DNA of 64,000 nt from the NCBI GenBank assembly GCA_002715465.1, contig PAYY01000007.1:193047-257046 (forward strand), in the 5' to 3' direction. Position numbers and translations under genes: made by a program. The notes below the pieces were generated by a model, which had not been told where the DNA came from, made no database searches, and was given only the letters and a program-made list of their open reading frames with translations. Shown in pieces: positions 1 to 64,000 of the stretch. The number at the start of each line of letters is the position of its first letter. Position 1 is the first letter of the stretch. The stretch is from Fidelibacterota bacterium (GTDB taxonomy: Bacteria > Marinisomatota > Marinisomatia > Marinisomatales > S15-B10).

Positions 1-550
1 TATCAGCTGCTAGTATAACATAGCCAGAAGATTTAATTTTCTTTAAATCATAGTCTGTGTGGATATTAATACGAAAATGTGCCCCCATTCCACTACGTAC
101 AACCTTTGGATTATATGGGTCAACAGATGATTTAGAGAGCACTATTTCATGAACACCAAACCAATCAGCTGTCCTAAAAATAGTACCGACATTGCCTGGA
201 TCTCGAATTTCATCCAGATAAATGCAATTATTCTCAAATTTTGGCATTCTTTTTGGAGGTATTTGTACAACTCCTAGAATGCCTTGATTTGAAATTGTAT
301 TTGATATTTCTCTTAATTCACTATCAGGAATTTTTTTTATAGGAATATTTTTTTTATGCGTATCATTTATTAATTGGTTTTTTCTTTTTGAAGAAGATAA
401 ATCATTACTATAATACAGTTTTTCAATTCTATTCGTTTTTAGTGCTTCTTCAAGAACACGCACCCCTTCCACAATAAATTTATTTACTATGTGCCGATAT
501 TTTTTGTGTTGAAGCCTAGAGAGTTTCTTCCTTTCATCTATAGATAGCAT
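1..550 (-). CDS. TrmH/SpoU-family RNA methyltransferase, C-terminus cut by window
   Basis: A SPOUT-class 2'-O-ribose RNA methyltransferase is likely. The reading frame opens with ATG at 550 (MLSIDERKKLSRLQHKKYR) and runs off the left edge after about 183 codons. The first ~100 residues look like the small substrate-binding domain of TrmH/RlmB-type enzymes (EGVRVLEEAL is the usual start of that domain). Then comes the SpoU motif 1 region, YLDEIRDPGNVGTIFRTADW, with the conserved N-x-G-x-x-x-R-T-A, followed by a VVRSGMGAHF stretch like motif 2. The SAM-binding trefoil knot (motif 3) lies outside the window, so the exact target (tRNA or rRNA) cannot be set. It is divergent from the threonine aldolase gene, with 86 bp between the two starts. 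Confidence 0.85.
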   Translation of the reverse strand, partial: MLSIDERKKLSRLQHKKYRHIVNKFIVEGVRVLEEALKTNRIEKLYYSNDLSSSKRKNQLINDTHKKNIPIKKIPDSELREISNTISNQGILGVVQIPPKRMPKFENNCIYLDEIRDPGNVGTIFRTADWFGVHEIVLSKSSVDPYNPKVVRSGMGAHFRINIHTDYDLKKIKSSGYVILAAD

Positions 551-636
551 GTGAAAATCTAACTTGGAATTATAACATTTTCATTGAAAAGCCATTAGGC
601 GCCTATATATTGTCAATGTAAAAAGGGTGATTATTC

Positions 637-1677
637 ATGAAGATTATTGATTTAAGAAGTGATACTGTAACTCTTCCAACAGATAATATGCTCCGAGTTA
701 TGAAGAATGCACATCTAGGAGATGATGTATTTGAAGAAGACCCTACAGTTAATAAACTTGAAGAAAAATCTGCAGAAATTTTTGGTAAAGAATCAGCACT
801 GATAGTTCCAAGTGGTACCATGGCCAACCTTATTTCCGTGCTGGCTCATTGTGAACGTGGAACGGAAGTAATCCTTGGGGATAAAGCACATACATTTTTA
901 TATGAAGCGGGAGGGATTGCTGCTTTTGGAGGTGTGCATCCAAGAACTTTGCCAAATGCAAAAAATGGAACTATTAATTTAGATGAAATTAGATCAGCTA
1001 TTAGATCAGATAATGTTCATTTTCCACGTACTGGACTAATTAGTTTAGAAAATACTCACAATATTTGCTATGGATCACCCTTGAGCAAAGAATACATTGA
1101 TTCAGTAGCCATTGTGGCAAAAAGCAATAATCTCCCCTTGCATATTGATGGTGCAAGAATCTTCAATGCTTCTATAGCACTTAATTTGCCAGTAAACACT
1201 TTAATTGAAAATGTTGATTCAATTTCTTTTTGTTTATCGAAAGGATTATCTTGCCCAATTGGATCAGTGATTTGTGGAAAATCGGATTTTATATCAAAAA
1301 CACGCCGTATACGCAAAGGTTTAGGAGGAGGTATGCGTCAAGCAGGTATTATTGCTGCTCCTGGATTACTTGCATTAGATGAAATGATTGTTAGAATAAA
1401 AGAAGATCATTTAAATGCAAAAATTCTAGCAGAGGGAATTAATAGTATTAAGGGACTTCATGTAGAATTGAATTTAGTAAAAACAAATATTGTTTATTTT
1501 GAACTTGAGGATAATTTACAAGCAATAGATAAAGTTGTCGTTGATTTGGACAAAAAGGGCATAAAGTTTTTTGCTACTGGATTGAATCGTTTTCGAATGG
1601 TGACTAACAGAGGTATTGATAGTTTTGATATTGATAGGACATTGGCGGAATTATCATCTTATTTCGAATCTATTTAA
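637..1677 (+). CDS. ltaE: Low-specificity L-threonine aldolase
   Basis: A PLP-dependent fold-type I enzyme of 346 residues that splits L-threonine or L-allo-threonine to glycine and acetaldehyde. It begins with the family signature IDLRSDTVTLPT. HIDGAR near residues 169-174 supplies the Asp that holds the pyridine nitrogen, and LSKGLSCPIGS near residue 202 carries the Schiff-base lysine. Length is normal for the family. The ATG is preceded by an AAAGGGTG Shine-Dalgarno-like stretch. It is the first gene of a + strand group and probably has its own promoter in the divergent gap with the RNA methyltransferase. It would feed glycine and one-carbon metabolism. Confidence 0.93.
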   Translation: MKIIDLRSDTVTLPTDNMLRVMKNAHLGDDVFEEDPTVNKLEEKSAEIFGKESALIVPSGTMANLISVLAHCERGTEVILGDKAHTFLYEAGGIAAFGGVHPRTLPNAKNGTINLDEIRSAIRSDNVHFPRTGLISLENTHNICYGSPLSKEYIDSVAIVAKSNNLPLHIDGARIFNASIALNLPVNTLIENVDSISFCLSKGLSCPIGSVICGKSDFISKTRRIRKGLGGGMRQAGIIAAPGLLALDEMIVRIKEDHLNAKILAEGINSIKGLHVELNLVKTNIVYFELEDNLQAIDKVVVDLDKKGIKFFATGLNRFRMVTNRGIDSFDIDRTLAELSSYFESI

Positions 1678-1739
1678 AAGTCTAATTTTTAATTCTAATT
1701 AGCAGAGTAAATTTCACGTAAAATTTGGTGCGAAATAAA

Positions 1740-3215
1740 ATGTCTAAAGCAGTAACAGCAAAGAGTACGAGTTATGCTAAATGGTATACCGATGTAGTCA
1801 CTAAAGCACATTTAGCTGATTATGGTCCTGTAAAAGGTACCATGGTAATTCGTCCTTATGGTTTTTCACTTTGGGATTCTGTGAAAGAAACTTTTGATTC
1901 TCGATTTAAAGCAACTGGTCATGTCAATGCCTATTTTCCTATGTTTATCCCGAAGTCTTTTTTAAGCAAAGAAGCTGAACATGTGGCTGGTTTTGCAAAA
2001 GAATGTGCTGTAGTAACGCATCACCGTTTAATTTCCAATCCACATGGTGAAGGACTTGTAGTTGACCCCACATCATTGTTAGATGAAGAAGTGATTATTA
2101 GACCGACTTCAGAGACAGTTATTTGGTCAATGTATAAAAAATGGATCCAATCTTATAGAGATCTTCCTATCCTGATCAATCAATGGGCAAATGTTGTAAG
2201 ATGGGAAATGAGGACCAGATTATTTCTTAGAACCACAGAATTTCTATGGCAAGAAGGGCACACGGCTCATGCTAAAGCTAAAGAAGCTGAAGAAGAAGCT
2301 CAAAAAATTTTAAATATTTATCAAGAGGTAGCTGAAGAAGAATTAGCAATACCAGTTATTGCTGGTCTTAAAACAGAAGCAGAAAAATTTGCTGGTGCTG
2401 AACATACGTATTGTATTGAAGCAATGATGGGAGATTATCGGGCTTTGCAAGCTGGAACCTCACATAATCTAGGACAGAAGTTTGCGAAAGCTTTTGATGT
2501 AACATTTCAAACTCAGGATAATCGTGAAGAATATGTTTATGCTACTAGTTGGGGTGTTTCTACGCGCCTTATTGGTGCTGTTGTAATGGTACATGGAGAT
2601 GATAAAGGTCTACGTCTTCCTCCAAAAATAGCTCCATATCAGGTCGTGATTGTACCGATTGGAAAGACGGAAGAAGATATAAGTAGTATTCTTAATTATC
2701 TAAAAATATCCATAAGAGAATTCATGGATAATGGAATTAGGTTTCACATTGATGAACGCATTGGTATTACGCCTGGATTTAAGTTTAATGAATGGGAGAT
2801 GAAAGGTGTACCAATTCGTCTAGAAGTTGGTAAGCGAGATATGAAAGAAAAAATAGTCACTATTGTAAAACGCGATAATGGAGAAAAAATACAGCTTAAT
2901 ATTGAAGGTTTTGCATCAAAGATTCCAAAATTTCTTAAACAAATTCAAGAATCACTTTTTGATCAAGCAAAAGTTTTTTCCGAAAAGAACACATTTTGTA
3001 CGGAATCATATGATGAATTCAAGTCGATAATTTCTGATACAAAAGGATTTGTAAAATGTGGTTGGGATGGAGACCCCAATACCGAACTTGCAATTAAAGA
3101 AGAGACTAAGGCAACAATACGGTGTATTCCCTTTAATGGGGATCATGAAGATCTAAAATGTATTTATTCAGGAAAAAGGGCAAAGTATAAAGTAATTTTT
3201 GGAAAAGCCTATTAA
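1740..3215 (+). CDS. proS: Prolyl-tRNA synthetase, archaeal/eukaryotic type (ProS type 3)
   Basis: Class II aminoacyl-tRNA synthetase charging tRNA-Pro. Motif 1/2 elements are clear: RPTSETVIW near residue 121 and TTEFLWQEGHTAHAK near 165, followed by GTSHNLGQ of motif 3 context. There is no ~180-residue INS editing domain between motifs 2 and 3, and the protein has the C-terminal extension ending in a terminal tyrosine (FGKAY) that marks the archaeal/eukaryotic ProRS class. About 491 residues, normal for that class. An upstream in-frame TTG at 1725 exists, but I prefer the ATG at 1740; neither has a strong Shine-Dalgarno. Followed 13 bp later by recO. Confidence 0.95.
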   Translation: MSKAVTAKSTSYAKWYTDVVTKAHLADYGPVKGTMVIRPYGFSLWDSVKETFDSRFKATGHVNAYFPMFIPKSFLSKEAEHVAGFAKECAVVTHHRLISNPHGEGLVVDPTSLLDEEVIIRPTSETVIWSMYKKWIQSYRDLPILINQWANVVRWEMRTRLFLRTTEFLWQEGHTAHAKAKEAEEEAQKILNIYQEVAEEELAIPVIAGLKTEAEKFAGAEHTYCIEAMMGDYRALQAGTSHNLGQKFAKAFDVTFQTQDNREEYVYATSWGVSTRLIGAVVMVHGDDKGLRLPPKIAPYQVVIVPIGKTEEDISSILNYLKISIREFMDNGIRFHIDERIGITPGFKFNEWEMKGVPIRLEVGKRDMKEKIVTIVKRDNGEKIQLNIEGFASKIPKFLKQIQESLFDQAKVFSEKNTFCTESYDEFKSIISDTKGFVKCGWDGDPNTELAIKEETKATIRCIPFNGDHEDLKCIYSGKRAKYKVIFGKAY

Positions 3216-3228
3216 TTAATTCGAATTT

Positions 3229-3978
3229 ATGCCTCTTGAATCTACTTCCGCTATTGTATTAAAGAGCTTTCCATATGGTGATACTAGTAAGATAGCAAGA
3301 ATTTATACTCGAGATTTTGGTAAATTATCAATAATTGGGAAAGGTGTAATGTCATCTAAGGCTCTTCAAGGTAGTTATTTTGAACCTATTAATTGTATTA
3401 ATCTTAATTTTTATTATAGCCCCAAAAAACAACTTCAAATTTTTTCTAAAGCTGAATTTAATTATGCGTTAATATCTATTAAGAATGATATGAAAAAACT
3501 GAGTTATGGTTTTGCAATAATGGAATTAATTGACAGAACGGTAACTGGACAAGAGCCAAATAAAGAACTCTATTTTTTGACGGAAGCAGTTCTTAAAGCT
3601 ATAGACAAAAGTTCGGGCAACCTTAATCGAATCTTTTGGTACTTCGAAATAAAACTCCTTTCTATTTTAGGCCTTAGACCCCATCTATCAAATTGTCCTC
3701 AATGTAATAAAAAATTGTATTCAGCCTTTTTTTCTTTAATTTATGGAGAGTTAGTTTGTGGAAAGTGTATATCCGGTTCATCTAGCAAATTGTCAGCTGG
3801 AACAATTAACATTATTAAAATCCTAAGTACAAGTAATCTTGATGATCTAAGCAGTATAGAATGCAGTCCCCTAGAAAGAAAAGAATTCGGTCATTTTATT
3901 AAAAAATATCTCGAATATCATGTTGAGGGTCTCCACCATATTAGATCATTACGTGTTATGGAAAGTATACTAAGATGA
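3229..3978 (+). CDS. recO: DNA repair protein RecO
   Basis: RecO mediates loading of RecA on SSB-coated DNA with RecR and anneals complementary strands. The 249-residue product has the family layout: an N-terminal OB-fold starting STSAIVLKSFPYGDTSKIARIYT, a central helical domain, and a four-cysteine zinc finger (CPQCNKKLY ... LVCGKC) near residues 155-182. Its stop overlaps the start of the next gene by 4 bp (ATGA), indicating translational coupling with the hydrolase downstream. Confidence 0.93.
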   Translation: MPLESTSAIVLKSFPYGDTSKIARIYTRDFGKLSIIGKGVMSSKALQGSYFEPINCINLNFYYSPKKQLQIFSKAEFNYALISIKNDMKKLSYGFAIMELIDRTVTGQEPNKELYFLTEAVLKAIDKSSGNLNRIFWYFEIKLLSILGLRPHLSNCPQCNKKLYSAFFSLIYGELVCGKCISGSSSKLSAGTINIIKILSTSNLDDLSSIECSPLERKEFGHFIKKYLEYHVEGLHHIRSLRVMESILR

Positions 3979-4745
3979 GGGATCTTTTAACCCAAAGAAT
4001 TTCATCAAAGCCATTTAGATATGAAGGGGATAGTAGTGTAGCATGTTATATAATACATGGTTATACCGGGAGTACCTTTGAAATGAGAAAATTAGGAAAA
4101 TTTTTATCTTCAAACGGTATAACCGCTGTTGCTGATTTATTGCCTGGTCATGGTACTTCTGTCAAGGATTGTAATTCTAGAAGTCATTATGAATGGTTAC
4201 AATCGGTTGAAGAGGGGTATGATCGTTTGGCACAAGAATTTAATGAGATTTTTATTATTGGATTCAGTATGGGTGCTGTACTTGCATTTCATCTTGCACT
4301 TGAGCGTGATCCAAATGGTTTGATTATTATGGCGCCTGCAATGTTTAAGTTTAGGTCTAGAAAAGTATATCTTTCTCCAATTCTATGTTATTTTAAAGAG
4401 TATGAAATAAAACGTTTTATAAATAATAACAATGTACAGTTACCACGATTTGGTTACGCGGTCTATCCAATCAAAGCTGGTAGAGAAGCTTTGAGAATGA
4501 CAATAAAATTGAGACGTAAACTTAAATACGTAAAAGTTCCTACACTAGTTATGCATTCTACTAAAGATATTACTGCACCTTATGAAAATGGTCCACGGGT
4601 TTATGAAGCAATTGGTGCAAAGGACAAAGAGTTCATTAAGTTTGCACATTCTACTCATATGCTTATGTATGATTGTGAAAAAGAGTTAGTTTGGGATTCA
4701 ACTTTACAGTTCCTCATTAGTAGGTCTAATATTATTAATCAATGA
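3975..4745 (+). CDS. Alpha/beta hydrolase, carboxylesterase/monoacylglycerol-lipase type
   Basis: A 256-residue serine hydrolase without a signal peptide, so probably cytoplasmic. The oxyanion strand IIHGYTGS starts near residue 26, the nucleophile elbow GFSMG places the serine near 98, and the acid and base are probably the Asp in STKDIT and the His in FAHSTHML toward the C-terminus. The layout resembles Est30-like carboxylesterases that hydrolyse short and medium-chain esters. The natural substrate is not evident. The gene overlaps recO at its 5' end and the rhomboid gene at its 3' end by 4 bp each, so all three are likely one transcript. Confidence 0.85.
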   Translation: MRDLLTQRISSKPFRYEGDSSVACYIIHGYTGSTFEMRKLGKFLSSNGITAVADLLPGHGTSVKDCNSRSHYEWLQSVEEGYDRLAQEFNEIFIIGFSMGAVLAFHLALERDPNGLIIMAPAMFKFRSRKVYLSPILCYFKEYEIKRFINNNNVQLPRFGYAVYPIKAGREALRMTIKLRRKLKYVKVPTLVMHSTKDITAPYENGPRVYEAIGAKDKEFIKFAHSTHMLMYDCEKELVWDSTLQFLISRSNIINQ

Positions 4746-5575
4746 GATATCATTATCAAAGCAATTTTTCACGTGGGGACTATTTTGGGCCTAGATTATT
4801 CACTGATGCTATTAAACTCTTAGTGTCAATTAATTTTTTAGTTTTTCTTCTACAAGAACTTTCAGGTCAGGAAAGAATTCTTTTTCAACTGTTTGGAATT
4901 GTTCCTAGAAATACTTGGAGCCAATTAATGATATGGCAACCATTTACATATCTTTTTTTTCATGGAGGTATTTGGCATGTGTTAATTAATATGTTTGTGC
5001 TTTGGATGTTTGGCTCTGAACTCGAGACAGTTTGGGGGAAAAAAGATTTCTTGAAATATTATTTTTTTACAGGTATTGGTTCTGGTATAATTACTCTTTT
5101 ATTTAGTTTTAACTCTCTTATCCCAGTGGTTGGAGCAAGCGGTGCAGTTTATGGTATACTTCTTGCTTATGGGATAATTTTTCCTAATCGCTATGTATAC
5201 CTTTATTTTTTAATTCCTGTGAAAGTGAAATATTTTGTAATTGTTATCGGTATGATTGCATTTTTTTCATCTATTGGATCTGTTTCATCAGGAGTGAGTC
5301 ATCTTACTCACTTGTCTGGAATGTTATTAGGTTTAGGTTATATGAAATTTAATTTCAGACTTGATATGTTAAAGCGTATTTTTGTTAAGCAGAAAGATGA
5401 ACTACGTCATCGTATAATAAAGAATAAAAGACGTCGCGATGAAGATTTACGTCTTGAAGTGGATCAATTACTTGATCGTATTAATGAGGTGGGTTACAAT
5501 GGATTATCTGATAAACAAAAAAAGTTTTTATACGAAGCAAGTAAAAAACTTTCAAAAGGAGAAGATCGGAATTAA
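4742..5575 (+). CDS. Rhomboid-family intramembrane serine protease
   Basis: A polytopic membrane protein of 277 residues with about six hydrophobic segments between residues 22 and 203. Rhomboid hallmarks are present: HGGIWHVLINMFVLWMFG (L1/TM2 region with the conserved His and Asn), GASGAVYG with the nucleophile Ser133, and HLTHLSGMLLG with the catalytic His190 in the last core helix. A soluble, very basic and helical C-terminal tail of about 70 residues follows. It should cleave transmembrane substrates in the inner membrane; the substrate is unknown. It ends 3 bp from the stop of the convergent Ppx/GppA gene, with no terminator hairpin visible between. Confidence 0.92.
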   Translation: MRYHYQSNFSRGDYFGPRLFTDAIKLLVSINFLVFLLQELSGQERILFQLFGIVPRNTWSQLMIWQPFTYLFFHGGIWHVLINMFVLWMFGSELETVWGKKDFLKYYFFTGIGSGIITLLFSFNSLIPVVGASGAVYGILLAYGIIFPNRYVYLYFLIPVKVKYFVIVIGMIAFFSSIGSVSSGVSHLTHLSGMLLGLGYMKFNFRLDMLKRIFVKQKDELRHRIIKNKRRRDEDLRLEVDQLLDRINEVGYNGLSDKQKKFLYEASKKLSKGEDRN

Positions 5576-5578
5576 ATA

Positions 5579-6493
5579 TTATAGGTTTTCAGTCATCCAT
5601 CTATATATCATTCCCCAACGTAAACCATGGTCACTAATTACAATTCTTTGATGATGGATCTTTCTTAAGATAGTTTGCAGAATTAATGCACCCATGGGAA
5701 TAATATCTGCACGTTCATGAGGCAATCCTTTTAATTTTGCACGCTCTTGGCTTGATAAGCTTAAAAGATAGTCACTCAATGCAATTATTGAATTTAATGT
5801 TAGTTGTTTCCCATGAACGCGAGAGGGGTCATAATTATCCATTTTTAGTTCCACAGCTTTTAAAGTTGTGATAGTTCCTGCCACACCAATTATAAGACTT
5901 GTAGGTTTTTCAAGAGAAAGTGGTGAAAACATTTTGTCCAATTCTTTTATTGCAGAATTCTGATCCTTTGAATCTGGAGGATCATGTTTAAAATATTTTT
6001 CAGAAAAGGAAACGGTGCCAACATTTAAGCTTATTCTAGATTTAATTTTTACTTTATCTCCCTTAACTAATTCTGTACTTCCTCCTCCAATATCAATCAT
6101 AAAGAAAGACTTTCCTATATATCCAAATTCATGGGTAATAGCTTTAAAGGTAAGTTCAGCTTCTTTCTCTCCAGATAATATTTTAAAGGAAATTCCACAT
6201 TCTTTCTCGATTGTTTCTATAAATTTTTCCCCGTCATTAGCATTTCTTAAAGCAGCTGTGCCAACTGCCAATATTTTATCAACACTATAATCATTAATTT
6301 TTTTAGATAAACTTCTTAATGCTTCTAAACAACGCATTTTAGCATGAGGATGAAGTTGACCTCCTATTTTTAAACTTTGACCTAAACGTATAAATTTTAC
6401 CCATTCTTTTATAAGATGTATTTTTCCATATTTTTGTTCTAATATGGTGACAGTTAAAGCATTAGAGCCAAGGTCTATAGAGGCTAATCTCAT
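5579..6493 (-). CDS. Ppx/GppA family phosphatase (exopolyphosphatase-like)
   Basis: An ASKHA-fold phosphatase acting on polyphosphate or pppGpp. The N-terminus MRLASIDLGSNALTVTI is the phosphate-1 motif, FFMIDIGGGSTELV is the phosphate-2 loop, and GVAGTITTLKAV is the adenosine-like motif. At 304 residues it has only the two actin-like domains and lacks the C-terminal HD-like domain of long Ppx/GppA proteins, so the choice between polyphosphate and pppGpp cannot be made from sequence alone. The ATG at 6493 lies 15 bp after the upstream glycosyltransferase, so it is probably the last gene of the glycan operon. Confidence 0.9.
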   Translation of the reverse strand: MRLASIDLGSNALTVTILEQKYGKIHLIKEWVKFIRLGQSLKIGGQLHPHAKMRCLEALRSLSKKINDYSVDKILAVGTAALRNANDGEKFIETIEKECGISFKILSGEKEAELTFKAITHEFGYIGKSFFMIDIGGGSTELVKGDKVKIKSRISLNVGTVSFSEKYFKHDPPDSKDQNSAIKELDKMFSPLSLEKPTSLIIGVAGTITTLKAVELKMDNYDPSRVHGKQLTLNSIIALSDYLLSLSSQERAKLKGLPHERADIIPMGALILQTILRKIHHQRIVISDHGLRWGMIYRWMTENL

Positions 6494-6508
6494 TTAGGGT
6501 TTTTATTA

Positions 6509-7435
6509 TTATTCAATTAGTTTGTTTCTTTTCAAAAAATCTCGATAGCTACCTGTTAAAGCGTCAACCATTCTATAACGAATAAAAGGATTACAAAGAG
6601 GTGTGGGAAGTATATAATACATTATTTCTACAATCCGTCTTATGATTTTATTAAATAATATTTTTCCTAATAGAACTTTAGGATTGTAACCTGCTATGTA
6701 ATCAGCTCCCGTGTCTTTTGCAAGTTCAGGAAATTCACTTAAAACCTTTGGCAGATTATTAGCACCATAATCTTTCAAGTCTGAGAGAGTGGTAAAAAAA
6801 GTTTTTAGTTTATATTGCTTTACTATGATATCCGATGCAAAGAATAGGTTATTAGGAAAATTATTCCAAAGTCGATATGAGTAATGTAAATCGATTCCAT
6901 ATCCTTTAAGATTATGATTGAATTCGCCTGTCTTATTTATAGCTAAACGTTTGATGGATGTAGCTGTCAAAATAAAGTATCGGTAGGGCAATGGTTCCAT
7001 TATAGCACACCGCTTTGCACCTCGTTTACTACTAAAAAGGTATCGGTGATACTTATCAATCGCAGGGGTTCCAGATTGAAGGTTTGATAATAGTCCAATT
7101 ATCTTTTCATTATTATGATATTCCACATGCTTTGAGATGAAATCAAGTGGAACTTCTATATCACAATCAATAAAGATTACAATATCCCCTGTAGCTTGTC
7201 TTAATCCTGTGTTTCGGGTAGCAGATCTACCACGATTTTCGTCATGATTAAGAATAGTTAGTCTATCTTTCCAATTTTCTGAAGTGATTAATTTAATTGT
7301 GTTATCAGTGGAAGAATCATTTACTAGAATTATCTCATGACTTGCTGTGGGATAATCTTGATTTAGAAGCGGAGGTAAGGTTTTTTTTAGTATATCCGCC
7401 GCGTTATAAACTGATACAATTATAGATACATTCAT
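6509..7435 (-). CDS. Glycosyltransferase family 2
   Basis: An inverting GT-A glycosyltransferase of 308 residues. SIIVSVYNAADILKKTLPPL opens the nucleotide-binding fold, HEIILVNDSSTDNT is the uracil-binding strand, and IVFIDCDIEVP near residues 90-100 holds the DxD-like metal-binding Asp pair. The C-terminal part has amphipathic rather than long membrane segments. It is the sixth gene of a - strand glycan operon starting at 13859 and sits 12 bp from the preceding glycosyltransferase. Donor and acceptor are unknown; from context it adds a sugar to an exported surface glycan. Confidence 0.88.
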   Translation of the reverse strand: MNVSIIVSVYNAADILKKTLPPLLNQDYPTASHEIILVNDSSTDNTIKLITSENWKDRLTILNHDENRGRSATRNTGLRQATGDIVIFIDCDIEVPLDFISKHVEYHNNEKIIGLLSNLQSGTPAIDKYHRYLFSSKRGAKRCAIMEPLPYRYFILTATSIKRLAINKTGEFNHNLKGYGIDLHYSYRLWNNFPNNLFFASDIIVKQYKLKTFFTTLSDLKDYGANNLPKVLSEFPELAKDTGADYIAGYNPKVLLGKILFNKIIRRIVEIMYYILPTPLCNPFIRYRMVDALTGSYRDFLKRNKLIE

Positions 7436-7447
7436 ACAAATTAATTA

Positions 7448-8485
7448 TTATTTTTTGCATACAGCATTGTAGACTTCAGCTGTACTTTTTGCAATATGTT
7501 TCCATAAGAACTTATTCTGAATATGAGTACTTAATTTATTGTTTTTAGGAGTATGCAAAGCAATCTTGATTCCATTTCTAATATCATCTACTGAATAAGG
7601 GTTTACATAATGTGCCATTTCTTCAAAATAATCTTTAGTTCCTCCAAAGGGTGTGATAACAATTTGTGAACCAGCTAATCCAGCTTCAAGTGCTGCAATT
7701 CCAGGTGTTTCATATCGAGCTGGTAATGCGAAAACTTTTGCGGCCGCATAAGCTGATGAAAGCAATTCTGAATCATGATCAATACCGTTGATTAGTAATA
7801 GATTTTTATTTTTTTTTGCTTCATAAACACACTGTTTTCCTTCTTGTGTATTACTTATTTTTCCAATGATTACAGCAGGGTGGTCGATTGTTGAAAGTGC
7901 ACGTATAAGAGAAAGGGTATTTTTTCTTTCAACACCAACATGCCCAACATTGAGAATAAAATCTTTGATTCCGTATTTATCATAAAAATATTTGGCATTG
8001 CCAGATTTAAATCTTTCTTCTACTCCATTTGGAATTAAAAATAATTTTTTTGAAGGAATGTTCATTCCATTAGCTAGCAACATTTTTTCAGATGAAGTAT
8101 TTGGAAGTATAGCGCTTGACCATTCACAGATGTCTTTAGTAAAACCGTAATCTGACCAGATCCCTGAGATGAATTTTCGCATGATATTATCTGCTCTAAT
8201 TGTCCAACGAATTGTGTGTTCGGATCTTCGAGTAAAAAAAATAGGACTCGTAACAAAGATTTTTCCTGTACTATTAAGGTGTCGTGCCAAATCATAAACG
8301 GCAAAATTAGATGCAAATAGATGATATAAGTCTGCATCATTATTGTTAAAACTATCATCCCATGTTTCATATAGCTTTACTTCATGACCCAGTGCTTCAA
8401 GATTAGTTTTTGTTTGCAACATTTGAGTTCTTGGACCACCATGCTTAATATTTACAGTATTATAACTTGCTAAAACAATTTTCAA
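7448..8485 (-). CDS. Glycosyltransferase family 4 (GT-B fold)
   Basis: A retaining GT-B glycosyltransferase. The start KIVLASYNTVNIKHGGPR has the glycine-rich acceptor-side loop, FILNVGHVGVERKN begins the donor domain, and RYETPGIAALEAGLAG is the E-x7-E motif that binds the nucleotide sugar. I place the start at the TTG at 8485, which overlaps the previous stop as TTGA. An in-frame TTG at 8500 would add five residues. About 345 residues is usual for the family. It works in the same glycan operon as its neighbours; sugar specificity is not visible. Confidence 0.87.
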   Translation of the reverse strand: MKIVLASYNTVNIKHGGPRTQMLQTKTNLEALGHEVKLYETWDDSFNNNDADLYHLFASNFAVYDLARHLNSTGKIFVTSPIFFTRRSEHTIRWTIRADNIMRKFISGIWSDYGFTKDICEWSSAILPNTSSEKMLLANGMNIPSKKLFLIPNGVEERFKSGNAKYFYDKYGIKDFILNVGHVGVERKNTLSLIRALSTIDHPAVIIGKISNTQEGKQCVYEAKKNKNLLLINGIDHDSELLSSAYAAAKVFALPARYETPGIAALEAGLAGSQIVITPFGGTKDYFEEMAHYVNPYSVDDIRNGIKIALHTPKNNKLSTHIQNKFLWKHIAKSTAEVYNAVCKK

Positions 8486-10035
8486 AGTTTGTATTTCCAA
8501 TATGTATGTAATAAATCATTAATGATCATTTTGTAATTTACATGTGCTCGAACGGATATATGTGGAACTTGTAAAGGAATTGATTGGCTAGGCATCCAAT
8601 TTAATTCATTAATTGCAAGTTGATTTTCAACAAGTGGAATAGAACAGTTTTTTTGACTTTTTGATATAATTACTTTAATACTATTCCTAGAATTATTTGT
8701 TGAAATATGAAGTTGCCCATCATTTAATTTTGCTTCCCAAACAATATCATCTCGATTTTTCCACCAATTTGAAAAATCTGTCATAGATAGTTTTAAGATA
8801 TTCTTATCTCTAATTATTTGGAATACCTGCTCTAAAACATCAAGATTTGTATTGCCTGGATGGTCATAAAAAATAATTGGTAACTGATTTGCAGTATGGT
8901 TTTCAATCACAGTCTCAAAATATTGAACCATTTCCTTATTCGAATGTCGTGCATTTCGTAAAGATCCTATTGAAATTGGATGGATAGGAATTTGGAGAAC
9001 TGTACTAAAACGTTCATTAAGCACTGGATAAAAAGGAAGATTGTCATAATCAAGTGAGAATTCAGAAGAAAATTGAAAGCCATGATATTCAAGTGCTTTA
9101 TTGAGTGAATGGTTCCATTCTCCAAATGGTGCAGCATAACCTCGTGGAATTATTCCATTAATCCTAAGAGCAGTTTTTCCTTCATTTACATCTTTTTCAT
9201 TAAGAATATATTTTTTGGCTATTCGATGTTTAAAACAGTGCAGTCCGATATCTTGCCCTACCATTTCTGAGTATCTATGTAACCAAGATTTACAACTTCC
9301 TGTTTCTACAAACCAAGCTGCTGGTATTTCATACTTTGTACAAAGGCGATACATATTTTCAACTTCAGAAATTGATGCAAAATCAGTATCAATTCTAAAA
9401 CCAAATATTGAATTATTGGAATTTGGAAAAGGAGATAAAGAGACAAATGGTAATGTGCGTTTCCAAATTAGTTTTTTTAAGGATTGTGTTATCAGTTCTC
9501 GAACTGTATGTTTTGAAACTTTTGCAACACGTTCTGATGGTAGCCAAGGTCCTTTGGTTGAGAAATTTCTCCTTTTAGGTGCTTGAGAAAGGATGCTATT
9601 TACTAATCCTCCAGGTAATACTAGGATTTGTCCATGCCCTAATTTTTTAAATTCAATGAGTTTTTTTCCATGTTTTTCTTTAACAAATGTTGCGTTATTT
9701 GGGATAATGAGTTGACAGCCAATGAATCCTGATGGAACAGATTTAAAAATTCCATCATTTTCAGTATTAATGTATTCAATGAAATGCGGGCTACAGCGAG
9801 TATTGAAAAGTTGTTCTGCTGCATCGGTTTCAGATAAGATTGACCCACCTCTCTTTACGAAGTGAAGAAGTCTTTCAATAGAAGAAAAATCTAGCCGACC
9901 CGAGGTGATAATACAGCTATATCTATCTGGTTCCCATGCATCAACAGGATTAAGTTTTTCAAATGGCGGTCCGATTTGTTTGAGGAGAATTTCCCACGCA
10001 GGAGTTAAATGAGTAATTCCAATAGAGAGTCTCAT
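8482..10035 (-). CDS. Three-part polysaccharide deacetylase-like protein
   Basis: A 517-residue protein with three visible regions. Residues 1-~180 resemble a class I glutamine-amidotransferase/ThuA-like fold (CIITSGRLDFSSIERLLHFV followed by KRGGSILSETDAA). Residues ~205-440 form a NodB-type deacetylase barrel: FGFRIDTDF (catalytic/metal Asp), IGLHCFKH (H-x3-H metal pair), GYAAPFGEW (motif 3) and IIFYDHPGN (motif 5-like). The rest is beta-rich. There is no signal peptide, so it probably acts in the cytoplasm or on a membrane-attached intermediate before export. Its ATG overlaps the upstream flippase stop by 4 bp. Deacetylation of an N-acetylated glycan or lipid-linked sugar is a reasonable inference, not demonstrated. 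Confidence 0.75.
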   Translation of the reverse strand: MRLSIGITHLTPAWEILLKQIGPPFEKLNPVDAWEPDRYSCIITSGRLDFSSIERLLHFVKRGGSILSETDAAEQLFNTRCSPHFIEYINTENDGIFKSVPSGFIGCQLIIPNNATFVKEKHGKKLIEFKKLGHGQILVLPGGLVNSILSQAPKRRNFSTKGPWLPSERVAKVSKHTVRELITQSLKKLIWKRTLPFVSLSPFPNSNNSIFGFRIDTDFASISEVENMYRLCTKYEIPAAWFVETGSCKSWLHRYSEMVGQDIGLHCFKHRIAKKYILNEKDVNEGKTALRINGIIPRGYAAPFGEWNHSLNKALEYHGFQFSSEFSLDYDNLPFYPVLNERFSTVLQIPIHPISIGSLRNARHSNKEMVQYFETVIENHTANQLPIIFYDHPGNTNLDVLEQVFQIIRDKNILKLSMTDFSNWWKNRDDIVWEAKLNDGQLHISTNNSRNSIKVIISKSQKNCSIPLVENQLAINELNWMPSQSIPLQVPHISVRAHVNYKMIINDLLHTYWKYKL

Positions 10036-11426
10036 GAAATTGCTTTTAGAGCGTACTTTTTATCTTCTTGAGTAATTCCCACAGTATAATAAAGAATTAT
10101 AGGAGAAACAATAAAAGCAATAAAGAAAGAAAAGCCAGGGAAAGATGTATAGAATGTAGCTAATAGTATCATTATGGCAATTCCTATAAACAGGGGAATT
10201 AAGATTGTATTAACAACAGAAAAATTAATAAAAGATTGTACTTCTCTAAGCATTACAAAAAGTGAAATCAATTGAAATAAGACTAAACCTATACTAGCAA
10301 GATGAGATAATGGAAATGGTCCGGGCAGGAGCATAATAGCAAAAAAACCTACAGAGCCTAAAAATAGGGATTTCAAATATACAATTTCTTTTTTTGCTCC
10401 TATAAGAGTAAATGTAAAGACTGAGTTAACTAGAGAAAAGATAAAGTATACAACCAGTAGCTGAAAAATTATAATGGATTCAATGAATTCTTTTCCAAAG
10501 AAAAGAGGTAGCAATTCCTTACTTGATATCAAGGCCATAATTCCTAGATAAGTTGCTGAGGTTGCCACTATTTTTAAAATGCGGGGAAAGTAAATGTCAA
10601 GTTTCTTATAATCTTGTTTAATTACTGATGTAATTGAAGGGAAAAAAAGGGTATAGAAGACTCTATCAATTACTAGGATAAGCATAATGACACGGAAAGC
10701 AATACTAAACAACCCACCTTCTTGAGGATTGGTTATGCCAAGATAAATAATGGGGAATTGGGTAACTGATTGTGCAATTAGACCAGCTAAACCAAAGGGT
10801 AGAGATAGTTTTATTAAATCCAAACTACTTCCTAGATTTGCCTTGGATAACATTTGATAAGGTAGGCTTTTTCTCCATAGGTAAATAGCTTGTGAGGTTA
10901 TGCCAAGAATCCAACCAATTGGAACTAAAATCAATGATGAATCTGATCTAACAAAGACCAATAACCAAAGAATATATACTGAGGATGACAAGATTCTACC
11001 CCAGGAAAGGAAAATCATTTTCTTCAAACCATGAAATAACCATTCAAGCAATAATGAACAGGGGAAAAGAGATAAAAGGTAAATTATCGTAATATTTCTT
11101 AACCTAGAATCTTCTAGACTAAAGAAAAGAATGGTTGTCGAAACTAAGAATAAACAGCCACTCAAAAAGAGTCTTGTGTTAACTAGCCTATTGATCAAAG
11201 TTACTGATACTCTATTACTTCCCGCTACTTTACGAGTTCCTAAAATTGGTAGTCCCGCTTCTGCAATAATATTGAAGTAAGATAGAAAGCCCATACCAGC
11301 AGCTAATATTCCTATTGTTTCAGGCCCATATGTTCTTGCTAAAAAAGTGATTGAAATAAAGCCAATTAATTTATTAACGGAATCGGCCCCTAATAGCGAT
11401 AATATATTTGTGCTAGTGTGATTCAT
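10032..11426 (-). CDS. Wzx-like oligosaccharide flippase (polysaccharide biosynthesis protein)
   Basis: An integral membrane protein of 464 residues with about 12-14 hydrophobic helices along its length, of the MOP/PST superfamily. The start (NILSLLGADSVNKLIGFISITFLARTYGPE) is typical, with the conserved A-R-x-x-G-P-E loop after TM1. It should flip undecaprenyl-linked oligosaccharide across the inner membrane. It overlaps the genes on both sides by 4 bp, so is translated as part of the glycan operon. It is one of two such flippases in the same operon, and the two are clearly different in sequence. Confidence 0.88.
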   Translation of the reverse strand: MNHTSTNILSLLGADSVNKLIGFISITFLARTYGPETIGILAAGMGFLSYFNIIAEAGLPILGTRKVAGSNRVSVTLINRLVNTRLFLSGCLFLVSTTILFFSLEDSRLRNITIIYLLSLFPCSLLLEWLFHGLKKMIFLSWGRILSSSVYILWLLVFVRSDSSLILVPIGWILGITSQAIYLWRKSLPYQMLSKANLGSSLDLIKLSLPFGLAGLIAQSVTQFPIIYLGITNPQEGGLFSIAFRVIMLILVIDRVFYTLFFPSITSVIKQDYKKLDIYFPRILKIVATSATYLGIMALISSKELLPLFFGKEFIESIIIFQLLVVYFIFSLVNSVFTFTLIGAKKEIVYLKSLFLGSVGFFAIMLLPGPFPLSHLASIGLVLFQLISLFVMLREVQSFINFSVVNTILIPLFIGIAIMILLATFYTSFPGFSFFIAFIVSPIILYYTVGITQEDKKYALKAIS

Positions 11427-12406
11427 ATTAATATTGCTTGAAAACGTTCTTGTCGAATTTTCATGGAAAACTTTTCCTGAGCAAATTTAGAATATTCTTT
11501 TCGATTTGAATCTAAAGTGTGATGTAATACTTCATTTATTGAAGTTACCGCAGCATTTACATCTTCTGGGGGAATAATATAGTTCATAGGGCCAACAGTT
11601 TCTGGTAGCCCTCCAATATTTGAAACTATGGGAATACAGCCAAACATCATAGCTTCACAAGTAGAAATTCCAAATGATTCAATCCTACTCATTTGAAGAT
11701 AAATAGAGGCATTATTATATTCAGGAATTAACTTCTTATAAGGAATGAATGGGTGCATGGTTACATTATCTGGAATAACAATACCAAGCTCTAATAATAG
11801 CTGAGGTCTAGTTCCAATAATCCTGAATTTAACATTTTGCATTTGTTCAGCTGTTTTTATTACTAAATCAACACCCTTTATTTTTATTCGATCTACAGTT
11901 TCACAATGTGCTACGGATAGGACTAATCTTTCTCTTTTTTTATCATTGATCCACGAAACCGGCTTTAAGCCAGGGTAAGTCACAGCAATATTATCGCCAT
12001 TGTATTGCCCTACCTCAATGGAGGCATTGCTTAGAAAATCAGATGTGGGTAAAACATGCGTTGCATTTCTTAAAGCATATTTAACAAAACTTTTTTTCCA
12101 TTTAGAAAGTAAAAGTCCATATCCTAAAGTTGGATTCGTTATAACATCTGCACCACCAACAATAATGACGGATTTTTTCTTGCAAATTTTTGCAAAGAAA
12201 ACCATAAAAGCGCTATATACAGATGCAAACCAAGCAATTCCTATATCTCTAAAAAGCATTGCCCAGTTAAGTTTAATAATAGAAATAATTCCTTTAGAAC
12301 ATATCCATTTTACATCGCTTATATTTTCTAGAAGTTTAAAATCCCTATTTATAAAGGTGGTATCAATTGTTGAAAATAAAACAACTTTTGGTTTGGTTGT
12401 ATTCAA
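11423..12406 (-). CDS. Glycosyltransferase family 4 (GT-B fold)
   Basis: A 327-residue GT-B glycosyltransferase. The donor domain begins near RLVLSVAHCE, and MSRIESFGISTCEAMMFG contains the E-x-F-G-x4-E-A-M motif that contacts the nucleotide sugar, followed by IPIVSNIGGLPE. The N-terminal half is short and hydrophobic around residues 50-80, suggesting membrane association. The start is a TTG at 12406; no in-frame ATG is close. It lies 13 bp after the first flippase gene and overlaps the second by 4 bp. Confidence 0.86.
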   Translation of the reverse strand: MNTTKPKVVLFSTIDTTFINRDFKLLENISDVKWICSKGIISIIKLNWAMLFRDIGIAWFASVYSAFMVFFAKICKKKSVIIVGGADVITNPTLGYGLLLSKWKKSFVKYALRNATHVLPTSDFLSNASIEVGQYNGDNIAVTYPGLKPVSWINDKKRERLVLSVAHCETVDRIKIKGVDLVIKTAEQMQNVKFRIIGTRPQLLLELGIVIPDNVTMHPFIPYKKLIPEYNNASIYLQMSRIESFGISTCEAMMFGCIPIVSNIGGLPETVGPMNYIIPPEDVNAAVTSINEVLHHTLDSNRKEYSKFAQEKFSMKIRQERFQAILI

Positions 12407-12419
12407 TTATTACAGCTTA

Positions 12420-13859
12420 TTATTTTTTAATAAACACTTTTTTTATTTCTTGAATGGAAACTACTTGAAAAATAATAATTCCAACTCCAAAAAAAATAAG
12501 AGATAGTATTCTACCTATGGTTATGAAGTTAAACAAATAAGCTGGAAGAAGTGCAAAAGATAGAGATATTATCAGTCTAAGGACTTTTGCCCAATTGTAT
12601 GGAATTAAAAACATTTTCCGGGAAACAAAAAATGTAATTATTGCAATAGTGCTATGCCCTATAAGAGTAGCATAAGCTGCTCCAAGCATTCCGTATCGTG
12701 GTATGAGAATTAAATTAACCACTAAGTTTATTAAAGCACCCAACCCAATAATAATTGGAATATAATGTGTTTTATTTTTAAAATAAATTCCTGGAAGAAA
12801 ATTGAAGTACACCCCTTGAAACAGATATGCCAATAATATAATTGGTACAATAATTTTAGCCTCATGAAATGCGGGCCCTATTAGCCAATAACCACCTATT
12901 CTTATATTGATTATTTCAGGAAGAAAGAGTGTTATTCCAATCCACACAAATGTACTTACAACTAAAAAATAATTAAATATTTTTGAAAACAACACTTTTG
13001 ATTCTAATTGGTTTCCCGCTCGAAGAAAGAATGGTTGCCACGCATAATGAAAAGCATTGGTTAGTAGCAGCATAAAAATACCAAGTTTATAGCCAACAGA
13101 ATAAACCCCCACAGTATCAGCATTAGTCAAGATTGCAAGGAGGTAACGGTCCAATGATTCCATTGCAATAGAAGCTAAACCTGCGGGCAAAAAAGGTAAG
13201 CCGAATTTTAGTAGAGACTTAACAAGTTTTCTCTGGAACTTGAAACCGATAAATTTTAGTGAAGTAGAAAAAACACAAATTGTAGTACATACTGAGGCTA
13301 TTGCAACACTAATAAATACACCATACAAACCTAAACCTTCTAAAGCCACAAAATATATGTTACAGATTAGAGTGATTAGAACGTTTAATAATTTAATTAT
13401 TACAAAATAACTAGCATTTCCTTGCAATCTCAACAAAGCAAAAGGAACATGGCTTATAGAATCAAGAAAAAGGATCATTGCACATAACTTAAAGAGATGA
13501 CTGTATATGTGGTCTCCTAGTATAAACGATGCAATGTGTTGGGAACTAAATATTAAAAGAATTGAAAGAAATGCACTTGTAAGAACTCCCAGCCAGAAAG
13601 AAGTTGAGAATAATTGGTTTTTTTCATTATTGCTTGGGAGTTTACTATAATTACGCATAAAAGCTATATCTAAACCATAATGATAAATAATATTCATAAA
13701 ACCCAAGAAAACATATATTAGAGTTATTTGACCATATTCTTTTGGAGAAAGTAAGTTTGTAAGAATTGGCAAAAGCAGAAAAGTGATTAGTCTTGTAATT
13801 ACATTTCCTGCTCCATATATCGCAGTTTCTTTTGTTAAATGTTTGATAGTATTTGTCAC
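12420..13859 (-). CDS. Wzx-like flippase, MATE/PST superfamily
   Basis: A polytopic membrane protein of about 479 residues, first gene of the glycan operon. The N-terminus HLTKETAIYGAGNVITRLITF, with the E-T-A-I-Y-G signature and the following LLPILTNLLSPKEYG loop, is typical of lipid-linked oligosaccharide flippases. I chose the GTG at 13859 because an AGGGA Shine-Dalgarno lies just upstream and the ETAIYG motif then starts about 10 residues in, as usual. A TTG at 13901 would add 14 residues and has no ribosome-binding site. Promoter elements for the operon were not clear in the gap to eno. Confidence 0.86.
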   Translation of the reverse strand: MTNTIKHLTKETAIYGAGNVITRLITFLLLPILTNLLSPKEYGQITLIYVFLGFMNIIYHYGLDIAFMRNYSKLPSNNEKNQLFSTSFWLGVLTSAFLSILLIFSSQHIASFILGDHIYSHLFKLCAMILFLDSISHVPFALLRLQGNASYFVIIKLLNVLITLICNIYFVALEGLGLYGVFISVAIASVCTTICVFSTSLKFIGFKFQRKLVKSLLKFGLPFLPAGLASIAMESLDRYLLAILTNADTVGVYSVGYKLGIFMLLLTNAFHYAWQPFFLRAGNQLESKVLFSKIFNYFLVVSTFVWIGITLFLPEIINIRIGGYWLIGPAFHEAKIIVPIILLAYLFQGVYFNFLPGIYFKNKTHYIPIIIGLGALINLVVNLILIPRYGMLGAAYATLIGHSTIAIITFFVSRKMFLIPYNWAKVLRLIISLSFALLPAYLFNFITIGRILSLIFFGVGIIIFQVVSIQEIKKVFIKK

Positions 13860-13923
13860 GTTTTCCCTAATTAAAGTAATTTCTCTTATGTATTGAGCCA
13901 ATTAATGATCATACGAAACCCTG

Positions 13924-14058
13924 TTGAATCTAGTTCCAAAGGTCTAATATACAGGGCTAGATGAATTTGAACAACCTCCCCTAGAATTTTATTTTTTTAG
14001 AGGTTAAAGGCGAAATAATGAATTATTTTTAGTCAATATATGAGAAGGAATAATCTTA
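13924..14058 (+). promoter_or_regulatory. Possible eno promoter and leader
   Basis: TTGAAT at 13924 followed after 15-17 bp by an AATATA-type -10 near 13945-13952 would start transcription near 13958. The leader then holds an inverted repeat, AACCTC at 13973-13978 with GAGGTT at 14000-14005, and an AGAAGGA Shine-Dalgarno before the eno ATG. Assignment is by pattern only; the region is AT-rich, so chance matches are likely. Confidence 0.3.
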
Positions 14059-15354
14059 ATGATTAGTATATCACAAATTAATGCTCGACAAATTCTTGAT
14101 TCAAGAGGAAATCCAACGGTAGAAGTAGATGTATATTTATCTGATGGTAGTTTTGGACGAGCTGCTGTTCCATCAGGTGCATCTACCGGTACTCATGAAG
14201 CTATGGAGCTTAGAGATGGCGATCAAAAATTTTATCTTGGGAAAAGTGTTAAACAGGCTATAAAAAATGTAAAATCAATTCTTGAACCTGTTATATGTGA
14301 ACAAAACCCTTTTGATCAAAGGGCTATTGATGAAATGCTTATATCTATTGATGGTACAGATAATAAAAGTAGAGTGGGAGCAAATGCAATTCTTGGAGTC
14401 TCTATGGCTATTGCTCATGCTGCTTCGTCGCATAAAGATATTCCTTTATATCAATATCTTTCAGAAGGCAGAAATGTGCAACTCCCTATTCCTATGATGA
14501 ATATATTAAATGGCGGTAGTCATGCAGATAATAATGTTGACATTCAAGAGTTCATGGTCTTTCCCATAGGTGCTAATTCTTTTAGTGAAGCATTGCAAAT
14601 GGGTACAGAAACTTTTCACGCCCTTAAATTAGTTTTAAGTGCAAAAGGACTTAATACATCAGTAGGAGATGAGGGTGGTTTTGCACCTAATCTTAGTTCA
14701 AATGAAGAAGCTATAGAAGTTATACTTGAGGCAATTGCTAAGGCAGGTTTTACTCCAGGTTCAGATGTATTCCTTGCATTAGATGTAGCAGCATCGGAAA
14801 TTTTTGAGCCACATACAGGCATCTATTTTTTATCTTCAGAAAAGAAAAAATTTTCAAGTAATGAACTTATAAATTATTATAGTGAGCTCATATCTAAGTA
14901 TCCCATCATTTCAATTGAAGATGGTTTATCTGAGGATGATTGGGAAGGATGGGAAAAACTACAAGAATTTATCGGAGATCGTGTTCAAATTGTTGGGGAT
15001 GATCTTACAGTGACAAACCCTCTTCGACTGCAGGAAGCAATTGATAGATCAGCAATCAATGCTATATTAATTAAATTAAATCAGATTGGGACACTTACTG
15101 AAACTATTGATGCTATGAGTCTCGCAAAAGAAAATGGAATTGCAGCTATTGTTTCTCATCGATCAGGAGAAACAGAAGATACAAGTATTGCTGATCTTGC
15201 TGTTGCAATGGGCATGGGTCAAATCAAAACAGGTTCAGCTTCAAGAACAGACCGTGTTTGCAAGTATAATCAGTTATTAAGAATTGAAGAACAACTTGGT
15301 ATTGAAGCAAACTTCCCAAGTCTGGAAATATTAGGACATGAGACTAGGAGTTAG
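14059..15354 (+). CDS. eno: Enolase (phosphopyruvate hydratase)
   Basis: Interconverts 2-phosphoglycerate and phosphoenolpyruvate in glycolysis and gluconeogenesis; cytoplasmic, magnesium dependent. The 431-residue protein matches the family from [17 protein letters not shown] at the N-terminus to the barrel motifs: [38 protein letters not shown] (catalytic Lys) and [17 protein letters not shown] (the enolase signature). An AGAAGGA Shine-Dalgarno precedes the ATG. It is followed immediately by an ftsB/divIC-like frame, an arrangement also common in other bacteria. PEP made here is a substrate of the PEP carboxylase at 30714. Confidence 0.97.
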
Positions 15355-15356
15355 TA

Positions 15357-15713
15357 ACGGGATTTAGAAAGACAAAATTTTTTTCTAGACGTAGAAAAAC
15401 GTCAAACCCACGTATTAGAGGTTCACGCAATACTAAGAATCTTCTTCCAAAAATATTTTTTCTTTGTATTTTTATCCTTATCATCATTTTCTTCTTTGGA
15501 GACCATGGTATTTACCGCTTCTATTCAGTACACAAGGAAAAATCAGAGCTATTAGAAGATATTGATAGTCTACGTAATGAACATGAAATTCTGATGATTG
15601 AAAAAGAGCGATTGGAAAATGATTTAGAGTATATTGAACAACTTGCTCGTGAACGGCATCGAATGGCAAAGCCAGGTGAAAAAGTTTTTAGAGTCGTAGA
15701 ACAAGACAATTGA
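15357..15713 (+). CDS. ftsB: FtsB/DivIC-like septum formation initiator, non-canonical start
   Basis: A small bitopic membrane protein of the divisome, expected to pair with an FtsL-like partner. The frame encodes a basic cytoplasmic N-terminus (FRKTKFFSRRRK), one strong transmembrane helix (FFLCIFILIIIFFF), a coiled coil (LEDIDSLRNEHEILMIEKER) and the family C-terminal signature (EQLARERHRMAKPGEKVFRV). No ATG, GTG or TTG exists in this frame before the membrane helix. The best start is ACG at 15357, six bases after a perfect AGGAG at 15346-15350. The nearest ATG (15338) is one frame off and reaches a stop after nine codons. The frame ends 17 bp before the convergent motB stop. Confidence 0.72.
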   Translation, partial: TGFRKTKFFSRRRKTSNPRIRGSRNTKNLLPKIFFLCIFILIIIFFFGDHGIYRFYSVHKEKSELLEDIDSLRNEHEILMIEKERLENDLEYIEQLARERHRMAKPGEKVFRVVEQDN

Positions 15714-15730
15714 TTCTCTAACCGTTGAAT

Positions 15731-16432
15731 TTATTTTATTTTATCAGTAACAAATGCATCTATATAAATTTCTACTCGTCTGTTTTGCGATCGACCTTCG
15801 GTAGAATTGTTGTTATATAGAGGTCGAAATTCTCCGTAACCCATAGCAGAAAATTTGTCCTGCCCTAATTCAGAAAACTCTGATAATAATTCTACAATAT
15901 TTAATGCTCTAGCTGTTGATAATTCCCAGTTTGATTCCCATTTAGACATAAGTTCAGAGGGGAGAGGAATATTGTCTGTATGTCCTTCTGTTCTTATTTC
16001 CATACTCAGTTTCTTTTGGCTTTTTTCAATGGCTTGTACAAATGGCTTGAATTGAAGATCATCTTTTAATCGCGTAATTTTAGAAGTCTTGAGTAATAAA
16101 GCGATCTGTTCAACTATTGGAATAACTTCAGAACGTAGTTCCGCTTGACCTGAAGGAAAAAGCTGACCACTTGCTATAGTAATCTTAACTCCTTTTGTTA
16201 CGCGTTCTACTTTAATTGATTGTGATTGTAACTCTAAGCTTAATTCTTTATATGTCTCATCAAGTAACATATTGATTATTCGATCAACATGTTTCTCCGC
16301 TTCGTTCATCATTACAATCACTAAAATAAAGAAGGTCAGTAATAGTGTCACCATATCACCGAAAGTAACAGCCCAAGCCGTACTACGTGCTTTGGACTCT
16401 CCAAATGATATACCTGAGACGTTTCTTGTCAA
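15731..16432 (-). CDS. motB: MotB-type stator protein (OmpA/MotB domain)
   Basis: A peptidoglycan-anchored stator subunit that forms an ion channel with MotA. After a short cytoplasmic start, TFGDMVTLLLTFFILVIVMM is the single transmembrane helix and carries the essential Asp26. The periplasmic part has a linker and an OmpA-like domain from about residue 130 (TEGHTDNIPLP, then SQNRRVEIYI near the end). At 233 residues it is slightly short for the family. The start is a TTG at 16432, 5 bp after motA. No flagellar or chemotaxis genes lie in the window, so the rotor partner is unknown; a gliding or other motility or transport role cannot be excluded. Confidence 0.85.
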   Translation of the reverse strand: MTRNVSGISFGESKARSTAWAVTFGDMVTLLLTFFILVIVMMNEAEKHVDRIINMLLDETYKELSLELQSQSIKVERVTKGVKITIASGQLFPSGQAELRSEVIPIVEQIALLLKTSKITRLKDDLQFKPFVQAIEKSQKKLSMEIRTEGHTDNIPLPSELMSKWESNWELSTARALNIVELLSEFSELGQDKFSAMGYGEFRPLYNNNSTEGRSQNRRVEIYIDAFVTDKIK

Positions 16433-16437
16433 TGGTT

Positions 16438-17247
16438 CTATTTAGTTAGTCGTTGACTTTGAGGAACAAATGTCATCAATTTTTCTTTAAGGCTTAAAGG
16501 GTGATCTTTTGCGTGGATACCAATAATTCCTTCTACCATGATATCTTTCACCATCAATTCTTCTTCAGAATTTCGTTTTAATTTTCCAGCTAGTGGAAGA
16601 AATACAAGATTCGAAAGTAAGACCCCATAAAATGTTGTAATTAGTGCAAGCCCCATTCCACCTAATAAGTCAGCAAATCTATCAGCAATGTTAAACTCCA
16701 ATTGCATCATGGATACATTTTGTGATTCAGCAAAATTTTTCATCATAATTATTAAACCAAGTACTGTGCCTAACATACCAAAAGCAGGAGAATAAGCCCC
16801 CATATACAAGAAAATTTCTTGACCAAGACTATGCCGTCTTTCAATATTTCCAAGTTCTAATGCAAGATAGCTTCTGAGTCGTGTTGTGTCTTTTTCATTT
16901 ATCGCTAAATCAAGTCCATCTCTCAAAAATTTATCAGCAACTTGGTTTAATTCAGGTTCTAATGATAGAATACCTTTTTTCCGTGCTTTTTCCGCTTTAT
17001 CTACTAGTTCATTGATGACGGACTCATGGCTCAATTCTTGTCCTCTAAATGCTGCGGAAAGTATACTGAACAAGCCTTGAATATTTTTTAAAGGATAATT
17101 AACAAGTGTTGCAGCAAAAGTACCTCCTATTACAATAAGGATTGAATCCCAATCTAAGAACCATATAGGATCTCCATTATTGGAAATTATCCCAATTGAA
17201 ATCAGTCCAATGCCTAAAAGTAATCCGAATGCTGTGCCAAAATCCAA
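16438..17247 (-). CDS. motA: MotA/PomA-type stator protein
   Basis: A four-helix membrane protein of 269 residues. TMs are visible near residues 3-22, 30-50, 145-168 and 180-205. SPAFGMLGTVLGLI contains the conserved TM3 proline and GGMGLALITTFYGVLLSN the TM4 signature, with the large cytoplasmic loop between TM2 and TM3 as in MotA/PomA rather than ExbB/TolQ. It starts with TTG at 17247 behind an AAAGG Shine-Dalgarno. It converts ion flow into torque together with MotB, encoded just downstream. Confidence 0.87.
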   Translation of the reverse strand: MDFGTAFGLLLGIGLISIGIISNNGDPIWFLDWDSILIVIGGTFAATLVNYPLKNIQGLFSILSAAFRGQELSHESVINELVDKAEKARKKGILSLEPELNQVADKFLRDGLDLAINEKDTTRLRSYLALELGNIERRHSLGQEIFLYMGAYSPAFGMLGTVLGLIIMMKNFAESQNVSMMQLEFNIADRFADLLGGMGLALITTFYGVLLSNLVFLPLAGKLKRNSEEELMVKDIMVEGIIGIHAKDHPLSLKEKLMTFVPQSQRLTK

Positions 17248-17278
17248 TATTAACCTTTCTTTTTAATAAAATGACAAT

Positions 17279-17725
17279 TCATTGGTTGTTACTATTTATA
17301 ATTAATGTGACGGGGCCATCATTTACAGAGTGTACATCCATATTTTCACCAAATAAACCAGTCGCTACTTTTATTTTATTCTCATGGAATTGATTTATAA
17401 AAGAGTTATAAATTTTCTTCGCCTTTTTTGAATTAGCTGCTTTCATAAATGAAGGCCTTTGCCCTTTAGAAGTATTAGCACATAATGTAAATTGACTTAC
17501 AATAAGACAGCTTCCTTGGGTTTCTAATAAGGACCTATTCATTTTTCCAGAGTTGTCATTAAATATGCGAATATTGGCACATTTATTTGCAAGAAGTATC
17601 GCCTCGTTATAAGTGTCATTTTTTGAAACGCCAATGTAGATGAGCAAACCTTTTTTAATATTGCCTATGATTTCCAAATTGACATAGACACTAGCTTCTT
17701 TTACACGTTGTAAAAGTACAATCAT
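17279..17725 (-). CDS. dtd: D-aminoacyl-tRNA deacylase
   Basis: DTD removes D-amino acids (and glycine misattached to tRNA-Ala) from tRNAs. The protein begins MIVLLQRVKEASVYV and has the two cross-subunit catalytic motifs SQFTLCAN and NDGPVTLII (the G-P motif) at the C-terminus. I start it at the ATG at 17725, which overlaps the dnaE stop as ATGA; an upstream GTG at 17737 would add four residues. About 148 residues, normal for the family. Confidence 0.94.
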   Translation of the reverse strand: MIVLLQRVKEASVYVNLEIIGNIKKGLLIYIGVSKNDTYNEAILLANKCANIRIFNDNSGKMNRSLLETQGSCLIVSQFTLCANTSKGQRPSFMKAANSKKAKKIYNSFINQFHENKIKVATGLFGENMDVHSVNDGPVTLIINSNNQ

Positions 17726-20700
17726 TTTTCTATCCACACATTGTTTTTTCCGTAGAGGTCTCTTAGTTTATCTATAAAAACATCTTCATGGGTAACCTTA
17801 ACTGTTTTTGAATAAAAATTTCCGCTCTCTCCATCTTTATCATGAAGATGGAAAAGTAAAGGAGAGTTACCCGAATGATTTTTTGCAAGTTGAAAAAGTG
17901 TGTATACATCATCTTCATTCATTTTATTTACTTCAACAATTAAATTGACAACAGAGGGGCTTTTTTTATCAATCTCTTCCAAAGATTCAATTGATTCAAC
18001 AATAATCTTAGGCTTATTGTCAGACTGACGAGATGTTGCACGACCTTTTAAAAAGATTAGGTTATCTTCAAAAATTAAATGTTTGAAATTTAAAAATGAT
18101 TCATGGAATGCTAAGACATCAACACTTCCTCCTAGACATTCAAGATTGAAGAAAACCATCTCCTGATTCTTTTTGTCAAAATGATATCGTATTTCTCCAA
18201 TAATTCCTCCAATTCGAATTTGATCAATGTCCAAATCATCGGGCATTAAAGAAAAATCATAATTAGAAAACTTTTCTAAAATATCAGCAAATTTAAGTAA
18301 TGGATGTCCTGTAAGATAAAATCCCATTAACTCTTTTTCTTTAGTAAGCTTTTCTGAATCCTCCCAATCATTAATTGATGAAAGAGAGGGCTTGCGAACG
18401 ATAGAAGAATCTGATGAATCTTTTCCAAATATTGAGAATTGATTTTCATTTGCATTATTTTGAATTTGTTGAGCAAATTTTAATGCTGTATCAATGGAAT
18501 GGTAAAGCTGAGCTCTATTCCCTTCCAATGAATCCATAGCGCCAGCACCAACCAGACTTTCAATGACTCTTTTATTCACAAGACGAAGATCTAATTGTTC
18601 GCAAAACTCAAAAAGTGTACGGAATTTTTTCAAATTATTTCTAACATCTAAAATGTTGTGTAATGCTTTAGCACCTACATTTTTAATAGCATTAAGCCCA
18701 AAGGAAATAGTTCTTTCATCAATAGCACAAAAATTTATTTCCGATTCATTTACATCTGGTGGATGAACTGTAAGGTTTAATTTTCTACATTCATTTAATA
18801 AGGTTACTATTCGACTTGCATTGCCCATTTCACTAGTTAGATTTGCTGCCATGAATTCAGAAGGATGGTGAGCTTTCAAATAAGCTGTCTGGTATGCAAC
18901 AAGGGCATAGGCTGTACTATGACTTTTATTAAAACCATATTGAGCAAATTTTTCAAGCAAATCAAAAATCGCATTTGCTTTTTTTCTATCAGTACCTTTC
19001 TCTAATGCTCCAACAAGAAATTCTTCTCTTTGATTGGCCATTAATTTTGCTTCTTTTTTTCCCATTGCTCGTCGCATCATATCTGCTTGAGCTAGGGAAA
19101 ATCCAGCGATACTATTTGCTATCTGCATAACCTGCTCTTGATATACAATAATACCATAAGTTTCTTTAAGAATTCTTTCAAGACCTTGATGAATATACTT
19201 AATCTTTTTTTGGCCATGCTTTCGTTTGATAAACTCGTCAATATTGTCCATCGGACCAGGCCGGTACAGTGCATTCATTGCTATTAGATCATGAATACTT
19301 GTAGGTTTTAATTTTTTTAAATATTCTTGCATACCATTCGATTCAAACTGAAATACCCCAATAGTTTTTCCTTCACAAAATAGGTTTAAAACGGTCTCAT
19401 CATCTAAGGGTATAGTTTCTATATTTATACTTATTCCCCTATTAGAGAGAAGTTTAAGAGTTTGATCTATTACCGTAAGATTTCTTAGACCTAAAAAGTC
19501 CATCTTTAACAAACCAAGATCCTCTAGATTTTTCATGTCATACTGTGAAGTAATATCTCCTTCTTTGGATTTATAAAGTGGGATATAGTCAGTAAGGTTC
19601 CCAGGAGCAATTACGACACCAGCAGCATGGGTAGATGGATGACGATTCATACCTTCTAGAGTCTTTGAGAAATTAATTAAATTTCTATGGTGTTGATCTT
19701 TATTATAAAAACCCTGCAGGTCTGAACTAACCTCTAATGCTGTATCTAGTGAAACTCCAGGTCCAGAAGGTATTGATTTGGCTATTTTGTCCACCTCACC
19801 TAAAGGCATTCCAATCACTCTTCCGACATCTCTTACTACTTGGCGAGCTTTTAATTTTCCAAAAGTTATGATTTGTGTTACGGAATCTTTACCATAATGA
19901 TCTTTTATATATTCAATAACTTTGGATCTTTGTTCATAACAAAAATCAATATCAATGTCGGGCATTGATATTCTTTCTGGATTAAGAAAACGTTCAAACA
20001 GCAGATTATATTGAATCGGATCAATACTAGTAATACCTAATGCATAAGCTACCAGACTTCCAGCAACTGACCCTCTTCCTGGTCCTACAGGTATATTTGT
20101 GTCTTTAGCATATTTAACAAAATCCATTACAATTAAAAAATATCCAGCGAAACCCATTTGTTTAATAACACCAAGTTCATAATTGAGACGTGATTGAATA
20201 TTCTCAGTAATAGAAGGGTATATGTTTTTTAGCCCTTTTTGGCAACATAGCTTCAAATAATCATCGGGTGATTCAACACCACTATTATCAGGTATAGGAA
20301 AGTTCGGTAACAAATATTCGTTAAGTTGCAGATCAAGGTTACAAGAATCAGCAATAAGCCGAGTATTTTCAAGAGCATTGGGATAATCTTTAAATAGCTT
20401 CCACATTTCATCTTGCGTTTTAAAATAAAATTCAGACGTGGCATAACGTTGACGTTTTGGATCGTCTCTATCTTTACCCGTTCCTAGACAGAACATAATG
20501 TCATGAGCTTCCCAATGATCCTTTTTGGCATAATGACAATCATTAGTTGCAACTAGAGGTATATTTAATTCCTTAGCTAGTTTACTAATCACATTTCTTG
20601 CCGCTTCTTCTTCAGGTATACCATGATTCATTAGCTCAAGATAAAATCGGTTTGGAAAAATTTCAGTGAAACTTATAGCTGCCTTCTTTGCACCTTCTAA

Positions 20701-21162
20701 ATCACCCTTGACAGCAAGTTCTTGTACTTCACCTTTTAAGCAAGCAGAGAGGCAAATTATTCCCTCACTATATTTTTTTAATAGGTCTTTATCTACTCTA
20801 GGTCGATAATAAAAACCTTCAAGATAGCCAGCTGTAGAAAGTTTCATTAGATTTCTATAGCCAGTATTGTTTTGTGCAATTAATAAAAGATGGTTATTTC
20901 CCCAACCACCCCCAGGTCTTGGGGTCTTATCAAAACGATCACCTTGGGCTACGTATACTTCACAACCAATTATAGGTTTTATTCCTGCTTCGTGAGCTTT
21001 TTTATAAAAAGAAATAGCTGAGAACATATTACCATGCTCCGTTACACCTACAGCATCCATCCCATTATCAATTACAGTATTAATTAAAGTCGGGATTTTT
21101 TGAGCGCCATCTAAAAGGCTGTAATCAGTATGATTATGTAGATGTACGAACTCAGGAGCCAT
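17722..21162 (-). CDS. dnaE: DNA polymerase III subunit alpha
   Basis: The replicative polymerase catalytic subunit, 1146 residues. An N-terminal PHP domain (EFVHLHNHTDYSLLDGA) is followed by the C-family palm: GPGRGSVAGSLVAY near residue 365 and PDIDIDFCYEQR near 400 with the catalytic aspartates. Helix-hairpin-helix and OB-fold regions follow (GGIIGEIRYHFDKKN near 1000). There is no N-terminal exonuclease, so it is DnaE1-type rather than PolC. It starts 3 bp after the prenyltransferase gene and overlaps dtd by 4 bp. Confidence 0.96.
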   Translation of the reverse strand: MAPEFVHLHNHTDYSLLDGAQKIPTLINTVIDNGMDAVGVTEHGNMFSAISFYKKAHEAGIKPIIGCEVYVAQGDRFDKTPRPGGGWGNNHLLLIAQNNTGYRNLMKLSTAGYLEGFYYRPRVDKDLLKKYSEGIICLSACLKGEVQELAVKGDLEGAKKAAISFTEIFPNRFYLELMNHGIPEEEAARNVISKLAKELNIPLVATNDCHYAKKDHWEAHDIMFCLGTGKDRDDPKRQRYATSEFYFKTQDEMWKLFKDYPNALENTRLIADSCNLDLQLNEYLLPNFPIPDNSGVESPDDYLKLCCQKGLKNIYPSITENIQSRLNYELGVIKQMGFAGYFLIVMDFVKYAKDTNIPVGPGRGSVAGSLVAYALGITSIDPIQYNLLFERFLNPERISMPDIDIDFCYEQRSKVIEYIKDHYGKDSVTQIITFGKLKARQVVRDVGRVIGMPLGEVDKIAKSIPSGPGVSLDTALEVSSDLQGFYNKDQHHRNLINFSKTLEGMNRHPSTHAAGVVIAPGNLTDYIPLYKSKEGDITSQYDMKNLEDLGLLKMDFLGLRNLTVIDQTLKLLSNRGISINIETIPLDDETVLNLFCEGKTIGVFQFESNGMQEYLKKLKPTSIHDLIAMNALYRPGPMDNIDEFIKRKHGQKKIKYIHQGLERILKETYGIIVYQEQVMQIANSIAGFSLAQADMMRRAMGKKEAKLMANQREEFLVGALEKGTDRKKANAIFDLLEKFAQYGFNKSHSTAYALVAYQTAYLKAHHPSEFMAANLTSEMGNASRIVTLLNECRKLNLTVHPPDVNESEINFCAIDERTISFGLNAIKNVGAKALHNILDVRNNLKKFRTLFEFCEQLDLRLVNKRVIESLVGAGAMDSLEGNRAQLYHSIDTALKFAQQIQNNANENQFSIFGKDSSDSSIVRKPSLSSINDWEDSEKLTKEKELMGFYLTGHPLLKFADILEKFSNYDFSLMPDDLDIDQIRIGGIIGEIRYHFDKKNQEMVFFNLECLGGSVDVLAFHESFLNFKHLIFEDNLIFLKGRATSRQSDNKPKIIVESIESLEEIDKKSPSVVNLIVEVNKMNEDDVYTLFQLAKNHSGNSPLLFHLHDKDGESGNFYSKTVKVTHEDVFIDKLRDLYGKNNVWIEK

Positions 21163-21165
21163 AAG

Positions 21166-21999
21166 CTATCCAAAATAAATAGCAGTCAAACCAATTAATG
21201 TACATATTTTTAATAGTTTAGATGCCTTTAGAAAGTTATTTGGAGAAGGAGTTTTAATAAGCAAACTTATGATATAAGTTAGCGGAATCCCAATCCCTAT
21301 AATGCAAATAAATAAATATTTTTCATTATACAATCCAATGATATATGGAAGTATAATTATTAATAAGAGAGAAAAAATCATACCAATAGCAATCTTAGAT
21401 GATCTAACGAGCCCTAGCCTTACGGGTAATGTATTAAGCCCCATTTCTTTATCTCCTTTTGCATCAGCCATATCTTTAATGAATTCCCTAACAAATGTAA
21501 AATTAATAGCCAGAAAAGCTGGTAAAATCATACTATTTAATTCATTGAAAAGACTTCCTGAAAAAAGAAAAGTAATGCCAATTATTATTGAGACAACAAA
21601 ATTTCCCATAAGTATAGTACCCTTTAAAAGTAGATTATAAATAACAATCAAAGGTAGAGCAATGCCAACTGATAAAATCATAGCTGTTATAGGCGTTAAG
21701 ATAGCCACAGCGATACCTATTGTAAAAAGGAGCATGGATAAATTAAGTACAAAGTTTGATGTTAAAATATCTTTTGTCAAAGGTCGATTTCTGTGGTTTA
21801 TTTTATCTATTTCTATGTCTAAATAATCATTAAGAGCATTTGCACCACCTGTAAACGTCATAACAATAATTACTCCCTGCATGATTAATTTTGTTTCTGA
21901 TAAACTATCTGTGATTATAGCGCAGATTATTATTGTTAAACCACTTAATAAAATATTTATAGGTCGTAATAGTATTATACTTGATATAAATAATTTCAT
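21166..21999 (-). CDS. UbiA-family prenyltransferase, GGGP geranylgeranyltransferase-like
   Basis: An integral membrane prenyltransferase of 277 residues with about eight or nine helices. The first Asp-rich motif, NALNDYLDIEIDKINHRNRP, and the second, DMADAKGDKEMGLNTLP, bind prenyl diphosphate through magnesium. Such FCB-group sequences are often annotated as (geranylgeranyl)glyceryl-phosphate geranylgeranyltransferase, the archaeal ether-lipid enzyme; a quinone or other prenyl acceptor is equally possible. No quinone-pathway gene lies nearby. Its ATG overlaps the prmC stop by 4 bp and it abuts dnaE, so it is expressed within the housekeeping block. Confidence 0.82.
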   Translation of the reverse strand: MKLFISSIILLRPINILLSGLTIIICAIITDSLSETKLIMQGVIIVMTFTGGANALNDYLDIEIDKINHRNRPLTKDILTSNFVLNLSMLLFTIGIAVAILTPITAMILSVGIALPLIVIYNLLLKGTILMGNFVVSIIIGITFLFSGSLFNELNSMILPAFLAINFTFVREFIKDMADAKGDKEMGLNTLPVRLGLVRSSKIAIGMIFSLLLIIILPYIIGLYNEKYLFICIIGIGIPLTYIISLLIKTPSPNNFLKASKLLKICTLIGLTAIYFG

Positions 22000-22874
22000 G
22001 ATCTAGACACTTCTATGATTCTAATATCTTTATTATAATCTGGGTAAAATTTTATTCCTTGCCAATTTTCAGAATGAAAAAGCTCAGCCACCATTTCGGG
22101 GTGTTTATCTTTACCAACTTCCATAAGGATTTTCCCGTTGGGTTTTAACCAATTCATCCCTTTTTGAGAAATTCTCCGGTAAAACTTTAATCCATCAAAT
22201 TCATCTGTTAATGCAGTTCTTGGCTCATATAGTTTAATTGTTTTATCTAAGTTATTATATTCATTGAGTGATATATATGGTGGGTTCGTGACTACTAAAT
22301 CAAATTTTTTTATGGGGTTTTGTTTGAAAATATTCAATTGAAGAAATGTAATACGATTATTCACGCTATTTATATAACTATTACGATTAGCCAATTCCAA
22401 TGCTGCTCTAGATTTATCAACAGCCAGAATTGATAACTCTTTACAGTTCCGAGCTAAACTAATTGCTATACAACCACTCCCTGTACCAATATCAAGTACA
22501 GATTGGACTTCGGTATTATTTATAGTTTCAATAGCAATCTCTACCAGTCGTTCTGTCTCTGAGCGAGGAATGAGCACATCTCTGTTTATATGAAATGTTA
22601 AACTAAAAAAGTCTGTTTCGTTAGTTATATATTGAACCGGTTCTCCTATGGCACATCTATGTAACCAATTATCAAATAAATCAAACTCTTGTTCGGTAAG
22701 GATCCTATCTTGAAACAATAATATTTCGGAAAAGGATAACTTGCAAATAGATGAAAGCAACCATTTAGTTTTTTGTATAGATTCTTGAATCCCCAAAGAA
22801 CGAAGGAAAGAGGAACTTTCATTGATGATTTTTCCAATTGTTGGAATTCCAATGACGTTAAATGACTTTATCAA
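21996..22874 (-). CDS. prmC: Release-factor glutamine N5-methyltransferase
   Basis: Methylates the glutamine of the GGQ motif of release factors, here probably the prfA product encoded just upstream. The 292-residue protein has a helical N-terminal domain (SFLRSLGIQESIQKTKWLL), the Rossmann SAM loop VLDIGTGSGCIAISLA near residue 120 and the NPPY catalytic motif (VVTNPPYI). The start is a TTG at 22874, 1 bp after the prfA stop; no ATG fits the family N-terminus better. Confidence 0.94.
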   Translation of the reverse strand: MIKSFNVIGIPTIGKIINESSSFLRSLGIQESIQKTKWLLSSICKLSFSEILLFQDRILTEQEFDLFDNWLHRCAIGEPVQYITNETDFFSLTFHINRDVLIPRSETERLVEIAIETINNTEVQSVLDIGTGSGCIAISLARNCKELSILAVDKSRAALELANRNSYINSVNNRITFLQLNIFKQNPIKKFDLVVTNPPYISLNEYNNLDKTIKLYEPRTALTDEFDGLKFYRRISQKGMNWLKPNGKILMEVGKDKHPEMVAELFHSENWQGIKFYPDYNKDIRIIEVSRS

Positions 22875-22875
22875 A

Positions 22876-23940
22876 TCAATCTATGGCGTTTAGTTGCTCC
22901 ATTTGATCGGCAATCTTTAATTGCTCTATTAGTTCAATAATATCACCATTCAAGATTTCTTCTAACCTGTAAAAAGTAACATCAATTCGGTGATCAGTTA
23001 CCCTACCTTGAGGAAAATTATAAGTTCTGATTTTCGCACTTCGGTCACCAGTAGAGACCATAGATTTTCTAACTTTAGCACGTTCTGTTTGTTGTCTCTC
23101 TCTTTCTTTTGCTAATAAACGTGATCTAAGAACTTTCATTGCAGCGGTTCGATTTTTATGTTGTGACTTTTCATCTTGACAGGTTACAACTGTATCTGTA
23201 GGAATATGTGTTAGTCGAACAGCAGATTCGGTTTTATTAACATGTTGTCCTCCAGCACCTGATGCACGAAATGTATCAATTCTTAAATCTTGTGGATTTA
23301 TTTCTATATCAACTTCATCTGCTTCAGGAAGGACTGCAACAGTTGCCGCCGATGTATGAATGCGTCCGCTTGTTTCGGTTGTAGGTACACGTTGTACACG
23401 GTGAACTCCACCTTCATATTTTAACTTTCCAAAAATAGAGTCTCCTTTAAAAGAACAAATCACTTCTTTATAGCCACCATTTCCAGTAACATTTGCTGAA
23501 ATTAGATCACAATCCCAATGATTTTGTTCAGCAAAGTAATTGTACATTCGGTAAAGGTCTGCTGCAAAAAGAGCTGCTTCTTCTCCTCCTGTGCCTGCTC
23601 TTATTTCCATGATTGTATTTTTTGAATCAAGAGGATCTTTAGGCAATAAAAGTATCTTTAAATCTTCTTCTATATTTAGACTATCTTGTTTTAATTGTTC
23701 AATTTCTTCTCTAACAATTTCCTTTAGTTCTTCATCATCTCCACCTAAAATTGCTTCACCTTCAGAAATTTGCTTGATAGTTTGAATATATTGGTGACTT
23801 TTCTTTGATAAAGGTTCAATTTCATGATGTTCTTTTGCTAGTTGGCCATATTTTGTTGGGTCAGTAAGTATATCAGGGTCAATTAACAGTTGATTCAACT
23901 CTTTATATCGCTCTATGATTTGTTTTACTTTATCTATCAT
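22876..23940 (-). CDS. prfA: Peptide chain release factor 1
   Basis: RF1 reads UAA and UAG stop codons. It has the peptidyl-hydrolase motif RASGAGGQHVNKTESAVR, and the anticodon-like tripeptide region RVPTTETSGR carries P-x-T, which distinguishes RF1 from the SPF motif of RF2. 354 residues, standard length. It sits in the conserved order rpmE-prfA-prmC. Confidence 0.96.
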   Translation of the reverse strand: MIDKVKQIIERYKELNQLLIDPDILTDPTKYGQLAKEHHEIEPLSKKSHQYIQTIKQISEGEAILGGDDEELKEIVREEIEQLKQDSLNIEEDLKILLLPKDPLDSKNTIMEIRAGTGGEEAALFAADLYRMYNYFAEQNHWDCDLISANVTGNGGYKEVICSFKGDSIFGKLKYEGGVHRVQRVPTTETSGRIHTSAATVAVLPEADEVDIEINPQDLRIDTFRASGAGGQHVNKTESAVRLTHIPTDTVVTCQDEKSQHKNRTAAMKVLRSRLLAKERERQQTERAKVRKSMVSTGDRSAKIRTYNFPQGRVTDHRIDVTFYRLEEILNGDIIELIEQLKIADQMEQLNAID

Positions 23941-24005
23941 AAAGAATTCTTTGAAAAAAGTCTCAGATTATCTATGCAAGAAGGAACAAAACTTTTTTAT
24001 ATTAG

Positions 24006-24224
24006 CTAATTGTCAGTATTATCATTCAGATTACCATACTTTTTCTTGAATTTTTCGATACGACCTGCAGTATCTACAAGTTTTTGTTGACCAGAAAAAA
24101 AAGGATGGCATGATGAACAAATTTCCACTCGCATGTCACCTACAGTGGTTCTTACCTGGAAGGTATTCCCACATGCGCAAGTAACATTCCCAATAGAATA
24201 TTCAGGGTGAATGTTAGTTTTCAT
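24006..24224 (-). CDS. rpmE: 50S ribosomal protein L31, zinc-binding form
   Basis: A 72-residue large-subunit protein that bridges the subunits. It retains the zinc ligands of the C+ paralogue (VTCACGN and CSSCHPF), so it is not the zinc-independent YkgM type. It lies between the aminotransferase and prfA on the - strand, 9 bp after the former. Confidence 0.95.
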
Positions 24225-24233
24225 ATAATTTCC

Positions 24234-25418
24234 CTACTTTAGTTTTTCTAGAGCTAGTTCAATTCTATCAATGCCTTCTAGAAAAACCGATTCTTCTGTA
24301 GCATATGATAGTCTAATATAACCCTCAAGACCAAAGCCAGAACCAGCAACAGTAACTGTTCTAGCAGATTCCAAAATATAATCACTTAGAGCGAAAGAAG
24401 TGTCTATAATCTTTCCCTGATTCTTTAGGCCAATATAGTGACTTAAATCAGGAAATGCATAAAATGCTCCCCCAGGTGTTGAGCAGTATAGATTATTAAT
24501 TTTGTTTAATCTATTAATCATTAAGTTTCTTCGTTGAGAGAAGACTTTTTTCATTTGATTAACTTCAGACTGATTGCCCATTAGAGCTTCAATAGCTGCT
24601 TTTTGACTTATGGAGTTAGGGCAGGAAGTCGCTTGTCCTTGAATTTTACCCATTGCTCGAATAATTTCAACATCTCCAGCTGTATATCCAATTCGCCAAC
24701 CTGTCATAGCATAAGTTTTAGACATGCTTTGGACAGTAAGTACATTCGCTCCAGCCTCATTTAAGGATTCAGTACTTACATATTTTTTATCATATACTAG
24801 CCTTTCATAGCATTCATCTGATATAACAAGCCAATTATGTTTAGCAGAAATTGTTAATAGGTTTTTTATTGTTTCATTATCCCATACGGAACCTGTTGGA
24901 TTTGAAGGAGAATTCAGAAGGATAGCTGCAGTATTTGTTGAGATTTTTTTTTCAAGGTCATTCCAGTCTGGAGTAAAATTTTTCTCAGGTATTGTTTTTA
25001 CAATGACTGGTATGCCGTCAGCCAAGCGAATAATTTCAGGGAATGATACCCAATATGGAGAAAAAACAATTACTTCATCATTAGGATTTAGAACTGCTTG
25101 ACAAATAGTGCTAAGGGAATGTTTAGCACCATTTGAAACTATAATTTGGTCAGGATTGTAAATAATTTGATTATCTCTCTCAAGTTTTACACAGATAGCT
25201 TCTCTAAGTTCTAGGGTTCCTCTTCCCGGAGTATATTTGGTATGTCCTTCAGACATCGCTTTAATAGCGGCCTCTCTTATATTTATAGGAGTATTAAAAT
25301 CTGGTTCGCCCACTCCAAGGTCAATCACATCAATACCTTGACTTCTTAGTGAAGCTGCTTTTGATGTCATCTCGAGTGTAAATGACGGCTGTATACGATT
25401 TACTCTATTTGCTATCAT
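24234..25418 (-). CDS. aspC: Aspartate aminotransferase (class I, type Ib-like)
   Basis: A PLP-dependent fold-type I transaminase of 394 residues, interconverting aspartate/2-oxoglutarate and oxaloacetate/glutamate. The N-terminal PS-F-T-L-E-M-T and DLGVGEPDFNTP motifs fit the prokaryotic Ib subgroup. The Schiff-base lysine is in SMSKTYAMTGWRIGY (near residue 237), and YIRLSYA near the C-terminus holds the carboxylate-binding Arg. The gene starts 3 bp after the Cas6b-like gene, so the two are co-transcribed. Broader substrate use, such as prephenate, is possible. Confidence 0.92.
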   Translation of the reverse strand: MIANRVNRIQPSFTLEMTSKAASLRSQGIDVIDLGVGEPDFNTPINIREAAIKAMSEGHTKYTPGRGTLELREAICVKLERDNQIIYNPDQIIVSNGAKHSLSTICQAVLNPNDEVIVFSPYWVSFPEIIRLADGIPVIVKTIPEKNFTPDWNDLEKKISTNTAAILLNSPSNPTGSVWDNETIKNLLTISAKHNWLVISDECYERLVYDKKYVSTESLNEAGANVLTVQSMSKTYAMTGWRIGYTAGDVEIIRAMGKIQGQATSCPNSISQKAAIEALMGNQSEVNQMKKVFSQRRNLMINRLNKINNLYCSTPGGAFYAFPDLSHYIGLKNQGKIIDTSFALSDYILESARTVTVAGSGFGLEGYIRLSYATEESVFLEGIDRIELALEKLK

Positions 25419-25421
25419 AAT

Positions 25422-26285
25422 CTAATGTGTTTTCGAATGATATTCAGCTGTGTTAAAGTTTGGTTCATTATCTGGCACCTTATTTTTCGGTTTATTTTTT
25501 ACTTGTTTCTTTCTTTTGCTACGTGGAATGTCATTAGGATCAATAGCATCATTTTCCCAACCTTCTGGTAAGTCTTGAATTGGTTCAACGGTTTGTTCAA
25601 TATTTTCAGTCAATGAAGATTCGTTAGCATGACTTATAAGAACACCAAACCCTTTTGTTATACCATTACCGAGACCAATATAATTTGGTAGAACAAAATT
25701 GGAATTAAAACTACCATCGAACGCACCAGCTTTTCCATCATCTAAAATTTTTGGTAATAGAGATGTAAGTGAAATATCTACAAAGATTCGATTTTCTAAA
25801 GAAAGGTTAAATTCTTTAGCAATGAAAGCTATATTTTGGCTTAAAAGACGTCTAAGAAAGTCGATTTTACTTTTAGATTTTTTGTCTGAAAACCCTTGGT
25901 AACGTTTCAGATTAACCCTATTGAGTGCTATCCAAGGAGAAAGAAAATTATAATGAATAGCTCTGTCAGTTGTACCTAATTGTAATTCATTTATTTCCTT
26001 CTCAATATTTTCTATTTTAAATGTTATGTTGCCAAAATTCAACATTTCCAAATTGTTCATTATTGATTCAATTGGCTCAACACCTTCTTTGATACCAATA
26101 AGATAAATTTGTTCATTTATGATTTTAACTTGAATTCTGGGATAAAGAAATTGATTGCGATAACTGCCATTTATATAAGGAATTAATGATTCATTAGGAA
26201 ATTCCTTCATTAAGATTCCCTTAACTTGGTAAGAGGTTTTTCGAACAGGTTTATCTGTTTTTAAACGGGAAACTATATATTTCAT
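25422..26285 (-). CDS. Cas6b-like RAMP-fold protein, orphan, N-terminal catalytic His not seen
   Basis: A 287-residue protein whose motifs match Cas6b-type CRISPR RNA endonucleases: FLYPRIQVKIINEQIYLIGI at residues 46-65 (family Y-P-x-I-Q-x-K-x-I ... I-G-I-x-E-G), FLSPWIALNRVNLKRYQ at 114-130 (family T-P-W-x-A-L-N) and the C-terminal glycine-rich loop IGLGNGITKGFGVL at 203-216. The region before the Y-P-x-I-Q motif, where Cas6b enzymes carry paired histidines (LLHxH), reads SLIPYINGSYRNQ and has none; the only histidines are H111, H219, H283 and H287. A tail of about 65 residues is acidic, then basic (RSKRKKQVKNKPKNK). No CRISPR repeats or other cas genes are present. It may bind or process a cellular RNA; function unknown. 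Confidence 0.7.
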   Translation of the reverse strand: MKYIVSRLKTDKPVRKTSYQVKGILMKEFPNESLIPYINGSYRNQFLYPRIQVKIINEQIYLIGIKEGVEPIESIMNNLEMLNFGNITFKIENIEKEINELQLGTTDRAIHYNFLSPWIALNRVNLKRYQGFSDKKSKSKIDFLRRLLSQNIAFIAKEFNLSLENRIFVDISLTSLLPKILDDGKAGAFDGSFNSNFVLPNYIGLGNGITKGFGVLISHANESSLTENIEQTVEPIQDLPEGWENDAIDPNDIPRSKRKKQVKNKPKNKVPDNEPNFNTAEYHSKTH

Positions 26286-26338
26286 TTAATATTGATTGCT
26301 AGGCACTAGGAGCAGGTGGAATAATTCAAAATTATAAG

Positions 26339-27586
26339 CTAGTTATTCATTGTGTCAAGGAATTCCTCATTACTTTTTGTTCGCTTCATTCTATCTAGAA
26401 GGAATTCCATTGCTTCAATAGGTGTCATATCATTTACAAGTTTTCGAAGGATCCACACCCTAGATAAAGCCTTTTTAGAGAGCAATAAATCTTCTTTTCT
26501 GGTTCCTGAACGAATAAGGTCAAAGGAAGGGAAAAGCCGTCGATCACTTAAGCGACGATCAAGGACTAATTCCATGTTTCCTGTTCCTTTAAATTCTTCA
26601 AAGATTACATCATCCATTCTGCTTCCAGTATCAATTAGAGCTGTTGCTATAATAGTAAGGCTACCACCTTCTTCTGTATTTCGCGCAGCACCAAAAAGTC
26701 TTCTTGGCCTATGCAAAGCATTAGCATCTACTCCCCCCGATAAAATTTTCCCGCTATGAGGGATTACAGCATTGTGTGCTCTACCAAGACGAGTAATACT
26801 ATCTAAAAGAATCATCACATCGTTTCCATATTCCACCATGCGTTTTGCTTTTTCTAAAGCCATATCCGCTACTTGGACATGGCGTTCAGGTGGTTCATCA
26901 AATGTGCTACTTACAACTTCAGCATCAACACTACGTTCCATATCAGTTACCTCTTCAGGTCGTTCGGCTATTAGGAGCACAATAATTTTCACCTCAGGAT
27001 GGTTTTCTAAAGCCGAATTAGCAATTTTTTGAAGTAAAACGGTTTTTCCAGTTTTCGGTTGTGCTACAATTAGTCCTCTTTGCCCCTTTCCAATAGGAGC
27101 CATAAGGTCAAGAGTTCGCATTGAGAAACTTTTCGGATTATTTTCAAGTGTAAACCGATCTTCAGGGTATAATGGAGTTAGATTGTCAAATAGGATTGCT
27201 TTTTTTACTTGATCGGGACCTTGACTGTTGACAGTCTCAACTTTTAAAAGTGCATAGAAACGTTCATTGTCTTTAGGCGGACGAATTTGACCTGCAACTT
27301 GGTGACCAGTTCGTAAGCTAAACCTCTTTATTTGAGAAGGGGAAACGTAGATGTCATCAGGCCCAGGTAAATAATTATAATCTTGAGACCTAAGAAAACC
27401 ATATCCTTCGTGCATTACCTCAAGAACACCAGAGGCAAAAAGTTTACCTTCTTTCTCAGCCCTTGTTTCAAGAATACGCATAATCAACTCCTGTTTTTTC
27501 AAACCGGAGTATCCAGGCACTTCCATCTCTTGGGCGAGCTTGGTAAGATCTTTTATTTTGAGTCCTTGTAACTCAGTTACATCCAT
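26339..27586 (-). CDS. rho: Transcription termination factor Rho
   Basis: A hexameric RNA helicase that terminates transcription. The 415-residue protein has the N-terminal Rho helix bundle ([18 protein letters not shown]), the RNA-binding cold-shock domain ([15 protein letters not shown]), the Walker A loop [14 protein letters not shown] near residue 175, Walker [17 protein letters not shown], and the Q/R loops ([18 protein letters not shown]). No large insertion is present in the RNA-binding domain. The paucity of hairpin terminators at convergent gene ends in this window is consistent with heavy use of Rho, though that is inference. Confidence 0.97.
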
Positions 27587-27656
27587 AATAAACTTTTTTT
27601 AATTCGGGATTAAGAGAGTTTTGCTGTTATAACAGTAAAACCAATTTCAATTTATA

Positions 27657-28925
27657 TTATATTGACTCTTTGTCAAAGGGAAATTCGAAAACTGAAAAAA
27701 CTGTATTTGCAATGTAATGGGTTCCAAAAATAAATGAAATATAGGATGGTTTTAATTTACATTGTTGGATACCTTCCAAAAGTGATGGTGCAGCTTTAGC
27801 CTTGATGCCTTCATTGGATAATAAGGTGGCAAGTGATCTAGAGTTATAAAATTCACTATTTGTAGGCTCTATAGTAATAACATCTTTTACTTTTTTACAA
27901 AGCACTTTTGCAATTTCCTTAACATCTTTATTTTTTTTAATTGCACATATTGCTTGAATTGGTATGTCAGGATAAATGTCAATCAGTGTATTTAGTGATG
28001 CATGAACCCCATTAGGGTTGTGCCCTACATCAAAATAGACTATTGGTTTCTGCCATACTAATTGTAATCTTCCAGGCCAAATCGTTTTCTTTATACCTTG
28101 CGCTATTTTCTCTTCTTTTATTTTGCTTTCAAGCATACGACAAGTAGCTATAGCTGTTTGAGCATTTGCAACTTGGTGGCTACCTAAAAACGGGGAGGAA
28201 AAAAATGTGTCTAGAGATCTAAAGCTGATTCCATTTGCATTTTGTTTGAAATTTGATATAGGACACAAATCTGAAGCGAAAAATAAAGGAGCCCCATTTT
28301 TTTTTGCAGCTTTTTCTATCACTGTTAACACTTCTTCTTTTTGGTTAGTTGTAATGACAGGGATGCCATTTTTAATTATCCCAGCTTTTTCAGTAGCAAT
28401 TTTAGTAAGGGTGTTGCCAAGATATTCCATATGGTCAAAGTCAATAGTTGTAATTACTGATGCAATTGATTCACATACATTGCTTGAGTCAAGCCTTCCT
28501 CCCATGCCGACTTCAATTACCCCAATATCAACATTCTCATGAGCAAAAAGACTATACATCATAGCTGTGGTTGTTTCAAAAAAGGTTGAGCCTAGTAAAT
28601 TAATTGTTTCTTGGTAATGCTTTAAAAATGATATTATGAATTCATCACTAATTGGAATGCCATTAATTCTAATTCTTTCATTGAATTTTACAAGGTGAGG
28701 AGAGGTATAAAGTCCTACTTTGAGACCAGAAATCTTAAGTATAGATGCTATCATTGCTGCTGTTGAACCTTTACCATTGGTCCCAGCAATATGAACGATA
28801 GGAATGCCTTTATGAGGATTATTACAACGACTGAGAAGTTCTATAGTACGATGTAAGCCAATTTTAATTCCTCGTCGTTTTAAAGTATACAGGTAATCTA
28901 GAGTAGCTTGATCCAGTCTTGACAT
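27657..28925 (-). CDS. folC: Bifunctional dihydrofolate synthase/folylpolyglutamate synthase
   Basis: An ATP-dependent Mur-ligase-fold enzyme that adds glutamate to dihydropteroate and folates. PIVHIAGTNGKGSTAAMIAS is the P-loop, LKVGLYTSPHLVKFNERI the folate-side motif, and IGVIEVGMGGRLDSSN the Omega-loop region; VYFDVGHNPNGVHA is in the C-terminal domain. 422 residues is standard. Polyglutamylated folate is used by MetH and ThyX, both encoded in this window. It follows the amidase by 34 bp. Confidence 0.94.
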   Translation of the reverse strand: MSRLDQATLDYLYTLKRRGIKIGLHRTIELLSRCNNPHKGIPIVHIAGTNGKGSTAAMIASILKISGLKVGLYTSPHLVKFNERIRINGIPISDEFIISFLKHYQETINLLGSTFFETTTAMMYSLFAHENVDIGVIEVGMGGRLDSSNVCESIASVITTIDFDHMEYLGNTLTKIATEKAGIIKNGIPVITTNQKEEVLTVIEKAAKKNGAPLFFASDLCPISNFKQNANGISFRSLDTFFSSPFLGSHQVANAQTAIATCRMLESKIKEEKIAQGIKKTIWPGRLQLVWQKPIVYFDVGHNPNGVHASLNTLIDIYPDIPIQAICAIKKNKDVKEIAKVLCKKVKDVITIEPTNSEFYNSRSLATLLSNEGIKAKAAPSLLEGIQQCKLKPSYISFIFGTHYIANTVFSVFEFPFDKESI

Positions 28926-28959
28926 GATCCCCTACGTGTCAGGCAGAAGAATTATTTTT

Positions 28960-30450
28960 TCAACCTTCATTTTCAAGAACACGTTCGTATTTATCTTTGA
29001 ATCGTTGAATTCCATTGAAAGTCGCTTGTGCAATGCTTTGACGATACCCTGGTTTCCTAAGTTGTTTTTCTTCTAGAGGATTTGAAAGAAAGCCAACTTC
29101 AAGAAATGCATGTGGCATTGACGCACCAACCAATACAAAAAAGCCAGCTTGTTTAACACCTCGATCAGGAGAAGGTATGCTATTTTTTAGCTCTGATTGA
29201 ACAGTGGCAGCAAGGTCTTCACTTTCTTTCATAAATGCATTTTGCATCAAAGAGGCAATAATAAAACTGTCCTCGGTTAGATGGTCATAACGAGAGGCTT
29301 CTTCTTCCATTTTTATTACTCCGTTCTCTCTTTCTGCCACATCAATAGCATCCGATGTTTTTCCTGGCCGAAGGATAAAGGTTTCGAAGCCTTTAACCCG
29401 CCTATTATGGTTAGCATTTGCATGGATACTAATAAAGAGTTTTCCGTTATTTTCATTCGCTATTTTAGTTCGCTGCCATAATGGCACAAAGATATCTTCA
29501 TCTCTAGTATAAACTACTTTTGCATTTGTATTTTTCTCAATAAGACGGCCTAAACGTTTTGCAATATCTAATGTAACGAATTTTTCTCTTAGCCCATATT
29601 TTCCGGTTGTTCCGGGATCTTTTCCACCGTGGCCAGCGTCAATTATGATTGTATCAATGTACCAAGCATTTTTTAGTTTCTGTATTTTATTAGCGCTAGA
29701 ACTTAAAGGGCTGCGTAAAGTGAGAACAATTTCATTTGGAGAATTATTTTGGTAAATCTCAAAGTCCTGAATTTCAGTTCTTAGTTGAAAAGCAATTTGT
29801 GCTGATAGACCTGTTTGGTCAACAGAGATGCCCCGTACAACACCCGCTAATTTCGCCTTTCTCAAGGTAGTGGAATCTGCTATTCCTCCAGAAATAGTAA
29901 GATAAAACCATCTATTGCGAGCCGACCATCCGGTAAATGAACCTTCTGCAAATGTTTTTGTTGTAGAAATCCTTATAACAGTACCATTGGCTTTTTCTTC
30001 AATATTTATTTGATTGATATTATAGGTAAGTAATTCAACCACAATACTATTCAACTTTTTATCAAAAGTAATTCCAGGAACAGCATGACGATGTAACACA
30101 TTTATAAAAGAATGCATTGGTACATAAATATCAATCCCATCAGAAAGTGAATGAAATGGCATTTGATATACTTGCTCATCAATAACAACAAATGAGCTAT
30201 AAGCTGAGATTTTTATTCTATGGCGACCAAAATAGATTACAACTTTACCTCTTGCATTGTTATTAAACACTCCTGCATTAAGTATCCTCACCATATCTGA
30301 GGTTGAAATATAGGTGGCATTACCTGTTTCAAACGTCTTAACTCTTTCATGTTTGGAAGGATCGTTTGGATAATGCACCGAAATATAGCTGGCATGCAAT
30401 ACTCCTATGAGAGTCATGTAAAAGGTGAAAATCAACTTTGTTTTGATCAC
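28960..30450 (-). CDS. N-acetylmuramoyl-L-alanine amidase (Amidase_3), secreted
   Basis: A zinc amidase that cleaves the stem peptide from muramic acid. A signal peptide covers about residues 1-20 (KLIFTFYMTLIGVLHAS). Residues ~25-145 resemble a copper-amine-oxidase-like N-terminal/stalk domain (FVVIDEQVYQMPFHSLSDG), and ~150-250 an AMIN-like beta domain. The catalytic domain follows from TIIIDAGHGGKDPG (His ligand), GLREKFVTLDIA (Glu ligand), FISIHANA (His ligand) to FLEVGFLSNP (catalytic Glu). 496 residues; the start is a GTG at 30450. It would act in cell separation and first in the long - strand block. Confidence 0.92.
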   Translation of the reverse strand: MIKTKLIFTFYMTLIGVLHASYISVHYPNDPSKHERVKTFETGNATYISTSDMVRILNAGVFNNNARGKVVIYFGRHRIKISAYSSFVVIDEQVYQMPFHSLSDGIDIYVPMHSFINVLHRHAVPGITFDKKLNSIVVELLTYNINQINIEEKANGTVIRISTTKTFAEGSFTGWSARNRWFYLTISGGIADSTTLRKAKLAGVVRGISVDQTGLSAQIAFQLRTEIQDFEIYQNNSPNEIVLTLRSPLSSSANKIQKLKNAWYIDTIIIDAGHGGKDPGTTGKYGLREKFVTLDIAKRLGRLIEKNTNAKVVYTRDEDIFVPLWQRTKIANENNGKLFISIHANANHNRRVKGFETFILRPGKTSDAIDVAERENGVIKMEEEASRYDHLTEDSFIIASLMQNAFMKESEDLAATVQSELKNSIPSPDRGVKQAGFFVLVGASMPHAFLEVGFLSNPLEEKQLRKPGYRQSIAQATFNGIQRFKDKYERVLENEG

Positions 30451-30512
30451 AGCTAAATTTATTGCCAGTTACTTCTAGAAGGCAAGAGACCCCTTTTTTT
30501 TCCTAAACTTAT

Positions 30513-30537
30513 AATTTGACCTTAATTATGTCAAATT
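30513..30537. promoter_or_regulatory. Inverted repeat upstream of ppc
   Basis: AATTTGAC at 30513-30520 and GTCAAATT at 30530-30537 are perfect 8-bp arms separated by 9 bp, within the 263-bp divergent gap between the amidase and ppc. It could be an operator for a dimeric regulator or a hairpin. The rest of the gap shows no RNA gene or convincing ORF. Confidence 0.35.
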
Positions 30538-30713
30538 AATGTTGTTTTAACTACGAAATTAATATGAGAAATCAATGGAATTTTGCAGATTGTTTGTTGA
30601 TTATATATTGTGAGGGATTGAGAGAATACAGTTCTTTGGTAGATTAGTGACATGATTTGGCTTTCAGTAATTTAGAAAAGAGTTCGACAATTAATTAAAG
30701 GCGTCTTCTGCAT

Positions 30714-33518
30714 ATGACATTATGGTATCCTGAAAAGGGAAAAAATCAAACAACTGATTCTATAACCGAGTCTTTTGTGGCATATTCGGCTGAAAAGTAT
30801 CTCTCGCCAACACTTAAAGAACGGATTGTTGAAATCACACTTCTCCTTGATGAAATTTATTCTGAGGTTGAATCCTCACAATATGAGAACTTGAAATATT
30901 CGGTATTGAAGAAAGTTGCTGATTACTCCAGGAGGAAAGATTCTTTGCCAGAGTTACGTTCTATTATTAACAAATGGAACTCGGATAATATGGAGTTTAG
31001 CTTAAGGTTTTTTACCACATTATTTAATCTGTTAAATCAGGCTGAATTGGAAGAAATAAACTCAATTAATCAAAAAAGAAAAAATCAAAGTTCAATTGCT
31101 AATCCACTATCTGATTCTATTTATGAAGCGGTGAAATATCTTAAAGACCGAGATGTTAAGGTTGAAGATGCTATAGAGATTTTAAAACGCTTAGATGTAA
31201 TCCCAACTTTTACTGCGCATCCAACTGAAGCAAGAAGGCAATCGCTTTTGGAAAAACAAAAGATAATTATTGCTGATCTTGAGAATTATCTTTTTGGGCA
31301 TTTAGGAAAATTAGAAAAAAAAGCTCTTAGAGAAAAAACAAAAAGGTCACTCGTTATGTTAATGTTAACAGACGATCTTAGAACTGTCAACTTAACCATT
31401 GAAGATGAGATAAAGAATACTATATACCATTGCATTGAAGCTCTATGGTATGCTGTCCCTGAGATTTACAAAGATCTAAAGGGAGCTTTTTTGATTTATT
31501 ATGAACACGATTTGGAAATAAACCCTTTCCTTCATTTTCGTTCATGGGTTGGTGGAGATAGAGATGGCAATCCAAATGTAAAAGCTACAACAACAGAATA
31601 TGCAATTAAATCTCAAAGAATAGCTATTCTTTCAAAGTATAGGGAATCACTTGATGAACTTTACAAGGATTTGAGCTTGATGATTCCGGAATCATTAACT
31701 GATGATAGGTTAATAAAATCAATTGATGAAGATATAAAAAACAATAAAATCCCAAAATTCATTCGTGATCGTTTAAAGAATGAACCTCTTAGACTTAAAG
31801 TCATATGTATGCAAACCAAACTAGATAGTTTCATGGACAGTATAAGTTCAGATGAAGTTTCAGATTGTTATTCCTCAGATAGCTTTATTAAGGATATTGA
31901 GGTATTAATTGGGGCTCTTAAGAGTTTGGTCTACCCTGCTCTATTCAAAACGGGACCATTGAATGATCTTTTGATTCGGGCTAAAACCTTTAGGTTTATT
32001 TTGATGAGTTTGGATGTTAGAGAACATTCTGATCGACACAGTGATGCACTTGATGAATTATTTAAAGTAAGAAAGAACTTATCTTATTCTTTACTATCTG
32101 AAAACGAGAAAATTTCATTTATAAAAAAAGCAATTAAAGAAGAAAAATCTATTGCAATTGAGGAGTTAACTAAATTCTCTGATCCAGTTAGAGAGACATT
32201 AAAAACATTCTTTATGATAAAAGATAAGTGTTTTGATGATCCAGATACCATTCGATCATATATAGTAAGTATGACACATACAACTTCAGATTTGCTTGAA
32301 GTGTTTCTTCTATTGAAAATGACTGGATCAGTTATTCTAAAAGGAGGAAAAATAATTTCATATTTAGACATCATTCCTTTATATGAAACAATAGATGATC
32401 TAAGTAATGCAGCAAATTTAATTTCTGATGTTCTCGAAGAACCTCTGTACAATAGTTACGTAAAGAGTAGAGGAGTTTTTCAAGAAATAATGCTTGGTTA
32501 TTCCGATAGTAACAAAGATGGTGGAATGGGAATGGCAACCTTTGCTTTGAATACGGCTCAAGAAAGTCTTGCTGAAGTTTTATCTGCTAAGAATATTGGC
32601 TTGCGACTTTTTCATGGTCGTGGAGGATCTGTAAGTAGAGGTGGGGGAAGGACGAATGCAGCAATACTTGCTCTGCCACCGTTATGTCAAAATGGTCGTA
32701 TTAGAATGACAGAACAAGGCGAGGTTATATCATATAGATATGGGTCGGTTCCTACAGCAAAACGGCACCTAGAACAAATTATAAGTGCTGTAATTAAAGG
32801 GTTCATTACAAAATCAGACTCTCAGTCTTTAAAAGGAAATAACTTGTTATTAAGTATTGCAGAACAATCTCAGAAAACTTACAAAAAGTTTATCCTTTCA
32901 GATCAATGTTGGGAGTTTTTTATTAATAGCTCACCAATTAAACATATTAGTCGATTGCCAATTGCATCTAGGCCAGCTTCCAGGAAAAGCTTGGAAACTA
33001 AAAGAGTAGATTTCGATGGTTTGAGAGCAATACCATGGGTTTTTTCATGGGTGCAAACTCGGTACAATATTCCAGGTTGGTTTGGATTAGGTACAGCATT
33101 GGAAACAATTTCTAACAAAGACAATTCTATTGATGCTCTTCAACAACTTTATTTGAATTCACCAATTTTTAATCATTTGCTTAATAACATGTCATTTGAA
33201 ATGGCAAGATGTCGTTTAGATATATCGAAGCTATATTCAGATTTAAGCGCAAGTGCAGAGTTCCATAAAATCATTCTTTTAGAATATAAACGTTGTTTAA
33301 AAATGTTCAAGCTTATCACTGGAAACAAAACACTTTTAGAAAGGAATCCCGTGATAGAAAAATCAATCAAATTCCGCAACCCTCTTGCTGATATAATTAA
33401 TTTAATTCAGTTAGAGCTTCTTAATCGTTGGCGTGATGAAAAAAGGACTGATCGTTTGCAAAAATCTATTTTTGCTAGTATCAATGGGGTTGCTGCTTCA
33501 ATGCAAACAACAGGATAA
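30714..33518 (+). CDS. ppc: Phosphoenolpyruvate carboxylase
   Basis: Makes oxaloacetate from PEP and bicarbonate, the main anaplerotic route; it can feed the aspartate aminotransferase and malate dehydrogenase also encoded here. The 934-residue protein has FTAHPTEARRQ with the catalytic His near residue 169, RSWVGGDRDGNPNV, GYSDSNKDGG with the catalytic Lys, and LFHGRGGSVSRGGG with the mobile glycine loop. The C-terminus ends QTTG where most enzymes have QNTG. An allosteric aspartate site is expected but was not checked residue by residue. Confidence 0.95.
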   Translation: MTLWYPEKGKNQTTDSITESFVAYSAEKYLSPTLKERIVEITLLLDEIYSEVESSQYENLKYSVLKKVADYSRRKDSLPELRSIINKWNSDNMEFSLRFFTTLFNLLNQAELEEINSINQKRKNQSSIANPLSDSIYEAVKYLKDRDVKVEDAIEILKRLDVIPTFTAHPTEARRQSLLEKQKIIIADLENYLFGHLGKLEKKALREKTKRSLVMLMLTDDLRTVNLTIEDEIKNTIYHCIEALWYAVPEIYKDLKGAFLIYYEHDLEINPFLHFRSWVGGDRDGNPNVKATTTEYAIKSQRIAILSKYRESLDELYKDLSLMIPESLTDDRLIKSIDEDIKNNKIPKFIRDRLKNEPLRLKVICMQTKLDSFMDSISSDEVSDCYSSDSFIKDIEVLIGALKSLVYPALFKTGPLNDLLIRAKTFRFILMSLDVREHSDRHSDALDELFKVRKNLSYSLLSENEKISFIKKAIKEEKSIAIEELTKFSDPVRETLKTFFMIKDKCFDDPDTIRSYIVSMTHTTSDLLEVFLLLKMTGSVILKGGKIISYLDIIPLYETIDDLSNAANLISDVLEEPLYNSYVKSRGVFQEIMLGYSDSNKDGGMGMATFALNTAQESLAEVLSAKNIGLRLFHGRGGSVSRGGGRTNAAILALPPLCQNGRIRMTEQGEVISYRYGSVPTAKRHLEQIISAVIKGFITKSDSQSLKGNNLLLSIAEQSQKTYKKFILSDQCWEFFINSSPIKHISRLPIASRPASRKSLETKRVDFDGLRAIPWVFSWVQTRYNIPGWFGLGTALETISNKDNSIDALQQLYLNSPIFNHLLNNMSFEMARCRLDISKLYSDLSASAEFHKIILLEYKRCLKMFKLITGNKTLLERNPVIEKSIKFRNPLADIINLIQLELLNRWRDEKRTDRLQKSIFASINGVAASMQTTG

Positions 33519-33549
33519 AAGAATCATTTGTTAGAAAGGGAGGTTTCAA

Positions 33550-34347
33550 TTGAATTATAAAAACAGACAAGAATTGGAGGAATATTTTGCGGAAAATTTC
33601 CACTCATCATTATTCCCAATTTTATCTGAACACTATCTGTTAGATGGTGATTTAGACCGTGCCGAACGCGTATGTGATATTGGCCTTAAACTTAATAAGA
33701 GTTCAATAATTGGACTTTTTCTAAAAGCTCGAATTCTCATGGCAAAAAAAGATTTTATTGCGGTAGAACAATATTTAAAAAAAATTATTTCATCTGACCC
33801 AGGTTTTTTAAACGCTTTAGTTTTGATGTTAGAAGTTCAATCCAAATTGAAACAACCTAAATTAATTCAAAAGAAGTATTGTGAGGACATACTCGCCTTA
33901 GATCCTAGTAATTTACAAGCAGAGAAAAAACTTAAAGAATTAAATAAGATTCATGGAACAAAAAAAGTTATAACTAGGAAAAAATTAAAACATTCAAGTT
34001 TAGATAAAAGAAATAAGCAAAATAAAAAAAATAGTTTAGCGAATAAATCTCAGAACAAAAAAAGTGTGAAACGTAGCAAATCTTCAGCCGTTAAAAATGC
34101 TAACCCTAAAATTGCAAAAGAAAAGGTTAAATCGTCTCTTCAGAAAAATCTAGGCCATAGCACTTTTGAAATATCACCGAACCTCGCAACATTTACTCTT
34201 GTAAAGGTGTTAAGAAGTCAAAAACTATATGATCGAGCCCTTGAAGTATTGTCAGTTATGTCACGCAAGGATGGAGTAAATAAAAAAAAAATATCTCAAC
34301 AGAAAAAATCAATTCTTTCATTAATAGCAAAAGAAGGATCAATGTAA
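33550..34347 (+). CDS. TPR-like protein with lysine-rich linker
   Basis: A 265-residue protein of unknown role. Residues 1-~125 form repeated helical pairs of TPR type (DGDLDRAERVCDIGLKLNK, then AVEQYLKKIISSDPGFLNAL). A very basic, low-complexity linker of Lys/Asn/Ser spans ~130-200. A last TPR-like unit (FTLVKVLRSQKLYDRALEVL) closes the protein. There is no signal peptide. It starts with TTG behind a strong GGGAGG Shine-Dalgarno, so the TTG is credible. Its stop directly abuts the TTG of pepP. A scaffolding role is likely for such repeats, but the partner is unknown. Confidence 0.7.
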   Translation: MNYKNRQELEEYFAENFHSSLFPILSEHYLLDGDLDRAERVCDIGLKLNKSSIIGLFLKARILMAKKDFIAVEQYLKKIISSDPGFLNALVLMLEVQSKLKQPKLIQKKYCEDILALDPSNLQAEKKLKELNKIHGTKKVITRKKLKHSSLDKRNKQNKKNSLANKSQNKKSVKRSKSSAVKNANPKIAKEKVKSSLQKNLGHSTFEISPNLATFTLVKVLRSQKLYDRALEVLSVMSRKDGVNKKKISQQKKSILSLIAKEGSM

Positions 34348-35427
34348 TTGAATTACAATGAATCACGCATAAAAGCTGTTAGAAGTTCCTTGGAGAAAGA
34401 AGATTGTTCTGCTGTCTATATTACTAATCTTACTAATATACGATATTTGTCGGGTTTTACGGGCTCCTCCGGTAGTTGTTTTATTTCAGATAAAATGGCC
34501 TATTTTGTTTCAGATGGCAGGTATCAAACACAATCAAAAGAAGAGGTTCGTGATATGGAAATAATTATTTCCAATAAACCACATATTGAAACATTAGTTT
34601 CTAAAGGAATAATTACTAGTAAACAAAAAATTGCATTTGAAGCAGATGATATAAGCATTAACGGTTTAAATAATATCAAAACAATAGTATCAGATTGTAC
34701 ATGGGTGGAAACGACTCAACTGGTTGAAAAAATTGCGATGGTTAAAGACGAGCATGAAATTCTATCTACCCGAACTGCCATTGAAATAACTGATGCTGTA
34801 TTTGAACAAATTATTCCAGAAGTTCGACCAGGTGCTATAGAAAAAGAGATAGCAGCTAAGATCTCATTTGCTTGCAAAATATTAGGTGCTGAAACGGATG
34901 CCTTTGAACCCATTATCGCTTCTGGAGTAAGGTCAGCTTTGCCTCATGCTAAGCCTACGGAAAAGATAATAGAACAAGGTGACTTTGTAGTACTTGATTT
35001 TGGTGCTAAGTATGATGGTTATCATGCTGATATGACAAGAACTATAGTTGCCGGGAAGGCTACATCTAAACACTCTGAAATATATAATATTGTATATGAA
35101 GCCCAAAAATGTGGTTGTGAAGCAGCTATTCATGGAATAGAATGCAAAGAGATCGATTCAGTTTGTCGGGAATATATTAATAAAAAAGGGTATAAAAAGT
35201 TTTTTAACCATAACACAGGTCATGGCCTTGGTTTAGAAATTCATACAAACCCTCGTTTTTCTCCTGTTAGCAATGATAAGGTGTATGAAAATTATATAAT
35301 GACGATAGAGCCTGGAATTTATCTTCCAAATTTTGGTGGTGTACGAATAGAAGATGATATTCTTATAAAAAGGGATGGATATGAAATACTAAATCATTCA
35401 ACCAAGGAATTATTAGAGATCAAGTAA
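34348..35427 (+). CDS. pepP: Xaa-Pro aminopeptidase, M24 metallopeptidase
   Basis: A pita-bread-fold dimetal peptidase that removes N-terminal residues before proline. Residues 1-~125 are the creatinase-like N-terminal domain (AVYITNLTNIRYLSGFTGS). The catalytic domain has the five metal ligands in VVLDFGAKYDGYHADMTRT (two Asp), HNTGHGLGLEIHTNP (His), MTIEPGIYLP (Glu) and VRIEDDILI (Glu). 359 residues is normal. The start is TTG at 34348, touching the preceding stop. Confidence 0.93.
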   Translation: MNYNESRIKAVRSSLEKEDCSAVYITNLTNIRYLSGFTGSSGSCFISDKMAYFVSDGRYQTQSKEEVRDMEIIISNKPHIETLVSKGIITSKQKIAFEADDISINGLNNIKTIVSDCTWVETTQLVEKIAMVKDEHEILSTRTAIEITDAVFEQIIPEVRPGAIEKEIAAKISFACKILGAETDAFEPIIASGVRSALPHAKPTEKIIEQGDFVVLDFGAKYDGYHADMTRTIVAGKATSKHSEIYNIVYEAQKCGCEAAIHGIECKEIDSVCREYINKKGYKKFFNHNTGHGLGLEIHTNPRFSPVSNDKVYENYIMTIEPGIYLPNFGGVRIEDDILIKRDGYEILNHSTKELLEIK

Positions 35428-35530
35428 ATGAATTTTCTATAATTTCTTTGATATGAAAGAATTTCAAGCTTTGATTAAGATCAAACTGAAATTTTGATAT
35501 GTCTATAGATTATACAAATATAATGGTCTA

Positions 35531-36229
35531 ATGAAAAAAAATCTTCTTTTCATTTTTGTATTTATTTCTACCTTATCAGCTGAATTTGATATTAATGAAT
35601 TTATTAGTAAAGGGATAAGAGAATCATATGGTTCTCCTGAAAATTTGCAACTAATGACAGTGGCTTCTTTAGCTATTTTTGGTTTGATTAATTATGATGA
35701 TGATATGAGGGAATTAAGTCAAAAAAAGCCTGTAATGTCTAAAAAACTATCAAAATTATTAGATATCTATGGAGGCCGTTGGGCCTATCCAACCTTACTT
35801 GGAATGATTGCTTTTAGTCCAACTGCAAAAAAAGAAAAAGCTAACCAGCTTATCTTTGCTTCATCATCGATTGGGGCAACTATTGCGACAACGTATTTAA
35901 TTAAATTCAGCATTAGTCGTCTGCGACCTGATGGTAGCAATAGACGCTCATTTCCTTCTGGGCATACTTCAGGAAGTTTTGTTTTGGCAGCAATTACCCA
36001 TGAACTATATGGAAAAGAATTAGGTTCATTGTTATATGTAGTAGGATCACTGGTTGGAGCTCAAAGAGTTTTTTCAAATAAGCATTGGTTTACAGATGTA
36101 ATTGCTGGGGCAACATTAGGAACAATGATAGGTCGAGGATTCAGTATTGCTTTTAATTCATTAGGAAAGGATTCTTCTAATAAACGTACCACTGATTTTT
36201 ACATTCGTTTTTCAATACCAATTCACTGA
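35531..36229 (+). CDS. PAP2-family membrane phosphatase
   Basis: A type 2 phosphatidic acid phosphatase-related enzyme of 232 residues. An N-terminal signal-like segment (NLLFIFVFISTLSA) precedes a region with membrane helices. The three family motifs are present: KFSISRLRP (K-x6-R-P), FPSGH and AQRVFSNKHWFTDVIAG (S/R-x5-H-x3-D). It probably dephosphorylates a lipid phosphate such as phosphatidate or undecaprenyl diphosphate on the outer face of the inner membrane; which one is not visible. Confidence 0.88.
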   Translation: MKKNLLFIFVFISTLSAEFDINEFISKGIRESYGSPENLQLMTVASLAIFGLINYDDDMRELSQKKPVMSKKLSKLLDIYGGRWAYPTLLGMIAFSPTAKKEKANQLIFASSSIGATIATTYLIKFSISRLRPDGSNRRSFPSGHTSGSFVLAAITHELYGKELGSLLYVVGSLVGAQRVFSNKHWFTDVIAGATLGTMIGRGFSIAFNSLGKDSSNKRTTDFYIRFSIPIH

Positions 36230-36294
36230 AAAAAATGATAATGGTTCTTTGAATGAAATGACATTTTTGACTATGTTACTTTAGAATTGATTTT

Positions 36295-37182
36295 ATGTCT
36301 GATATTTCTATTAGATTACATTTGGACCCTGCAATTATTATTGATGGCGCAATGGGGACTCTTTTATTAGATAGAGGTTTGAATGTAAGCTTACCCCTTT
36401 GGTCAGCGAAGACTCTAGAAAAATCTGGAAAAGTGGTGGAAGAAATTCACAAAGATTATATAAATGCTGGTGCTGAAATAATTACTACGAATACCTTCCG
36501 TACCACAACAAGAACATTTTTAAAAGTTACACAAGGGAATTTAGACAAAGCAAGAGAGTACGCTTGGAATAATTGTAAGATAGCTGTCAAGGCAGCCAAA
36601 AAAGTAGCTGGAAAGAATATTTTTGTAGCAGGTTCTATTGCACCTCTTGAAGATTGTTATATTCCAGAATTATTTCCTGGAGAAAAATCTGGATTTCTTG
36701 AATTTAGAGAGCTAGGAAAATGGTTAGTTGAATTAGGTGTAGATTTGTTTTTAATTGAAACAATGGGAAATGTTGCTGAGGCAAAATGCGCTCTTCGGGC
36801 AGTTAATAAATATCCAATAGCAAAATGGGTAAGTTTTATAATTAAGGATCCTCAAACAATTCTTGATGGTACTAATTTAAAAGAAGGCGCCAGAATTGCT
36901 GAAAGTGAAGGAGCATCCGTAATATTAATTAATTGTTCAAGGCTTAACGATTCTATTAAAGCTATGAGAATTCTAGCAAATACTGTTTCTATTCCAATTG
37001 GGGTATACCCCAACCTAGGGAAAACTGATCCAGAGCCTGACGGTTTTATTCAAGAGCTTTATTCTAAGGAAGAATTTATTAAAATGATGCAAGAAGCAAT
37101 TGCAAGTGGTGCTAAGATTGTCGGGGCTTGCTGTGGCTCTACTCCTCAATATATTGCATCGCTAAAAGATAGTATAAAATAA
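36295..37182 (+). CDS. Homocysteine S-methyltransferase domain protein (BHMT/MetH-N type)
   Basis: A stand-alone zinc-dependent homocysteine methyltransferase domain of 295 residues. IIDGAMGTLLLDRGLN opens the barrel, ILINCSRLND gives the first zinc Cys, and GAKIVGACCGSTPQYI the paired zinc cysteines. The methyl donor (betaine, S-methylmethionine or another) cannot be read from sequence. It is distinct from the full-length MetH at 46644, so the organism has two homocysteine-methylation enzymes. No riboswitch-like structure is seen in the 65 bp before it. Confidence 0.88.
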   Translation: MSDISIRLHLDPAIIIDGAMGTLLLDRGLNVSLPLWSAKTLEKSGKVVEEIHKDYINAGAEIITTNTFRTTTRTFLKVTQGNLDKAREYAWNNCKIAVKAAKKVAGKNIFVAGSIAPLEDCYIPELFPGEKSGFLEFRELGKWLVELGVDLFLIETMGNVAEAKCALRAVNKYPIAKWVSFIIKDPQTILDGTNLKEGARIAESEGASVILINCSRLNDSIKAMRILANTVSIPIGVYPNLGKTDPEPDGFIQELYSKEEFIKMMQEAIASGAKIVGACCGSTPQYIASLKDSIK

Positions 37183-37218
37183 ATTAATTTTTTGAGAAAT
37201 AATTTGTACTTTACAAGT

Positions 37219-37644
37219 ATGGATTTTGGTGAACTATTGAATGAACTGGCAGTGTCTCTTAGCGCACTGCATAGGCGTGATATATGTAAAAAAGGTGAAA
37301 CATTGTCTCTTTGTTTTATGCTGTCTTCTATTCAAAATAAAGGAATTCAAATGAGCAGTCTTGCATATAAGCTTGGTGTTGACAATAGCACTTTAACAAG
37401 ACTCGTTGAAAATTTAGAAAGAAAACAATTGGCTTTTCGCCAAAGGGATGAGGCTGATAAAAGGATTATTAATGTGTTTTTGACAAAAGGTGGGGAAGAG
37501 CTAATGCTACAATTTTCTAAAAGAATAGAATCTCTAGGGAAAAAAATCTTTGAGGACATTTCAATTGATAAGCGGGAGAGCGTAAAAGAAGCTTTAGAAT
37601 TAGTGCTTTGGTGTTTAACGAGGGAAAGAATGTATAGGAAATAA
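37219..37644 (+). CDS. MarR-family transcriptional regulator
   Basis: A winged-helix dimeric repressor type. LCFMLSSIQNKGIQMSSLA and LGVDNSTLTRLVENLERK form the helix-turn-helix with the recognition helix, and the wing is RQRDEADKRIINVFLTKGG, with the D-x-R pair typical of MarR. I start it at ATG 37219; in-frame TTG codons at 37192 and 37204 are possible, none with a clear Shine-Dalgarno. It lies directly before mutY (1 bp), so they are co-transcribed; its targets are unknown. Confidence 0.87.
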   Translation: MDFGELLNELAVSLSALHRRDICKKGETLSLCFMLSSIQNKGIQMSSLAYKLGVDNSTLTRLVENLERKQLAFRQRDEADKRIINVFLTKGGEELMLQFSKRIESLGKKIFEDISIDKRESVKEALELVLWCLTRERMYRK

Positions 37645-37645
37645 T

Positions 37646-38734
37646 TTGTATAATACAAAAGAAGAGATCTATTTTTCTAAATTGATTGTAGATTGGTATA
37701 GAAAAAACTGCAGAAATTTGCCTTGGCGCAAAGATAAAGATCCATATAAAATTTGGTTGTCTGAAGTGATGCTGCAGCAAACTAAAGTCTCAACTGTAAT
37801 TCCCTATTATAATAACTGGCTGAAACGTTTTCCAACTATTCAGCATGTTGCATCTTCAGATATTGATGATGTGATAAAAATATGGGAAGGTTTAGGTTAT
37901 TATTCAAGATGTAGAAACTTTTATAGAGCATGTAAAATTATTGTTGATAAGTATGAAGGCACTATCCCTTTTGATTGGACTTCTTTTCGATCATTACCTG
38001 GAGTGGGCGACTATACAGCTGCTGCTGTTTTATCAATAGCATATAATTATAGTTATCCTGTTATTGATGGTAATGTTAGGAGAGTACTTGCAAGAATTAT
38101 GTCTTATGACAAAATCGTAAACAAAGGAGATGTAGAATTCAGATTGAAATTAGAAGGATTAATTGATAAAAAATTTCCTGGTGATTTTAACCAAGCTATG
38201 ATGGAATTAGGTAGCATAATTTGTAAACGTACCAAACCTGATTGCAACCATTGTCCTGTGTTTCAGTTTTGCAAATCTTATAAAGAAGGCACAACTCATA
38301 ATTTCCCTGTAGTAATTAAGAAAAAAAAGCCACCTCATAATACCATTGTTGTTGGTATTATTTGGAAAAACAAAAAATTTTTTATTCAAAAAAGACCTTA
38401 TAATGGATTATTAGGTGGACTATGGGAATTTCCTGGAGGAAAATTAAAAAAGGGTGAAAAATTAATTGATGCATTGGTCCGAGAAATTTATGAAGAGACA
38501 GGATTCTGTATTTCTGTCGGAAAAAAGGTCGGCTCAATCAAACACGAATATAGTCATTTTTCAATATCTCTTCACCTTTTTAACTGTCAATTAATTAATA
38601 ACTCCCAAAAAATATTGTGTTCTAAATCCCAGCGTTGGATTTTTCCAGGCAATCAATCCAAATTTGCATTTCCAAAAGCGAACCACAAATTATTTGAAAT
38701 GCTTGAATCACAATCTTGGGACAATGGTTTATAA
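37646..38734 (+). CDS. mutY: A/G-specific adenine DNA glycosylase
   Basis: Excises adenine mispaired with 8-oxoguanine. The HhH-GPD fold starts with NLPWRKDKDPYKIWLSEVML (catalytic Glu in the following QQT region) and LPGVGDYTAAAVLSIAY, with the catalytic Asp in VIDGNVRRV. The iron-sulfur loop is C-x6-C-x2-C-x5-C (CKRTKPDCNHCPVFQFC). A C-terminal NUDIX-like domain for 8-oxoG recognition follows (GGLWEFPGGKLKKGE). 362 residues; starts at TTG behind AGGAAAT. Confidence 0.95.
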   Translation: MYNTKEEIYFSKLIVDWYRKNCRNLPWRKDKDPYKIWLSEVMLQQTKVSTVIPYYNNWLKRFPTIQHVASSDIDDVIKIWEGLGYYSRCRNFYRACKIIVDKYEGTIPFDWTSFRSLPGVGDYTAAAVLSIAYNYSYPVIDGNVRRVLARIMSYDKIVNKGDVEFRLKLEGLIDKKFPGDFNQAMMELGSIICKRTKPDCNHCPVFQFCKSYKEGTTHNFPVVIKKKKPPHNTIVVGIIWKNKKFFIQKRPYNGLLGGLWEFPGGKLKKGEKLIDALVREIYEETGFCISVGKKVGSIKHEYSHFSISLHLFNCQLINNSQKILCSKSQRWIFPGNQSKFAFPKANHKLFEMLESQSWDNGL

Positions 38735-38752
38735 TTAGATTAAATTAATTCA

Positions 38753-39601
38753 ATGAATATATTTATTTGGGGGGCGGTAATTTTAGTCTTTTTCTTTGGT
38801 ATTGTAGGATTCAAAATTCTTAATACCACTGAGTTTCATAGTGAAAAGACTCCTATACATGCAAAGATCCCTCTTGATTTTCGGCATACAATTTTTTCAA
38901 TTTTATTCTATCCTATTGGATTGACAACTTTTATTTTTACAGTACTCACGCTTACTCCATTGGTTTTTATTGTTCATCCAAAGCGAGTAGGTTGGGCAAT
39001 TCGATTTTATGGTAGATTAATGTTACTAAGTTTTGGAGTGATTGTAAAATTAAATGGCAAAGACAAATTAAAACGGGATAAAGCATATTTACTTTTAATC
39101 AACCATGAATCTCTTTTTGATGTTTTTTTAATGGGTTGTCTAACCTTTCGTCAGGTAACTGCACTTGGCGCCGCATATCAATTTAAACTACCATTGTGGG
39201 GTATCATGTTAAAGAGGTATGGAATTATTCCTTTAAAAAGGCGTAAAACAAGTGAAGCAATTGAAGCTGTTGAAATGGCAAGGAAAAAACTTGAAGATGG
39301 CATTTGCGTTTTTTTAGCGCCTGAAGGAACACGCACAGATGATGGTGAATTAAAGCCTTTTAAAAAGGGTGGATTTCATCTAGCCTTTGGCGCAAAAGCT
39401 GATATTTTGATTGTTGCTTTTAAAGGGGCATTTGAAATAAAAAGGAAGACGGATTGGAGAATAAAACCAGGAAGAGTAAATATAGATGTGGGTGATTTTA
39501 TTTTATATGAAGATTATAAAGATTGTTCAATTGAGGAGCTCCAGTCTCATGTTCGTGGAAAAATGTTGGAACTTCTTAGAAGAGATAACAAATTATCTTA
39601 A
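38753..39601 (+). CDS. plsC: 1-acyl-sn-glycerol-3-phosphate acyltransferase
   Basis: Adds the second acyl chain to lysophosphatidic acid in phospholipid synthesis. Two N-terminal membrane segments (residues ~3-22 and ~45-70) precede the PlsC domain with NHESLFD (H-x4-D catalytic pair) and FLAPEGTRTDDGEL (substrate-binding P-E-G-T-R). 282 residues. It is 18 bp after mutY and is followed by a 309-bp region without a convincing intact gene. Confidence 0.92.
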   Translation: MNIFIWGAVILVFFFGIVGFKILNTTEFHSEKTPIHAKIPLDFRHTIFSILFYPIGLTTFIFTVLTLTPLVFIVHPKRVGWAIRFYGRLMLLSFGVIVKLNGKDKLKRDKAYLLLINHESLFDVFLMGCLTFRQVTALGAAYQFKLPLWGIMLKRYGIIPLKRRKTSEAIEAVEMARKKLEDGICVFLAPEGTRTDDGELKPFKKGGFHLAFGAKADILIVAFKGAFEIKRKTDWRIKPGRVNIDVGDFILYEDYKDCSIEELQSHVRGKMLELLRRDNKLS

Positions 39602-39910
39602 TAAGAAAATGATTACTATTTTTACTATTTCTATTTTAATAGAATGGATAATACAATTGTAATAACTAGTTTTTTAGTTTTATTTTTTCAGTTTGGTTGT
39701 GAGAAAACTATTAATTGTAGTACTAATATAAAATTTATGATTGGATATTACAGCTGGACTAACATGTGTATACGGCCAAATTAGATTTTCTTTCAGTAAT
39801 CATAACTCTATTCTTTTGATGGGAAAAAGAATTAATAAGGATTATGTGGGGTCAGCGGTACTTGTGAACTATTTAGTTTTTGCGTTAATAGGGTTACTTA
39901 TTATAAAATA
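39602..39910 (+). pseudogene. Possible decayed gene or short ORFs between plsC and HAD gene
   Basis: This 309-bp stretch holds only short frames. One at 39644-39784 (46 codons) starts like a lipoprotein signal (VITSFLVLFFQFGCEKT). Another at 39741-39911 (56 codons from TTG) ends in a hydrophobic helix (AVLVNYLVFALIGLLIIK), and its TAA overlaps the ATG of the next gene by 1 bp, as if it once belonged to the operon. The pieces lie in different frames and overlap. I recognise no family; remnants of a small membrane protein or lipoprotein broken by frameshifts is a guess. Confidence 0.3.
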
Positions 39911-40612
39911 ATGCGAAATAGAAGTAAACAACTGATTTTATTTGATATAGATGGTACCTTAATTAATCCAGGAACTTCTGGTCGTAAACTACTGAATTTG
40001 ATGGTAAAGGATATAAGCAACTGTTCACCAAAACTTAAATATGAAGATGTAGCAGGATTTACAGATCCTATAATTGTGGAACAGGCTTTACGACGGACTG
40101 GAGTCAAAGAAAATGTATTGTCCTCAAAAATCAATGAAATCCTTGAGGATTATCCAAAAAGGTTAAAAAAAATCTATAATAATGATGAAGGTGTTTTTGT
40201 TTACAATGACGCAATTAAATTTGCTAAAGCATGTAAAGTGCAAGGTTGGGAAATTGGACTACTTTCTGGGAATGTGCGGAAGGCTGCAAAAATCAAATTG
40301 GATAGGTTTAATCTATGGCAAATGTTTCCATTTGGATTATTTGGAGATGATGCTCGTAGTAGAGAAGATCTTGTATGGTTGGCTGAAGAAGCATCATGGA
40401 TATCAATTGGTGAATCATTTACACATGATCGTATGGTATTAGTTGGCGATACTGTACATGATGTTAGTGCAGCAAAATTGAATAATGTTAGATCTTTGAT
40501 TGTTTGTCGATATCCAGAACGATTTACTGATATTCAAAAGATTGGACCAACATGGTTAGTTAATTCTTTAAAAAATACTGAAAGGATTGTACAATGGTTG
40601 AAAGTGGAATAA
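39911..40612 (+). CDS. HAD-superfamily hydrolase
   Basis: A 233-residue Rossmann-like phosphatase. Motif I LILFDIDGTLIN has the nucleophile and acid aspartates, motif II is GLLSGN, and motif IV is VLVGDTVHDVSAAK. The helical cap between residues ~20 and 90 places it in the C1 class with phosphoglycolate phosphatase and beta-phosphoglucomutase-like enzymes. Substrate unknown. The stop overlaps the ATG of the downstream membrane-protein gene by 1 bp. Confidence 0.88.
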   Translation: MRNRSKQLILFDIDGTLINPGTSGRKLLNLMVKDISNCSPKLKYEDVAGFTDPIIVEQALRRTGVKENVLSSKINEILEDYPKRLKKIYNNDEGVFVYNDAIKFAKACKVQGWEIGLLSGNVRKAAKIKLDRFNLWQMFPFGLFGDDARSREDLVWLAEEASWISIGESFTHDRMVLVGDTVHDVSAAKLNNVRSLIVCRYPERFTDIQKIGPTWLVNSLKNTERIVQWLKVE

Positions 40613-41088
40613 TGTATTATATATATTTAATCGGGCACTTTGTTCTTGCGTTGATTTGGCTAATCTCAGCATTATTTCTTGATTATATATTTCTAAAAAA
40701 GTTTAATAAAGTATCAATGGAAGAAAAGAAAAATCTAATTTCAAGGATCCGTTCCTTATCAGATAAAACAGAAATGATAGCGTCCTTCTTTCTGCCACTT
40801 TTAGGTGTTTTGATGCTTATTGATGGAGAATATTGGCTTACAATTGGATTTATGCATTTTAAGATTACTATAGCATTGATTGCAATAGGTCTTTTTCATG
40901 CTTCCAGAGGTATACTACGAAAAATTGAAGTTGCGATAGATAGTGGTGATCCTATTAAAAAACTTTACAATAAATACATTATTTTTAGGACTATCGTTAT
41001 AGCATTTCTTCTTTGTATTACCTCAACGATATTAATTTTCCGAGGATATATATCTACCATTTATTTAATTAGGTCATGGCTAATTTAA
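40612..41088 (+). CDS. Small integral membrane protein, HemJ/CopD-like topology
   Basis: About 158 residues with four predicted membrane helices. YLIGHFVLALIWLISALF begins the protein with a His in TM1, and FMHFKITIALIAIGLFHASRGIL has a further His-Lys pair, a pattern reminiscent of HemJ/CopD-type haem or copper membrane proteins; I cannot call the family firmly. I start at ATG 40612 (AGTGGA upstream); an ATG at 40594 would add six residues. The 3' end overlaps the next gene by 13 bp, indicating coupling with the thioredoxin-like protein. Confidence 0.6.
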   Translation: MYYIYLIGHFVLALIWLISALFLDYIFLKKFNKVSMEEKKNLISRIRSLSDKTEMIASFFLPLLGVLMLIDGEYWLTIGFMHFKITIALIAIGLFHASRGILRKIEVAIDSGDPIKKLYNKYIIFRTIVIAFLLCITSTILIFRGYISTIYLIRSWLI

Positions 41089-41642
41089 CCAAAGTTCAAA
41101 AAATTGCTGAATATCATGCTCATGAATATGCTGAAATTCAGATTTATCAAAATGAACAACTTACTGATTTATTGAACTATAGAGTGCAATCAATAGAAGG
41201 AGACAATATATTACTATTGAATCAATTCATAGCAAGAGGTTTTCCGAGAGTATTGCTGATTTCTTTTTTTTCAGAATGGTGTCCTAATTGCCAGCATGAA
41301 GCATTAGTAATTGATAGAATCAATGAAAAATTTGTAAAGGAAGATTTTGAAGTTATTGTGATAGTTGAATATAGTGATTCTAAAAAGTGGGAAGATTTTA
41401 TAACTAACAAATTAGATTCTCAATTAACCTATTTTTTTGGTGAGATGCTTGAAAAGAATGAAAAGAAAAGGTTTCTAACGAATCATCATATGATAAAAAC
41501 TTTAGTAAATGATAAACGTAAATGGGGTGTCCCATTACATTTTATGATTATCGGTGGGCGACTAAATAAGGTTTGTTGTGTTAAAGGAGAATTTGAAAAA
41601 TTAGAGCTTGAGACTTTCTTAATTAAAAAACTTAATATCTGA
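41076..41642 (+). CDS. Thioredoxin-like protein, CxxC active site
   Basis: A 188-residue thioredoxin-fold protein. VLLISFFSEWCPNCQHEA near residues 59-76 is the redox motif (Cys69, Cys72), followed by a strand EDFEVIVIVEYSDSKKW like that of TlpA/AhpC-TSA relatives. No signal peptide or membrane anchor is present, so it is probably cytoplasmic, unlike most TlpA proteins. It overlaps the membrane-protein gene upstream by 13 bp. Role unknown; a disulfide reductase or thiol-exchange function is inferred from the motif. Confidence 0.78.
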   Translation: MANLTKVQKIAEYHAHEYAEIQIYQNEQLTDLLNYRVQSIEGDNILLLNQFIARGFPRVLLISFFSEWCPNCQHEALVIDRINEKFVKEDFEVIVIVEYSDSKKWEDFITNKLDSQLTYFFGEMLEKNEKKRFLTNHHMIKTLVNDKRKWGVPLHFMIIGGRLNKVCCVKGEFEKLELETFLIKKLNI

Positions 41643-41668
41643 AGATTTTTGCTTTATCTATCATGTCT

Positions 41669-42910
41669 TTAACTTTTTATTTTTATTACTCCACGATTTG
41701 TCTCAAGATTGACTTTATATAATCCGTTGCTCTGTACTCCCTTACCTGAAGATATTCCTGACTGAACTTTTATATTTAAAGGAAAATCAGAAATAATTAC
41801 TTCTCCTGGTTTCGCACCTGGATCTCGAACTAAAACAGTAAAATTTGCAGGAAAGTTATTTGGTAAAAAAATATCTATATTCCCAAAAGAAGTTTGAAGA
41901 TCGATTTCATGGTCACCATATTGATGATTCCATAGTTTGAAAAGAGAAATATTTCCAAAAGAGGTTTTTCCATTGAAAGGTCCAAAAATATCTTGTGCAT
42001 CAATTTTTCCAGTAGTATTCCATACTTTACTCTTGCCTTTTATCTTTCTTAAAATAATTTCTCCAGTTGTAGTTGAAGCTTCAATATCCCCATTCAAATT
42101 TTCAAGTAATACATTGCCATTATCTGTGTGCAGATCAATTGTCTTCGTCGAGATCACATCTCTTGCGACAAGATCACCACTATCTGTTTGACCATAAATT
42201 TTTTTGCCTGTGATGTTATGTAGTTCGATTTTTCCATTTATAGTTTTAGCTATTACATTACCATTTATATTTTTTGCATTGATATGTCCAATAGATGTAT
42301 TGGCATTAACATTACCTTTAACATGGTTTAATTGAATGTTCCCATTCAATGTTGATATAGACATAGTCCCTCTGATTTTGGTGCAAACAACTTTTCCATC
42401 TGAATTTAGGAGGGTGAATTTTCCCGCTAGATCTTCAAGGATTATATTTCCACCATGGTTTGATATGTTCATTTTACCTTGCATAGATAGTATAGCTAGT
42501 TCACTTGCTTGACAATGGGTAACTATTGAAAAATTATTAGGTAAGTGTATTTCTAGATTGTCATTTAATCGCTTAGTTCTTGGCATAACACTTTCTATAA
42601 AGATAGTTTTAGAACCATCTTTTTCTTCAATATCCTTGATATTCAAACTATTTTGAAAATAAAGTCTTGCTTTATCTTTTGAAAAAACAGTTAGGAATGT
42701 TTTTCTTAAAACGGAAATTTTATTTTCGGAATTTCCAATAATGGAAATATTGCCCTGAAAATTTTTTATAACAAGTTCACCTGAAGATGCTGACGACAAC
42801 TCATTGGTTGATGTAGCAAAAAAATTATTATATGATACTTGTTTTATATCTTGAGTGTAGATAAAAGATATAGAAAAGAAATAAATAATAGTATAAATAA
42901 AAAATTTCAT
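41669..42910 (-). CDS. Secreted DUF4097-like beta-helix (adhesin-fold) protein
   Basis: A 413-residue protein with an N-terminal signal peptide (FFIYTIIYFFSISFIYT). The body is made of short repeated beta-strand turns with a G-N/G-D-I pattern (IRGTMSISTLNGNIQLNHVK, TGEIILRKIKGKSKVWNTTG), as in DUF4097 and the related putative auto-transporter-adhesin head-like domains. It is probably a periplasmic or surface beta-helix; ligand unknown. It lies 111 bp downstream of mdh on the same strand. Confidence 0.75.
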   Translation of the reverse strand: MKFFIYTIIYFFSISFIYTQDIKQVSYNNFFATSTNELSSASSGELVIKNFQGNISIIGNSENKISVLRKTFLTVFSKDKARLYFQNSLNIKDIEEKDGSKTIFIESVMPRTKRLNDNLEIHLPNNFSIVTHCQASELAILSMQGKMNISNHGGNIILEDLAGKFTLLNSDGKVVCTKIRGTMSISTLNGNIQLNHVKGNVNANTSIGHINAKNINGNVIAKTINGKIELHNITGKKIYGQTDSGDLVARDVISTKTIDLHTDNGNVLLENLNGDIEASTTTGEIILRKIKGKSKVWNTTGKIDAQDIFGPFNGKTSFGNISLFKLWNHQYGDHEIDLQTSFGNIDIFLPNNFPANFTVLVRDPGAKPGEVIISDFPLNIKVQSGISSGKGVQSNGLYKVNLETNRGVIKIKS

Positions 42911-42930
42911 AGATATAATATCATTAGGTG

Positions 42931-42964
42931 TTAAAATGGAATAAATAGATCTACCATTATTCCA
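42931..42964 (-). terminator. Possible terminator after mdh
   Basis: TGGAATAA (42937-42944) and TTATTCCA (42957-42964) are perfect 8-bp arms with a 12-base loop. Read on the - strand the hairpin is followed by TTTTAA, so it could end transcripts of the rng-rplU-rpmA-mdh group before the DUF4097-like gene. The T-run is short, so the call is weak. Confidence 0.4.
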
Positions 42965-43021
42965 ACTTGGTTTTATTTATTCTAAATATAAGTTATTTGT
43001 AATAAGAAAAAAGGAGAAGAA

Positions 43022-43957
43022 TTATAGGCCAGTTTCAAATACAGTATCTTTTACTTTGTTAACAGTTGCCTCAAGTTGTGCCTGTTCTTCTTTAGTAAGA
43101 TTAACTTCAAGAATTTTTTCTACACCATTACCACCGATAATTGCTGGGACACCAATAAAGTAACCATTAATTCCATATTCACCTGTACAATAGGCAGCTG
43201 AAGGAATAACTCTCTTCTTATCTTTAAGGTAAGCTTCGATCATTTCGGTAATAGCTGCTGCTGGGCTGAAAAAAGCACTACCTTTTCCATATAGTTTAAC
43301 TAACTCGGTTCCAGCTTCCTGAACTCGTTTTACAATAGAATCAATTTTTTTTTGAGATAACAGATCGGTCAAAGGTACCCCCCCAACAGAAGCTGTTCTA
43401 GTGAGAGGAACCATTGTTGGACCGTGACCACCCATGACGATACATGAGACATCTTGAACAGATAATCCAGTTTCCATAGCAATGAAAGTTCTAAAACGTG
43501 CATTATCTAGCGCGCCAGCCATACCGACTACCATATTTTTTTTAAAGCCACTTACTTTATGAAAAGCATAAACTATAGCATCAAGAGGATTCGAAACGAC
43601 AATAACAAAAGCTCTCGGTGCATATTTTTTTACATTTTCAGCTACATTTGAAATTATTTTTACATTAGTTGATAGGAGATCTTCTCGAGTCATTCCAGGT
43701 TTACGTGGTATGCCAGCTGTTATAGCTACAACATCTGCATTTTTTAGATCATTGAAATTCGCACTTCCATGAATATTGGAATCATAACCATCATGGGGCC
43801 GAACCTGCATAATATCAAGAGCTTTTCCTTTAACCATTCCTTCCACTTGTGGTATGTCAATTATTACAACATCTCCAAGTTCCTTTTGGGAACAAATTAA
43901 AGCAAGAATTCCCCCGATCTGTCCACCACCAATAAGTGCTATTTTTTTTCTAGCCAA
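43022..43957 (-). CDS. mdh: Malate dehydrogenase, LDH-like type
   Basis: NAD-dependent interconversion of malate and oxaloacetate. KIALIGGGQIGGILALI is the NAD loop, IVVSNPLDAIVYAFHK the substrate-side Asp/Asn region, GMAGALDNARFRTFIA contains the Asp-x2-Arg pair, and VMGGHGPTMVPLTR the catalytic His. The 311-residue length and motifs fit the LDH-like tetrameric MDHs rather than the E. coli dimer. The start is a TTG at 43957, with no good alternative, 25 bp after rpmA. Confidence 0.95.
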   Translation of the reverse strand: MARKKIALIGGGQIGGILALICSQKELGDVVIIDIPQVEGMVKGKALDIMQVRPHDGYDSNIHGSANFNDLKNADVVAITAGIPRKPGMTREDLLSTNVKIISNVAENVKKYAPRAFVIVVSNPLDAIVYAFHKVSGFKKNMVVGMAGALDNARFRTFIAMETGLSVQDVSCIVMGGHGPTMVPLTRTASVGGVPLTDLLSQKKIDSIVKRVQEAGTELVKLYGKGSAFFSPAAAITEMIEAYLKDKKRVIPSAAYCTGEYGINGYFIGVPAIIGGNGVEKILEVNLTKEEQAQLEATVNKVKDTVFETGL

Positions 43958-43982
43958 AACCGATTTTTTCTTTAATCAGAAT

Positions 43983-44234
43983 TTAATTTTGAACGTTAAC
44001 AATTTTCCGTTTTTGACCCGCACGTGCGAATTTTATAGTACCATCAGTTTTAGCAAATAGAGTATCATCACTTCCAATGCCTACATTCATCCCGGGATGA
44101 ACTTTGGTTCCACGTTGACGAACAATAATTGATCCAGCTGTCACATATTGACCATCATAAGCTTTAACGCCTAGTCGCTTAGAATTACTATCGCGACCAT
44201 TTTTGGTGCTTCCCATTCCCTTTTTATGAGCCAT
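43983..44234 (-). CDS. rpmA: 50S ribosomal protein L27
   Basis: An 83-residue protein whose N-terminus reaches the peptidyl-transferase centre. [20 protein letters not shown] is typical, and there is no cleavable N-terminal extension of the Firmicutes type. It starts 2 bp after the rplU stop in the conserved rplU-rpmA pair. Confidence 0.97.
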
Positions 44235-44236
44235 AG

Positions 44237-44590
44237 TTATTCTCCTGATTTAGAGGTTTTTTTAATCTTTTTTGTTTTGTCTATTTTAATCGCTTCAATT
44301 TGGATTAAGGTATAATCTTGACGATGGGTGTTTTTTACTCGATAACCTTTTCGACGTTTTTTCTTGAAAACAGGTACTTTTTTCTCTCGTCCATGTGACA
44401 GAATTGAGGCTTCAATTTTGAATCCTGGTACAGTTGGTTGACCAACAGTTATTGCATCCCCATCATCTATAAGCAACACCTTATGAAAGGAAACCTTATT
44501 ACCAATATCTTCATTCTGATGTGGGATTTTTATTTCATGACCTTTTTCAACACGAAATTGTTTACCTGATATATCTATTATTGCATACAT
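44237..44590 (-). CDS. rplU: 50S ribosomal protein L21
   Basis: A 117-residue 23S rRNA-binding protein. [19 protein letters not shown] and [20 protein letters not shown] are the standard N-terminal and C-terminal motifs. A short basic tail ([10 protein letters not shown]) extends the usual end. It lies 58 bp after rng, upstream of rpmA. Confidence 0.97.
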
Positions 44591-44648
44591 AGTTTTTTAT
44601 GAGTTTTTAAGCTTGGAAAGTTATCTATTTGTTTATAGATGTGTCAAG

Positions 44649-46196
44649 CTATACTTCTTTAGTTAATTCTTCTCCATTTTTTCTTGAAAAAAAACGATAT
44701 TCAGTTGGCCCTAATAATTTATCTTGTTTTAACTCAATGTGGATAAAGTTTTTCCACATAAAATTTCGAATAACTTTCTTCTTAGACTCTTGAATATAAT
44801 TAAACATATTTGGATGAACTTTCAGTGTTAGTCGTCTTTCACGTCTCTTTCTTTTAAAGTTTCTTATCCAACTATCAATCTCACTAATTATAGAATCCTT
44901 TGATGTTATCCTACCACTTCCGCTACAAGTAGGACAAACTTCACTGAGAGAATCTCTAAGAGAGAGACGAATACGTTGCCGGGTCATTTCTAATAATCCA
45001 AATTCACTAATAGGAGAAACAGCCATTTTTGCGCGATCTTTTTTTAGTTCACGTTTTAATTCATTATAGACTTTTTTTCTATTAGCTTCATCAAACATAT
45101 CGATAAAATCTATAACAATTAATCCACCAATATCTCGAAGCCTCAATTGTTGAGCAACAGCCTTGGCAGCTTCAAGGTTGATTTTTAAAGAATTTGATTC
45201 ATGGTTTCCCTTGCCGACAAAACGCCCACTATTAACATCAATTACAACCATGGCTTCTGTATGTTCTATAATTATATAAGCACCGCTTTTTAACCAAACA
45301 TTCCGTTTCATTGACTTGATAATCTCTTCATCAATCTTATGATGAGTAAACATGGGAGTTTTTCCACGATAAAGTTCTAAACGGGAAGCCATTTCAGGTG
45401 ACACATTTTGAATATATCTATGTGTTTGACGATGAATTTTTCTTGAATCCAATGTAATTTTATTAATATCATCACCTAGTATGTCTCTGATAACAGTTGA
45501 CACTGTTTCCATGTCCTTAAAGATTATTGTAGGTGCTTCAGCATTTTTGGATTTTCTTTCCAGAGTTCTCCATTGTTTCAATAGGGCGTCAAAATCTTTT
45601 TTGATAATGGTATCACTTTTTCCTTCTGATTCAGTTCTTACAATTAGACCTATATCCTTAGGCAAAAATTCTTGAATAAGTTTTCTTAATCGGCGTTTTT
45701 CATATTTATCCCATATTTTTTTTGATATTCCAATAAAGTTAGTATTTGGTATTAAAACTACAAGATGACCTGGCAGGGCTAAATTTGTGGTTACCCTAGG
45801 GCCTTTTCCTGAGAATGGCTCTTTGATTACTTGAATAAGAATTTCTTGTTCTTTTTGAAGCTCAACTTCAATATCCTTATGAACTATATGTTTTATCTTT
45901 TTACGGGGCCTTTTTTTAATTGATGCTTCATCTTCTTCATCTTCTGTAGTGGCATGTTTTAGGTACTCTGGGTTATTAATTTCAGAAAAAGGGAGAAATG
46001 CATTGATTTTATGACCAATATCTACAAAAGCTGCCTGCATTCCGGGCAACACATTCTCTACTTTACCTTTGTAGATGTTACCGATTATACCCATATCTTC
46101 CGGTTTTTCTACAAAGAACTCAACTAGGGATCCATCTTCTTGGATAGCTATACGCCTTTCGGTTGCCGTATCACTAACAAAAATTTCTTTACGCAT
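44649..46196 (-). CDS. rng: Ribonuclease G/E family endoribonuclease
   Basis: Processes rRNA and degrades mRNA. The S1 domain (GNIYKGKVENVLPGMQAAFV) carries an acidic and basic insertion near residues 80-105. The catalytic aspartates lie in AMVVIDVNSGRF and LIVIDFIDMFDE, and the zinc link CPTCSGSGRI follows. The protein ends after the small domain without an RNase E-like scaffold arm. I choose ATG 46196 because AAAGGAAA lies just upstream and the product then starts MRKEIFVSD as in RNase G; an ATG at 46241 would add 15 residues. First gene of the rng-rplU-rpmA-mdh group. Confidence 0.93.
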   Translation of the reverse strand: MRKEIFVSDTATERRIAIQEDGSLVEFFVEKPEDMGIIGNIYKGKVENVLPGMQAAFVDIGHKINAFLPFSEINNPEYLKHATTEDEEDEASIKKRPRKKIKHIVHKDIEVELQKEQEILIQVIKEPFSGKGPRVTTNLALPGHLVVLIPNTNFIGISKKIWDKYEKRRLRKLIQEFLPKDIGLIVRTESEGKSDTIIKKDFDALLKQWRTLERKSKNAEAPTIIFKDMETVSTVIRDILGDDINKITLDSRKIHRQTHRYIQNVSPEMASRLELYRGKTPMFTHHKIDEEIIKSMKRNVWLKSGAYIIIEHTEAMVVIDVNSGRFVGKGNHESNSLKINLEAAKAVAQQLRLRDIGGLIVIDFIDMFDEANRKKVYNELKRELKKDRAKMAVSPISEFGLLEMTRQRIRLSLRDSLSEVCPTCSGSGRITSKDSIISEIDSWIRNFKRKRRERRLTLKVHPNMFNYIQESKKKVIRNFMWKNFIHIELKQDKLLGPTEYRFFSRKNGEELTKEV

Positions 46197-46265
46197 AAGG
46201 ATTTCCTTTCTGCTTAGTGCCATATAAACAGCACCTGCCAAGACTGTTTAGGCGAACTCTTCTCA

Positions 46266-46318
46266 ATTATAAATAGAGTGCACATAATTTTATTAATAGG
46301 TTTGTTCAGTGTGCACTG
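46266..46318 (-). promoter_or_regulatory. Candidate rng promoter with two GTGCAC sites
   Basis: Read on the - strand, TATAAT at 46271-46266 is a good -10 box for rng, though no strong -35 is visible. GTGCAC occurs at 46278-46283 in the spacer next to that -10, and again at 46311-46316 inside the larger palindrome CAGTGTGCACTG (46307-46318). The sites are 33 bp apart, about three helical turns, which fits binding of a dimeric regulator on one face. No regulator is identified. Confidence 0.3.
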
Positions 46319-46515
46319 ACTTATTTTTTGCTTACTATGGCAAGCTATAAGGGAGGTACTAGTAAGGAAGGTAAAAAAAACTCTTTTTTTACTGAAATCG
46401 ATGCCATTAGGCAAAATCGAAAACACTTATCTCAAAAAAACTAGGGACCTTCCATGGTCTCCCTCAACACTTAAAAATAAGCCCAAAAATAGCCTTACAA
46501 AAGGTTTTTGTAAAA
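46319..46515. other. Non-coding part of the rng-metH divergent gap
   Basis: Within the 447-bp gap between rng and metH, this central part shows no supported gene or known RNA. Minor structures are a weak hairpin GTAAAAAA/TTTTTTAC near 46370-46390 and an imperfect hairpin AGGGACC...GGTCTCCCT near 46443-46464. Confidence 0.4.
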
Positions 46516-46543
46516 TTGATTAAAATTCTTCCGTTTAGATAAT
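46516..46543 (+). promoter_or_regulatory. Candidate metH promoter
   Basis: TTGATT at 46516-46521 and GATAAT at 46538-46543 are separated by 16 bp, a plausible sigma-70-type promoter with a start near 46550. This would give metH a leader of about 95 bases that contains the structured element described next. Confidence 0.45.
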
Positions 46544-46560
46544 AAAGATCCGTAAAATCT

Positions 46561-46616
46561 ATAAGGTGAGTATATGCCAAATTAATGTGAACAGGATAAT
46601 ACTTAAAGGCTAAAAA
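46561..46616 (+). ncRNA. Putative metH leader riboswitch aptamer (SAM-II/SAM-V-like?)
   Basis: TGAGTAT (46567-46573) pairs with ATACTTA (46599-46605) with one G-U pair, enclosing a 25-base loop. GCC in that loop (46576-46578) could form a pseudoknot with GGC (46608-46610), and the 3' side reads TTAAAGGCTAAAAA. The GCTAAAAA element directly 3' of a pseudoknotted stem is what SAM-II-class aptamers carry, and methionine-synthesis genes are their normal targets. No cobalamin-riboswitch features are present. The class call is from memory of the motif and is uncertain; the pairing and position are seen in the sequence. Confidence 0.35.
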
Positions 46617-46640
46617 CCCCGATTAACACTGGGGTTTTTT
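46612..46640 (+). terminator. Intrinsic-terminator-like hairpin abutting metH start
   Basis: AAAAACCCC (46612-46620) and GGGGTTTTT (46631-46639) form a 9-bp stem with a 10-base loop, ending in a run of six T, only 3 bp before the metH ATG. The GGGG of the 3' arm is also the only Shine-Dalgarno-like sequence for metH, so the hairpin could block both elongation and translation. Its 5' arm overlaps the A-run of the putative aptamer, so the two structures may exclude each other. Confidence 0.65.
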
Positions 46641-46643
46641 ATT

Positions 46644-49600
46644 ATGGACAATATAAAAGAAATACTTAAAAATAAAATTCTTGTTATAGATGGTGGCATG
46701 GGTACAATGTTACAGTCTTATGGATTAGAAGAAGTTGATTTTCGTGGTGAATTATTAAAAAACAATTTCTTAGATCTGAAAGGTAATAATGATATCCTAA
46801 GCCTAACATGTCCAGATCTCATAGAAAAGGTGCACACAGATTTTATTGAGGCGGGAGCGAATTTAATAGAAACAAATACTTTTAATGCAAATTCCATAAG
46901 CCAAGCTGATTATGGAACACAGAAATTAGTTTATGATATGAATGTTCGTTCAGTTGGAATTGCAAAAAAAGCTATAGAAAATTATAGTGATCGCAATCTC
47001 TTTGTCTGTGGTGCAATTGGCCCTACAAATAAAACAGCATCTTTATCTCCTGATGTAAATGATCCAGGATTTCGAAATGTTAATTTTGATGAGTTAGTGA
47101 TTGCTTATAGTGAACAAATCTCAGGACTTTTGGATGGCGGTGTAGATATTTTGTTAGTGGAGACAGTTTTTGACACTCTTAATTGTAAGGCAGCTTTATT
47201 TGCTATACGGTCAATCTTCGATGATCGTAAAATCAAAATTCCTGTTATGGTATCTGGTACAATTACTGATGCTAGTGGACGAACTCTTTCTGGGCAAACC
47301 GTTGAAGCATTTTGGCATTCTATTCGCCATGGAGAACTAACGGCTGTTGGTCTAAATTGTGCCTTAGGTGCTGAAGAAATCCGACCTTGGTTGAATGACT
47401 TGTCAAGTATAGCTGATATAAATGTTTTTGTTTATCCTAATGCGGGGCTTCCCAATGAATTTGGAGAGTATGATCAATCGCCAGAATCTATGGCATTAGT
47501 AATTAAAGAATTTGCTCAAAGTGGTTTAGTTAATATGGTCGGTGGTTGTTGTGGAACTACTCCTCAACATATAAAGGCGATAGCTCAAGTTGTGGAAAAA
47601 TTGAAGCCACGAATTATATCTAGCACAAATTTTTTAACAAAATTAAGTGGTCTTGAAGCATTGACTATACGTCCTGAAAGCAATTTTATTAATGTAGGTG
47701 AACGGACTAATGTTACAGGTTCTGCCCGTTTCCGTCGATTAATCAAGGAAGAAAATTTTGAAGAAGCTTTATCTGTAGCTCAAGAGCAAATAGATAATGG
47801 AGCCCAGATCATTGATATCAATATGGATGAAGGACTTTTGGATTCAGAAAAATCTATGGAACTATTTCTCCGTCTCATTGCATCTGAACCAGAAATTGCA
47901 ACGGTTCCTATAATGTTAGATTCATCTAAGTGGTCTGTTTTAGAAATAGGTCTCAAGAATATCCAAGGAAAAGGGATTGTAAATTCTATTTCTTTGAAAG
48001 AGGGAGAGGATGAATTTAAACGACTAGCTTTACTTATAAAAAAATATGGTGCTGCTGTCGTAGTAATGGCTTTTGATGAACAAGGGCAGGCTGATACTTA
48101 TGATAAAAAAGTAAACGTATGTACAAGAGCATATAATATATTAAAAGAAGTTAGATTTCCGTTAGAAGATATAATTTTAGACCCCAATATTTTTGCTGTA
48201 GCAACAGGGATAAAAGAACATAATGAATATGCCCTAGCTTATATTAATGCAACAAGAACGTTGAAAGAGACTCTGCCCCATATTCACATCAGTGGTGGTC
48301 TTAGCAACTTATCTTTTTCGTTTCGAGGAAATAATGGCGTAAGAGAGGCTATGCATTCAGTTTTTCTCTACCATGCAATTCAGGTTGGAATGGATATGGG
48401 TATCGTAAATGCTGGTCAGTTAGCTGTATATGATGAAATTAATAAAAAATTAAAAGTTTGTGTTGAAGATGTTCTTTTTAACCACTCTGAAGATGCTACT
48501 GAGCGATTAGTAAATATTGCTGAAAAGCATTTAGGTACAAAAAATCCAGCTAAAAAAGATTTATCGTGGCGCCAAAGTGTAGTGGAGAAGCGCCTGATCC
48601 ATGCACTGGTAGAAGGATCAAGTGATTTTGTGATAGAAGATACAGAAGAAGCAAGGAGAAAATTTGACAAACCCATAGAAGTTATCGAAGGACCGCTAAT
48701 GGATGGGATGAATATTGTAGGTGATTTATTTGGGTCTGGTAAAATGTTCTTGCCCCAAGTAGTGAAATCGGCTAGAGTTATGAAGAAGGCTGTTGCACAT
48801 TTGATTCCATTTATTCAAGAAGAAAAAAGAAATCAAGGAATTATCGGGAAATCAAATGGAAAGATTGTTATGGCGACTGTTAAAGGAGATGTTCATGACA
48901 TTGGTAAAAATATTGTTGGTGTTGTATTAGGATGTAATGGATATGAAGTCATTGATTTAGGTGTGATGGTTTCATCGGATAAAATACTCTCAGTGGCGAA
49001 AGATGAAGTCGCTGATATAATTGGATTATCAGGTCTAATTACACCAAGTTTAGATGAAATGATTAATGTTGCTAAAGAAATGGAAAGACTGCAATTTGAC
49101 ATCCCTCTTTTAATTGGTGGTGCAACTACATCTTCAACACACACAGCTGTAAAAATTGAAGAACAATATTCTGGTCCTACTGTACATGTTTTAGATGCAT
49201 CTCGTTGTGTTGGTGTAGTTAGTAAACTGATGAATCCAGAAAAAAGAAATTCATTTATTGATGATTGTAGGAATAACTATTTAAACATTCGTGAAAAACG
49301 TCAGAATAAAAAGGAATTAAAAAAACTTACCATTGAAGAAGCTAGAAAAAGAAAATTGACCATCAATTGGAATAACTATTTACCTCCAAAACCAAAAAAA
49401 GAAACATTGGTCGTATTTGATGATTACTCTCTTGAGGAATTAACATCATATATTGATTGGTCACCATTTTTTCATGCATGGGAATTCAAAGGAAAATATC
49501 CAATGATTCTCCAAAATGAGAAGTATGGTAGTGAGGCAACTAAACTATTTCAAGATTGTCAAGTTCTATTAGAAAGAATGATTTCAGAGAAATTAATTAT

Positions 49601-50180
49601 TGCTAAAGGAGTATTTAGTATATATCCAGCTTATGCCAAAGACGAAACTGTTTTTTTGAGGGATATTAATTTTCACTTTCCAAGACAATTAGTAGATAAA
49701 GGTCCTGATGGAATAAATTATAGTTTAGCAGATTTCATTGCACCAGAAAAAGATTGGCTCGGACTTTTTGCTGTAACAGCAGGACATGGTGTAAAAGAAT
49801 TGTCTAAATTATTTGAGTCTCAGAATGATGATTATAATGCAATTATGACAAAAGTAATTGCTGATCGATTAGCGGAAGCGTTTGCTGAGCGAATGCACCA
49901 AAGGGTTAGAAAAGAATTTTGGGGGTATGACGAAAAAGAAAGTCTTCTAATTGAAGATATAATAAGAGAAAAATACAAAGGCATTAGACCAGCACCTGGA
50001 TATCCTGCTTGTCCTGATCATAGAGAAAAGGATAAAATTTGGAGGCTCCTAGAAGTTGAAAAGAATACGGGTATTTCACTGACAGAAACTAGAGCTATGC
50101 TACCTGCTTCTTCAGTATCAGGATGGTATTTTTCTCATCCTGATTCCCAATATTTTTCAGTTGGTTCCAATAATATCTAA
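46644..50180 (+). CDS. metH: Cobalamin-dependent methionine synthase
   Basis: Transfers a methyl group from 5-methyl-THF through cobalamin to homocysteine. All four modules are present in 1178 residues: homocysteine domain (1-~325, [17 protein letters not shown] to the zinc cysteines in [11 protein letters not shown]), pterin domain (~345-610, [17 protein letters not shown]), cobalamin module (~650-880, with [13 protein letters not shown] and the Co-ligating His751), and the C-terminal AdoMet reactivation domain (~890-1178, with [12 protein letters not shown]). It is preceded by a structured leader with a terminator hairpin, so regulation by SAM or a related signal is likely. Confidence 0.97.
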
Positions 50181-50225
50181 TGAAAAACTGTCTTCTTTTT
50201 TTCTGTATTTGTCTAATTTTAACGT

Positions 50226-51020
50226 ATGCAGTATGAGCTTGATGTTGCGATAAATGCGGCTTTAAAAGCCGGCGAGATTCTCCTCGATTATTATTATAGG
50301 AATTATGATGTAAAAGATAAAGGTACATCTCCGATGTATTCAGGTCTAAATCCAGTTACAGATGCAGATCGTGCCTCTGATAATTATTTAAGGGAAATAT
50401 TAACCTCTGAATTCCCACAGTATGGTTGGTTTTCTGAAGAAACTAAAGACTCTCCAGATCGTCTTTATAAGGATAGAGTGTGGATTGTTGATCCTTTAGA
50501 TGGTACAAAGGAATATATTGATAAAATTCCGATGTGGGTTGTAAGCATTGCTTTAGTTGAGAATAAAGAACCAATATTAGGTGTACTTTATAATCCAGAA
50601 AAAGAAGAAATATTTACAGCTGTAACAGGTAAAGGAGCTTTTTATAATGGTAAATCTGTTACTTGCTCTAAATTGACAGAGCTTTCCAAAATGATTATTC
50701 TCAATAGTAGGACAGAGACCAGAGATGGTTTATGGCTTCCCTTTAAAGAAGTATTTAAAGAATTGAAGGGAGTAGGTAGTGTTGCCTACAAGCTTGGATT
50801 GACGGCAGCAGCTAAAGCTGATATATTTGCGACTTTACGTCCTAAAAATGAATGGGACGTTTGTGCTGGACACTGCATTATCAATGAAGCAGGAGGAATG
50901 ATGATTGATTTGAAAGGGAATGAAGTAACTTATAATAATAAGAATCCTCTATTCAGTCCTGGGTTAGTGGCGGGAAATCCTATGGTTGTAAAGAAGGTAT
51001 TACGTTTATTGACTTTATAG
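50226..51020 (+). CDS. cysQ: CysQ-like 3'(2'),5'-bisphosphate nucleotidase / inositol monophosphatase family
   Basis: A magnesium-dependent, lithium-sensitive-fold phosphatase of 264 residues. PVTDADRASDNYL and SEETKD supply the first metal ligands, WIVDPLDGTKEYI is the family signature, and WDVCAGHCIINEAGG the C-terminal metal and substrate motif. PLDGTKEY rather than PLDGTTNF favours PAP/PAPS phosphatases over inositol monophosphatase. It sits between metH and thyX, fitting a role in sulfur assimilation. Confidence 0.88.
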   Translation: MQYELDVAINAALKAGEILLDYYYRNYDVKDKGTSPMYSGLNPVTDADRASDNYLREILTSEFPQYGWFSEETKDSPDRLYKDRVWIVDPLDGTKEYIDKIPMWVVSIALVENKEPILGVLYNPEKEEIFTAVTGKGAFYNGKSVTCSKLTELSKMIILNSRTETRDGLWLPFKEVFKELKGVGSVAYKLGLTAAAKADIFATLRPKNEWDVCAGHCIINEAGGMMIDLKGNEVTYNNKNPLFSPGLVAGNPMVVKKVLRLLTL

Positions 51021-51046
51021 ATACAAAAACTTATGGTGGTAAAAAA

Positions 51047-52003
51047 ATGAATGATTTGCCTAAAGATGCTATACCATGCTTGGACAAAGGTTTTTTACGT
51101 TTAGTTGATTCAATGGGAGGAGATGGAGCTATTGTACAGGCCGCACGAGTTAGTTATGGAAAAGGAACTAAGAAGATTAGTCAAGATAGAGGACTTATAC
51201 GGTATTTAATGCGCCACCGTCACACTACTCCTTTTGAAATGGTAGAGTTTAAATTTCACGCTAAAATGCCTATCTTTGTAGCAAGACAGTGGGTTAGACA
51301 TAGGACAGCTAATATTAACGAATATTCACTCCGATACTCAGAAGCTAGAGATGAATTTTATATCCCTAATCCAGAACAAATTCAATTTCAAAGTGTTTTG
51401 AATAAACAAGGTAGAAGTGAAGAAGTACCTAAAGATTTAAAGGAAAAGGTCCAAAAATATTTTAAAGAAATTTCTGAACGAAGTTTCCAGTTATATAAAG
51501 AGATGAATGATGAAGGCGTTGCTAGAGAGCTTGCACGCGCTATTTTGCCAGTCAATCTTTATACCGAGTGGTATTGGAAGAATGATCTGCATAATCTTCT
51601 TCATTTTATTGGACTTAGATCAGATTCTCATGCCCAATATGAAATTCGAGTTTTTTCAGATGCTATGGGAAAATTCGTAAAGGGTATAGCACCTTTTGCA
51701 TGGGAAGCATATCAGGACTATGTTGTCAAAGGTTTACGATTTTCTAATTCAGAACAAAACCTTTTGAAACAAAAACTTCCTAATAGAGTCATTGATGACT
51801 TAATTGAAGATATTACATATTCTATTACAGCAACTATCTATGACAATAAAAATGATGTAGATCTTTATCCTTTATATCAAAAAAATGGTGGAAAAGATGA
51901 AAAGAGTGATTTTAATCTCAAGTGGGAATCAGGGGAAATTCAAAAAGGAAATATTCGGGAATTAAGTGAGCTAAGGGAAAAACTTTTGATGATGAAAGGT
52001 TAA
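51047..52003 (+). CDS. thyX: FAD-dependent thymidylate synthase
   Basis: Makes dTMP from dUMP using methylene-THF and FADH2. RHRHTTPFEMVEFKFH, with the following ARQWVRHR, forms the folate/FAD site, and RHRTANINEYSLRYS contains the ThyX signature R-H-R-x7-S-x-R. NDLHNLLHFIGLRSDSHAQY is the C-terminal dUMP-binding stretch. At 318 residues it is longer than the minimal family because of helical insertions and a C-terminal tail after residue ~250. No thyA is present in the window. It converges on birA with a 17-bp gap. Confidence 0.95.
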   Translation: MNDLPKDAIPCLDKGFLRLVDSMGGDGAIVQAARVSYGKGTKKISQDRGLIRYLMRHRHTTPFEMVEFKFHAKMPIFVARQWVRHRTANINEYSLRYSEARDEFYIPNPEQIQFQSVLNKQGRSEEVPKDLKEKVQKYFKEISERSFQLYKEMNDEGVARELARAILPVNLYTEWYWKNDLHNLLHFIGLRSDSHAQYEIRVFSDAMGKFVKGIAPFAWEAYQDYVVKGLRFSNSEQNLLKQKLPNRVIDDLIEDITYSITATIYDNKNDVDLYPLYQKNGGKDEKSDFNLKWESGEIQKGNIRELSELREKLLMMKG

Positions 52004-52020
52004 ATAAGTACTTTACGTAA

Positions 52021-52812
52021 TTAAGCTGAAGAAAATTTAAGAGAAATCTCATCAGCTGATACTACAATATTACCATCTTCTGTTTTAATTAATGCTGATC
52101 CATTTTGATTAATTCCCCAAAAATTACCAGACATATTTGCTCCCTTTAATTTGAATCTCACAGGTTCTTCTAAGTGATCACATAGTGTTAACCATGTCTT
52201 TTTCACTAGATCTATTTCTCCATTTTTTATCATATTGATGAAAGGTTCCAAAGAATTCAAAATCCATGCAATAAGCAGTTCGCGTTGGATAGGTGATCCT
52301 TTTTCAGTAAAAATAGTCGTTGCATTCGATTGAAGTTCTTTTGGGAGCTCTATTTTTTGTTCATTAACATTGATTCCCACACCAATTATTCCCCATATGA
52401 TCATATCATGTCTAACTCGTGTTTGTAATAGAATTCCACCACATTTTTTTCTTGCTAATAAAATATCGTTAGGCCATTTTAAAGTAGGAGACAACCCAAA
52501 TCTTTTTATTGCTTCTGAGACTGCAATGCCTGTTGCAAGAGCTAGAAAGCCACTCTTTTTCACAGATATATTTGGCTTAATGAGAACGGAAAAAGTTATA
52601 GATTTTCCAGGAGAAGCATACCATGATCGACCTTTTGTTCCTTTTCCCTGAAATTGTTGATCAGTGATAATTAAAGTCCCATCAGATGTATTATTAGTGT
52701 CGATAAGTTCAAAACCTTCTAGGTTAGTAGATGGAAGTCTTTGATAATATTGAATATCGTGTCCTAAATAGGAAGTCTTTAAGTTTGCTTTAATTAATTG
52801 AGTGAAAATCAT
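52021..52812 (-). CDS. birA: Biotin-[acetyl-CoA-carboxylase] ligase, no HTH domain
   Basis: Attaches biotin to carboxylase carrier domains through biotinyl-AMP. YYQRLPSTNLEGFELI opens the catalytic domain, GKGTKGRSWYASPGKS is the biotin/AMP loop, PTLKWPNDILLARKKCGG holds the catalytic Lys, and a small C-terminal SH3-like domain follows. There is no N-terminal DNA-binding domain, so it is a mono-functional type. I start at ATG 52812; an ATG at 52848 lies inside a terminator palindrome and would add an implausible N-terminus. Confidence 0.92.
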   Translation of the reverse strand: MIFTQLIKANLKTSYLGHDIQYYQRLPSTNLEGFELIDTNNTSDGTLIITDQQFQGKGTKGRSWYASPGKSITFSVLIKPNISVKKSGFLALATGIAVSEAIKRFGLSPTLKWPNDILLARKKCGGILLQTRVRHDMIIWGIIGVGINVNEQKIELPKELQSNATTIFTEKGSPIQRELLIAWILNSLEPFINMIKNGEIDLVKKTWLTLCDHLEEPVRFKLKGANMSGNFWGINQNGSALIKTEDGNIVVSADEISLKFSSA

Positions 52813-52828
52813 AGATATTACTATAAAC

Positions 52829-52856
52829 AAAAGCCATTGGTTAACCAATGGCTTTT
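52829..52856. terminator. Perfect 28-bp palindrome, bidirectional terminator
   Basis: AAAAGCCATTGG, TTAA, CCAATGGCTTTT reads the same on both strands, giving a 12-bp stem (or 14-bp without loop) with A-run and T-run flanks. It lies after the LysM lipoprotein gene on the - strand and before birA, so it most likely ends the lipoprotein transcript. Confidence 0.75.
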
Positions 52857-52884
52857 AAGGAATACTTAGAGATAATTGGATCAA

Positions 52885-53517
52885 TTAAGTTTTTGGATCA
52901 ATATTATCTCTTACTTGAAGTTTCATACCAGGATCTAAGAAATTCCCATTTCCATTCAGTTTTTCACTATTGTCTAAATATAAGATGATCCATGCAACTG
53001 GGTCACCATAGAGTTTTTCTGCAATCTTCCAAAGCGTTTCACCAGAGCTTACTTCATACGGAGAAAAACCTGGTTGATATTCTTCAACCTTGTTTTCCCT
53101 TTTCAAAGTTAGATAATGGTAGGGGTAGATAAGATTAGGATTGTCACCAATTTCTTCTTTATTCCAAGAATAAATTTCTTGCCATTTACGGAAATTTCCA
53201 TATTCAGCACTTGCTATACTAATGAGGAAATCACCAGGTACGATCATATATGTATCCCACTCCGTTAGATTGATATTACTATCAATATTTGGACTCTCTG
53301 ATATATTCTCAATAGGCAAAGTGATATCTATGGAAGGCCCACTTTGATCGGAATCAATATTATTGTCTGATTGATTTAGGCCCATTCTGTCTAGATCATT
53401 AGCCGAGTCAAGATCACGGGTGTCCTCAGGCGATACAGATGGTGCGGTTTGTTTTCCGCACGAGGCTAAAAGCATCATTAAGGCGAGAGAACCAATTAAT
53501 AATTTGGTGTTATGCAT
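52885..53517 (-). CDS. LysM-domain lipoprotein
   Basis: A 210-residue lipoprotein: basic start, hydrophobic stretch and lipobox LLASCGK put the modified Cys at residue 20. After an acidic, Asp/Ser-rich linker (~25-85) there are two LysM repeats, starting YMIVPGDFLISIASAEYGN (~90) and YEVSSGETLWKIAEKLYGD (~150), which bind peptidoglycan. It probably tethers the outer membrane to the wall or escorts a wall enzyme. In the 274 bp upstream (53518-53791) I see an imperfect inverted repeat, GTAAAGCTC/GAGTTTTAC at 53539-53560, and no gene. Confidence 0.88.
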   Translation of the reverse strand: MHNTKLLIGSLALMMLLASCGKQTAPSVSPEDTRDLDSANDLDRMGLNQSDNNIDSDQSGPSIDITLPIENISESPNIDSNINLTEWDTYMIVPGDFLISIASAEYGNFRKWQEIYSWNKEEIGDNPNLIYPYHYLTLKRENKVEEYQPGFSPYEVSSGETLWKIAEKLYGDPVAWIILYLDNSEKLNGNGNFLDPGMKLQVRDNIDPKT

Positions 53518-53791
53518 ATCTTTTTCTCCATATTTATTGTAAAGCTCTTATGAGTTTTACGCTAAGTCCAACAATCAGTTCCCGCGAACACCAACTGCTT
53601 AAAACAAGGAATATTTCCTTATGGACGTATATCAACATATGTTTAAAGAGAGGTAATAGTCAATGTCTTTTTTATACAATTGAAAAAAATATCTCAAACT
53701 TATTTAAGATAACACTAATATTTTAACCGAAGAATTATGATGCATTCCACATGTTTTTTTGTTAAGAGTTACTTTTTTATAATTGGTTTAA

Positions 53792-54529
53792 TCATTTTAT
53801 ACCACGTTCTTTTTTTATTATTTTATACGCATTATTTACAGCTTTAAATTTTTCTTCAGCCAGCTTACCAAAATCATCACCTAAATGGGAAACTTTATCA
53901 GGGTGAAATTTTGCGGCCATTCTTCGGTAGGCTCTTTTTACATCCTGATCCTTTGCGCTAGCATCTATTTCTAGAATGATATATGCATTTATAGATTCTT
54001 GGAGAAACATAGCCCGCATTGATTGACGATCTGAGTCTGAAATCCCTATATAATCACAAATTTTTCTAATTAAAATATCTTCATGAGAATGTAAAGTTCC
54101 ATCGGCATAGGCAAGCCCAAATAGTCCATGGATTAATTCCAGTCTTGATGAATGGTCCATCTCTTTTTTTATTTGACGACATATTGGGTTTAAAGGATAA
54201 TCCTGTTTTAGGATATCTTTAAAAACAATCATCAATTCCTTAGAGTTTTCTATTCCAAAATGTTTGGTTAGAAATTCCTTGATGAAATCGAGTTCAGATT
54301 TAAGCAATTTATTATCAGCTTTCATTACTTGGCCAAATAAGACAAGCAATGAAATAGCAAAGTCTCCTGGACGTGTTTTAGGATATTGCTCGTAATCATC
54401 GTAATTAGAATAATGGTAAGGTCCACTTGAGTTCTTTAAACTCGCTAAGGAAAATCCAACCAGAGCACCAATTGGTCCAGCCAACACCCATCCAAGTCCA
54501 CTCCATAAGATTTTTTTACCTACAGGCAT
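53792..54529 (-). CDS. TerB/DnaJ-domain protein, DjlA-like co-chaperone
   Basis: A 245-residue protein with a glycine-rich hydrophobic N-terminal segment (GLGWVLAGPIGALVGFSLASL) that could be a membrane anchor. A TerB-like helical domain follows (DFAISLLVLFGQVMKADNKL to ADGTLHSHEDILIRKI). A C-terminal J-domain has the helix II/III HPD motif in RRMAAKFHPDKVSH. The layout matches DjlA, which stimulates DnaK at the inner membrane. No dnaK or grpE is nearby. Confidence 0.87.
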   Translation of the reverse strand: MPVGKKILWSGLGWVLAGPIGALVGFSLASLKNSSGPYHYSNYDDYEQYPKTRPGDFAISLLVLFGQVMKADNKLLKSELDFIKEFLTKHFGIENSKELMIVFKDILKQDYPLNPICRQIKKEMDHSSRLELIHGLFGLAYADGTLHSHEDILIRKICDYIGISDSDRQSMRAMFLQESINAYIILEIDASAKDQDVKRAYRRMAAKFHPDKVSHLGDDFGKLAEEKFKAVNNAYKIIKKERGIK

Positions 54530-54637
54530 TATATGTAAAACAAGTCAATCATTTAATTATTATAATTATAATATTATAGTTCATAATGATAATAACAAAA
54601 AAGTTTGTTTTTTCCCTAAATTCCCTATATTGCACCA

Positions 54638-55183
54638 ATGAGAAAGGGTCTAAAGGAATTAAAAACTGGCATTATTGTTAAATGGTTTAAATTAGGTCAT
54701 AAATTATCAAATCCTAATTTTACGGGTTCAATAAGTAAAAATGGATCTGGAATTCGTTCAGCCCTTATAATTTTTCCTGAAGGACGAGATAATTCAAGAA
54801 TAGCTCGTTATTTTTTGAAATCAATTTATGCTAATGGACAAGCAGAAATCGATTTCCTGATGAAAAAATCTCTATACCATACTTTTCAGGGATCTCTACC
54901 TGAACGGGTAAAAATCTATGATGAGCAAGATTTCAATTGGTTTAATCTTCCTAAATTAGGGTTTGCCGAACGTATTTTTGATCGAGAATATGATGCAGTA
55001 GTTGACATGCATCCTTTTTTTAATCTTGCATCAGCATATCTTACATCTCTATCTGGTGCTCCTATAAGAGTGGGTTTTGCTAGTAGATTTTCTGAGAACT
55101 TTTTTAATGTTCAGATTGATAGTTCTAAAAGCGAATTTCTTGAAAGAAGTTACCTTGCGGTTCAAAAACTATTAAATATATGA
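54638..55183 (+). CDS. Hypothetical protein, possible GT9-like fold
   Basis: I do not recognise this 181-residue protein with certainty. It is basic at the N-terminus and has no signal peptide. SGIRSALIIFPEGRDNSRIA (~40-60) and YDAVVDMHPFFNLASAYLTS followed by GAPIRVGFASRF (~120-160) resemble the N-terminal half of a GT-B fold such as in heptosyltransferase-like proteins, with no donor domain. It overlaps the downstream GlmU-like gene by 4 bp, which fits a role linked to sugar-nucleotide metabolism or envelope assembly; that is inference. Confidence 0.6.
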   Translation: MRKGLKELKTGIIVKWFKLGHKLSNPNFTGSISKNGSGIRSALIIFPEGRDNSRIARYFLKSIYANGQAEIDFLMKKSLYHTFQGSLPERVKIYDEQDFNWFNLPKLGFAERIFDREYDAVVDMHPFFNLASAYLTSLSGAPIRVGFASRFSENFFNVQIDSSKSEFLERSYLAVQKLLNI

Positions 55184-56391
55184 ATATTACTGTTTTTGAA
55201 AATAGAGAATTGGCAACAAGGCTTTCACCTATTGCTTTGACTCGTCCCGTTTTTGAACTAAGGTGTGGAGCTTTTTCATTTATAGAACGAATTTATAGGT
55301 TGCGACCAAATGCATCTATATCTTTATTTGTTCGTAAAGAGTTAATTGAGATCACCAAACACAGATTTCCAAATTATTCTGTAAATCCAGACTTTCCTGT
55401 TGAAGGTCTTTGGTTAAATGGTGGAGTATTTTGGAATGAAGAAGCTCTTCAGAATTTAGAAAAACAATTTGGAACTTATCTATCTAATGATGGAAACTTT
55501 ATTGGGGGTAATTTGTCATCTGAAGATGTTACTGAATACATAGATAAGGGAGGTCCAGTTGAAAATACACCTAACTTTAAAGGAAGAGATTATAATATAG
55601 ATTCTATAAATTTTCTTTGGGATTGTATAAATATAAATGGAAAAGCTTTAGAACGAGATTCTAAATTTTTTGATATGGGTAAAATTCAAGGAGAGATTGA
55701 TGAAGATGTTCATTTATTAAAATCAAACAATATTTATGTTGATATTGGAGCAAAAATCCGAAATAGTGTTATTATTGATGGTGAATCTGGGCCAGTAATA
55801 ATTGAAAACAATACAATCATTAATCCAGGTGCTTATATTGAAGGACCTATCCATATTGGTGAGGGTTCAATTATAAATACGGGAGCAAAAATTTTTGGTA
55901 ATACTAGTATTGGTAAAGGTTGTAAAGTCGGTGGAGAAATAACGGGATCTATTCTTCAAGGTTGGACAAATAAACAACATGATGGATTCCTAGGGCATTC
56001 ATTCTTGGGTGAATGGATAAATATTGGAGCTGGTACTAATAATAGTGATCTAAAGAATAACTATTCTTCAGTGCATGTTTCAATAGATGGTCAATGGATA
56101 GATACAAAAAGTTTATTTGTTGGACTTTTTATGGGTGATCACTCAAAAAGCGGAATTGGAACAAGGTTTAATACAGGCTCTGTAGTTGGAGTGGCTTGTA
56201 ATATTGCATTAAGTGGTTTTGTTCCAAAAAGCATTCCATCTTTTTCTTGGCTAGTTAATGATAAACATTCTAAACACAAATATGAAAAATTTGTTGAAAC
56301 AGCAACTGTTGTCAAAAATAGACGAGGAGAATCTTTCTCTGATTATGAAGAGAAACTTTTTCGTCTAATTGCAGAGAATAATACTTTATGA
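55180..56391 (+). CDS. GlmU-like sugar nucleotidyltransferase / left-handed beta-helix acyltransferase, FCB type
   Basis: A 403-residue protein of the alternative GlmU family of Bacteroidetes-like bacteria. NITVFENRELATRLSPIALT opens a diverged nucleotidyltransferase region with RPVFELRCG. From about residue 180 on, hexapeptide repeats form a left-handed beta-helix (VIIENNTIINPGAYIEGPI), ending in LGEWINIGAGTNNSDLKNNY, like the acetyl-CoA site of GlmU. It probably provides UDP-GlcNAc or a related sugar nucleotide for wall and lipid synthesis. No canonical glmU is in this window. Confidence 0.82.
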   Translation: MNITVFENRELATRLSPIALTRPVFELRCGAFSFIERIYRLRPNASISLFVRKELIEITKHRFPNYSVNPDFPVEGLWLNGGVFWNEEALQNLEKQFGTYLSNDGNFIGGNLSSEDVTEYIDKGGPVENTPNFKGRDYNIDSINFLWDCININGKALERDSKFFDMGKIQGEIDEDVHLLKSNNIYVDIGAKIRNSVIIDGESGPVIIENNTIINPGAYIEGPIHIGEGSIINTGAKIFGNTSIGKGCKVGGEITGSILQGWTNKQHDGFLGHSFLGEWINIGAGTNNSDLKNNYSSVHVSIDGQWIDTKSLFVGLFMGDHSKSGIGTRFNTGSVVGVACNIALSGFVPKSIPSFSWLVNDKHSKHKYEKFVETATVVKNRRGESFSDYEEKLFRLIAENNTL

Positions 56392-56472
56392 ATTATAATA
56401 AAATACTGTTGTTGACGGCACAGACACCAATTATATTATCCCTCCTCATAGAGGATAAATAGAAGGAAAATT

Positions 56473-56916
56473 ATGAGTTCAGAAGGTTTGATTTGTCCAG
56501 AATGTAGCATTTCGTTAAATGAAGAGGATATTATAGAATCCTTAGTATGTAAGGAATGCAAAACAGATTTACAGAATGCAAAATATCTTGATTTCATTGA
56601 ATATCTTGTTTCTAATGGTATTGTTAAGGATATTGATTTTTTTGATATGAAAATATATAAAGATGAGATTGAGCGTCTTGATCCAACGGATCAAGAAGAA
56701 ATTGACCCCCAAGATTTTGAAAAAAAGAAAGACTCATTTTCTCTATTTGAAGAAGAAGTTGAAACAGTGGAAAAAGACAGTACCGAAGAAATGGATGTTT
56801 GGGAAGGTCTAGAGGAGGATTGGGAGGAATTTAATCTTCGCAATAAGGAAGAAGCTAAAAACCCACTATTAAAGAATAAGAAAAAATCCCGTAGAGGTAG
56901 AAAGAAAAAATCGTGA
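56473..56916 (+). CDS. Zinc-ribbon protein with acidic and basic C-terminal regions
   Basis: A 147-residue protein of unknown function. Two CxxC pairs at the start (LICPECSISL and LVCKECKTDL) form a zinc ribbon. The middle is strongly acidic (EEVETVEKDSTEEMD) and the last 15 residues strongly basic (KNKKKSRRGRKKKS). There is no signal peptide. Its TGA overlaps the GTG of the DUF3467 gene by 4 bp, so the two are translated together. RNA or protein binding is possible from composition. Confidence 0.65.
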   Translation: MSSEGLICPECSISLNEEDIIESLVCKECKTDLQNAKYLDFIEYLVSNGIVKDIDFFDMKIYKDEIERLDPTDQEEIDPQDFEKKKDSFSLFEEEVETVEKDSTEEMDVWEGLEEDWEEFNLRNKEEAKNPLLKNKKKSRRGRKKKS

Positions 56917-57230
56917 ATAAAAAACAAGAGCAACAAATAAATATTGAACTAGATGAAAAAGTAGGTAGTGGTGATTATGCTAACTTTGTTGTAATTACAC
57001 ATTCTCCAGCAGAGTTTGTTATGGATTTTACTCGGCTTTTACCAGGTATGCCGAAGGCAAAAGTTAGTTCTAGGATAATTATGGCACCTTCTCATGTAAA
57101 AAGTTTTCAAAAAGCTTTAACCGAAAATATTGTTAGGTATGAAGAACAATATGGTGAAATTTCTATTCCTCAAAATGATTCATTCGATCAATATGGTGTA
57201 AAAATACCTGAAGATGGTTTGCCAAATTAA
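56913..57230 (+). CDS. DUF3467 domain protein
   Basis: A 105-residue protein of the DUF3467 family: YANFVVITHSPAEFVMDFTR and MAPSHVKSFQKALTENI are the conserved stretches, with the usual P-G-x-P-K-A-K-V-x-S-R-I loop between. The function of the family is not known. It starts at GTG 56913 inside the stop of the zinc-ribbon gene (GTGA). Confidence 0.85.
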   Translation: MNKKQEQQINIELDEKVGSGDYANFVVITHSPAEFVMDFTRLLPGMPKAKVSSRIIMAPSHVKSFQKALTENIVRYEEQYGEISIPQNDSFDQYGVKIPEDGLPN

Positions 57231-57283
57231 ATAAGATAAAATCACCCAGAGATTTTTTGAATATTTGGAAAGATAAGAAATAT

Positions 57284-58183
57284 TTAGTGATGATGCTCAA
57301 ACTTATGTGAATGATTAATTGCAATTTTTTCTGTTTCACACTCAAGAGTCATATCTCTAACATCAAATTCTTCTTGGATAATTACACGAATATTTTCTTT
57401 TATAACTTCTGTTTCTTGAAGAGACTCTACATTAACGACTACATGAGCAGTTCCAACTGTTAAATGTGAACAAACCTGCCATAATCGAATATCAAGAAAA
57501 TCTTTTACACCATCTATTTTAATAATTCTTTGGCGGACATTTTCGATGTCTTGAGGTGATTTTTGCAAAAGAATTTCAGCACTGGAATATAAAACACGGC
57601 TAGCTCCTACAATTAGAATTAATGCCACAAAAGCAGCAATAATAGGGTCAATTATAGGCTGTTCAAAAATTTGAATTGCGATCATACCACAAACTACTGA
57701 TATAGAAGCAAGTATATCACCCAGAATATGAAGATAGGCACTTTTAATATTTACATCATGGTGACGATCATTAGAAAAATGAAAAAATCGGATAACAATA
57801 ATATTTATGAAAAGTCCAATAACTGCAATAGAGAGAGCACCTTTAGTATCAATTATATTTGGATTATGGAATCGTTTCCAAGCCTCTAGAAAAATAAAAG
57901 CTGCAATAATACTTAATATTACACCATTGAATAGAGCACTAATAACCTCTAACCTATGATATCCAAAAGCCATTTGTTGGGTAGGTTTTCGTCGTTGGGC
58001 AACTGAAAGTGCCAGAGATGCAATTAATATTGAGCCAAGATCAGCAATGACATGAAAAGCATCTGAAATAAGACTTAAGCTTCCAAAGACTATGCCACCA
58101 AGGAGTTCGGCAAAAAAAGTAATAATTAGTAATATGGCTACTATTGTTAATACTTTTTGTGAATTCAAGTGATTATTAATCAT
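57284..58183 (-). CDS. Cation diffusion facilitator (zinc/cobalt/cadmium efflux)
   Basis: A CDF-family metal/proton antiporter of 299 residues with six membrane helices. The metal site is formed by two H-x3-D pairs: SDAFHVIADLGS in TM2 and SAYLHILGDILAS in TM5. A soluble C-terminal domain follows, ending in a His-rich tail (INHSHKFEHHH). The H-x3-D pairs favour zinc, but specificity is not proven. It converges on the DUF3467 gene. Confidence 0.92.
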   Translation of the reverse strand: MINNHLNSQKVLTIVAILLIITFFAELLGGIVFGSLSLISDAFHVIADLGSILIASLALSVAQRRKPTQQMAFGYHRLEVISALFNGVILSIIAAFIFLEAWKRFHNPNIIDTKGALSIAVIGLFINIIVIRFFHFSNDRHHDVNIKSAYLHILGDILASISVVCGMIAIQIFEQPIIDPIIAAFVALILIVGASRVLYSSAEILLQKSPQDIENVRQRIIKIDGVKDFLDIRLWQVCSHLTVGTAHVVVNVESLQETEVIKENIRVIIQEEFDVRDMTLECETEKIAINHSHKFEHHH

Positions 58184-58228
58184 GACAATGCACTAATTAA
58201 AACGATCTAAGGCTATTCATTTATATAT

Positions 58229-60112
58229 TTATTTTATTATCATCATTTTTTTATTAGCATAAAAATGATCAGTAATTAATTGATAAAAATAGATGCCTGT
58301 ACCTAAAATCCTATTCTGACTATCTTTACCATCAAAAAATACATGATGTTTCCCTTTTATCATCATCCCAGATTGAAGGGTTTTAATTTTCTGGCCTTTT
58401 AGGTTGTAAACGGTTAATTCTGTAAAAGTATCTTTTGCTAAATCAAAACTAATGATTGTTCCCGGGTTAAATGGATTAGGATAATTATTATATAATTCAA
58501 ATTTATTCGGAATTGCAGTCTCATCTGTAATAATTACAAGTGGTTCAATGGGACCAATGGGCGAGTCCCAATCATCAATATTTGTGAATTGAGCGAAAAC
58601 ATTTCGTTGTTGGACAACTGGAATGCAAATTCCACCTTGATCAGATTCATCAATTTTCATTAGAAGTCGTCCACCCGAATCTGGCATAGTGGGGTCAAAA
58701 TCATGTGCTCCATCATTGATATTTAAACCAAATTTTTCAAGTGAACCTATGATTTTTCCTGTTGCTAATTCTCTAAATTCTATTAACGCTTTTTCTTCGG
58801 CTTTTACACGTTCCATTCCATGTGCCATGATGGTATCTACATTGGCGTTGAAATCGGAATATAATATTTCAGCTAAAGCCTGTCCAATTGATTGAGCCGT
58901 TGCGTTATCCAACCCAAAATTTTCCGCTACATTTTTTGCTCCTTCCAGCATGGCATTCTTTTTTTCATTCGGATTGGTTGAAAGAGCATCATCAAGCCCT
59001 CTGTTAAAAGCGGAAGAAGCTCTAAAAAAGTTTGCAGTTAGATAATATCCTGTGAATTGGAAAGGTTCATCACCGGAGAAAGGTTTGTCATCTTTACCCC
59101 AGGCGTCAAAAATGTAACCTATACCATCCCAAGTACCCCCCATTGATTTATGTATTAATATTTGTTGAGATGGAGTAGAATCAAGTTTATCATGATCAAA
59201 GCCTTTTCCATTAATCATTGGATATTTTCCTACATTAATATTAGCACCTTTTTCAACTCCCCAAGCTGCCATACCTTCAATGGTTACATTATCAGCAGTA
59301 ACAGATATACCTAATTGTCTATTTAATTCTCCGTTTTCATCAATGCCTTTATTAGACCCACCTGTTTCATAGTTTCCATCAATAGCATGCCATCGGATAT
59401 CTAAATTTTTATATCTAGATGTTCCATCAAAGTTTTCTGTTTTATTTCGTCCTATGATCATTCCCCAAGATGAATCAGGATCACCAGGCAAAGGAGGAAG
59501 TGTTCCCTTCTTAGGATAGTGAACTCGGGGATTAATTGGTTTAAACCAATCTAAGTGAGCTGCTTCTTTAAGACCAAATCCCCAGACTATATTTCCATTT
59601 GGAAATTCTACGGGCTTACTAAATCCAATTTCCAAGTTTTCCGAAAAAGATTTTACCATTAATTGATTAAGACAATTTTCAGTTTCGTTAAAAAGGTATG
59701 AGCTGGAGACTTGTTCTGGTTGTCCAGGTATAATGCCTTTACCATTTTCCATGTTAAGTGCAAAGGTAAAATCAATCCCGACTTTATTGATTAGTAAGTA
59801 TGGATCTGTTGCCTCTCTATAGGATTCCACAATTACAGATTCACCAACTTTTCCACCTATGATTGCTAGTTTAAGATCAACTTTTCCATCTAAATTTTCA
59901 TCTACTTCTACATAATCCCCGTTTTTTAAAAGAACCCATTTGGCATAAACTCCATTAATATCCAAATCATCAGCATGATTTGCTTGACGAATAATATTCT
60001 CAAACTTTACCCGTAATGAATGTAATTGATAGGTGCCTGTTATGGTTTGAGGCTTGACAATTCCAACTATTGTCAGTAAAAGAACAGAAACTGAAAAAAA
60101 TTGTGTAATCAT
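58229..60112 (-). CDS. Large secreted protein with C-terminal Por/FlgD-like sorting domain
   Basis: A protein of about 627 residues with a signal peptide (ITQFFSVSVLLLTIVGIVKP). I recognise no catalytic family in the central ~520 residues, which mix beta-rich and helical stretches. The last ~85 residues are a typical C-terminal sorting domain: FELYNNYPNPFNPGTIISFD, ELTVYNLKGQKIKTL, DGKDSQNRILGTGIYFYQL and a final basic-hydrophobic KMMIIK, as in type IX-like secretion cargo. It is therefore probably exported across the outer membrane. I start at ATG 60112 rather than the TTG at 60121. Confidence 0.75.
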   Translation of the reverse strand: MITQFFSVSVLLLTIVGIVKPQTITGTYQLHSLRVKFENIIRQANHADDLDINGVYAKWVLLKNGDYVEVDENLDGKVDLKLAIIGGKVGESVIVESYREATDPYLLINKVGIDFTFALNMENGKGIIPGQPEQVSSSYLFNETENCLNQLMVKSFSENLEIGFSKPVEFPNGNIVWGFGLKEAAHLDWFKPINPRVHYPKKGTLPPLPGDPDSSWGMIIGRNKTENFDGTSRYKNLDIRWHAIDGNYETGGSNKGIDENGELNRQLGISVTADNVTIEGMAAWGVEKGANINVGKYPMINGKGFDHDKLDSTPSQQILIHKSMGGTWDGIGYIFDAWGKDDKPFSGDEPFQFTGYYLTANFFRASSAFNRGLDDALSTNPNEKKNAMLEGAKNVAENFGLDNATAQSIGQALAEILYSDFNANVDTIMAHGMERVKAEEKALIEFRELATGKIIGSLEKFGLNINDGAHDFDPTMPDSGGRLLMKIDESDQGGICIPVVQQRNVFAQFTNIDDWDSPIGPIEPLVIITDETAIPNKFELYNNYPNPFNPGTIISFDLAKDTFTELTVYNLKGQKIKTLQSGMMIKGKHHVFFDGKDSQNRILGTGIYFYQLITDHFYANKKMMIIK

Positions 60113-60121
60113 AATTTGCAA

Positions 60122-60307
60122 TTATTTTTCTGTAATATTCTCTATAACTAAATCAGCAAGATCTTTAACCCGAACCTCTTCTTTACCTTCTGGAGTTAAA
60201 GGACCTAAACCTTGGTTGAACATTCCGTAACAAAAATTACAACTTGTGACAACTGTTTCAGCCCTAGATTCTATAATTTGTTCTGTAAAAGAAAAATACA
60301 TCATCAT
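60122..60307 (-). pseudogene. C-terminal fragment of a CCG-domain (Fe-S) oxidoreductase
   Basis: A 61-codon frame, FTEQIIESRAETVVTSCNFC then YGMFNQGL and VRVKDLADLVIENI. This matches only the last ~50 residues of the second cysteine-rich (CCG) domain of GlpC/HdrD/LutA-type proteins, where A-T-x-C-P-x-C-x-x-M and V-K-D-I-A-E-L are expected. The rest of such a protein (two ferredoxin clusters and the first CCG domain) is missing: only 72 bp separate it from etfA, with a stop four codons upstream. Full-length versions often accompany EtfAB as electron partner. It is probably a deletion remnant, though a small functional subunit is not excluded. Confidence 0.6.
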
Positions 60308-60379
60308 AAAACTACACTATTTGATACAAAGTTAGAGTTTTTTTGTATACGGATGCTCGCAAGACATTAAAAATAGAAT

Positions 60380-61354
60380 TTATTCTCTTAAGGCTTTTAT
60401 TAGTTTTGGAATAATTTCCAGAATATCACCTACAATACCATAGTCTGCAAACTCAAAAAGAGGTGCTTCAGCATCTTTGTTTATTAAAATAATATTTTTA
60501 GAGCCTTTAATTCCTACAACATGTTGGATCGCCCCTGAAATTCCAAGTGCAAAATAAAGTTTTGGCGCTACAGTTTTACCAGAACTTCCAATTAGATGGT
60601 AGGGTTCAAGCCAGCCAGCATCAATAACTGGTCTTGATGAGGCCATCTTCGCTCCCATAATCTTTGCTAGATCTTTTGCAATTTGGACATTGTTTTCCGA
60701 ACCTATTCCCCTACCTATGGAAACTATAATATCTGCATTTGATAAATCAATATCACCCGTTACTTCTTGGAATGGTGGCTCTGAAATGGAGCGAATAGTA
60801 TCAGCATCCATTGATAAAGAAATTTTCCTTATTGCAGAATGTCTGCCTTCAATGATATCTTCTTTCTTAAATGCTGAGGATTGGAATGAAATGATTACCG
60901 GTTTATCACAGTTTGGAATAATATCAGCAGAAAGTTTACCTGAGAAAATCTGTTTTCTTAAAATTAATGAATGGTTTTTTTCAATACGATATGAAATATT
61001 ATCTGCTAAAAAAGGAAAATTTAGTTTAGCACTAACTCGGGGCAAGAAATCGCGAGCCATATATGTATGTCCTGCAAGAATAAATTTTGGAGTCTCTTGT
61101 TTAACTACTTCTCTGATGGCATCAGAGAAACCGTCACTACTATAATTAATTAATAAAGGATGTTCTGCAAATAAAATCTCATTAAGTTGTATACCTTTTA
61201 ATAATTCAACAATTCTAGCGGTTTTATATCCTAAAATAAGAGCAGAGACAGGAAGGTCGAAATCTTTTCCTAATGCTTGTCCAGCAGCTAGAACTTCATA
61301 ACTTATTTGATGCGGGCCTTTTTTAGTTTGTTCAATAATAACTAATATGCTCAT
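60380..61354 (-). CDS. etfA: Electron transfer flavoprotein, alpha subunit
   Basis: The FAD-binding subunit of the EtfAB heterodimer. GRGIGSENNVQIAKDLAKIM begins the C-terminal FAD domain, and PYHLIGSSGKTVAPKLYFAL, GISGAIQHVVGIKGSKNIIL and INKDAEAPLFEFADYGIVGD complete the signature. The N-terminal domain is a divergent Rossmann-like fold. I use ATG 61354 (a TTG at 61357 precedes it). It lies 70 bp after etfB. No acyl-CoA dehydrogenase or ETF:quinone oxidoreductase is in the window, apart from the Fe-S remnant next door. Confidence 0.94.
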   Translation of the reverse strand: MSILVIIEQTKKGPHQISYEVLAAGQALGKDFDLPVSALILGYKTARIVELLKGIQLNEILFAEHPLLINYSSDGFSDAIREVVKQETPKFILAGHTYMARDFLPRVSAKLNFPFLADNISYRIEKNHSLILRKQIFSGKLSADIIPNCDKPVIISFQSSAFKKEDIIEGRHSAIRKISLSMDADTIRSISEPPFQEVTGDIDLSNADIIVSIGRGIGSENNVQIAKDLAKIMGAKMASSRPVIDAGWLEPYHLIGSSGKTVAPKLYFALGISGAIQHVVGIKGSKNIILINKDAEAPLFEFADYGIVGDILEIIPKLIKALRE

Positions 61355-61424
61355 CAAATAATTTGTCTCATTGGATAATAAAATGAATAAAATGAAAAGT
61401 TATATTATTGGAATGCATAAATAA

Positions 61425-62189
61425 TTAAAATAGCTTTAATTCTTTTTTTAAGATATCTAAAATACGTTGAATTTGTTGATCTACACTACCATCTATCATT
61501 TCTGTCTTTTTTGATTTTTTAGGATTAAAAATTTTTAAAATAGACTGGTTTGGATTCAGTTTATTATTGACTGTGACAGATTTAATTTCTTTTTTCTTCG
61601 CACTCATGAGTCCTTTTAAAGAAGGATAGCGTAAATTATTAATACCAGACTGAATGGTTATTGAAGAGGGTAGAGTAAGTGTTACCCATTGATACCATCC
61701 TGATTCAAGCTCACGTTTTACTCTTACTGTTGTATCAGTCACCTCAGTCTCCATTACTAAAGTAGCCGTTGTCATTCCAAGAAGTTCACCAATCAGCACT
61801 CCCACTTGACCAAAACCATTATCATCTGATTGGAGACCAGATAGGATAAGATCGAAATTTTCTTCTTTAATTGTTTCAGCAATTATTTTGGCTATTTGTA
61901 ATGGATCTGAATTGTACGGGTAGGGTTCATCAATATGAATCCCTCTATCAACTCCTTTAGACAATGCTTCGCGAATAGTACGTTTAGCACGTTCCGGTCC
62001 TAAGCTTACCGCGACAACTTCACCATCATCAAGTTTTGCAATGATTTGCAGAGCTTCCTCAATGGCATAGTTATCACTTTCATTTGTAAAAAAAGTGAGA
62101 TTATCTTCTTTAACCCAATTTTGATCATCAGAAATTTGAAGTTGAGACTCAGTCCCTGGAACCTGTTTTACTAATACAGCAATTTTCAT
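61425..62189 (-). CDS. etfB: Electron transfer flavoprotein, beta subunit
   Basis: The AMP-binding partner of EtfA. It begins MKIAVLVKQVPGTESQLQI and has the family N-x-x-D-x-x-A-I-E-E-A-L stretch (NESDNYAIEEALQI), an SGLQSDDNGFGQVGVLIGEL adenosine site and a C-terminal arm that wraps EtfA (LRYPSLKGLMSAKKKEIKS). 254 residues is normal. It is first in the etfB-etfA transcript. Confidence 0.94.
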   Translation of the reverse strand: MKIAVLVKQVPGTESQLQISDDQNWVKEDNLTFFTNESDNYAIEEALQIIAKLDDGEVVAVSLGPERAKRTIREALSKGVDRGIHIDEPYPYNSDPLQIAKIIAETIKEENFDLILSGLQSDDNGFGQVGVLIGELLGMTTATLVMETEVTDTTVRVKRELESGWYQWVTLTLPSSITIQSGINNLRYPSLKGLMSAKKKEIKSVTVNNKLNPNQSILKIFNPKKSKKTEMIDGSVDQQIQRILDILKKELKLF

Positions 62190-62297
62190 AATTAATAATG
62201 TATAAAGCCCTACAATGGTTGGTGTAATTTAGTAAACTTTTTAGTTTTTGTATATTTCAGTATAGTAGAGTATATGTTTAAATTCTAGGATTATATA

Positions 62298-64000
62298 ATG
62301 AATCAACTCAACCATCCATCTCTTATTCTAATGATTATTTTGATGATTTATCAGTTTTCTCTAAAAGCTCAGGATAAACCTACTATGGAAACTCTATTGA
62401 ATAAATCTACTAAGGCAGTTAGAACAAGTTCTCAACCAAATATTGATGGTAGAATGGATGATAAAGTGTGGGAAAATGCTATTCCTATTTCTGATTTTAT
62501 TCAATATGAACCAGATAATCTTTCTCCAATAACTGAAAATACAGCAGTTCGAATATTGTTTGATGATGAAGCATTATATATAGGTTTTAAATGTTTTGAT
62601 TCAAATCCTTCAGAAATAATGAGCCGGCTAGCTCGTCGTGATCAATGGAAGGAAGCAGCTTCAAATAATGCGGATTGGGTTTCCATCGCATTAGATCCAC
62701 AGAATGACAAAAAAACGGGATATATTTTTATTGTAAATGCCGCTGGAATAAAAATAGATGTTTTTGTTCCCGATGATGAAAATTATGATCCAGCTTGGAA
62801 TGCTGTTTGGGATGCTAAAGTGAATCTTGGTTCTGATGGATGGACGGCAGAAATGAAAATTCCTTTTTCAATCTTTCAATTTAATTCTAACAGTATCCAA
62901 ACTTGGGGGATGGAACTTCGAAGAGGAATCTATAGAAAACAGGAAGTACAGAAATGGCCTGGACAGGCTAGAGGTGTAAAAGGAATTGTTTCATTATTTG
63001 GAACGCTAAATGGAATTATTAACATTCCTAATCCAAAACAACTAGAGTTGCTTCCTTATGTTCTGGGTGGCCAAAGCATAGGTAATGATAGGAATACAAC
63101 GAAGGGGGTAGGAGTAGATATGGAATATGGTATCTCTTCTAATACTTCTTTATCAATCACAATTAATCCTGATTTTGGGCAAGTTGAAGCAGACCCTTCA
63201 GTATTAAATCTTACAGCATATGAGACTTTTTACCCTGAAAAAAGACCTTTCTTTGTAGAAGGAGGTTCATTTTTTACACCTCAATGGAGTGAAACAGGAG
63301 ATGGTTGGCAAAGAGGCTCCTTTACCTATAAGCCAATAAGAGTTTTTCATTCACGAAGGATAGGTAAATACCCAAATTATTTTACGCCTAATGATGGAAA
63401 TATTATAAGTTTATCTGAAAATACTACGATACTAGGTGCAGCAAAAGTATTAGGAAAGACTCCTTCGGGTATCAATTATGGTTTTATTGAAAGTATTACA
63501 GACAATGAAATTGGAATTGTGGAAAAGGAAGATGGCTCGAGGAGTGAATTTCTATTAGAGCCACGTACCAATTATTTTATTGGTCGAATAGAAGCTCCAT
63601 TTATTAATAATGCTTCAATACTAGGAATAACATTTACAGATGTAAGAAGAGCAAAGGGAGAAAATGCTTCTGTAGGGGTATTTGACTGGAGAGTTCGATT
63701 CTTACAAAATAGATTTAGTTTTAATGGTCAAGCAGCATTTTCTAATCTAATGGGTAGTCAAGGTGGGGCTGGCAGGTTCCATGTGAAATATGATAATTTT
63801 AAATGGTGGACAATGGATCTATTATCAACTTTTTATGATAATGGTTTTAAGAATAATGATCTGGGCTTTCTTAGGCGTTCTGGAGTCTGGAGCGTTAGAG
63901 TAGGAGGATCAATAAGGAAACAAGATCCATGGGGTCCTTTCAGAAAAAATAGGTTAATGACAAGATATTTCCATTATTCCAGAACAGATCACATTGCTCT
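62298..64000 (+). CDS. DUF5916 outer-membrane-type protein with CBM9-like domain, partial
   Basis: The frame opens at ATG 62298 and is still open at the window edge after 567 codons. A signal peptide (LILMIILMIYQFSLKAQ) is followed by a CBM9-like beta-sandwich (PNIDGRMDDKVWENAIPISD to FSIFQFNSNSIQTWGMELRR). Then comes the DUF5916 region with INPDFGQVEADPSVLNLTAY and FYPEKRPFFVEGGSFF, typical of large FCB-group proteins whose remaining part forms a beta-barrel in the outer membrane. The ligand is unknown; the CBM9-like domain may bind carbohydrate. It is divergent from etfB with 108 bp between. Confidence 0.85.
   Translation, partial: MNQLNHPSLILMIILMIYQFSLKAQDKPTMETLLNKSTKAVRTSSQPNIDGRMDDKVWENAIPISDFIQYEPDNLSPITENTAVRILFDDEALYIGFKCFDSNPSEIMSRLARRDQWKEAASNNADWVSIALDPQNDKKTGYIFIVNAAGIKIDVFVPDDENYDPAWNAVWDAKVNLGSDGWTAEMKIPFSIFQFNSNSIQTWGMELRRGIYRKQEVQKWPGQARGVKGIVSLFGTLNGIINIPNPKQLELLPYVLGGQSIGNDRNTTKGVGVDMEYGISSNTSLSITINPDFGQVEADPSVLNLTAYETFYPEKRPFFVEGGSFFTPQWSETGDGWQRGSFTYKPIRVFHSRRIGKYPNYFTPNDGNIISLSENTTILGAAKVLGKTPSGINYGFIESITDNEIGIVEKEDGSRSEFLLEPRTNYFIGRIEAPFINNASILGITFTDVRRAKGENASVGVFDWRVRFLQNRFSFNGQAAFSNLMGSQGGAGRFHVKYDNFKWWTMDLLSTFYDNGFKNNDLGFLRRSGVWSVRVGGSIRKQDPWGPFRKNRLMTRYFHYSRTDHIA

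Follow-up and report, generated by a model that had tools for sequence, protein, structure and literature searches.

A Cas6b-like protein without the catalytic histidine pair, encoded behind rho in Marinimicrobia/Fidelibacterota

The locus considered here raises the question of why a gene related to the Cas6b crRNA endonucleases should be encoded directly behind rho, in a run of housekeeping genes. It was investigated in a 64,000-nucleotide stretch of DNA from a Fidelibacterota bacterium, here called the window, and in relatives from the Marinimicrobia/Fidelibacterota phylum, which is common in the ocean. The earlier note on this DNA had placed the reading frame between rho and an aminotransferase gene without giving a strand; its coordinates are confirmed and the strand is minus, as for its neighbors:

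26339..27586, minus strand, rho, transcription termination factor (Pfam Rho_N, Rho_RNA_bind and ATP-synt_ab)
25422..26285, minus strand, cas6b-like gene, 287 aa (homology to Cas6b, beside rho)
24234..25418, minus strand, class I/II aminotransferase gene, aspC (Pfam Aminotran_1_2), starting 3 nt past the cas6b-like gene
24006..24224, minus strand, rpmE, ribosomal protein L31 (Pfam Ribosomal_L31, E 3.1e-30)
22876..23940, minus strand, prfA, peptide chain release factor (Pfam PCRF and RF-1)

In the window rho lies upstream, separated from the cas6b-like gene by 53 nt. The explanation we favor, with a probability of roughly 0.55, is that the gene encodes a Cas6b that left CRISPR and is now a non-cutting RNA binder, made with Rho and modulating the reach of Rho over transcripts. 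The odds given to this explanation and to its rivals are not exclusive, as whether the protein cuts and whether it is tied to Rho are separate questions.

By profile and sequence comparison, the Cas6b match of the window protein is far above chance level. Both Pfam domains exceed their curated cut-offs (Cas6b_N 44.7 against 25 bits, Cas6b_C 85.4 against 39.4 bits), the PADLOC Cas6 profile is matched with E 2.2e-41 and the Cas6b structure 4z7k in the PDB with E 1.2e-21. The Cas6b/RAMP relationship proposed in the earlier note, which was to fall if no significant profile match existed, therefore has strong matches in both Pfam and PADLOC, and the motifs it quoted are found: YPRIQVKI from residue 48, PWIALN at 117-122 and GLGNGITKGFG at 204-214. 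The corresponding features are:

26001..26282, minus strand, Cas6b N-terminal domain, residues 2-95 (Pfam PF17955, E 1.5e-11)
25635..25973, minus strand, Cas6b C-terminal domain, residues 105-217 (Pfam PF17262, E 4.3e-24)
25644..25676, minus strand, glycine-rich loop, residues 204-214, retained (22-row alignment)

The same two domains make up Methanococcus maripaludis Cas6b (PDB 4z7k/4z7l), and structure prediction retains the Cas6b fold in the window protein. G206, G212 and G214 are invariant in the 22-row alignment, which includes seven CRISPR-type Cas6b sequences. Two glycines of H. volcanii Cas6 are essential for crRNA, according to the available part of PMC3945376, and we read these as the glycine-rich loop. 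Since the predicted fold and the loop are kept and the gene is under selection, the protein is likely to bind RNA. A match to the NCBIfam TetC family (19.6 bits, cut-off 425) falls so far below threshold that it was taken as chance. One relative of 481 aa (P0047) carries the Cas6b C-domain region twice in tandem within a single protein.

Beyond these domains the window protein has an extension:

25425..25634, minus strand, charged C-terminal tail, residues 218-287 (alignment and structure prediction, with low confidence towards the end)
25425..25460, minus strand, conserved C-terminal peptide NFNTAEYHSKTH, residues 276-287 (alignment and pattern counts)

N278 and H283 are invariant in the peptide among 30 aligned sequences, and in the variable charged stretch ahead of it predicted confidence drops to about 50. 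All 100 rho-linked loci encoding proteins of more than 280 residues (83 distinct proteins) end in [RNK][FY]N...[YFH]H..(.)[HL], compared with 0 of the 21 shorter rho-linked proteins; a narrower expression found 81 of the 100, the remaining 19 having Arg at the first place. Proteins with the tail form one side of a branch with SH-aLRT support of 99 in the 68-row tree described below. Thus the added charged tail announced in the earlier note exists and its end is conserved, but it is restricted to one subclade. A search of six frames of 150 loci and the window gave 98 matches to the C-terminal form of the motif, one per source and all accounted for by Cas6b (97 loci and the window). A looser pattern gave 106 matches, five of them outside Cas6b sequences, of which two have stops in view, and no second protein carrying the tag was seen in these frames.

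At E <= 0.001, 869 proteins match the window protein. The organisms named among the matches listed (120 per search) all belong to Marinimicrobia/Neomarinimicrobiota/Fidelibacterota, most of the proteins being nameless, and confinement of the family to this group is not proven. Genome contigs were also scanned, yielding 97 stretches that encode such a protein; in all of the best 80 of these 97, rho precedes cas6b on the same strand. A Cas6b_C profile search over 245 genomes of the phylum gave 138 matches in 130 genomes; compared with the places of rho, 124 of them, from 122 genomes, are situated on the same strand as rho and 331-1060 nt beyond it. Ten of the remaining 14 were taken as CRISPR-type and four (G151, G103, G188 and G184) are on contigs apart from the main rho match. 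In three of these four a rho end lies at the contig edge beside cas6b (L108, L125 and L121), and the G103 locus was left out. Of 122 loci, the window included, 120 have 9-93 nt between rho and cas6b; the other two have gaps of 409 nt (L018) and 506 nt (L002), the latter probably reflecting a broken rho match. In 115 of the 245 genomes there is no Cas6b_C match, a soft absence as genome completeness is not given.

Within the order rho-cas6b-aspC, which the earlier note expected to be conserved, the rho-cas6b part is fixed but aspC is not part of it. Five loci (L112-L116) keep rho and cas6b with no aspC or folC match nearby, and in nine of 20 fetched non-carrier loci (L136, L137, L138, L139, L140, L142, L143, L149 and L150) rho is followed by the aminotransferase gene with no listed ORF between them, the site being without cas6b. 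Gene order around rho is generally conserved and, since aspC and prfA also keep their place with no evident tie to Rho, the adjacency may in part be general operon conservation. This leads to the strongest rival, which we consider somewhat unlikely, namely that the protein is a functional RNA binder which acts in translation or RNA turnover, independently of Rho, and lies behind rho through operon history only. It is favored by the translation genes rpmE and prfA in the same run, by the conserved order of the region, and by the finding that no Rho residue tracks cas6b presence when 95 Rho sequences with cas6b are compared with 20 without (thresholds >= 90% in carriers and <= 35% in non-carriers). 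The pairing in L112-L116 speaks against it, and a role in Rho control would be the simplest reading of a pair that persists without its other neighbors.

In three other loci (L041, L056 and L059) the aminotransferase match behind cas6b is on the opposite strand and only 34-39% identical; another gene may have taken the aminotransferase place. At G074:C207, G136:C34 and G180:C52 the rho gene appears broken into two matches or interrupted by a TAA codon, possibly as a result of sequencing error.

The active site bears on whether the protein could cut. The relevant position in the window protein is:

26172..26180, minus strand, P36-Y37-I38, at the position of H-N-H in CRISPR-type Cas6b (H38-N39-H40 of M. 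maripaludis; alignments)

The catalytic histidine pair is missing, as had been claimed, H38 and H40 aligning with P36 and I38. The second catalytic histidine of the M. maripaludis enzyme we take to be number 40, in agreement with the alignment. This alignment comprises 122 rho-linked rows (121 loci and the window; 105 distinct proteins), the 4z7k stretch and 114 CRISPR-type rows, the latter being nine loci and 105 relatives of L087 without gene context seen. Four CRISPR-type rows have a gap in the H38 column; of the other 110, 109 have His there and L085 has Asn. None of the 122 rho-linked rows has His at this position, which is Pro in 106, Ser in 10 and another residue in 6. The H40 column is His in 110 of 110 CRISPR-type rows and in 0 of 122 rho-linked rows, where Leu is found 73 times, Ile 36 times, Met 10 times and Ser three times. 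At Tyr47, 76 of the 122 rho-linked rows carry Phe and 31 keep Tyr, and in the wider segment around the site a His occurs somewhere in 19 of 122 rows, at scattered positions. Two histidines, including His38, and Tyr47 matter in M. maripaludis Cas6b, as described in the available parts of PMC3945376 and PMC3652601. We infer that the rho-linked protein would be non-cutting. The lost histidines are no proof of lost cutting, because the Cas6 of S. solfataricus works without an active-site histidine (same sources, same parts).

That precedent, PMC3945376 in the part available, also lends something to an unlikely second rival, that the protein is a histidine-free endoribonuclease of cellular RNA, processing mRNA or structured RNA instead of merely binding it. 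The retained predicted fold and glycine loop fit this reading, as does a basic N-terminal segment, TDKPV[RK]KT.YQVKG, strongly conserved in the tail group. It is weakened by catalytic columns now occupied by Pro (106/122) and by Leu, Ile or Met (119/122), and by the replacement of Tyr47 in most rows, though Tyr is kept in 31.

The window contains no CRISPR array, a direct-repeat search giving six two-copy families and TRF a single row of 1.9 copies. PADLOC covered 53 of its 57 ORFs (leaving out 2-550, 60380-61357, 61425-62189 and 62298-63998) and reported no other cas genes among them beyond weak CasR/CARF3 labels (E 5e-5 to 4e-4) on a 150-aa protein at 37192-37644. Within this coverage, and apart from these labels, the absence of CRISPR repeats and cas genes stated in the earlier note holds. 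Relatives were surveyed by searching Cas1, PF03787 and PF01905 over the 245 genomes, in which absences are again soft as completeness is not given. Of the 245 genomes, 31 have Cas1. Among the 122 carrying rho-linked cas6b there are 12 with Cas1, in every case on a different contig from the rho-linked gene, and 110 with no match. Type III RAMPs occur in 17 of 245 genomes, seven of them rho-linked and all seven also with Cas1, and PF01905 in three of 245 (two above cut-off), none rho-linked. The same gene beside an active CRISPR array with catalytic residues intact, which the earlier note had named as evidence to the contrary, was not seen among these relatives: Cas1 is on another contig in 12 of 12 and His is present in 0 of 122.

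The ten CRISPR-type matches behave differently. Nine were read (L081-L089), of which eight cover the site, seven with H-N-H and L085 with N-N-H, and L086 is a fragment without it; the tenth is the unread G010:C12. In six of the ten (G037, G180, G020, G021, G219 and G010) Cas1 is located no more than about 10 kb away on their own contig, at about 1 kb in the case of G010:C12. Six genomes (G010, G020, G021, G079, G092 and G180) have both kinds, and the five copies read away from rho (L082, L083, L085, L088 and L089) have H-N-H in four cases and N-N-H in one.

It is in this context very unlikely that the rho-linked protein is a working crRNA endonuclease, using other catalytic chemistry and serving arrays elsewhere in the genome. 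Three basic residues invariant in the tail-group alignment (R43, R50 and K54), the activity of histidine-free S. solfataricus Cas6 (PMC3945376, available part) and the 12 genomes with Cas1 would accommodate it. Against it, Cas1 matches are missing from 110 and type III RAMP matches from 115 of the 122 rho-linked genomes. In addition, the six both-kind genomes possess a separate Cas6b: of the five copies read, four have H-N-H and one N-N-H, and that of G010 lies near Cas1.

Descent was followed in a tree of 68 rows, a chosen subset with 21 tail rows including the window, 16 short rows and 31 CRISPR-type rows (8 loci, the other 23 being drawn from the 105 relatives of L087). One branch, SH-aLRT 96 by a quick method with midpoint root and no bootstrap, splits the CRISPR-type from the rho-linked sequences. 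Pairwise distances of rho and cas6b correlate with a Spearman coefficient of 0.79 (95 sequences, window included; 0 of 1000 permutations as high), and with 0.45 among 77 tail sequences. Mapping the presence of cas6b onto a rho tree with 36 carriers and 20 non-carriers requires seven changes. The single split with these seven changes suggests an early gain and several losses; repeated transfer of cas6b could also have taken place. The gene is dispensable, as 115 of 245 genomes have no match and seven gains or losses are needed. Nevertheless, where present, rho-linked cas6b is under purifying selection: among 55 pairs at 80-99.5% identity, the 38 with dS < 1.5 have a median dN/dS of 0.10 and a maximum of 0.358, and none of the 138 Cas6b_C matches, ten of them CRISPR-type, is interrupted by a stop within the matched domain. 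The missing matches and implied losses might point to a functionless CRISPR relic in decay; this reading is contradicted by the selection and by sequence conservation across relatives, and can practically be dismissed.

In the window the rho leader contains:

27649..27677, minus strand, promoter-like TTTGAC ... TAAATT ahead of rho, a pattern match common to other leaders
27617..27642, minus strand, predicted hairpin in the rho 5' leader (folding; covariation across lineages)

As a TTTGA..TAnnTT element precedes rho in many leaders and cas6b follows closely behind rho, cas6b is probably made from the rho transcript, of which the promoter-like element is a possible start. In the window and the rho leaders of L001-L080 the hairpin loop is often C-rich and the arms covary between lineages. 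Leaders were chosen by the promoter expression, 62 of 95 cas6b-bearing (identity-thinned to 41) and 30 of 40 cas6b-less (thinned to 25). The first 36 nt of cas6b-bearing leaders fold at -6.54 kcal/mol compared with -4.27 for swapped halves (p 2e-4, relatedness uncorrected), and the next 34 nt give p 0.98-0.99. Over 48 nt, p is 2.5e-4 with cas6b and 0.063 without; over 60 nt, 0.18 and 0.60, respectively. With an initial 10 cas6b-less leaders, of which only two fell below -4 (z comparison p 0.047), the hairpin appeared confined to cas6b-bearing genomes. This was abandoned when 25 such leaders showed it too, at 40% compared with 83% with cas6b and with a swap-test p of 0.012. The hairpin is accordingly a property of rho leaders that may, at most, be more frequent or more stable in those with cas6b, kinship of the leaders being uncorrected, and it is possibly an element of rho autoregulation. 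It is not claimed as a Cas6b ligand because cas6b-less leaders carry it as well, less often. A background of other promoters had four members only and was given no weight, and a misregistered MAFFT alignment of 18 leaders was excluded from pair counts. Rfam gave no match in the window at gathering score.

Returning to the favored explanation of a non-cutting binder made with Rho, a Cas6b gene would have been placed behind rho early in Marinimicrobia/Fidelibacterota evolution, most likely as second gene of the rho transcript, would then have lost the catalytic histidine pair and been inherited together with rho since. The retained Cas6 fold and glycine loop would still bind RNA without cutting, and the protein, made along with Rho, may modulate the set of transcripts within reach of Rho. 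It could do so autogenously, by binding to the leader of rho, or by marking other RNAs of the cell. The disordered tail of the younger subclade, with its NFNTxxYHxKxH end, is most likely a docking site for a protein partner. A more specific version, a dedicated Rho partner whose non-cutting Cas6 surface on the C-rich rho-cas6b leader hairpin and other transcripts sets where or how much Rho terminates, the C-terminal peptide docking the transcription machinery, is at present improbable. More generally, the sequences suggest that a CRISPR part has been reused for handling the cell's own RNA.

By family the protein is a Cas6b homologue; by function it has neither the catalytic residues nor the CRISPR linkage. 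Unlike M. maripaludis Cas6b, rho-linked proteins have both catalytic histidines replaced and Tyr47 mostly changed to Phe, their gene stands behind rho, usually in genomes with no Cas1 match, and one subclade has the tail. To our knowledge, the Cas6-related proteins of Pyrococcus have no rho link. They are archaeal and belong to another Cas6 branch (3ufc, 'Characterization of a Cas6-related gene'; 3qjj, 'One RAMP protein binding different RNA substrates'). S. solfataricus Cas6 shares the lack of an active-site histidine but is a CRISPR enzyme using several basic residues, as described in the available parts of PMC3945376 and PMC3652601. Exapted CRISPR systems such as the dev operon and the Streptomyces cas5-6-7-8 module likewise put CRISPR parts to other functions, but are multi-gene modules, and a lone Cas6 beside rho is absent from the part of PMC8730458 covered. 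In the PMC literature, searched by title and start of abstract (subscription journals and preprints lie outside this scope), nothing on orphan or rho-linked Cas6 was found; 'solo Cas6' and 'standalone Cas6' in the available part of PMC8866350 mean ordinary crRNA processing.

If the favored explanation is true, a CRISPR RAMP protein works alone in a role other than immunity and has been retained among housekeeping genes in many lineages of the phylum, and general gene expression can make use of the Cas6 RNA-binding fold. The locus provides one defined protein and a candidate operon for testing, and lineages with and without cas6b can be compared. Some public records label rho-linked relatives 'CRISPR-associated endonuclease Cas6'; the data argue against this as a functional label, and surveys based on names may miscount such proteins. 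Elsewhere in the window, a MotA/MotB-type pair at 15731-17247 on the minus strand, labelled ZorA/ZorB-like by PADLOC, is probably an ordinary motor or transport pair.
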